Below are positions 1 through 24,962 of a stretch of 24,962 nucleotides of DNA, one piece after another. The position numbers and the translations under genes were made by a program. The DNA is from a virus: IMG/VR virus record IMGVR_UViG_3300044972_000560, positions 1-24,962 of that record; one strand, given 5' to 3'. Positions within the stretch are counted from its first letter, which is position 1. Each line of letters starts with the position of its first letter. The notes below the pieces were generated by a model, which made no database searches, was not told where the DNA came from, and worked only from the letters and a program-made list of their open reading frames with translations.

Positions 1-1
1 G

Positions 2-718
2 TGGGATGAGTGTGAATTAGAGAACAGGCTAAAAATTCTTTTGGACCACGTTATAGAAAACAGAAAGTCATCGACGTTAATTATCGATGAGCTAGGGGAT
101 TTCATGGACGGTTATGACGGTTACACCACAAGAGGAGGGCACAAGCTACCTCAGAACATGGATAACCAGAAGGCGTTTGACGAGGGTGTTTCATTTAAGA
201 TTGCTATGCTGCGTAAGCTAGTTCCTTACTACGAAAAGATTATATGCCACAACGTATGCGAGGATAACCACGCAGGAAGCTTTGGGTATATCGTTAATTC
301 TGCATTTAAGGCTCTCTCGGAGGTTATGTTTGACAATGTAGAGGTTATCAACCAAAGGAAGTTTATCGATCATTACGTAATAAAGAACCACGTATTTATA
401 CTGACACATGGTAAGGACTCCAAGAGTTTGAAGTTTGGATTCAAGCCAATCTTAGATAAGATACAGGAGAACAAGATTGACAACTACATAAAGGAGCACT
501 ATCTATTACAGCCTGGTGTTAAGATTGAGTTCAGTAAGGGTGATTCACACCAATACATAATGAACTACTCAACATCACAGAGCTTTAGCTACTGCAACTA
601 CCCTGCGTTTAGTCCTAGCTCAGCATGGGTTCAGGTTAACTTTCAGAAGGGAATAAGTGGTTTTTGTTTCTACAACTACTACAAAGATAGAAAAACATTA
701 CATGACTTTATATTTTAA
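2..718 (+). CDS. Calcineurin-like metallophosphoesterase (5' end cut by window edge)
   Basis: The reading frame is open from base 2 to a TAA at 716-718, so the gene begins before the window; a TTG at 41 is an internal leucine, not the start. About 238 residues are visible. A GDFMDG motif (about residues 32-37 of the visible part) followed by TTRGGHKLPQNM fits the metal-binding GDxxDG block of calcineurin-like phosphoesterases in phages. Later blocks HNVCEDNHAG, LTHGKD and GDSHQY sit where that superfamily carries GNHD/E, HxH-type and GHxH metal ligands, but they are divergent. The first DxH block would lie outside the window. The substrate is unknown; phage members are thought to act on nucleic acids or nucleotides. 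The 48-aa gene follows 5 nt downstream. Family call is fairly good, activity uncertain because the later motifs are non-standard. Confidence 0.65.
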   Translation, partial: WDECELENRLKILLDHVIENRKSSTLIIDELGDFMDGYDGYTTRGGHKLPQNMDNQKAFDEGVSFKIAMLRKLVPYYEKIICHNVCEDNHAGSFGYIVNSAFKALSEVMFDNVEVINQRKFIDHYVIKNHVFILTHGKDSKSLKFGFKPILDKIQENKIDNYIKEHYLLQPGVKIEFSKGDSHQYIMNYSTSQSFSYCNYPAFSPSSAWVQVNFQKGISGFCFYNYYKDRKTLHDFIF

Positions 719-723
719 AAAAA

Positions 724-870
724 ATGACGAATACAGAGATAATAGAAATGAAGGAAGAACTTGAAGAAGTTGAAAATAGACTTAGATGGTTACTAAAGAG
801 GGGCTCAAATGACGAGTCCCTCGTTGATGAGAAAAGAAAACTAGAAAAAAAACTTAGAAACATATGCTAG
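724..870 (+). CDS. Small coiled-coil protein, 48 aa
   Basis: ATG at 724 to TAG at 868-870, five bases after the phosphoesterase stop and overlapping the next gene's ATG (864) by 7 nt, which supports translational coupling and a real gene. The product is highly charged, rich in Glu, Lys, Arg and Leu, with heptad-like spacing (MKEELEEVENRLRWLLKRG, then a short SNDES break, then KRKLEKKLRN). It is probably a short two-helix coiled coil. No known function is recognised. Confidence 0.6.
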   Translation: MTNTEIIEMKEELEEVENRLRWLLKRGSNDESLVDEKRKLEKKLRNIC

Positions 871-1553
871 ATATAAAAGTTGTAGACGCAGAAATTGTAA
901 GACCTGTAAGCTTAATTGGTGTGTCAGGTAAGATAGGGTCTGGAAAGGATACTGTAGGTGAAATTATTAAATACCTTACAAGTCCAGAGGCTATCTCAAA
1001 GGGTAGTTTCTCTAAATGCAGAGAGATGGGTTACTCTTACGAAACAAAGTGGAGTATAGAAAAGTTTGCAGCTAAGTTAAAGCTAGTTGCTCAGGTTCTA
1101 ACTGGAGTCCCAGCGTATAAGTTTGAGGATCGTAAGTTTAAGGAATCTGAAATGCCTAGCGAGTGGAATATCTTAGAGCAGTCTGGTAGATACAAGACAA
1201 GTAAACCTATGACTTACAGGACGTTACTTCAAAGACTAGGCACAGAAGCAATGCGAAATGGATTGCATACTAACGTGTGGGTGAATGCTTTGTTTGCAGA
1301 TTATAAACAACATAACTGGATTATTACAGACATGAGGTTCCCAAACGAGTTTGATGCTGTTAAAAAAAGAGGAGGTATTACTATTTATGTACTAAGACCA
1401 GATACGCATTCATTGCAGTCTATGATTGGAGTTCATGAAAGCGAGACGGCTTTAGATAATCACAAATTCGATTACGCAATAATAAATCATGGAAGTATTG
1501 AGGATCTTGTAAAGGTAGTAAGAGATATTTTAATTGACGAAAGAATAATATGA
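864..1553 (+). CDS. Deoxynucleoside monophosphate kinase (T4 gp1-like)
   Basis: A 229-aa P-loop protein expected to phosphorylate dNMPs to dNDPs for phage DNA synthesis in the cytoplasm. The Walker A motif GKIGSGKDT is at residues 22-30 after a beta strand (SLIGVS). The central LLQRLGTEAMRNGLHTNVWV block and the DMRFPNEFDAV block (about residues 155-166), followed by GGITIYVLRP and a C-terminal HESETALD, are the hallmark order of phage dNMP kinases. The ATG at 864 lies inside the end of the upstream 48-aa gene, and the stop overlaps the next ATG as ATGA, so it belongs to a tightly coupled nucleotide-metabolism operon. Length and motifs are complete, with no sign of decay. Confidence 0.85.
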   Translation: MLDIKVVDAEIVRPVSLIGVSGKIGSGKDTVGEIIKYLTSPEAISKGSFSKCREMGYSYETKWSIEKFAAKLKLVAQVLTGVPAYKFEDRKFKESEMPSEWNILEQSGRYKTSKPMTYRTLLQRLGTEAMRNGLHTNVWVNALFADYKQHNWIITDMRFPNEFDAVKKRGGITIYVLRPDTHSLQSMIGVHESETALDNHKFDYAIINHGSIEDLVKVVRDILIDERII

Positions 1554-1714
1554 GAATAGAAATTAAAACCTACGATAAAAAATTTATAGTTGAAACCGAA
1601 AACGATGACTTAGATATTTTTGAGTATTACGAAATATTTAATAATCTATTAATTCAAGTAGGATTTCACCATGAAACAATTAACAATGCAATTAAAGAGT
1701 TAGTAGATGAGTGA
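1550..1714 (+). CDS. Small conserved-type phage protein, 54 aa
   Basis: ATG at 1550 overlaps the kinase stop (ATGA, 4 nt) and the frame ends at TGA 1712-1714, itself overlapping the next ATG at 1707. The product starts MRIEIKTYDKKFIVETEND (a likely beta hairpin) and continues with an amphipathic helical part ending IKELVDE. It is acidic and without cysteines. Small proteins of this look are common in flavobacterial phages; no function is known to me. The gene is supported mainly by overlap on both sides and plausible protein composition. Confidence 0.6.
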   Translation: MRIEIKTYDKKFIVETENDDLDIFEYYEIFNNLLIQVGFHHETINNAIKELVDE

Positions 1715-1886
1715 TATAGCAAAATGCCAGGACGATAAATGTCCTTCAAGAGAATCGTGTTATAGATATACAGCACCTGCAAACGAATACAGGCAGTCTT
1801 ATGGTATCTTTAACAGAGAAGAAGACGCAGATAATTGCGATATGTTTTGGAATACTAAACAAAATAGAGATGAAACTGAAAATTAA
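1707..1886 (+). CDS. Small four-cysteine protein, putative zinc-binding, 59 aa
   Basis: ATG at 1707 overlaps the preceding stop by 8 nt; TAA at 1884-1886. Four cysteines (residues 7, 12, 18 and 44) in a C-x4-CP-x5-C-x25-C arrangement suggest a small zinc-binding fold. The pattern CPSRESCYRYTAPANEYRQ followed by a late Cys near DMFW resembles small phage proteins seen in many Bacteroidota phages. It may contact nucleic acid or a partner protein, but that is inference. A longer reading frame that begins at 1801 in another phase overlaps it; the four-Cys frame fits the operon overlap pattern better. Confidence 0.65.
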   Translation: MSDIAKCQDDKCPSRESCYRYTAPANEYRQSYGIFNREEDADNCDMFWNTKQNRDETEN

Positions 1887-2064
1887 ATCAGAAGATTGGA
1901 ACCACAAATGTGGCGATGGATGCTGTTATACCTATGGTAATAGCGTGCATATAAACGGTGAGTATGTAACAAATGGTGATTATCATGACATTGACACCAT
2001 ACTTAAATATGTACTAGAACATTTAGGATACGAGGTTGAATTTGAAGAGGTTGATTATGCATGA
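1870..2064 (+). CDS. Small CGDGCC-motif phage protein, 64 aa
   Basis: I place the start at ATG 1870, not at a further-upstream ATG at 1801, because MKLKIKSEDWNHKCGDGCC is the usual N-terminus of this small phage family and because the upstream extension would sit entirely on the previous gene. The overlap is then 17 nt. The CGDGCC motif (residues 14-19) and the C-terminal VLEHLGYEVEFEE are characteristic. The cysteine cluster suggests metal binding or a structural role. Function is unknown. Confidence 0.65.
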   Translation: MKLKIKSEDWNHKCGDGCCYTYGNSVHINGEYVTNGDYHDIDTILKYVLEHLGYEVEFEEVDYA

Positions 2065-2218
2065 AGATCTTCTTAAGGTGTTAGACGCTCTTCCAGAGAC
2101 CGATGATACCAAACCTTTATTAGGCTGGGTTACTATTAATGGTAATCTTTTTGAGGTTGACTTTAACGACCCAGATGATGAGGTATTAAAATTTTATAGA
2201 GAAAACAAAGGAGGCTAA
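2057..2218 (+). CDS. Small acidic hypothetical protein, 53 aa, last gene of the plus-strand operon
   Basis: ATG at 2057 overlaps the previous stop by 8 nt; an earlier ATG at 2036 is possible but would deepen the overlap to 29 nt. The product (MHEDLLKVLDALPETDDTK..., GWVTINGNLFEVDFNDPDD) is acidic, with a helical start and a beta-hairpin core. The last codons and the TAA stop lie inside the bidirectional terminator hairpin, and the stop overlaps the stop of the convergent 1931-aa gene by 4 nt. No function is recognised. Confidence 0.6.
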   Translation: MHEDLLKVLDALPETDDTKPLLGWVTINGNLFEVDFNDPDDEVLKFYRENKGG

Positions 2219-2231
2219 TTGCCTCCTTTTT
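2207..2231. terminator. Bidirectional Rho-independent terminator built into two stop codons
   Basis: A perfect 9-bp inverted repeat (AAAGGAGGC at 2207-2215, GCCTCCTTT at 2221-2229) with a 5-nt loop TAATT. On the plus strand it runs into TTTTT (2227-2231). On the minus strand it is followed by TGTTTTC. The plus-strand TAA (2216-2218) forms part of the loop, and the minus-strand stop (2215-2217) straddles stem and loop, so the hairpin doubles as the coding end of both convergent operons. Confidence 0.8.
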
Positions 2232-5200
2232 CTCTTGCTTTTCTTCTTATTTCGTCTAAGTTCTTTATTCCTATAGACTTTATATTCTCCCTAAGAACCT
2301 CTATTTTCTTCATAGCTTCTTCCTGAGTTAAAGGAGTTTTATCTTCAATATCTTGAAACTCTCCAGATTCAATCTGATATACAGCACTCTTGCTATAACC
2401 AGCATCATCTGCTGATTGAGAAAGAACTAAAGGATTAGCTCCAAAGTATACAGCAGAATCAAAATCTTTTTTATTTTCTTCTAGTATACCTCTAATACTT
2501 TCGTTAGACGTATCGTAAGCTTCTTTTAATTCTTCCTTTGTAATCTCCTTCTTTTCAAACTTTCTAAAAGCTTTATTATATATCTGCTTTGCTTTTAATG
2601 TTTCCTCAAAGTTTTTCTTAGAATTAAAATAATACTGCTTCTGGGTATCAACCTCTATAACCTTGTATCCAAAAAATTGTCCAAGAGCATCATTAAATTT
2701 GTTTTCTGATTCAGATATTTTCTTTATACTAGTTACGGTCCCTGGTTCAAACGTCTTCCAAGTCCTAGCCATTATTTTATTAATCTTATCTACTGGCTTA
2801 TCATACTCGTTGTATATTTCTCTTCCAAAAGCATCCTCGTTATTCGTTATTTCTGTAACTAAAGAGAATAATATATCTTCACTTAAGTAAGGGGATGTAA
2901 ATTCTTTTATAGACTCTACAAGTCCATCAACAAAATTATCTCCAGAACTAAATGCGTTCAAAGCTTTTGGAACCTGAGCTCTAGGGTCAGATGCACTGAA
3001 GTCAATAAAAGAGAACTTACCGTCACCCATGTCTGTTATAACTATGTTAGAATTTTTAGACCATGGAGCCACGAATCTCTTAGCCTTCTTATCTCTACTT
3101 TCTTCATCATCCTCGTCATCTAAACCATTTGCAGCTAAGTAATACATTAATCCGTACTTTAATCCTTGAACAAGCGTTAAAGCAAAAAACCTTTTAGCTC
3201 CTATTGCTTTTATTTTAGGGTTATCTGATTTCATCTCAGTAAACGCAAGGGCTACAGTGTTATATGAAGTTCTAAGCGACTCTAAAGAGAACGATATAAA
3301 CGTACCAGCTACAGGTATAACCTTAAGCATTTTAGCTGAGTTAGGAATCCTTGAGTAGTTTGGAAGCGTGTTCTTAACTATTTCCTTAACATAATCAACA
3401 ACGTCCTTCTTCTCGTCTTGGTTTAAGCTTTTAAAATCTTTACCGTAAAAAGCTTCTGAGTATTTTCTTTTCTCTGTTTCGTAAGCTACAATCTTAAAGA
3501 AATCATCCTCAGCTTGATAAGCATTTTCAAGACCTTCCTTTACACCTATTGTTTTAGCTTTTAAATACCTACCAAGTCTAGAGATTTTACTCTCACCTGG
3601 CCTGTTCATTCTTCTTTCAAAAGTCTTATCGAAGTCACCGTCCTTAAACATGGATTTAATCTCATTTAATCCAACGTTTTGATTTATTATACCAGCATCA
3701 ATGTATTCAAGTAATTTTTCTTGCAGGTCTTTTTTTCCTTTGTTAAAAAGGTCGTTTCTTATTACAGAAAAAGACTTTCTATATTCATTGAAGTTAATGT
3801 ATCCATTAGACAACATAAAGTCAAGGTTACCAAAAATATTCTTACCATGAGTAGCAACAGAACCAATAGTCTTTAACCATTTTACAGATCTAAGCGCCTT
3901 CATGTAGTACTCATAACCCTTGAATTGATTTACAGCATTTGCCAAAGACTTTACTTTTGAGCTTTTGTTAAACTCATCAGCTATTTCTTTAGTTGTCATT
4001 AGTCCTCCAAGAGGATCAAATGTTTTAGTAGAATCAGCAGCAATCTTTGTATTAAACTCTTTAGGTTTATTCACATCTCCTTCTTCAAAGAATATGGTAC
4101 CCATACCGTTCTTTTTAAGATCATTTAAAAACTTTGTATTGTAAGCAAGGTTAGCCATCTTGTAAACAGTATTCGCATAGTTTTGAATTGGATCTGTGTA
4201 CTCTCCCATTAAAGATCTTATCTCTAACGGTATATCCATCTTTTGTTTTAGTATAGACAAATCCTTAGAACCTTCTTTTCCTGAGTTTACAAAAGCATTC
4301 TCGACATTTCTATCAAGTATTTTACTTATCTGTTCATCTACCATCTTGTTGAGAACGTCCTCCTTAGTAAGCCCTTCTTTTTTTGCTGTATCTTCAGCTA
4401 CTTTAGAGAACTCATTTCTAAAGAAATCTCTAGCCTTATCTACATTCTCTTGCTTAACTTTTTTAGCCCAGTCTTTATTATCAAAAACCTCATAAGCTCT
4501 AGTCATGTAAGAGCCTATATTCTGTCTAATATTTTCAGCTGACTCAGAAGGCAATGCTCCAAGATCTATAAGCATTTGAGACAACCCGTCTATCTGGTTT
4601 CTCATTATATCACCAACAGCTTTAAATTCTGAAGGCAAGACTTTTGACTTATCACCTCTTATATACAAATCAAAGTCAACCAATAAAGCTTCCTTATCAC
4701 CTTGGTATTTAGAAAGTAGTTCGTCAAATCTTCTTGATGTATTAGATACTAATTTAGCTTGAACCTCTATCTTTGAAGCCTTATCTTCAACCGCTAAGAA
4801 TACAGACTTAGGCATGAACCCTCTAGCTGAAGCTAGTCTTCTTCTAATATTACCTAGGAAGTTTTTAATCTTAGTGTTGGCATCCTTTAAAAATATACCG
4901 TCCTCTTTCTGCGCTTTCTGTATTTCTTTTTTATTGTAATCTAGCAAACCTTTAGAAGCCTGCTCAGCAGTATACCCGTTATTTTGCAGGTACTGTGAAA
5001 TAGCAGCGTCAGAGAAACCAGCCTGCTTAGCGGCTTTTATCTTGTTAGATATAACGCTTGTTTGTTTTTTTACTGAAGAATCTAATTCTCTTACCACACC
5101 AGTTTCTGCTGCTATTACTTTTGCTTGTAATGGTTTTGTTTTTGATTCTCTTCCTTCAATTACTTTTTTATATTTATCTTTTAATTCTTTAGGCATTATT

Positions 5201-8010
5201 TCCCAAGAATCAATTTTCTTATCAGGTACACCTACTACTTCTCCTAAAATAGCAGTCTCGTAAGTAGAATGAATAGCTTTACCTCCTAAACCTGTTGGTT
5301 TACCAACAAGCATAATATCGTTTTGAGAGAAATTGTTTTCTTTATAAAAACCATCTCTTAGCGTATCGTAATCAACAAAAGCATTGAAAGATTTTAATAA
5401 ACTATTTAAAGACCCTTCTGGGCTTGTTTTTGTTTTACTTATTTTGTCTATAGCTATTAAAAATGATTTTCTTTTTGTACTATTAGAAAGTTCTTCAAAA
5501 GAATTTACTTTATTTAAAGCTTCTCTTATATCTTTTAAATCGTTTGTTTCTTTAGTAAAATTATTTATAGCTTTTTTAAATTCATCAAAATTAGACTTAC
5601 TGTTTATTCTAGCAGCAGTTAAATCTAAAACTCTTTTATTAAACAACTTAGCTTTCTCAGGAGATCCGCTTATAAAAAATATGTAATCAGATTTTTCTAT
5701 TTGAGAATTTAATGTTTTTTCAGCTAATCCACTAGCCCATAAAACTCCTTTATCTTTATTTATTGGGTCCAAAGCAAAACTAGGACCAGCATCTAAATAA
5801 TGTTCTCCATCAATTACGGAATCATAATAATTACCCCTACCTAATTGATCTGCCATCCAGAACCAAACTTTTTGTTTTTTATCAATAATCTCGTTTATAA
5901 GACTATTAATATCTATCTTATCTTTATCTGTTACAAAAGATAAATTAGCTGGGGTTTTAGAAAATTTTAAAGCAGCGCCTTTTGAATTTCTGGTTATATT
6001 TACAGGACTTCCTATAGCAGAAGGAGTTCTTGTGCTTATAGCTTTAACATCTAAATCAGTAACCTTTTGTCCAGTCGCTACCTTTTCTGACAGAGTATTA
6101 AAGAAATCAACTACCTCGTTATCTGTGAATGGTTTAAATCCAAACATCTTAGCCAGCGCATCCATCCATCTTTTGATAAGACTCTGTGATTGCTTAGGTA
6201 ATGTATCGTAGTTAGCTGCAAGGTAACCGAATAACTCTGCTGCCTTCTCTTCGTTCTTAATATTATCGTCGTAAGAAGCAACAAAGTTTTCTAAGTACTC
6301 CTTTAAATCAGGGTTATTATCAAGCTGCTTACTAAGCGCATTAATCATTCTTTTTGTTATGTCAGCCGCCTTAACATCGGTACCGACCATATTTATAAGT
6401 ACAGCATGAAACACCTCGTGAGCCACTGTTGTCTTTGTAGCAGCACGCTTGTTTATGTGTATTGTATTTGTACTTGACATGTAAGTTCCTCCAGACTCTA
6501 CATCCTCATCACCTACAGCCTTTGTATACGAATCGTAGCTATCATGAATAACAAACTTCACATTAGGAAGTAAATTAGCCAACGCAGCCTTAGCGTTCTC
6601 AACAGCTTTGTTTATATCGGTAGAGAATAAGTTTGATATTTCCTCAACCTCCTGCTCTATTGTTTTTTCTTTAGACACAATATCAGAAAGCACCCTGCTA
6701 TCTGGCATATGAAAGAACTTAGGGTCAAACTTACCCCACAACTCTGTACCATGCACAATTCCTTTACCATCAACCATTTGGGATATTCCCATCTGCTCTG
6801 TTGCTACAAGAAGGCTCTGCATCTCAGCATCTGTAAGTGGTCTAGATATTTTTAAAATAGTCGTAGGCTCTATACTTATTTTTCCGTCAAAGTTACTCTC
6901 AACATCCTTAACAAGCTCCTCTGATATTTCAACATCATCTGGTAAGGCTTCCTTAATTTCTTCAACAGTAAGCATCTCTCCATCCTTCCCAATCTCCATA
7001 CCTATGTTTAGGTAATTACCCTCTGGAGCTCCTTCAACAGTAACCTCTTTGGTCTTCATGTAGGATCTTCTCTTACCTTGCCTTTGCTTATCTACCTTGT
7101 TATACTCATCCTTTAAATCTTGAGGTAAGTCAGACTCGTTTACAAGATTAGTTATTTCCTCTCTACTTAAACTAGATGTGCTTAATTTATACAACGCATC
7201 ATAATTCTGCTGAGAGTTTCTGTACTTGTATATCTTGTCGTATATCTTTTGAAACTTAGAATCCTTAGATTCTGGCACTACAGATACAAATCCTTTTTCA
7301 GTATTAGGAACGTACTTCTCGTCAAATGTTTTTGTAACCCGAGCTCCGTTAGAAACTTGAGTATCAGTTGGTGTTAATTCTTTAGTTGTTTGAGCTCTTG
7401 TTTTTCCTCCCCAATCAGCAACAACCATGTCATAACCATTCTCTCCAGCTATCTTTGTGATATACGCTAGTTGAGAGTTAGCGTCAAAAGCCTTACCAGG
7501 ATTCTCTGCCTCGTGTCTTTTTTCTGCTTCCTCTAAATAATTATTCTCGTCAGTATTGAAATCGTAAACCTTGTCAATAGGAACCTTTACAGCGTACTTG
7601 CCTGGCCCTTTAACCATTGTCTCTCCATCCTCTGGTCTAGTATAGTACATAGCAACGCCTCCAACCTTACCAATAGCGGCAGCCTCATCCCTAGATGTTC
7701 TAGTGCTTTGTCCGCTTGACGGCTTTATTGTTTCGTATCCAGAATCACCAACGTGGAAGAACACAGCGTTACCTTCTTCGTCCTGAGTAAGATTAGCGAA
7801 GTTTGAAGACTTCTCAGGAGTTATCACACTCATCTGATTTACAGGCTCCAAAACCGCAACGTTAAACACGTCAGGGATTTCACCTGTTAATTTTTTAGGA
7901 TCTAATTTATTATTTGATATTAAATTAGAAAGTTCACCATCGTGTATAAACGCAGCGAACTCTTCTGTGGTATATTTCTTACCATTATATAAAACACAAG
8001 GACCAGCCAT
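2215..8010 (-). CDS. Giant polyvalent virion protein with zincin (HEVFH) domain, putative ejection protein, 1931 aa
   Basis: Probably an internal virion protein delivered into the host with the DNA. Visible parts, in order: a short N-terminal module (residues 5-31, YNGKKYTTEEF...) resembling repeats in the 930-aa protein; a domain at about 80-215 with FFHVGDSGYETI and MYYT blocks that may be ADP-ribosyltransferase-like (weak); a small alpha/beta domain at about 340-450; a zinc metallopeptidase motif HEVFH at 531-535 with E592 (KAAELF) as candidate third ligand; a strongly AT-rich module at about 685-990 (WFWMADQLG, LDAGPSFALDP); long helical regions; and a C-terminal part with hydrophobic stretches near 1560-1575 and 1605-1628, like the terminal domains of large polyvalent proteins of podophages. 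It is last in the late operon, 2 nt after ferritin. Exact chemistry is unknown. Confidence 0.75.
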   Translation of the reverse strand: MAGPCVLYNGKKYTTEEFAAFIHDGELSNLISNNKLDPKKLTGEIPDVFNVAVLEPVNQMSVITPEKSSNFANLTQDEEGNAVFFHVGDSGYETIKPSSGQSTRTSRDEAAAIGKVGGVAMYYTRPEDGETMVKGPGKYAVKVPIDKVYDFNTDENNYLEEAEKRHEAENPGKAFDANSQLAYITKIAGENGYDMVVADWGGKTRAQTTKELTPTDTQVSNGARVTKTFDEKYVPNTEKGFVSVVPESKDSKFQKIYDKIYKYRNSQQNYDALYKLSTSSLSREEITNLVNESDLPQDLKDEYNKVDKQRQGKRRSYMKTKEVTVEGAPEGNYLNIGMEIGKDGEMLTVEEIKEALPDDVEISEELVKDVESNFDGKISIEPTTILKISRPLTDAEMQSLLVATEQMGISQMVDGKGIVHGTELWGKFDPKFFHMPDSRVLSDIVSKEKTIEQEVEEISNLFSTDINKAVENAKAALANLLPNVKFVIHDSYDSYTKAVGDEDVESGGTYMSSTNTIHINKRAATKTTVAHEVFHAVLINMVGTDVKAADITKRMINALSKQLDNNPDLKEYLENFVASYDDNIKNEEKAAELFGYLAANYDTLPKQSQSLIKRWMDALAKMFGFKPFTDNEVVDFFNTLSEKVATGQKVTDLDVKAISTRTPSAIGSPVNITRNSKGAALKFSKTPANLSFVTDKDKIDINSLINEIIDKKQKVWFWMADQLGRGNYYDSVIDGEHYLDAGPSFALDPINKDKGVLWASGLAEKTLNSQIEKSDYIFFISGSPEKAKLFNKRVLDLTAARINSKSNFDEFKKAINNFTKETNDLKDIREALNKVNSFEELSNSTKRKSFLIAIDKISKTKTSPEGSLNSLLKSFNAFVDYDTLRDGFYKENNFSQNDIMLVGKPTGLGGKAIHSTYETAILGEVVGVPDKKIDSWEIMPKELKDKYKKVIEGRESKTKPLQAKVIAAETGVVRELDSSVKKQTSVISNKIKAAKQAGFSDAAISQYLQNNGYTAEQASKGLLDYNKKEIQKAQKEDGIFLKDANTKIKNFLGNIRRRLASARGFMPKSVFLAVEDKASKIEVQAKLVSNTSRRFDELLSKYQGDKEALLVDFDLYIRGDKSKVLPSEFKAVGDIMRNQIDGLSQMLIDLGALPSESAENIRQNIGSYMTRAYEVFDNKDWAKKVKQENVDKARDFFRNEFSKVAEDTAKKEGLTKEDVLNKMVDEQISKILDRNVENAFVNSGKEGSKDLSILKQKMDIPLEIRSLMGEYTDPIQNYANTVYKMANLAYNTKFLNDLKKNGMGTIFFEEGDVNKPKEFNTKIAADSTKTFDPLGGLMTTKEIADEFNKSSKVKSLANAVNQFKGYEYYMKALRSVKWLKTIGSVATHGKNIFGNLDFMLSNGYINFNEYRKSFSVIRNDLFNKGKKDLQEKLLEYIDAGIINQNVGLNEIKSMFKDGDFDKTFERRMNRPGESKISRLGRYLKAKTIGVKEGLENAYQAEDDFFKIVAYETEKRKYSEAFYGKDFKSLNQDEKKDVVDYVKEIVKNTLPNYSRIPNSAKMLKVIPVAGTFISFSLESLRTSYNTVALAFTEMKSDNPKIKAIGAKRFFALTLVQGLKYGLMYYLAANGLDDEDDEESRDKKAKRFVAPWSKNSNIVITDMGDGKFSFIDFSASDPRAQVPKALNAFSSGDNFVDGLVESIKEFTSPYLSEDILFSLVTEITNNEDAFGREIYNEYDKPVDKINKIMARTWKTFEPGTVTSIKKISESENKFNDALGQFFGYKVIEVDTQKQYYFNSKKNFEETLKAKQIYNKAFRKFEKKEITKEELKEAYDTSNESIRGILEENKKDFDSAVYFGANPLVLSQSADDAGYSKSAVYQIESGEFQDIEDKTPLTQEEAMKKIEVLRENIKSIGIKNLDEIRRKAREKGGN

Positions 8011-8012
8011 TA

Positions 8013-8510
8013 TTAGAATAATTTCTTTTCTATTAATAACATCTCAAACTTACTGTCTGCGTTAGTCCCTTCAAGGATATTAAGCATATCGCTATAGGCA
8101 GCAACAGCATCGTTTTGATTTTTTCTGTATGCTTGCAAGAAGTCAAATGTACACATCTCACCCATCTTTAAAACATCAACAGACGACTCCTCGTACAGCT
8201 CATATAACTCATACTCATTCTTATAAGAAAGCTCAATTGTTTCAGCTAAATTTTTAAATTCTAATACAGGTGTTTTGATTGTAGGAAGAGACGGAGTAAC
8301 ATTCCAGTCAATAAGATACTTCTCAATACCTCTTGCATGCTCAAGCTCTTCATTACTTTCAGCTAAAAAGTAATCAGCAGCCTTATTAAACCCAATACCT
8401 CTACACCAGTTGCTTGCAGCTTGGTAAAAGTAATGGTGATTGTACTCGTTCTGAAGTCTTGACGTTAATATATCTACTACTTCCTTGTCTAAAATCTCTG
8501 GTTTTAACAT
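8013..8510 (-). CDS. Ferritin (non-haem, FtnA-like), phage-encoded
   Basis: A 165-aa four-helix ferritin, expected to oxidise Fe(II) and store ferric iron. I prefer the ATG at 8510 (MLKPEILDKE), which matches the start of E. coli FtnA as I remember it, over a TTG at 8531 that would overlap the upstream gene by 11 nt. Numbered from 8510, the di-iron ligands are present: E22 (QNEYNHH), E55 and H58 (NEELEHARG), E99 (YKNEYEL) and Q132 (RKNQNDA), at the FtnA spacing. The position of FtnA E130 (third iron site) is alanine (A135). The TFDFLQAY helix is also recognisable. It lies 10 nt after the 930-aa virion gene and 2 nt before the 1931-aa gene, so it is cotranscribed with late virion genes. Whether it is packaged or acts in the infected cell cannot be told from sequence. 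Confidence 0.9.
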   Translation of the reverse strand: MLKPEILDKEVVDILTSRLQNEYNHHYFYQAASNWCRGIGFNKAADYFLAESNEELEHARGIEKYLIDWNVTPSLPTIKTPVLEFKNLAETIELSYKNEYELYELYEESSVDVLKMGEMCTFDFLQAYRKNQNDAVAAYSDMLNILEGTNADSKFEMLLIEKKLF

Positions 8511-8520
8511 AATTTTATTT

Positions 8521-11313
8521 TTAACATTCAACTCGTTGTGCTCCTTCTACAGAGTCTATTATTGTATCTAAATTTTGACTAACAAACGCTACAGTTGGAT
8601 TGTTTTTAAGCAACCTGTTCTTTTGTTTTGTTGTTTCGGTAGCCTGTAATTGCTCAAACAAAGGTAATGAATTTTCTTGAATATTTTCTACCTCTTCTTT
8701 TTTCTTTGTTTTTAAAGATTCCTTGTAAACATTTTCTACCTCATTTCTTTTTTCTTGTATTTGATCGTCAATCTGAGGGTGAAATGATTTATCTAAAGTT
8801 TTTTTACTATCCTCTAAATCCTGAATATCACTAAGCTTTCGCATTACGTCAAGCTGAATATCAGGGTCCGTATCCTTAGGTATTCTTGTTACTCCTCTAG
8901 AAACAGCTATAGCGTCTTTTTTTACATTGTCAGCATCTTCTTTAGTAATTACCTTGTTATTTACCATTTCGTTTAGATTCGCATCTAAAACGTCCATGTT
9001 TTGAGATAACTGGTATAAATTTCTTATCTGTGATTTTTTATTACCAGAAAAAGAAGGCATTTTTAAATTAGCAGTAGTTCCTCCAGATAAAAAAGATAAT
9101 ATAGACGTATTTATAAAGTCGCTATAAGACATTGTTTCGTCAGATATTTCCTTGCCTGCCTCTATATTTTTTTGTGCGTTTATCCAAGAAGCATCCCCAA
9201 CTTGTTGTATATTTTCTTGAGCAAATTCCTTACCTCCTTCTTCACCAAAAGCAACTACTTTTTTAGGTAATTCCTTAAACCCTTGATTAAGAGTAGATAT
9301 AAAGCCTTGCTTACCGTTTGTTTTATATGCGTTTACTGCTTTTTTAATTAAACTTTTTTCTGCTGAACCAAATAAAGATTCTACAGCCTTTGTTTGTGGA
9401 GATATAATAGATGTAACACCATACCACGCTGCTGTTCTTTGAGCTGCATCTCCAGCTATTTGTTCAGATTCCTTTTCTGTTAATCCAGCTTCTTTAGCTT
9501 CTTTAAGAGTTTGTTCGTAAGCCTGTGTATATCCAAGTGATGACTGAGCTATAATTGCATCAGCAGTAGCCTTTGGTATAGATAATTTAGTAAGCCCTTT
9601 AGTTAATAGGTTAGAGCCTTTTGTAAATCTACCAACAGTGGCCTGCCAAGCAACTTGCCAAACCATATCCCCAACAACAGAACCTGCCTGAACAGCTGTG
9701 CCTTGCGGACTAAAAAACCAATCTTCTTCTTTTGATTTTTTAGCATCTTCTAGTATTTTATCGGCAGAAGATGGGTCTATTAAATCATTTACTATTAATT
9801 CATTATCCTTGTCATATATAGTTCCCTTTTCATCTACAAGGTACTTTTTACCGTTTAAATTAACTACCTTACCATCCGCATAAGCTACCTGTCTTTGTGT
9901 AGGTCTTTCTAGCTGTCTTTGCTCGTTTAAATACCTCAACTCATCAGCAGCTTGATCTCCACCTAGCTCGTCAAAAAGAGTTGTAAATGTACCCTGCATT
10001 GAGTCTACAAAAGAATTATAACCTGACTTAAACAAGTTTTTAGTGCCTATCCCAAATGAATTAAGTCCTGAATTATCTTTTACTAGCTCTTCATATTTTT
10101 CTTTATTTAGCTTATCTTGCTCTTTTAGTTTAGTAGAAAGAGCTGGTAGATTTTCATCTATATACGATGATATTAATTGATTATCAAATACCCTAGCGTT
10201 TTTGTTAACAGGTATTTTTTTACCTTCGTAACTACCTTTTACAGATTGCAGCTTGCTTTTTAAAACAGCTCTTTCATTAACAGTAGATATGTAGTTTGAT
10301 AGTAATCTGTTTTTATATACATCTCTAGCAAGAGCTCTTTCAGGACCTATTCCTTCGTCGCCTGACGTATCAAAGTCACCTCTTTTATTTCTTCTATTGT
10401 ATTCGTCCTTGAATCCAGATAAGTTAAGGTAACCATCAAAATCAGCTGGGTCTATACCCATAGACTGTAGTTTTTCATCTCCGAATAAACTATCTACAAA
10501 GCTATCTTTATTTATAACGATACCATCTACAGGTTGTCTGTTATAGGTAGATGCAGATAAGTATGGAGTAGGGTTATCTAGGTCTAAATCCTTATATTCC
10601 TGTTCTACTTTTTCTTTAGAAGGAATACCTATTGTTTCAAGTAAGCTTTTTTGCGGAACAAGTTCTTTTCCATCTAAACCTATTTGTGTTTTTGGATTTA
10701 AAAATGGACTTATAGACTCTGGAACAGGCTCTTGCTTGTATGATTCTTGAAATAAGCTTTCAGTTTTTAAAGCTTTCTTGTTCGCGCTTTTTAAAACAGC
10801 TCCTTTTTCTTTTCCTTTTTGTAACCCTTCTTTAAAGTTAGACGCTCTTTCCTCTATTATTTTCTCCTCTGGAGATTTCTGTAATATGCTTCCCCAATTT
10901 TTTAACTCCTCTTCAGATAAGTCGTTAATAGATCGCATTTTACCTCCACCTGAAGAAGCCGAAGGCTGAGCTTGTACCTGTTTTTCTGTACCCGATGAAG
11001 GTTTTACAGGTTGCTGAACAGACTTCGAACCCGAAGCTTGATTTGCTTGAGTACCATCTGTAGACCCTTTTTTTTTTACGCCAGCTTCTTTTAAGTATTC
11101 ATCAAAAGACAAGCCACTTTTTTTAGCGTAAGATTCAAGCGTTTTTTTGTCGTAATTTTTACCTCCAAGGGAGTAGTTTTTTTGACTAGCCTGACTTAAT
11201 TTTGCTCCAGATTCTTTAATGTAATCATTCAAAGATAAGCCGCTTTTTTTAGCGTAAGAATTAAGGTCAGACGCTTTATATATTTTACCGTTTAAGATGT
11301 ATTCTTCTTCCAT
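8521..11313 (-). CDS. Large putative internal virion/cargo protein with N-terminal repeats, 930 aa
   Basis: No enzyme motif is seen. The N-terminus carries two ~35-residue repeats (residues 5-39 and 47-81, both containing SYAKKSGLS), then a low-complexity Gly/Ser/Gln linker (about 82-130), then a long charged helical region. Around residues 535-650 is an Ala-rich, partly hydrophobic segment (QAGSVVGDMVWQVAWQA, then GYTQAYEQTLKEAKEAG) of the kind found in podophage internal virion proteins that may span the cell envelope. The C-terminal third is coiled-coil-like and ends with a lone cysteine (GAQRVEC). It starts 12 nt after the 508-aa gene and is followed by ferritin. A role as cargo/ejection protein is inferred from position, size and composition. 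Confidence 0.65.
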   Translation of the reverse strand: MEEEYILNGKIYKASDLNSYAKKSGLSLNDYIKESGAKLSQASQKNYSLGGKNYDKKTLESYAKKSGLSFDEYLKEAGVKKKGSTDGTQANQASGSKSVQQPVKPSSGTEKQVQAQPSASSGGGKMRSINDLSEEELKNWGSILQKSPEEKIIEERASNFKEGLQKGKEKGAVLKSANKKALKTESLFQESYKQEPVPESISPFLNPKTQIGLDGKELVPQKSLLETIGIPSKEKVEQEYKDLDLDNPTPYLSASTYNRQPVDGIVINKDSFVDSLFGDEKLQSMGIDPADFDGYLNLSGFKDEYNRRNKRGDFDTSGDEGIGPERALARDVYKNRLLSNYISTVNERAVLKSKLQSVKGSYEGKKIPVNKNARVFDNQLISSYIDENLPALSTKLKEQDKLNKEKYEELVKDNSGLNSFGIGTKNLFKSGYNSFVDSMQGTFTTLFDELGGDQAADELRYLNEQRQLERPTQRQVAYADGKVVNLNGKKYLVDEKGTIYDKDNELIVNDLIDPSSADKILEDAKKSKEEDWFFSPQGTAVQAGSVVGDMVWQVAWQATVGRFTKGSNLLTKGLTKLSIPKATADAIIAQSSLGYTQAYEQTLKEAKEAGLTEKESEQIAGDAAQRTAAWYGVTSIISPQTKAVESLFGSAEKSLIKKAVNAYKTNGKQGFISTLNQGFKELPKKVVAFGEEGGKEFAQENIQQVGDASWINAQKNIEAGKEISDETMSYSDFINTSILSFLSGGTTANLKMPSFSGNKKSQIRNLYQLSQNMDVLDANLNEMVNNKVITKEDADNVKKDAIAVSRGVTRIPKDTDPDIQLDVMRKLSDIQDLEDSKKTLDKSFHPQIDDQIQEKRNEVENVYKESLKTKKKEEVENIQENSLPLFEQLQATETTKQKNRLLKNNPTVAFVSQNLDTIIDSVEGAQRVEC
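11071..11301 (-). repeat. Two N-terminal repeats within the 930-aa virion protein gene
   Basis: Residues 5-39 and 47-81 of the 930-aa protein align without gaps, 42 residues (126 nt) apart. Shared features are xLxGKxY, then L-x-SYAKKSGLS, then a DEYL/NDYI helix and a KESGAK/KEAGVK end. The DNA is also similar (the block agcgtaaga preceded by a T run occurs in both), so this is a fairly recent internal duplication or one under strong constraint. Confidence 0.75.
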
Positions 11314-11325
11314 TATTAAATTTTA

Positions 11326-12852
11326 TTATTTTGGTATAAATATTGTTTTACCAGTTTTACCTTTGGCTTTTTTACTAGCAGGCGCAGCAGGCGCAGCAGT
11401 AGACCCATATACAGGTAACTTTACACCTCTACTTTCTTCAAGATACATTCTTAGCTCTTCGTCAGAACCAAATCCTGCTCTATCTCTAAAGTTAGCGTAA
11501 TTAGTTGTACTGTATACTCTTTTATCTTTTTTATCACCTGCCAACCTAGGGGTTATCTGTTCACCGTAGTAAATAAATGTTTTAGGTGTTGTTTGACTAG
11601 ATGAAAAACTAGTAGAACCTCCTTCTGCTCCTACGTTTTCTTTTGAATTATACCTAACAACTTTAACAAAGTGTCTTCCGTCTTCATCAATACCAGCATT
11701 TACAACCTTCTCTACAAAACCTGAGTTTGTTTTTATACCAACTGGGTCGTTAATAATAGCTACAGCTCCTTGTTTGTTACCGACTCTAATAGGATTTACC
11801 TGAGTTACTGTTGGAGTAGGCTCTGGCTTGTCTCCACTTCCTGATGCTGCTCTAGGAGCTCTAGGAGTAGGTAATGTAGTTTCTTGCTCGAAAGGCATCT
11901 GGTTATCTAAAGCCTTACCAACAATAAATTTAGCGTCCTCTATTTTACTAGAGTCTCTCTCTGGATCTAAAATTATTTCAAAACTACCTCCTGTACCTTT
12001 TGTTAGAACAGCTAAAGGGTTTTTCTTCGCCTCCTCTGGGTCATCAGTTAAAAAGTATCCCTTACCAGTAGAATTAACAAGAACATCAGCTATTCTTCTG
12101 TCGCTTGATAAAATATAATCCTGAGTCGCTTTTTTGATTTCATTATAAGAACCTGTTCTAGTAGCATCCTGTAATGATGTAATACCATTATCAGTAATAA
12201 ATTTAGCTACCTTAGCTCCAGAGAATTTACTAACCTCGTCTGGGACATTTAGTCTATCTGCGTCATTTATTTGTGCTGTGTTTATAGCATAAGGAGACAT
12301 AAGAGACGACTCAATTATCTTCCCGTTTTCATCATAATCACCCACAGCAATAGACGCTGTTGCAGGGTCTATATATATTTTTTTATTATCTAAATTTTGT
12401 AGTGTTCCTATTTTTTTTGCTGCAAATTCTGTTAAGGCATCCTTCTTGTTACTTTGTATAGCGTCAATCAAAACCTTATCGTTTGCAGCTCTGTTTTTTA
12501 CAACGCTATTAAGTGTTCCCCAGTTATTTTTTAACGCCTGTGTTTTAGAAGCGTAGTCCTGTCTAGACATTTTACCACTAGTCAATTGCTTGTAATACTC
12601 GCCCTGAAGTCTTTTACTTTCAAATATAGCGTTAGTAAGCTCCTTGTTTATGGTTTGGTCAGCTCCTAATTCAGCCTTACCAAGTATCTCTAAATTATCC
12701 TCAGTTAGCTTTCTGTCATCAGCTCTAAGCTTCTGTCTATCAGCCTTTATCTTATCTAAGTCAGTAGCTACTGTATTCGCAACTGTAGCCCAATCCAATG
12801 TTGGATTAGCCTTTACTTCACTTGCATCTTTAAATCCGTAGTACTCTGCCAT
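11326..12852 (-). CDS. Putative virion (cargo or tail-interior) protein, 508 aa
   Basis: Starts MAEYYGFKDASEVKANP and has a helical N-terminal third (long charged helices around LDKIKADRQKLRADDRKL), a mixed alpha/beta middle, a Pro-rich hinge (TLPTPRAPRAASGSG, about residues 330-350), a beta-rich C-terminal domain and a basic Ala/Pro/Lys tail (APAAPASKKAKGK) that includes a 9-bp tandem repeat in the DNA (11381-11398). The ATG overlaps the upstream stop by one base (TAATG). No family name is recognised. Position between the Ala/Gln-rich protein and the 930-aa protein suggests a structural role in the virion interior. Confidence 0.6.
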   Translation of the reverse strand: MAEYYGFKDASEVKANPTLDWATVANTVATDLDKIKADRQKLRADDRKLTEDNLEILGKAELGADQTINKELTNAIFESKRLQGEYYKQLTSGKMSRQDYASKTQALKNNWGTLNSVVKNRAANDKVLIDAIQSNKKDALTEFAAKKIGTLQNLDNKKIYIDPATASIAVGDYDENGKIIESSLMSPYAINTAQINDADRLNVPDEVSKFSGAKVAKFITDNGITSLQDATRTGSYNEIKKATQDYILSSDRRIADVLVNSTGKGYFLTDDPEEAKKNPLAVLTKGTGGSFEIILDPERDSSKIEDAKFIVGKALDNQMPFEQETTLPTPRAPRAASGSGDKPEPTPTVTQVNPIRVGNKQGAVAIINDPVGIKTNSGFVEKVVNAGIDEDGRHFVKVVRYNSKENVGAEGGSTSFSSSQTTPKTFIYYGEQITPRLAGDKKDKRVYSTTNYANFRDRAGFGSDEELRMYLEESRGVKLPVYGSTAAPAAPASKKAKGKTGKTIFIPK

Positions 12853-13667
12853 TATCTAATAGAATTTAAAAGCTCAGGATTACTCATAAGCATCTTCATT
12901 ATATTCTGCATCTCTTGCTCATTAGTTGTTTTATTCATAGCTCCTTGAGTTAAAGGTTGAGGAGACATTGTCTGTTGTTGTAAAAAACCTTGCATATCAG
13001 AAACCTGAGGTACTTGTTGTGTTTGTGTACTTGTTACGGCTGCCTGAGAGTTTTTTTGAGTTGTTGAGTCTCCTTGCTGCCCTTGTTTATATACTGGTGT
13101 AAGAGCGTCTACAGCTCCAGTATAAGCACTTCCAAAATTATTTAAAGCGCCTTGTTGTAGTTGTATCTTAGCTAATTGAGCGGCCATAGCAGCCTTTTGA
13201 GCTCCTTCTGCTTGTCCTAAATTCAATCTAGACAAAGCATCATTAGTTTGTCCTTGTTCATTAGCTTGAGCTACGCTTAAATTATAAAGACTATTTGCTA
13301 CTTGATTGTTAATATCATTTACCTGTTCATTAGCTACAGCGTTTACTCGACCCACACCGCCAGCTAATTCTCTTGGTCCAGCTTCTTGTAAAGCACTTAA
13401 AGCCTGCATTTGATTTGCTGTTGATTGGTTTAATGCTTGATTATAAGCCTCCATAGGAACCTGAACCGCTCCTAAGAAATTAGTTTCTTGTAACCTCTTA
13501 GCTTCGGCTACAGCTTGTTCAGCTGCTCTTTCTGCCGATCTTTGAGCGTCAGCTTGTTTTCCAGCTTCTATCAAGTTCATTACTCCACCAGCTGCTTTAA
13601 AAGGTGTTCCAGCTAGTGATTTTACGCTTTCCGCTCCTCCAGATATTAATGCTGCTTCTGCTCCCAT
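12852..13667 (-). CDS. Ala/Gln-rich helical virion protein, 271 aa
   Basis: Composition is dominated by Ala, Gln, Asn and Glu with long predicted helices (AERAAEQAVAEAKRLQETN, about residues 43-62) and a Gln/Thr-rich flexible stretch (about 200-235). The N-terminus (AALISGGAESVKSLAGTPF) is mildly hydrophobic. This resembles the small internal proteins of podoviruses, such as T7 gp14 in position and style, though no homology can be claimed. It starts 1 nt after the GNAT-like gene and overlaps the following gene by one base. Probably part of the ejected or internal complex. Confidence 0.6.
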   Translation of the reverse strand: MGAEAALISGGAESVKSLAGTPFKAAGGVMNLIEAGKQADAQRSAERAAEQAVAEAKRLQETNFLGAVQVPMEAYNQALNQSTANQMQALSALQEAGPRELAGGVGRVNAVANEQVNDINNQVANSLYNLSVAQANEQGQTNDALSRLNLGQAEGAQKAAMAAQLAKIQLQQGALNNFGSAYTGAVDALTPVYKQGQQGDSTTQKNSQAAVTSTQTQQVPQVSDMQGFLQQQTMSPQPLTQGAMNKTTNEQEMQNIMKMLMSNPELLNSIR

Positions 13668-13668
13668 A

Positions 13669-14064
13669 CTATATATTTTTTATGTATTCCTTAATATTTT
13701 TATTGGTTAACTTAAAACCAGATTCATTTAAAGATTTATCTATAAATTGATTACCAGTTACTGTTAGTATATTCTTGTATTTTGTATCCTTTAAAAGTAT
13801 TGATATAACCTCTAATCCAAAAGTAATAGAGCCTTCTCTTGTTTTTTTTGATGCATTCTTGTTGCTTGTTATGAATCCTATCCAACAAACATTAGAGTCT
13901 GACATGTAAATAGGTATAGCACAAGCTTGCTCTTCGTTATGATAAACAACAAGTATATTTTCTGGTAGTGAATCTATATTTAAAACTGGGAAATTCCAGT
14001 CCATCCACCATCTTTTAATGGTTTCATAGAAGTCTACCTTGTTTAATACTTTGTAACTTTTCAT
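13669..14064 (-). CDS. GNAT-like acetyltransferase-fold protein in the tail cluster, 131 aa
   Basis: The layout fits the small GNAT-fold proteins often found among tail genes of Bacteroidota phages: N-terminal FYETIKRWWMDWNFP, a LPENILVVYHNEEQACAIPIY beta pair, CWIGFITSNKNASKKTR (the beta4 and acyl-CoA loop region, with a degenerate basic loop rather than a clear Q/RxxGxG/A), and a late ILTVTGNQFIDKSLNESGF (beta5 region with the usual GF). The acetyl-CoA binding signature is weak, so activity is uncertain; it could be a structural relic. It has its own promoter box in the 19-nt gap before it and leads the cargo/ferritin unit. Confidence 0.6.
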   Translation of the reverse strand: MKSYKVLNKVDFYETIKRWWMDWNFPVLNIDSLPENILVVYHNEEQACAIPIYMSDSNVCWIGFITSNKNASKKTREGSITFGLEVISILLKDTKYKNILTVTGNQFIDKSLNESGFKLTNKNIKEYIKNI

Positions 14065-14069
14065 TTTAC

Positions 14070-14077
14070 AAAGATAC
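14070..14077 (-). promoter_or_regulatory. Bacteroidota-type promoter -7 box (TATCTTTG) before the GNAT-like gene
   Basis: In the 19-nt gap between the 254-aa tail gene and the GNAT-like gene, the minus strand reads TAGTATCTTTGTAAAATG. The TAnnTTTG box ends about 5 nt before the ATG, so transcription would start at or almost at the start codon (leaderless). No clear -33 TTG is seen. The same box with the same flank (TTTGTAAAA) occurs before the 231-aa ring gene. Coordinates are within one or two bases. Confidence 0.6.
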
Positions 14078-14083
14078 TAAAAA

Positions 14084-14848
14084 TTATGGATAACTTTTAA
14101 ATAGATCCGACTGAACAGAGAAAAGCTCTACCCTTGTTGGTTTTCTCACAGTTAGTTTAAACTGCATGTAGTACCCTAATTGAGGATAAGACTCAGCTAT
14201 AGAGTTCTTTATAAATAGCAAGAAGTTACCATTACTAGGTATTGATCCAGAAGGAATTGTAGTATCTATAGTTATGTCTGTTCCAGAAACAGAGGTTATC
14301 TTACCTAATAACAAAGGAGACCCAGTGTTATTCTTGTACATCAAATCTCCTACGCTCATTATACTTCCAACAGGGAAACCAAACGTTAGAACAACCGCAG
14401 AAGGAACAGCAGAATTTACATTCAATACAGATCCTATACCCTGAGCTGACCTCATGTTTATAGTTAAGTCGTTACCGTTTCTTCTTATAAATGAATAAAA
14501 TAACCCTTCCTTATTATTAAACCATGACTGATCTATAAAGCCGCTTGTTATGTTTGTATTTATAACAGCATCCCAAGCACTGTTACCGTTTAAGCATAAT
14601 GTCTTGTAGTTTTTAACATCAAGAGTGCTGTCATTAAAAGCAGACGTAACAGTAGAAGGATAAGGATTTTCTAAAGGGTACACGTCTTCATAGAATGTAT
14701 TTCTAGCGGTGTTTGCATTATGTTGATACAGATTGCCTCCTTTAAAAGTATAGAGGTAGCTATTCATTCCTAAAATTTTCTCAGGAATAAAGGAGTAGAA
14801 CGAAGTCCACCCCTGTGTAAAATTACTATATGTTAATGTTTTTTCCAT
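14084..14848 (-). CDS. Tail/structural protein following the muzzle-type gene, 254 aa
   Basis: The N-terminal block (YSNFTQGWTSFYSFIPEKI, LGMNSYLYTFKGGNLYQHN, then ARNTFYEDVYP) is a pattern I recognise in structural proteins of many large Bacteroidota phages, usually followed by SxxTSAFND and KTLCLNG. In longer relatives this block is embedded in tail-tip or stabilisation proteins; here it is a separate gene with a beta-rich second half (VPSAVVLTFGFPVGS..., ITSVSGTDITI). It begins 1 nt after the 1642-aa gene's stop. A role at the tail tip or collar is inferred. Confidence 0.7.
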   Translation of the reverse strand: MEKTLTYSNFTQGWTSFYSFIPEKILGMNSYLYTFKGGNLYQHNANTARNTFYEDVYPLENPYPSTVTSAFNDSTLDVKNYKTLCLNGNSAWDAVINTNITSGFIDQSWFNNKEGLFYSFIRRNGNDLTINMRSAQGIGSVLNVNSAVPSAVVLTFGFPVGSIMSVGDLMYKNNTGSPLLLGKITSVSGTDITIDTTIPSGSIPSNGNFLLFIKNSIAESYPQLGYYMQFKLTVRKPTRVELFSVQSDLFKSYP

Positions 14849-14849
14849 G

Positions 14850-17800
14850 TTATATACAATCTCCGTTTATACTTATTATTGGTCCTCCAGATGTTACAGT
14901 TCCTGATACAGCGCAGAATGTAAGTGTTGTATCTACAAAAATCTCTTCAACATTTCCAGAACAATCTGTGTAATACACTGTACCTGGGAATCCATCAGCG
15001 CTAGCAGTATACTCTAAGCAATCAACAGGAGGCACGCTGCATTCTTCTCCGTACTCAAATGTTAAAGCAGGAATTACAGAAGGTATCATTAACTCAATAC
15101 TTCCTGGGATAACACAAACCCCATCTCCTAGGTTTACTTCGTAAGACATTGTTTCTCCAGGTGTTGGATTAGCAGGCATTGGAACAACCACGTCTTGACG
15201 TAGGTTATCGCAATCTAAATAACTAAACGTAGCGTCAAAGTCTCCAGCTCCTTTAAATGTACCTCCAGACCAAGTAACACAAGCCTCACAGTCTGGGCAC
15301 GATATAGGGTCTAATAGCACTCCAGAAAGTTGCTGTCTGTATGTTCCTCCTAATTGGTACCAACCATCATCAGCAAGTGTTGTCAAGTTAGAATTAGTGA
15401 ACACAGATGTAGCTCCTGAAAAAGTACTAGAATTAATATAGTAATCTAAAGGCTCTGTGCAATTACAGCACGTGTCGTATTCATCCACGTCGCTATAACA
15501 AAGAGAGGTTCTATTGGATACTCTTAAATCCCATACCAAGTACAAATACTGCCCAGTATAAGCGAAATCGTTTACAATTGCCTGATAAGTCCCTGGTAAA
15601 GGATTAGTTATAGGTGTTGCGTTGTTTAGTAAAGGTATTAATGAAGGAGCACTATAAAGAGTGTTTGAAACCAAATACTTAAATGAGTTTGAAGGATCAA
15701 ACGTGTAAGTATCTCCAGATTCTTTTACAGAAACTAAAGCTATATCACTACCTATTGCTGGTGTTGTACCTTCTGAAGTAAATCCACTTACTAACTCATA
15801 AAGAGAAACTCCTGTAGAATTTAACTTAATAAAGTTAATATCGTAAGCACTTATATCTGTTCCAAGTGCCCATCTATAATTAGCGTGAGTTGTAAGTCCT
15901 TCAGAAGAAGGTGAATTAAGAACAACCTTAACAACAGTTAAAGGCTCAAGCTCTGGACACGGAGAAGATATTGTAAATGTAGCATTGTTAGGTGTTACAG
16001 TTATTTTTACTAACTCTGGTTCAAATGATGTTTTATTAAACACAACCTCAGAATCTTCGTCTATATTTCTATCAAAAATAGTTACACCATCATACTCAAC
16101 AAGTAAATCTAAATCACCGCTTGCAACCTCTACATTAAATGTTACTTGACCCATTGTTTTACCTAGGTTCACATAGTAAACGCTTTCCTCACTGCTGTTG
16201 TATTTTGAAACAACGCTGCCACAAGGAACTTCATCATCAGGAACTGGTAATAATTCATCCTTCAATGATAATACATATTCACTCATGTAAGGATCGTATC
16301 CTCCTATTTTTAAATTATTTAATGAGTTTTTAAATTCATCTCTAAACCAGTGCTTCATACCTGAATCAGATATAGCTACCAATTGATCAGAGTTGTAAGA
16401 ACCTCCTCTTAAGTTTAATACAGCAGATCTCTTAACGTCTGTAAAGAAAACCTCTGGGCCATAAACACAAAAACTATCTGGATTATTACTTATTCCATTC
16501 TCCTCAATCCTTGATATTTGAGTACCTAGAACCTCAGGAATAGAAGCTATTGCTCCACCTCCAGCTGCGTCAGATAATAAGTTTTTTCCTTGCAACACGT
16601 AAGAAATTTTATCCTCTTGAAGTACAAGAAGGTCTGTTTTTCTTCCGTATAATATCTCTATACTGCCAAATACTTTTTCTAAATCCTTATAGTTAGCTAA
16701 GGCTAAGTTGTACTCGTTTAATTTATTTATGTTTGTGTCTTGATTATATATACCACTGTACGTTATTGAAGCGTACCTATGAGCTGACCTGTAGTCTTCC
16801 TGAGAAACAGCTGTAACCCTGCTGCCTATATAAAATGGAGCGCCAGCTAAGGAGTCTCCTATCTTATAACTCTCGCATCCATTACCAAAAGAGAAGCAGT
16901 TAAAGAAGTCTAAGTCAGAGGTAGCCCAATCAAAAGCAGATGTTTGGTTAGAAACATTTCCTTGATGTAATCCGTTTACAATATCAAATACCTGATCGTT
17001 CTCGTAAAATATCTCACCGTCAGCATCTAAAGGCTCTGTTTCGAATATAAAGGTAGAGTTCGCTTGAAGTATAGTGAAGTAACCATTTAGATTGGAGTTT
17101 TTACCGCTACACTTAGGTGTACCTCCTCTTAAAACAAGGTAAAGCCTTCCGTCTTTAGGATTTGATGGATTGTCGTCAACGTAACCCTCTGCAAACTGAT
17201 ACTGGTTAACACCGTCTATAATAGCTATACTATCAGCAGGAACATAATCAGTTATACCAGGGTATTGAATATTTTGATTTGTGGTATCATCACCTCCAGA
17301 AGATTGACCAGTAGTAAAGTCTATGTTTTGTCCTTGAACAAAATCATAAAAACTGTCATAATCTTGATTAGCAACATACTCCCTCTGGTAATAATAAACC
17401 CTTGATCCACATCTTCTTGATTGAAGTCCAAATGCATCTCTCCAGAACTTTATTAACGTAGTAATAACAGTTCCAGCTGGGATAGGTATAGGCATGTAAG
17501 GTTCATTACCTGGAGCTATAGGAGATCCTGAATCGTAACTAGGGTTTGCCTGGTAAAAAGAAATATCAGCAATTGGATAAGAATCTCCGTCGCTTATAAT
17601 TTCTCTAGTTATGTATGAGTTTTGTGAAAATACAGCTTGAAAGTTTGAAGCCTTAAGCTTCATATATGTTCCAGCTGGCTCTATAACACCTCCACTTATA
17701 AATCCACTAGGCTTAGCTTCTATTGCTAATACCTTTGTTTTTACTAAGGTGTTTAATGCTCCAGAGGAATCTCTTTTTACTATTAAGTTTCTATCCTCTA

Positions 17801-19778
17801 TTGCCTTACTTCTATTGTCTCCCTCTAATCTAAACCACGTAAAACCTTCTTCATCAACAAAGAATAAGTTAGAGTACACTATATCGTATCCTGCCTTAGA
17901 AGGCTTTAATACAAACTCGTACTTACTAGCCCAAGAAGGAGCTAGATTATTTACGTTTACCTGTAAGTAATTTCTGGTGTCAGAGGTAGATGAATCAAAA
18001 AATACAGTATTATTCGTGCATGTTAAAGCGGTGCTTCTCCTACCATAATCATCCATGTATACTATAGCTAGCTCATAATCTCTATTACTATGTAAGCTTT
18101 TTTTACTACCAGGTGTTGATATATATGCCTCAGTTGAAACGTTTTCAAAGTACTCGTAAACGTAGTTCATTACTGTAGCTGGATATTCAACAGAAAACTC
18201 CATAGCTGGAACCTGTATGCCTAATATGTTTTGATAAGGAGGTAATGTAGTAACTGATATCTCAAATCCTCCATCATTACTAGATATACCGCTGCCGTTT
18301 TTACTCCATGCTGGAATACCACCAGCTACTTGTTTTGTAACAAGAGCGCAGTTAAATGCATCTGTTAAAGATAAACCACTATCGCATAAATTAACAGTAT
18401 TGTGCGTGTATAAAGCATCTATGAATTCCTGGTCTGTACCTAAATCATAAACACTATCATAATCCCTAGGGAATGTGTAATAGAATATCTCTTGAAATAT
18501 ATTTAAAGGACCGTCTACTGTTGTATTATAAAGGGCTACATCTCCAGAAAATTCACTATGAACTAAGTTAAAATCAATAACCAATGTAAGCCCTGCCTTT
18601 AATTCAATATTAGTTAAATCTATTTCTATTTTTGAATCAGTTACAGAGTTTATAGATAACGGGTCTATTGTGTAGTTAACACCATCTGTTTCGGCTACTG
18701 ATAATTGATCAGAACCTATGGTTTCGTTTAATCCTTTTACGTCGTAATCTATATTCACATCAACATCGTACCCGTCAACATAGTTACCGTAAAAAATTCT
18801 ATTACCCATTGTTGTTTGGGCTTTAGCCACCAACGGTACGTTATCATATAATCTTAATAGTTCGCTCTCTGGCAGAACCGTGTATATCTTCTTGTTGTTA
18901 AATAAAACATTCTGAACGGTATTATTAGCCCATCCCTGCTCTTCCTTTCTGTACTTCTCTATTACATTTACAACGTTAGAATTTGAATACTTAAAGCAAA
19001 CATCAACTCCAATAACATTATCATCACCAGTATCAAAAGAAACCTTAACCGTATTGAATATGTTCTGCATTCCAGCATTGATGTATGTGTTGTAGTCAAA
19101 ACTAAAAGATCCTGGCTCAAACGCTATGTCTGTAAATTTAGATAACGCACTATATTCTCCGTCTAAATATTTATATCTATAAGAAAAAGAAATGAACTTA
19201 TCTATTATATAGTTCTCCTCTCCAGCTACATTTAACAACTCAATAACTGGAGCTTCCATTGGAGGAGCTACAATTACATTAATATCCTCTTCTGTTATTT
19301 GATCAGTAGGATTAGGTTCTGGGTAGGCTCTTTTTACGTTTATTTTTCTAGGAGGATTTAAGTTATCCGTCCAAAATAATAAATCATCAATTAAGTTAAT
19401 CCCGTTTATTCTATACTTCTTATCAAAGTTTAAAACACTAACGGACTTTACGTGGTACTTAATAACTTGTGTTCCAACGTTATAAGATACAATCATATCA
19501 GTAGCACCTGGATCAGCAATGAACCAGTATATCGTTTCATTTGCGCCATCCTCAAGAGCACCTATGCATTCTGCGTTTCCTGTAAGACCAGGGATAAAGG
19601 TTAGTTTTGAGTTACCTAAAGCATTTTCGATAGCGCCCATACTACTTAATTCAGTCGAGCCTATTCTTATGTTTAATGCATCAATATATTCCCCATCTGG
19701 TAAAAGTCTCTCATCAATAGACTTGTTCATTTTACCACCGATAAATGTTACGACTTCGTTTGTATTTGAACCTGCCAT
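14850..19778 (-). CDS. Muzzle/tail stabilisation-type protein with C-terminal Cys-rich domains, 1642 aa
   Basis: The N-terminus (FIGGKMNKSIDERLLPDGEY, then IDALNIRIGSTE) and the 1040-1170 region (LYGRKTDLLVLQEDKISYVL, LLSDAAGGGAIASIPEVLGTQ, FFTDVKRSAVLNLRGG, GGYDPYMSEYVLS) mark the beta-propeller tail stabilisation/muzzle family of crAss-like and related phages, which closes the tail end. Around 1216-1272 is a beta-sandwich (VEVASGDLDLLVEYDG). The C-terminal ~143 residues hold two related cysteine-bearing beta domains with YLDC/YTDC and VCVIPGS/FCAVSGT motifs, probably surface-exposed and adhesive. Its ATG directly follows the TAG of the 305-aa ring gene. It is longer than a plain muzzle protein, so receptor-binding domains may have been fused on. 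Confidence 0.75.
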   Translation of the reverse strand: MAGSNTNEVVTFIGGKMNKSIDERLLPDGEYIDALNIRIGSTELSSMGAIENALGNSKLTFIPGLTGNAECIGALEDGANETIYWFIADPGATDMIVSYNVGTQVIKYHVKSVSVLNFDKKYRINGINLIDDLLFWTDNLNPPRKINVKRAYPEPNPTDQITEEDINVIVAPPMEAPVIELLNVAGEENYIIDKFISFSYRYKYLDGEYSALSKFTDIAFEPGSFSFDYNTYINAGMQNIFNTVKVSFDTGDDNVIGVDVCFKYSNSNVVNVIEKYRKEEQGWANNTVQNVLFNNKKIYTVLPESELLRLYDNVPLVAKAQTTMGNRIFYGNYVDGYDVDVNIDYDVKGLNETIGSDQLSVAETDGVNYTIDPLSINSVTDSKIEIDLTNIELKAGLTLVIDFNLVHSEFSGDVALYNTTVDGPLNIFQEIFYYTFPRDYDSVYDLGTDQEFIDALYTHNTVNLCDSGLSLTDAFNCALVTKQVAGGIPAWSKNGSGISSNDGGFEISVTTLPPYQNILGIQVPAMEFSVEYPATVMNYVYEYFENVSTEAYISTPGSKKSLHSNRDYELAIVYMDDYGRRSTALTCTNNTVFFDSSTSDTRNYLQVNVNNLAPSWASKYEFVLKPSKAGYDIVYSNLFFVDEEGFTWFRLEGDNRSKAIEDRNLIVKRDSSGALNTLVKTKVLAIEAKPSGFISGGVIEPAGTYMKLKASNFQAVFSQNSYITREIISDGDSYPIADISFYQANPSYDSGSPIAPGNEPYMPIPIPAGTVITTLIKFWRDAFGLQSRRCGSRVYYYQREYVANQDYDSFYDFVQGQNIDFTTGQSSGGDDTTNQNIQYPGITDYVPADSIAIIDGVNQYQFAEGYVDDNPSNPKDGRLYLVLRGGTPKCSGKNSNLNGYFTILQANSTFIFETEPLDADGEIFYENDQVFDIVNGLHQGNVSNQTSAFDWATSDLDFFNCFSFGNGCESYKIGDSLAGAPFYIGSRVTAVSQEDYRSAHRYASITYSGIYNQDTNINKLNEYNLALANYKDLEKVFGSIEILYGRKTDLLVLQEDKISYVLQGKNLLSDAAGGGAIASIPEVLGTQISRIEENGISNNPDSFCVYGPEVFFTDVKRSAVLNLRGGSYNSDQLVAISDSGMKHWFRDEFKNSLNNLKIGGYDPYMSEYVLSLKDELLPVPDDEVPCGSVVSKYNSSEESVYYVNLGKTMGQVTFNVEVASGDLDLLVEYDGVTIFDRNIDEDSEVVFNKTSFEPELVKITVTPNNATFTISSPCPELEPLTVVKVVLNSPSSEGLTTHANYRWALGTDISAYDINFIKLNSTGVSLYELVSGFTSEGTTPAIGSDIALVSVKESGDTYTFDPSNSFKYLVSNTLYSAPSLIPLLNNATPITNPLPGTYQAIVNDFAYTGQYLYLVWDLRVSNRTSLCYSDVDEYDTCCNCTEPLDYYINSSTFSGATSVFTNSNLTTLADDGWYQLGGTYRQQLSGVLLDPISCPDCEACVTWSGGTFKGAGDFDATFSYLDCDNLRQDVVVPMPANPTPGETMSYEVNLGDGVCVIPGSIELMIPSVIPALTFEYGEECSVPPVDCLEYTASADGFPGTVYYTDCSGNVEEIFVDTTLTFCAVSGTVTSGGPIISINGDCI
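14856..15281 (-). repeat. Two diverged Cys-rich beta domains at the C-terminus of the 1642-aa protein
   Basis: Residues 1500-1580 and 1587-1641 each show C ... Y-x-DC ... (V/F)C(V/A)xxG(S/T) ... C. Cysteines are at 1500, 1523, 1555, 1580 and at 1587, 1606, 1622, 1641. The second copy is the compact form found at the ends of many Bacteroidota phage tail proteins; the first has longer loops. Disulfide or metal bonding is possible. Confidence 0.6.
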
Positions 19779-20696
19779 CTACTTTATCCACTTGTTTTGA
19801 CCTCTTAGGTTCATTAATAACCTTCCTGGGTGCATATTACTAATTCTTATTTTTGCGTTTCTTAAAAGAGCTGTTTTGTCTTTCTTAGCTCTATTTACCA
19901 CGTACTCATTAACTCCTGTCTTGTTATTTAAAAGAGCGTATTTAATATACGCGTATACGTAGTCCTCAAACAACTTGTTCACACTCACTTTAGAATCATC
20001 TCCTCCTTCCATACCATCAGATATGTACTCTAAAACGCATAGTTCATCAGCCATGTCTGAGCTAAAATTTATAACACCGTTAGCCTTGTCAATATTATAT
20101 GTAGGGTTAGCGTTTGCAGTTTCTGTATTCAATCCAAATCTAGCACCAACCTTGTAATCAAAAACCCAGTTACCATCAATAGACCATCCATACTTACCGT
20201 AAAAAGGACCTCCACCTAGATAAATTGTTTTGTTTTTCTTGGTAATCCTGTCATAATCTAATATAGACGTACCCTCAAGTATGTCTCCATTATGATCAAA
20301 CAAGACGTTGCCGCCATTATCTTGAAGATAACTGTTACTAGACATCACCTGTATATTCTCAGATAAAGGTCTTAGTACACCGTCTTTGTAAATAGAAATC
20401 CTAGCGTAGTTCACGTAGTCTGGAGGTAAAATAAATCTCAAGTCTTCACCTACGCTCATCTCAAGGACTTTAATCTCCTTCATTGCGTCGTAGTTCAACT
20501 CCTGAATACCTCTTTTTGCATGAAATAAAACGTTATATTTACTTACGTTATTTATAAGTTTGTCATTACCGACATACATCAACATAAAATTATTGACAAT
20601 ATCTCCTAATGATGTGTACTGGTAGCTTCCCCAGTTTTGGTCCTGAGGTGCTACATCAGAATTTTCGTAGTATTGGTATCCGTTTAAATACGCCAT
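19779..20696 (-). CDS. Ring/tail-tubular-type protein, 305 aa
   Basis: N-terminal GYQYYENSDVAPQDQNWGSY, followed by LGDIVNNFMLMYVGNDKLI, FHAKRGIQELNYDAMKEIKV and LPPDYVNYARISIYKDG, is a conserved block of crAss-like and related flavophage structural proteins thought to form a ring below the portal. A later YGKYGWSIDGNWVFDY and a C-terminal helical pair (RAKKDKTALLRNAKIRISNM) complete it. The gene sits between the 231-aa connector (3-nt gap) and the 1642-aa muzzle gene (adjacent). The ring assignment comes from family pattern and gene order. Confidence 0.75.
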   Translation of the reverse strand: MAYLNGYQYYENSDVAPQDQNWGSYQYTSLGDIVNNFMLMYVGNDKLINNVSKYNVLFHAKRGIQELNYDAMKEIKVLEMSVGEDLRFILPPDYVNYARISIYKDGVLRPLSENIQVMSSNSYLQDNGGNVLFDHNGDILEGTSILDYDRITKKNKTIYLGGGPFYGKYGWSIDGNWVFDYKVGARFGLNTETANANPTYNIDKANGVINFSSDMADELCVLEYISDGMEGGDDSKVSVNKLFEDYVYAYIKYALLNNKTGVNEYVVNRAKKDKTALLRNAKIRISNMHPGRLLMNLRGQNKWIK

Positions 20697-20699
20697 ATC

Positions 20700-21395
20700 T
20701 TATCCTTGTACTTGTTGATTCTTTAATTCTTCGTTATTACCAAATGTATTAACCTCCATCTCTCTAATAGATAATCCAGCAAACTCTAGTATCTTAGAAA
20801 CCAATAAAGGTTCATCAGTTAAAGGAAGCTCAAAGTCTTGGTAGTCATTAGCTGACTGATCAAACAAGGGCTCACCTCCTACTATGTTTGTGTATGTCCA
20901 CTTAGGGTCTCTTGGGTATCTTATATACTGAAGAGATACACCAGACGTTATAGTTGTTGGATAAACAGTAGCTAATGTACCATTTAAAACATAGGCAGGA
21001 TATAGTGCACTAGGTGCAGTAAGGTTTGATGAGTTAAGATATAAAATCTTATCAGCAGTAACCTTATCAATCTCTTTATTTGCATATCTTAAACTATTAA
21101 TGTAGTAGCAGTCTGTAGGAATTGCAAAGTTAGAAGTTGTAAGCACAGGTGTTAATGCGTTAACAACAGACAAACCATCTATTACATTTTCAATGTTTCT
21201 TACAATATCAGAAAGCCCTGAACCAGATTGTCTAGCGTTCTGCTTTATTATCCATAAATTATACTGGTAAAAGTAGTCCTCGAAAATAGAAAGCTGAGCC
21301 TGCTTTGCAAATAAATTAAAATCCTCTGGTGTAATGTAACCAAAGTTATTCTTATTAGCGGCAGACATTACAGTAGCTCTTACTGAATTAATCAT
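20700..21395 (-). CDS. Head-tail connector/ring protein, 231 aa
   Basis: The N-terminus (NKNNFGYITPEDFNLFAKQ, AQLSIFEDYFYQYNLWI, ARQSGSGLSDI) is a pattern I know from conserved structural proteins of crAss-like and flavobacterial podophages next to the ring/tail genes; it is followed by FAIPTDCYYINSLRY and the C-terminal EPLLVSKILEFAGLSIRE helix. Probably a T7 gp11-like adaptor/ring subunit by position, though sequence-level relation to T7 is not claimed. It has its own promoter box about 16 nt upstream and starts the ring/muzzle transcription unit. Confidence 0.75.
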   Translation of the reverse strand: MINSVRATVMSAANKNNFGYITPEDFNLFAKQAQLSIFEDYFYQYNLWIIKQNARQSGSGLSDIVRNIENVIDGLSVVNALTPVLTTSNFAIPTDCYYINSLRYANKEIDKVTADKILYLNSSNLTAPSALYPAYVLNGTLATVYPTTITSGVSLQYIRYPRDPKWTYTNIVGGEPLFDQSANDYQDFELPLTDEPLLVSKILEFAGLSIREMEVNTFGNNEELKNQQVQG

Positions 21396-21411
21396 ATTTA
21401 AAAAGTTTTTA

Positions 21412-21419
21412 CAAAGATA
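21412..21419 (-). promoter_or_regulatory. Promoter -7 box (TATCTTTG) for the ring/muzzle unit
   Basis: Minus strand TAGTATCTTTGTAAAAAC, 16 nt before the ATG at 21395 and directly downstream of a terminator T-tract. The expected start site leaves a leader of roughly ten bases. There is no canonical -33 TTG; the -33 region falls in the terminator loop and 3' arm. Confidence 0.65.
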
Positions 21420-21421
21420 CT

Positions 21422-21451
21422 AAAAAAAAAGCACCCTAAAATAGAGTGCTT
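21422..21451 (-). terminator. Rho-independent terminator after the 96-aa gene
   Basis: On the minus strand AAGCACTCT (21451-21443), loop ATTTT, AGGGTGCTT (21437-21429), then a run of T. The stem is 9 bp with one G-T wobble. It is identical in stem and loop to the one at 22145-22173 and is followed at once by a promoter box. Confidence 0.85.
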
Positions 21452-21472
21452 ATTTTGATAATGTGTTTTGTG

Positions 21473-21763
21473 TTATGCAATCGTGATCCCAGATACTGCA
21501 AATGGTAGTCCTACTACATCATAAGCAACCTTAGTCCAACCTTCTTCTAATGAAGCAATAACAGCGTCTTCAATTGCATCACGCATAGTTTCATTTCCAG
21601 AAGGAGCTGTTGCGTGAGTGATAGTTACAACATCAGTTCCTGTACTTGCTTTGTAATGAATATGAACAGCAGTTGTTGATTCTTGTTCAATCAAAACGAT
21701 ACCTGTAGCAGAAACAATTTGAGTTTGCTCGTTTGTTACAGGGATTCTTAAAAATTTTTCCAT
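21473..21763 (-). CDS. Small putative virion protein, copy 2 of a tandem pair, 96 aa
   Basis: Begins MEKFLRIPVTNEQTQIVSAT and ends GWTKVAYDVVGLPFAVSGIT. It is about three-quarters identical by eye to the product of the upstream gene, with differences concentrated in the middle (residues 28-60). It is a compact alpha/beta protein of a family I associate with flavobacterial phages; function is unproven. Position near the capsid gene, small size and a private promoter plus terminator suggest a protein needed in many copies, such as a capsid decoration or other abundant virion part. Confidence 0.7.
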   Translation of the reverse strand: MEKFLRIPVTNEQTQIVSATGIVLIEQESTTAVHIHYKASTGTDVVTITHATAPSGNETMRDAIEDAVIASLEEGWTKVAYDVVGLPFAVSGITIA

Positions 21764-21794
21764 TTTTATATTTTTTAACGTTAATAATATTTTG

Positions 21795-21802
21795 CAAAGA
21801 TA
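21795..21802 (-). promoter_or_regulatory. Promoter -7 box (TATCTTTG) for the 96-aa gene
   Basis: Minus strand ATTATCTTTGCAAAATATT, 31 nt before the ATG at 21763. The leader contains the palindrome TTAACGTTAA (21775-21784). This is the longest leader of the four boxed promoters in the window. It follows a weaker terminator copy. Confidence 0.6.
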
Positions 21803-21837
21803 ATAAAAAAAATACCCTTAAAAATAGAGTGTGTATT
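21803..21837 (-). terminator. Diverged terminator copy after the upstream 96-aa paralogue
   Basis: A changed version of the modules at 21422 and 22145: the minus strand reads AATACACACTCT, an A/T loop, AAGGGTATT, then a T run. Only 5-bp pairing (AATAC with GTATT, or alternatively ACTCT with AGGGT) is continuous, so it is likely weaker. Its 5' arm overlaps the stop codon at 21836-21838. Confidence 0.5.
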
Positions 21838-22126
21838 ATAAAATAGTAATTCCTGAAACAGCAAAAGGTAAGTTTGTTACATCGTAAGCAACTTTAGTCC
21901 AACCTTCTTCTAGCGAAGCAATTACTGCGTTTTGAATCGCATCACGCATAGACTCGTCTTCAGATCCTCTTGAAGCGTGTGTAATTACAACTACATCAGT
22001 TGCTGTAGTTGACTTATAATAAATCTGAACAGTTGTTGCTGACTGCTGCTCAATCAATACAATTCCAGTAGCAGAAACTAATTGAGTTTGTTCGTTTGTT
22101 ACAGGTATTCTTAAAAATTTTTCCAT
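21836..22126 (-). CDS. Small putative virion protein, copy 1 of a tandem pair, 96 aa
   Basis: Paralogue of the next gene: MEKFLRIPVTNEQTQLVSAT at the N-terminus and EEGWTKVAYDVTNLPFAVSG at the C-terminus. I use the ATG at 22126 rather than an in-frame ATG at 22156, because the 10-residue extension would be encoded by the promoter and T-tract and because the paralogue starts at the same MEKFLR. With this start, only 8 nt separate the promoter box from the ATG, so the mRNA is nearly leaderless. Role inferred as abundant virion protein; see the other copy. Confidence 0.7.
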   Translation of the reverse strand: MEKFLRIPVTNEQTQLVSATGIVLIEQQSATTVQIYYKSTTATDVVVITHASRGSEDESMRDAIQNAVIASLEEGWTKVAYDVTNLPFAVSGITIL

Positions 22127-22134
22127 TTTTTTTG

Positions 22135-22142
22135 CAAAGATA
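22135..22142 (-). promoter_or_regulatory. Promoter -7 box (TATCTTTG) for the first 96-aa paralogue
   Basis: Minus strand TTATTATCTTTGCAAAAAAA then ATG. The box ends 8 nt before the start codon, giving a leader of only a few bases. It lies immediately after the T-tract of a strong terminator. Confidence 0.65.
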
Positions 22143-22144
22143 AT

Positions 22145-22173
22145 AAAAAAAAGCACCCTAAAATAGAGTGCTT
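22145..22173 (-). terminator. Rho-independent terminator after the 248-aa gene
   Basis: Minus strand AAGCACTCT (22173-22165), loop ATTTT, AGGGTGCTT (22159-22151), followed by a T run (22150-22145). Same stem and loop as the terminator at 21422-21451. Confidence 0.85.
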
Positions 22174-22195
22174 ATTTGTAATAATCTATAAAAAC

Positions 22196-22942
22196 TTACA
22201 GCTTGTTCTCCAGCAATCTTAACACTTCAATACCCTCATCTGACTGTAGGAATGATGTTAAAATAAATAATGGATCCTCACCGAAAGGAACTGTCAATAA
22301 TTTTTTCTTATTCTGAGGTAAATTATAGTAGATGTCCTTGTTGTTATTTCTAAGAGTTAACAAGTTTTGATCTAAAAATTTAGCAGCAGTATTTTGTAAT
22401 TCTAGCATTGGATCATTTAAGACCTCTAAGAAATCTTGAGGACTTCTCTTAGCGTAAATTAAAACATCTCTCTTAAGTTCAGCTGTAGACATTTTGTCAA
22501 TTTTTGAACCTAATAAAACACGAGCAACAGTCTCTAACTTTTCAATAGTTAAATCCCTTGCAGATAACTGAGCATCTAACTCGTAGTTTAGTTTTTCAAT
22601 TTCAGTAGAAGCATCCTTTTCAGTGTTTACTTCCTCAAATATTGTACCATTACCAGGATGGTAACTTAAGAACTCTTGCAGAACAGGATTGTTTCTTGGA
22701 ACGCTTAATGCTCCATCAACAAATACAATAGGCTCTAAAATTAGATTACCATCTTGCATGTCTTCAAAAGGACTTTTTTGATTTTTAGCGTATCTTAACG
22801 CTCTGTTTGTTTGTTTTGTTTCATCAAAATAAAACAGATTTGATCTGTTTGTGTTTTTAGATGGTAACATGTAGCTCAAAGGTTTGAACTTTCTTTTTAA
22901 GACATATATTTTGTCTTCTAAAACTTTTACTGAGTTTTTCAT
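22196..22942 (-). CDS. Conserved protein directly downstream of the capsid gene, 248 aa
   Basis: Early part: VLKRKFKPLSYMLPSKNTNR, LFYFDETKQTNRALRYAKNQ, SPFEDMQDGNLILEPIVFVDG and VLQEFLSYHPGNG. I recognise this block from proteins beside the capsid gene of Bacteroidota phages, including crAss-like ones, but know no established function. The second half is helical with a KLNYELDAQLSARDLTIEKL coiled-coil-like stretch and a C-terminal FGEDPLFILTSFLQSDEGIE. It lies between two strong terminators with no recognisable promoter box of its own, so it may depend on read-through from the capsid gene. Confidence 0.65.
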   Translation of the reverse strand: MKNSVKVLEDKIYVLKRKFKPLSYMLPSKNTNRSNLFYFDETKQTNRALRYAKNQKSPFEDMQDGNLILEPIVFVDGALSVPRNNPVLQEFLSYHPGNGTIFEEVNTEKDASTEIEKLNYELDAQLSARDLTIEKLETVARVLLGSKIDKMSTAELKRDVLIYAKRSPQDFLEVLNDPMLELQNTAAKFLDQNLLTLRNNNKDIYYNLPQNKKKLLTVPFGEDPLFILTSFLQSDEGIEVLRLLENKL

Positions 22943-22970
22943 TTGATCTGATTTAATTTATTTTTAATTT

Positions 22971-23007
22971 AAAAAATAACTTAGGGTGACGATTTGCCAC
23001 CCCAAGT
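22971..23007 (-). terminator. Strong terminator after the major capsid gene
   Basis: Minus strand ACTTGGGGTGGC (23007-22996), loop AAATC, GTCACCCTAAGT (22990-22979), then TATTTTTT. The stem is 12 bp with two G-T wobbles. It differs in sequence from the 21422/22145 type. No TATCTTTG box follows it, unlike the other modules. Confidence 0.85.
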
Positions 23008-23020
23008 CTTTTATTTAATC

Positions 23021-24448
23021 CTAGTTTTCGAACAACACGAAGTTGTTAGCGCCTAAAGTACATAAAGCTCTTTCTGATAAGAAATGAACCTCCATTGCAT
23101 CTAAGCTTGAAGTAGAAGCTCCTCCAGCAGATCCAGTGATCCACGTTTTGTAACGTCTGTCTTCAGTTTCAGAAGCACGGTATCTTACGTGTAAGAATGG
23201 TCTCTTAGCGTTTTTACCTAATACTTGGTCGTAAACAGTTGTAGAACCAGCTGGAACTAAAACTCCGTTTACAGCACCACCTGTAATACCACCACGAGTA
23301 GTAGCATCGTTTAAGTATTTCCAGTCAGTTTTGTAGAAGTCGTAACCTCTTCTGAATCCTGTAAATCCTAAGTTTAATGCCATATCCTTATCGTTGTCGA
23401 ATAAACCGTATGAAGTACCACCTGCTCCGTAAGAGTTTTGTGCAGCTAACATATCGTCGATATCGAAAGAGAACTGACGGTTAACAAATAATGCGTTCTC
23501 TTGAATAGAACCTTGCTTGTCTAATCTTTGGATAATTGAATCGAAATCTGCTAAAGTAGTTGGGTTACCACCAGCATAAACGTTACCTCTTTGTCCTACA
23601 ACGTAGAATAAACCTTCAGAACCTTTGTTACCAACATAACTTCCAGCAGCAATAGCACCTGAGTTAGCCTCAGCTGGAACAGCTTCAATCATAGACATTT
23701 CTAAGTAGTCTTCGAAACGTAAACGAGTTTCGTGCTCAGCTTTGATGTACCATAAGTAACCAGTAGCTCCATTTTCTGTTGTAACCTCAACCCATCCGAT
23801 TTGTGCCATTTCAGAACCTGAAACTGCATACTTATCTTTGATGATGATTGGAGAGTTCTCGAAGATGAAATCTGATGGCTCAACTGATTCTTCCATTCCT
23901 TCAGTTCCTTTTTTGAACTCAGAACCGTAAACGAAAGCTGTAAATGTTTTACCAGAACCAGCAACTCCAAAACCTGAACCTTCATAGAAAGCAACGTCGA
24001 ATGTAGCGGCAGGGTAACTTACGTTAGTAATAATTGCTTTGTTAGAAATGTTAGAGGTGTTGTCAGAAATAAATACTGTTTGACCTTTTCTAAAAGCAAT
24101 TTGTCCACTACTTGTAGTAGTAGTTCCTGGTACTAATGTATCGTTAACTGTGAACGTAGCTGTATCAGCAGTTTGAATAGCAGTAGTTGTACAGTTGATG
24201 TACTTAGTATGTAAACGTCCTTGTTCTGCCCATTTGATAAGGTCAGAGTTAGATGGCATCTCAGCACCAACCGCTCTTAAGAAAGACGCAATTGTTCTGT
24301 TACCATATCTTTCAAATTCTTTTTCGTATGTATCAGGTAAGTACTGATTTAAGAAATCGAAGTTTGTGATGTAATTTGATGATAGAGTTTTTTTCTCTGT
24401 ACTTGGTTGTAGGGCAAACCCTGGAACCGATTGTAATGTACCAGCCAT
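23021..24448 (-). CDS. Major capsid protein (crAss-like type, HK97 fold expected), 475 aa
   Basis: Forms the icosahedral shell. Evidence: N-terminal NYITNFDFLNQYLPDTYEKE and GNRTIASFLRAVGAEMPSNS, an inserted beta-rich domain (about residues 85-170, Thr/Ser/Gly-rich), a GYLWYIKAEHETRLRFEDYL spine-helix-like block (about 230-250) and the C-terminal AMEVHFLSERALCTLGANNF end (VLFEN at the terminus), which I recognise from capsid proteins of crAss-like and related phages. It follows a scaffold-like gene (19-nt gap) and is followed by its own terminator. Its DNA is visibly less AT-rich and more regular in codon use than the neighbours, as expected for a very highly expressed gene. Confidence 0.85.
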   Translation of the reverse strand: MAGTLQSVPGFALQPSTEKKTLSSNYITNFDFLNQYLPDTYEKEFERYGNRTIASFLRAVGAEMPSNSDLIKWAEQGRLHTKYINCTTTAIQTADTATFTVNDTLVPGTTTTSSGQIAFRKGQTVFISDNTSNISNKAIITNVSYPAATFDVAFYEGSGFGVAGSGKTFTAFVYGSEFKKGTEGMEESVEPSDFIFENSPIIIKDKYAVSGSEMAQIGWVEVTTENGATGYLWYIKAEHETRLRFEDYLEMSMIEAVPAEANSGAIAAGSYVGNKGSEGLFYVVGQRGNVYAGGNPTTLADFDSIIQRLDKQGSIQENALFVNRQFSFDIDDMLAAQNSYGAGGTSYGLFDNDKDMALNLGFTGFRRGYDFYKTDWKYLNDATTRGGITGGAVNGVLVPAGSTTVYDQVLGKNAKRPFLHVRYRASETEDRRYKTWITGSAGGASTSSLDAMEVHFLSERALCTLGANNFVLFEN

Positions 24449-24467
24449 TTTTAGTTGTTTTTAGTTT

Positions 24468-24962
24468 TTAATTGTTTTTTATACTTCTAATTTTAAGTCC
24501 TGAAGTACTCTCTGAACTAATTGCTTTGATTTGAAAATCATTATTGGTATAAGACTGAGGTGATTGTCTCGTCTGCATATCAATATTCTTCATCTTCATA
24601 TCTGTACCTTTTAAAGCGTCTGACTTTCCTTGTTCATAGAAAAATTTAGCCATCTTCTCTGGGTTCATAGCGGCAGAAAGAGATCTATGCCATCCAGCAG
24701 CGTCTTTAATTAAACCATCCTCTCCAATGTATTTTGAAATAAATCCATCTAAATTAGATTGAGCTGATTTTAATTCATTTGCATCCCCAGGAGCAAACGT
24801 AATTGATTTATCACCAACGTTGAACTCAAAACCTTTGAACTCCTTGCTGAAAACCTCCTCCGTTTTTTTCTGAAAATACTCAGATTTTTTTTGACTTTCT
24901 TGCTGAGAAGCATTTACTTCTTGAACGTATTTCTTGTAAGCCTCGTAGCCTTCTTTTTCTTC
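24468..24962 (-). CDS. Head scaffolding-type protein (5' end cut by window edge)
   Basis: The frame is open to the window end, giving 164 visible residues; the ATG at 24668 is internal. The visible part is strongly helical and charged (EAYKKYVQEVNASQQESQKK), has a short FEFNVGDKSITFAPGD beta hairpin, a DGLIKDAAGWHRSLSAAMNP region and a basic, flexible end (YEQGKSDALKGTDMKMKNID, finally KIRSIKNN). This composition and the position just upstream of the capsid gene fit a capsid assembly scaffold, whose C-terminus often binds the capsid subunit. Similarity is by architecture, so another head protein is possible. Confidence 0.65.
   Translation of the reverse strand, partial: EEKEGYEAYKKYVQEVNASQQESQKKSEYFQKKTEEVFSKEFKGFEFNVGDKSITFAPGDANELKSAQSNLDGFISKYIGEDGLIKDAAGWHRSLSAAMNPEKMAKFFYEQGKSDALKGTDMKMKNIDMQTRQSPQSYTNNDFQIKAISSESTSGLKIRSIKNN

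Follow-up and report, generated by a model that had tools for sequence, protein, structure and literature searches.

A ferritin gene without a third iron site at the joint of two cysteine-tipped giant genes in uncultured phages

The ferritin gene and its neighbours

The window, meaning the whole stretch of DNA that was analysed, is a virus fragment of 24,962 bases. Its minus strand carries an FtnA-type ferritin gene that is preceded by a 930-aa giant and followed by a 1931-aa giant (Table 1), with intergenic gaps of 10 nt and 2 nt, respectively. The 165-aa protein matches the Pfam family Ferritin (PF00210, E=3.4e-18) and the NCBIfam model for non-heme ferritin at 4e-14, yet the latter match lies under the curated cut-off of the model. 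Its PDB matches are FtnA-type chains, with values down to 5e-14; the best of them are Ftn, and those to Bfr are far weaker. A single-chain AlphaFold2 model built on an input alignment of 27 viral homologues has a pLDDT of 93.7 and predicts five helices (residues 9-39, 42-68, 88-115, 119-146 and 154-164), the last being a short E helix. In Foldseek the model matches Vibrio and E. coli FtnA with a TM of 0.89-0.91. Classical non-heme ferritins combine a four-helix bundle and a short E helix with di-iron ligands and a conserved Tyr; both are found, the former in the predicted fold (TM 0.9 to FtnA) and the latter in the six residues aligned below. The sequence-only reading had described a full-length FtnA-like ferritin between two giants, and Pfam, PDB, AlphaFold2 and Foldseek as well as the gaps between the genes bear this out; the structure prediction that it proposed as a check returned an intact fold with no disruption. 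That reading had left the strand unnamed. The protein would be expected to form a hollow 24-mer.

Two other identities were rejected. Dps is a 12-mer with no E helix and an inter-subunit centre, whereas the window protein has an E helix and the intra-subunit ligands of FtnA. Bacterioferritin has a symmetric centre fully liganded by Glu and His, with Glu at the position of Q132 and His at that of A135 in the FtnA-anchored alignment.

Table 1. Features of the window around the ferritin gene
Feature	Position	Strand	Remarks
1931-aa giant, downstream of ferritin	2215..8010	minus	sole Cys = C5; residues 1159-1783 match a virion structural PHROG
Head of downstream giant, conserved N-terminus	7891..8010	minus	MAGPCVLYNGKKYTTEEFAAFIHDGELSNLI... 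in window
FtnA-type ferritin gene, 165 aa	8013..8510	minus	ATG at 8510, stop 8013-8015
A135, replaces third-site E130	8106..8108	minus	Ser/Ala in 81/81 phage ferritins
Ferroxidase ligands E22 (8445-8447), E55 (8346-8348), H58 (8337-8339), E99 (8214-8216), Q132 (8115-8117)	within 8115..8447	minus	
C120, aligns with FtnA P115, start of helix D	8151..8153	minus	ferritin alignment
930-aa giant, upstream of ferritin	8521..11313	minus	sole Cys = last residue C930
Tail of upstream giant, last 40 aa, conserved	8524..8643	minus	...VEC in window, usually ...GNCP
131-, 271- and 508-aa genes between muzzle and giants	11326..14064	minus	order conserved in relatives
254-aa protein, crassvirus muzzle C-terminal domain PF25729	14084..14848	minus	marks the cargo block after it
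1642-aa virion structural protein, phrog_14478	14850..19778	minus	26 Cys; contrasts with Cys-poor giants

The ferritin lies 5.6 kb past the muzzle gene, the 930-aa giant and the 131-, 271- and 508-aa genes being all that intervenes, which is the arrangement of a crassvirus cargo block. Several of its neighbours match virion structural PHROGs. By homology to the muzzle domain and these PHROGs the genes would form a late virion operon, and membership in the cargo module of a crassvirus-like podovirus is the best explanation of the gene order; the earlier placement of the gene in an ejection-type block of giants is thereby supported. In phi-crAss001, mass spectrometry identified five virion cargo proteins (gp45, gp46, gp47, gp49 and gp50), for which ejection via partial unfolding was proposed (PMC10172136). 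There, too, giants come right after the muzzle gene, and these virion proteins are the ones thought by the authors to be ejected; the phi-crAss001 block differs in listing no ferritin and in that its three largest cargo proteins are RNA-polymerase-related (PMC10172136). The position of the ferritin therefore points, by homology, to virion cargo.

The nearest annotated relatives of the 1642-aa protein belong to a Manatee Spring podovirus, Flavobacterium elemo phages and Cellulophaga phages such as phi19:3. Ferritin is absent from elemo, phi19:3 and the other nearest annotated relatives. Relatives of the phage family infect Flavobacterium and its kin; the ferritin-bearing family itself consists of uncultured phages. 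The elemo and phi19:3 giants resemble those of the window in their gene order after a muzzle-like gene, and domains of the 1931-aa giant recur in the elemo giant and in phi19:3 gp129, which is annotated as a virion structural protein. They differ in that the elemo giant is unsplit (3694 aa) and the phi19:3 giant has 1871 aa, both being without ferritin and without a terminal Cys. A Pfam search found no family for the 1931-aa giant. At approximately residues 450-660 this protein has a zinc-protease-like HEVFH motif in a region that the elemo giant also has, at 42% identity; a PDB search with aa 450-661 gave no match.

The ferroxidase centre and the third iron site

In the alignment, E17, Y24, E50, H53, E94 and Q127 of E. 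coli FtnA correspond to E22, Y29, E55, H58, E99 and Q132 of the window protein, and all six are invariant in the 81 phage ferritins aligned (81/81). The ligand columns indicated by the E. coli FtnA sequence that served as numbering anchor match the invariant columns of the viral alignment. The sequence-only reading was right that equivalents of E17, E50, H53, E94 and Q127 are present, and no ligand is missing. From these residues the phage ferritin would be expected to have ferroxidase activity.

The third site has fared differently. E126 is replaced by N131 and E130 by A135, E49 is retained as E54 and E129 has become D134. The earlier observation that E130 is Ala was accurate and incomplete, as E126 is likewise lost. 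All of E49, E126, E129 and E130 are retained in 29/29 Flavobacteriales ferritins examined. As E49, E126 and E130 define the three-site subgroup of FtnA, the aligned residues place the window protein within the classical ferritin fold family and outside the three-site prokaryotic FtnA subgroup. It resembles E. coli FtnA (PF00210, PRK10304) in fold, E helix, length (165 aa) and the six invariant residues, and differs from it in the missing third site, an identity of only ~25%, membership in a phage-only clade and location in a cargo operon. The same third-site loss is seen in phage ferritins that lie among small genes (L133-L142, L144-L147, L149, L151-L160, L162-L164).

The consequences of altering this site have been studied in two ferritins. 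In a diatom ferritin the E130A replacement raised mineralisation tenfold, and E. coli FtnA site-C variants had a lower oxidation rate, an Fe:O2 ratio near 2:1 and faster regeneration (PMC4653698). Because the third site is absent and because of these mutants, the phage ferritin is predicted to turn over fast. The phage ferritins thus form a natural third-site-less subfamily that is of use to enzymology.

Ferritin and cysteine-tipped giants across phages

Loci were gathered by a scan with the muzzle alignment and a scan with the ferritin alignment, which together gave at least ~155. Ferritin sits between giant late genes in at least 42 distinct viral loci, counted after deduplication by sequence, as all the relatives are metagenomic and some loci are near-copies or overlapping fetches. 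The genes of the cassette are separated by gaps of a few bases and often have ATGA overlaps. Ferritin dN/dS is 0.01-0.2 in 13 pairs, which is strong purifying selection. The sequence-only reading had allowed for an isolated insertion with no counterpart in related phages; given the same position in these many loci and the selection on it, the ferritin is not an isolated insertion.

The giants across the loci form one network of mosaic homologues. Between the window and L001 the ferritins are 98% identical and the flanking giants 74% and 91%; between the window and L103 the figures are 53% for ferritin and 19-24% for the giants. In L002 (L002:10501-16482), a relative with a 95%-identical ferritin, residues ~680-960 of the downstream giant are swapped for unrelated sequence, a mosaic exchange. 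In a quick ferritin tree all phage copies stand apart from Flavobacteriales ferritins with support of 100, and copies in giant context fall into a single group (SH-aLRT 80) that also takes in four non-giant rows. That a bacterial ferritin had been joined to a phage contig by faulty assembly is an idea with practically nothing to recommend it: no point in its favour was found, and it is refuted by synteny over dozens of independent contigs, by purifying selection and by the separation from bacterial ferritins in the tree.

No ferritin was found in cultured phage records by tblastn with three different phage ferritins, and a profile search of the ORFs of the loci gathered to that point found no fusion of ferritin to a giant. 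The genome collection gave only two finds, one on a Flavobacterium MAG contig, which is itself such a phage, and one on an Actinomycetota MAG contig. The former (L165, NZ_JAHEBT010000012.1) belongs to this phage group and has the full tail-ferritin-head cassette.

The ferritins found among small genes, several of them on contigs of 140-256 kb, are probably ordinary auxiliary genes. Having the same ligand pattern, they lend some weight to a reading in which the window ferritin, too, is a late auxiliary protein that stays in the cytoplasm, is never packaged and soaks up iron and peroxide of the dying cell to protect phage DNA and progeny; its place in the cargo operon would then merely supply late expression. 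A role against oxidative stress has likewise been proposed for the Dps-like proteins and Mn-catalase of Gratiaviridae and other Bacteroidetes phages (PMC8008677). These are ferritin-superfamily enzymes as well, and they differ in belonging to other families; the paper treats their genes as metabolic genes of the infection stage and does not connect them with virion cargo genes (PMC8008677). We consider the cytoplasmic reading rather doubtful, as it leaves unexplained the constant joint, the conserved Cys-tagged ends that face the gene and the presence of ferritin at every match of the tail and head scans described below.

The two giants of the window have only 2 Cys in 2,861 residues, and both are at the ends that face ferritin. 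In the 42 split loci the upstream giant always has a Cys within its last three residues (42/42) and the downstream giant has one near its start in 40; of the two exceptions, L107 is due to a start called 49 codons upstream of the proper one and L148 to an additional intervening gene. The flanking giants of these loci hold 105 Cys in 119,112 aa, 82 of them at the facing ends. Ferritin-less relatives have single giants of 1,574-3,859 aa with no Cys or, rarely, one. The single Cys at each ferritin-facing end suggests that ferritin and the two giants form one functional unit. That the terminal Cys is a by-product of the ATGA overlap was rejected, as it is also there with gaps of 9-24 nt.

Three further features of the giants were observed. 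The giant cargo proteins (window 2215-11313; L014-L086) are nearly Cys-less over 2,000-3,800 residues beside a structural protein with dozens. Residues 1-80 of the 930-aa giant contain a tandem near-repeat (LNGKIYKASDLNSYAKKSGLSLNDYIKESG / LGGKNYDKKTLESYAKKSGLSFDEYLKEAG) with a likeness to the head motif of the 1931-aa giant. The ddrB-ParB domain (PF18763), which belongs to phage proteins of the ejected or polyvalent kind, occurs inside ferritin-flanking giants in two loci (L150:10493-19126, L096:4665-9968).

The Cys residues are embedded in conserved tags. The head has the consensus MAxPCIIxYxGKxYSYEEFAxMLHDGLL, and the tail mostly ends in GNCP. Ferritin is directly adjacent in 22/22 loci matched by a tail-only scan of the viral collection and in 18/18 loci matched by a head-only scan, each scan using one short peptide pattern, so that tags of divergent sequence, with or without ferritin beside them, may escape it. 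The matches include loci outside the set from which the motifs were built. Among the loci gathered first, neither tag was found in a ferritin-less phage, the lone tail match outside ferritin loci (L008) being an incomplete near relative of the window that stops before the ferritin position; fused giants are untagged. A Cys tail and head with ferritin thus provide a simple sequence signature for finding further cases.

L037 has one protein of 2348 aa that matches first the 930-aa giant (68-877) and then the 1931-aa giant (from residue 42), and L044 and L035 likewise have both halves in the same order in a single Cys-poor polypeptide. The joint that ferritin occupies is therefore uninterrupted in these relatives. 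The sequence-only reading had noted neither the cysteine pattern nor this fused state. A quick muzzle tree shows five switches between a split, tagged giant with ferritin and a fused giant that has neither tags nor ferritin, three or more of them on supported branches, and the sisters L013 and L017 differ in this state. Other combinations exist. In L087, L089, L091, L100 and L131 the giant before ferritin is unsplit and has no Cys tag at its end, so the tags are not needed to keep the gene; in the ferritin tree the copies following an unsplit giant are nested within the giant-context group. Conversely, L105:1269-9977, L110:1657-9978 and L132:10492-20489 have further joints of Cys-tailed and Cys-headed giants from which ferritin is missing. 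The tags may thus belong to the joint and not to ferritin, and the candidate that they are a ferritin-only feature was rejected. On both kinds of case, the simplest view of the tags is that they are a device of the joint in split giants, one that usually goes together with ferritin.

A rival reading has the Cys tail and head as a splint that joins the halves of the split giant through a disulfide or a shared metal, ferritin being a passenger with a minor role of its own. It would account for the single Cys-poor chains that contain both halves in order, for the lack of tags on fused giants and for the ferritin-free Cys joints, and disulfides are known to stabilise the tail of phi-crAss001 (PMC10172136). 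Against it, no split, tagged giant was found in a ferritin-lacking phage, all 40 motif-scan matches (40/40) adjoining ferritin. Moreover, ferritin is better conserved than both giants. We regard the passenger role as unlikely, though worth keeping in mind.

The ferritin has a Cys of its own, C120, whose equivalent is Cys in 49/51 giant-context versus 2/30 other phage ferritins. C120 was not adopted as the partner of the giant Cys, as L002 and L094 break the pattern (in L002 ferritin has no C120 and the giant tags are nonetheless kept) and the unsplit cases keep C120.

Packaging and possible functions

The best explanation, in which our confidence is evenly poised, is that of a functional ferritin that is a fixed part of the cargo module, acts with the Cys-tipped giants and is likely packaged; it draws on the observed position, ligands, selection and tags together with the predicted fold. 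Production of the ferritin would be coordinated with that of the two giants, and the ferritin most likely works physically with them, contact being expected at the Cys tail upstream and the Cys head downstream. Its two-iron centre would oxidise Fe2+ with O2 or H2O2 and pass Fe3+ to the core, as the ligands and the published site-C mutants suggest, and without the third site turnover should be fast. The likely benefit would be the removal of Fenton-active iron during assembly, storage or delivery of the Cys-tipped cargo and the genome.

The suggestion in the sequence-only reading that a ferritin subunit is carried in the particle gains support from the conserved tags on the giant ends that face ferritin, as such tags are seen only beside ferritin or in ferritin-bearing phages. 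Against packaging, the ferritin has no recognised packaging signal. In addition, the constrictions of a crassvirus-type tail measure under 50 A, too narrow for an intact cage of 12 nm, so the ferritin must come apart if it is to reach the cell, or else stay behind. The encapsulin-associated EncFtn would offer a parallel, with a shell of phage type that carries a protein of the ferritin superfamily. It differs in being dimeric or annular with no cage and in being loaded by its own short C-terminal peptide (PMC7762939); no such peptide was identified in the phage ferritin.

The proposed explanations are not fully exclusive of one another, and some extend the packaged reading. In a redox-gated version, which we hold to be a long shot, the third-site-less ferritin as hub or oxidant would lock the two giants via their single terminal Cys, so that they are linked in the oxidising particle and freed by the reducing cytoplasm of the next host. 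Less probable still is a role of ferritin as a thiol oxidant, which may release H2O2 with each turnover and so close disulfides at the giant termini during assembly in the reducing cytoplasm. Site C is gone in all phage copies, two lone Cys face the ferritin gene, and the E. coli FtnA site-C variants consume ~2 Fe2+ per O2 (PMC4653698), which implies peroxide as the product; however, the non-giant phage ferritins are also without site C and have no Cys-tagged neighbours, and the disulfide is hypothetical. Finally, particle iron might dock on siderophore receptors, as in the published Ferrojan Horse hypothesis, or feed the next cell. The intact ferroxidase centre and cage-type fold would suit such a carrier, but its gene lies among those for internal cargo and not among receptor-binding genes, and nothing suggests surface display, which makes this highly improbable.

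Ferritin-superfamily genes in phages are already known (PMC8008677). A ferritin fixed in a cargo block with Cys-tipped giants was not found described in a search of the open-access literature, subscription papers lying outside that search. Phage ferritin-like proteins have so far been interpreted as aids to metabolism. In the present case a ferritin occupies one constant joint of the cargo block across a diverse group of phages, and its neighbours have matching single-Cys ends. If it is virion cargo, these phages carry an iron-oxidising cage or its subunits, which would bear on the iron of the virion and on the way in which giant ejection proteins are retained and let go.
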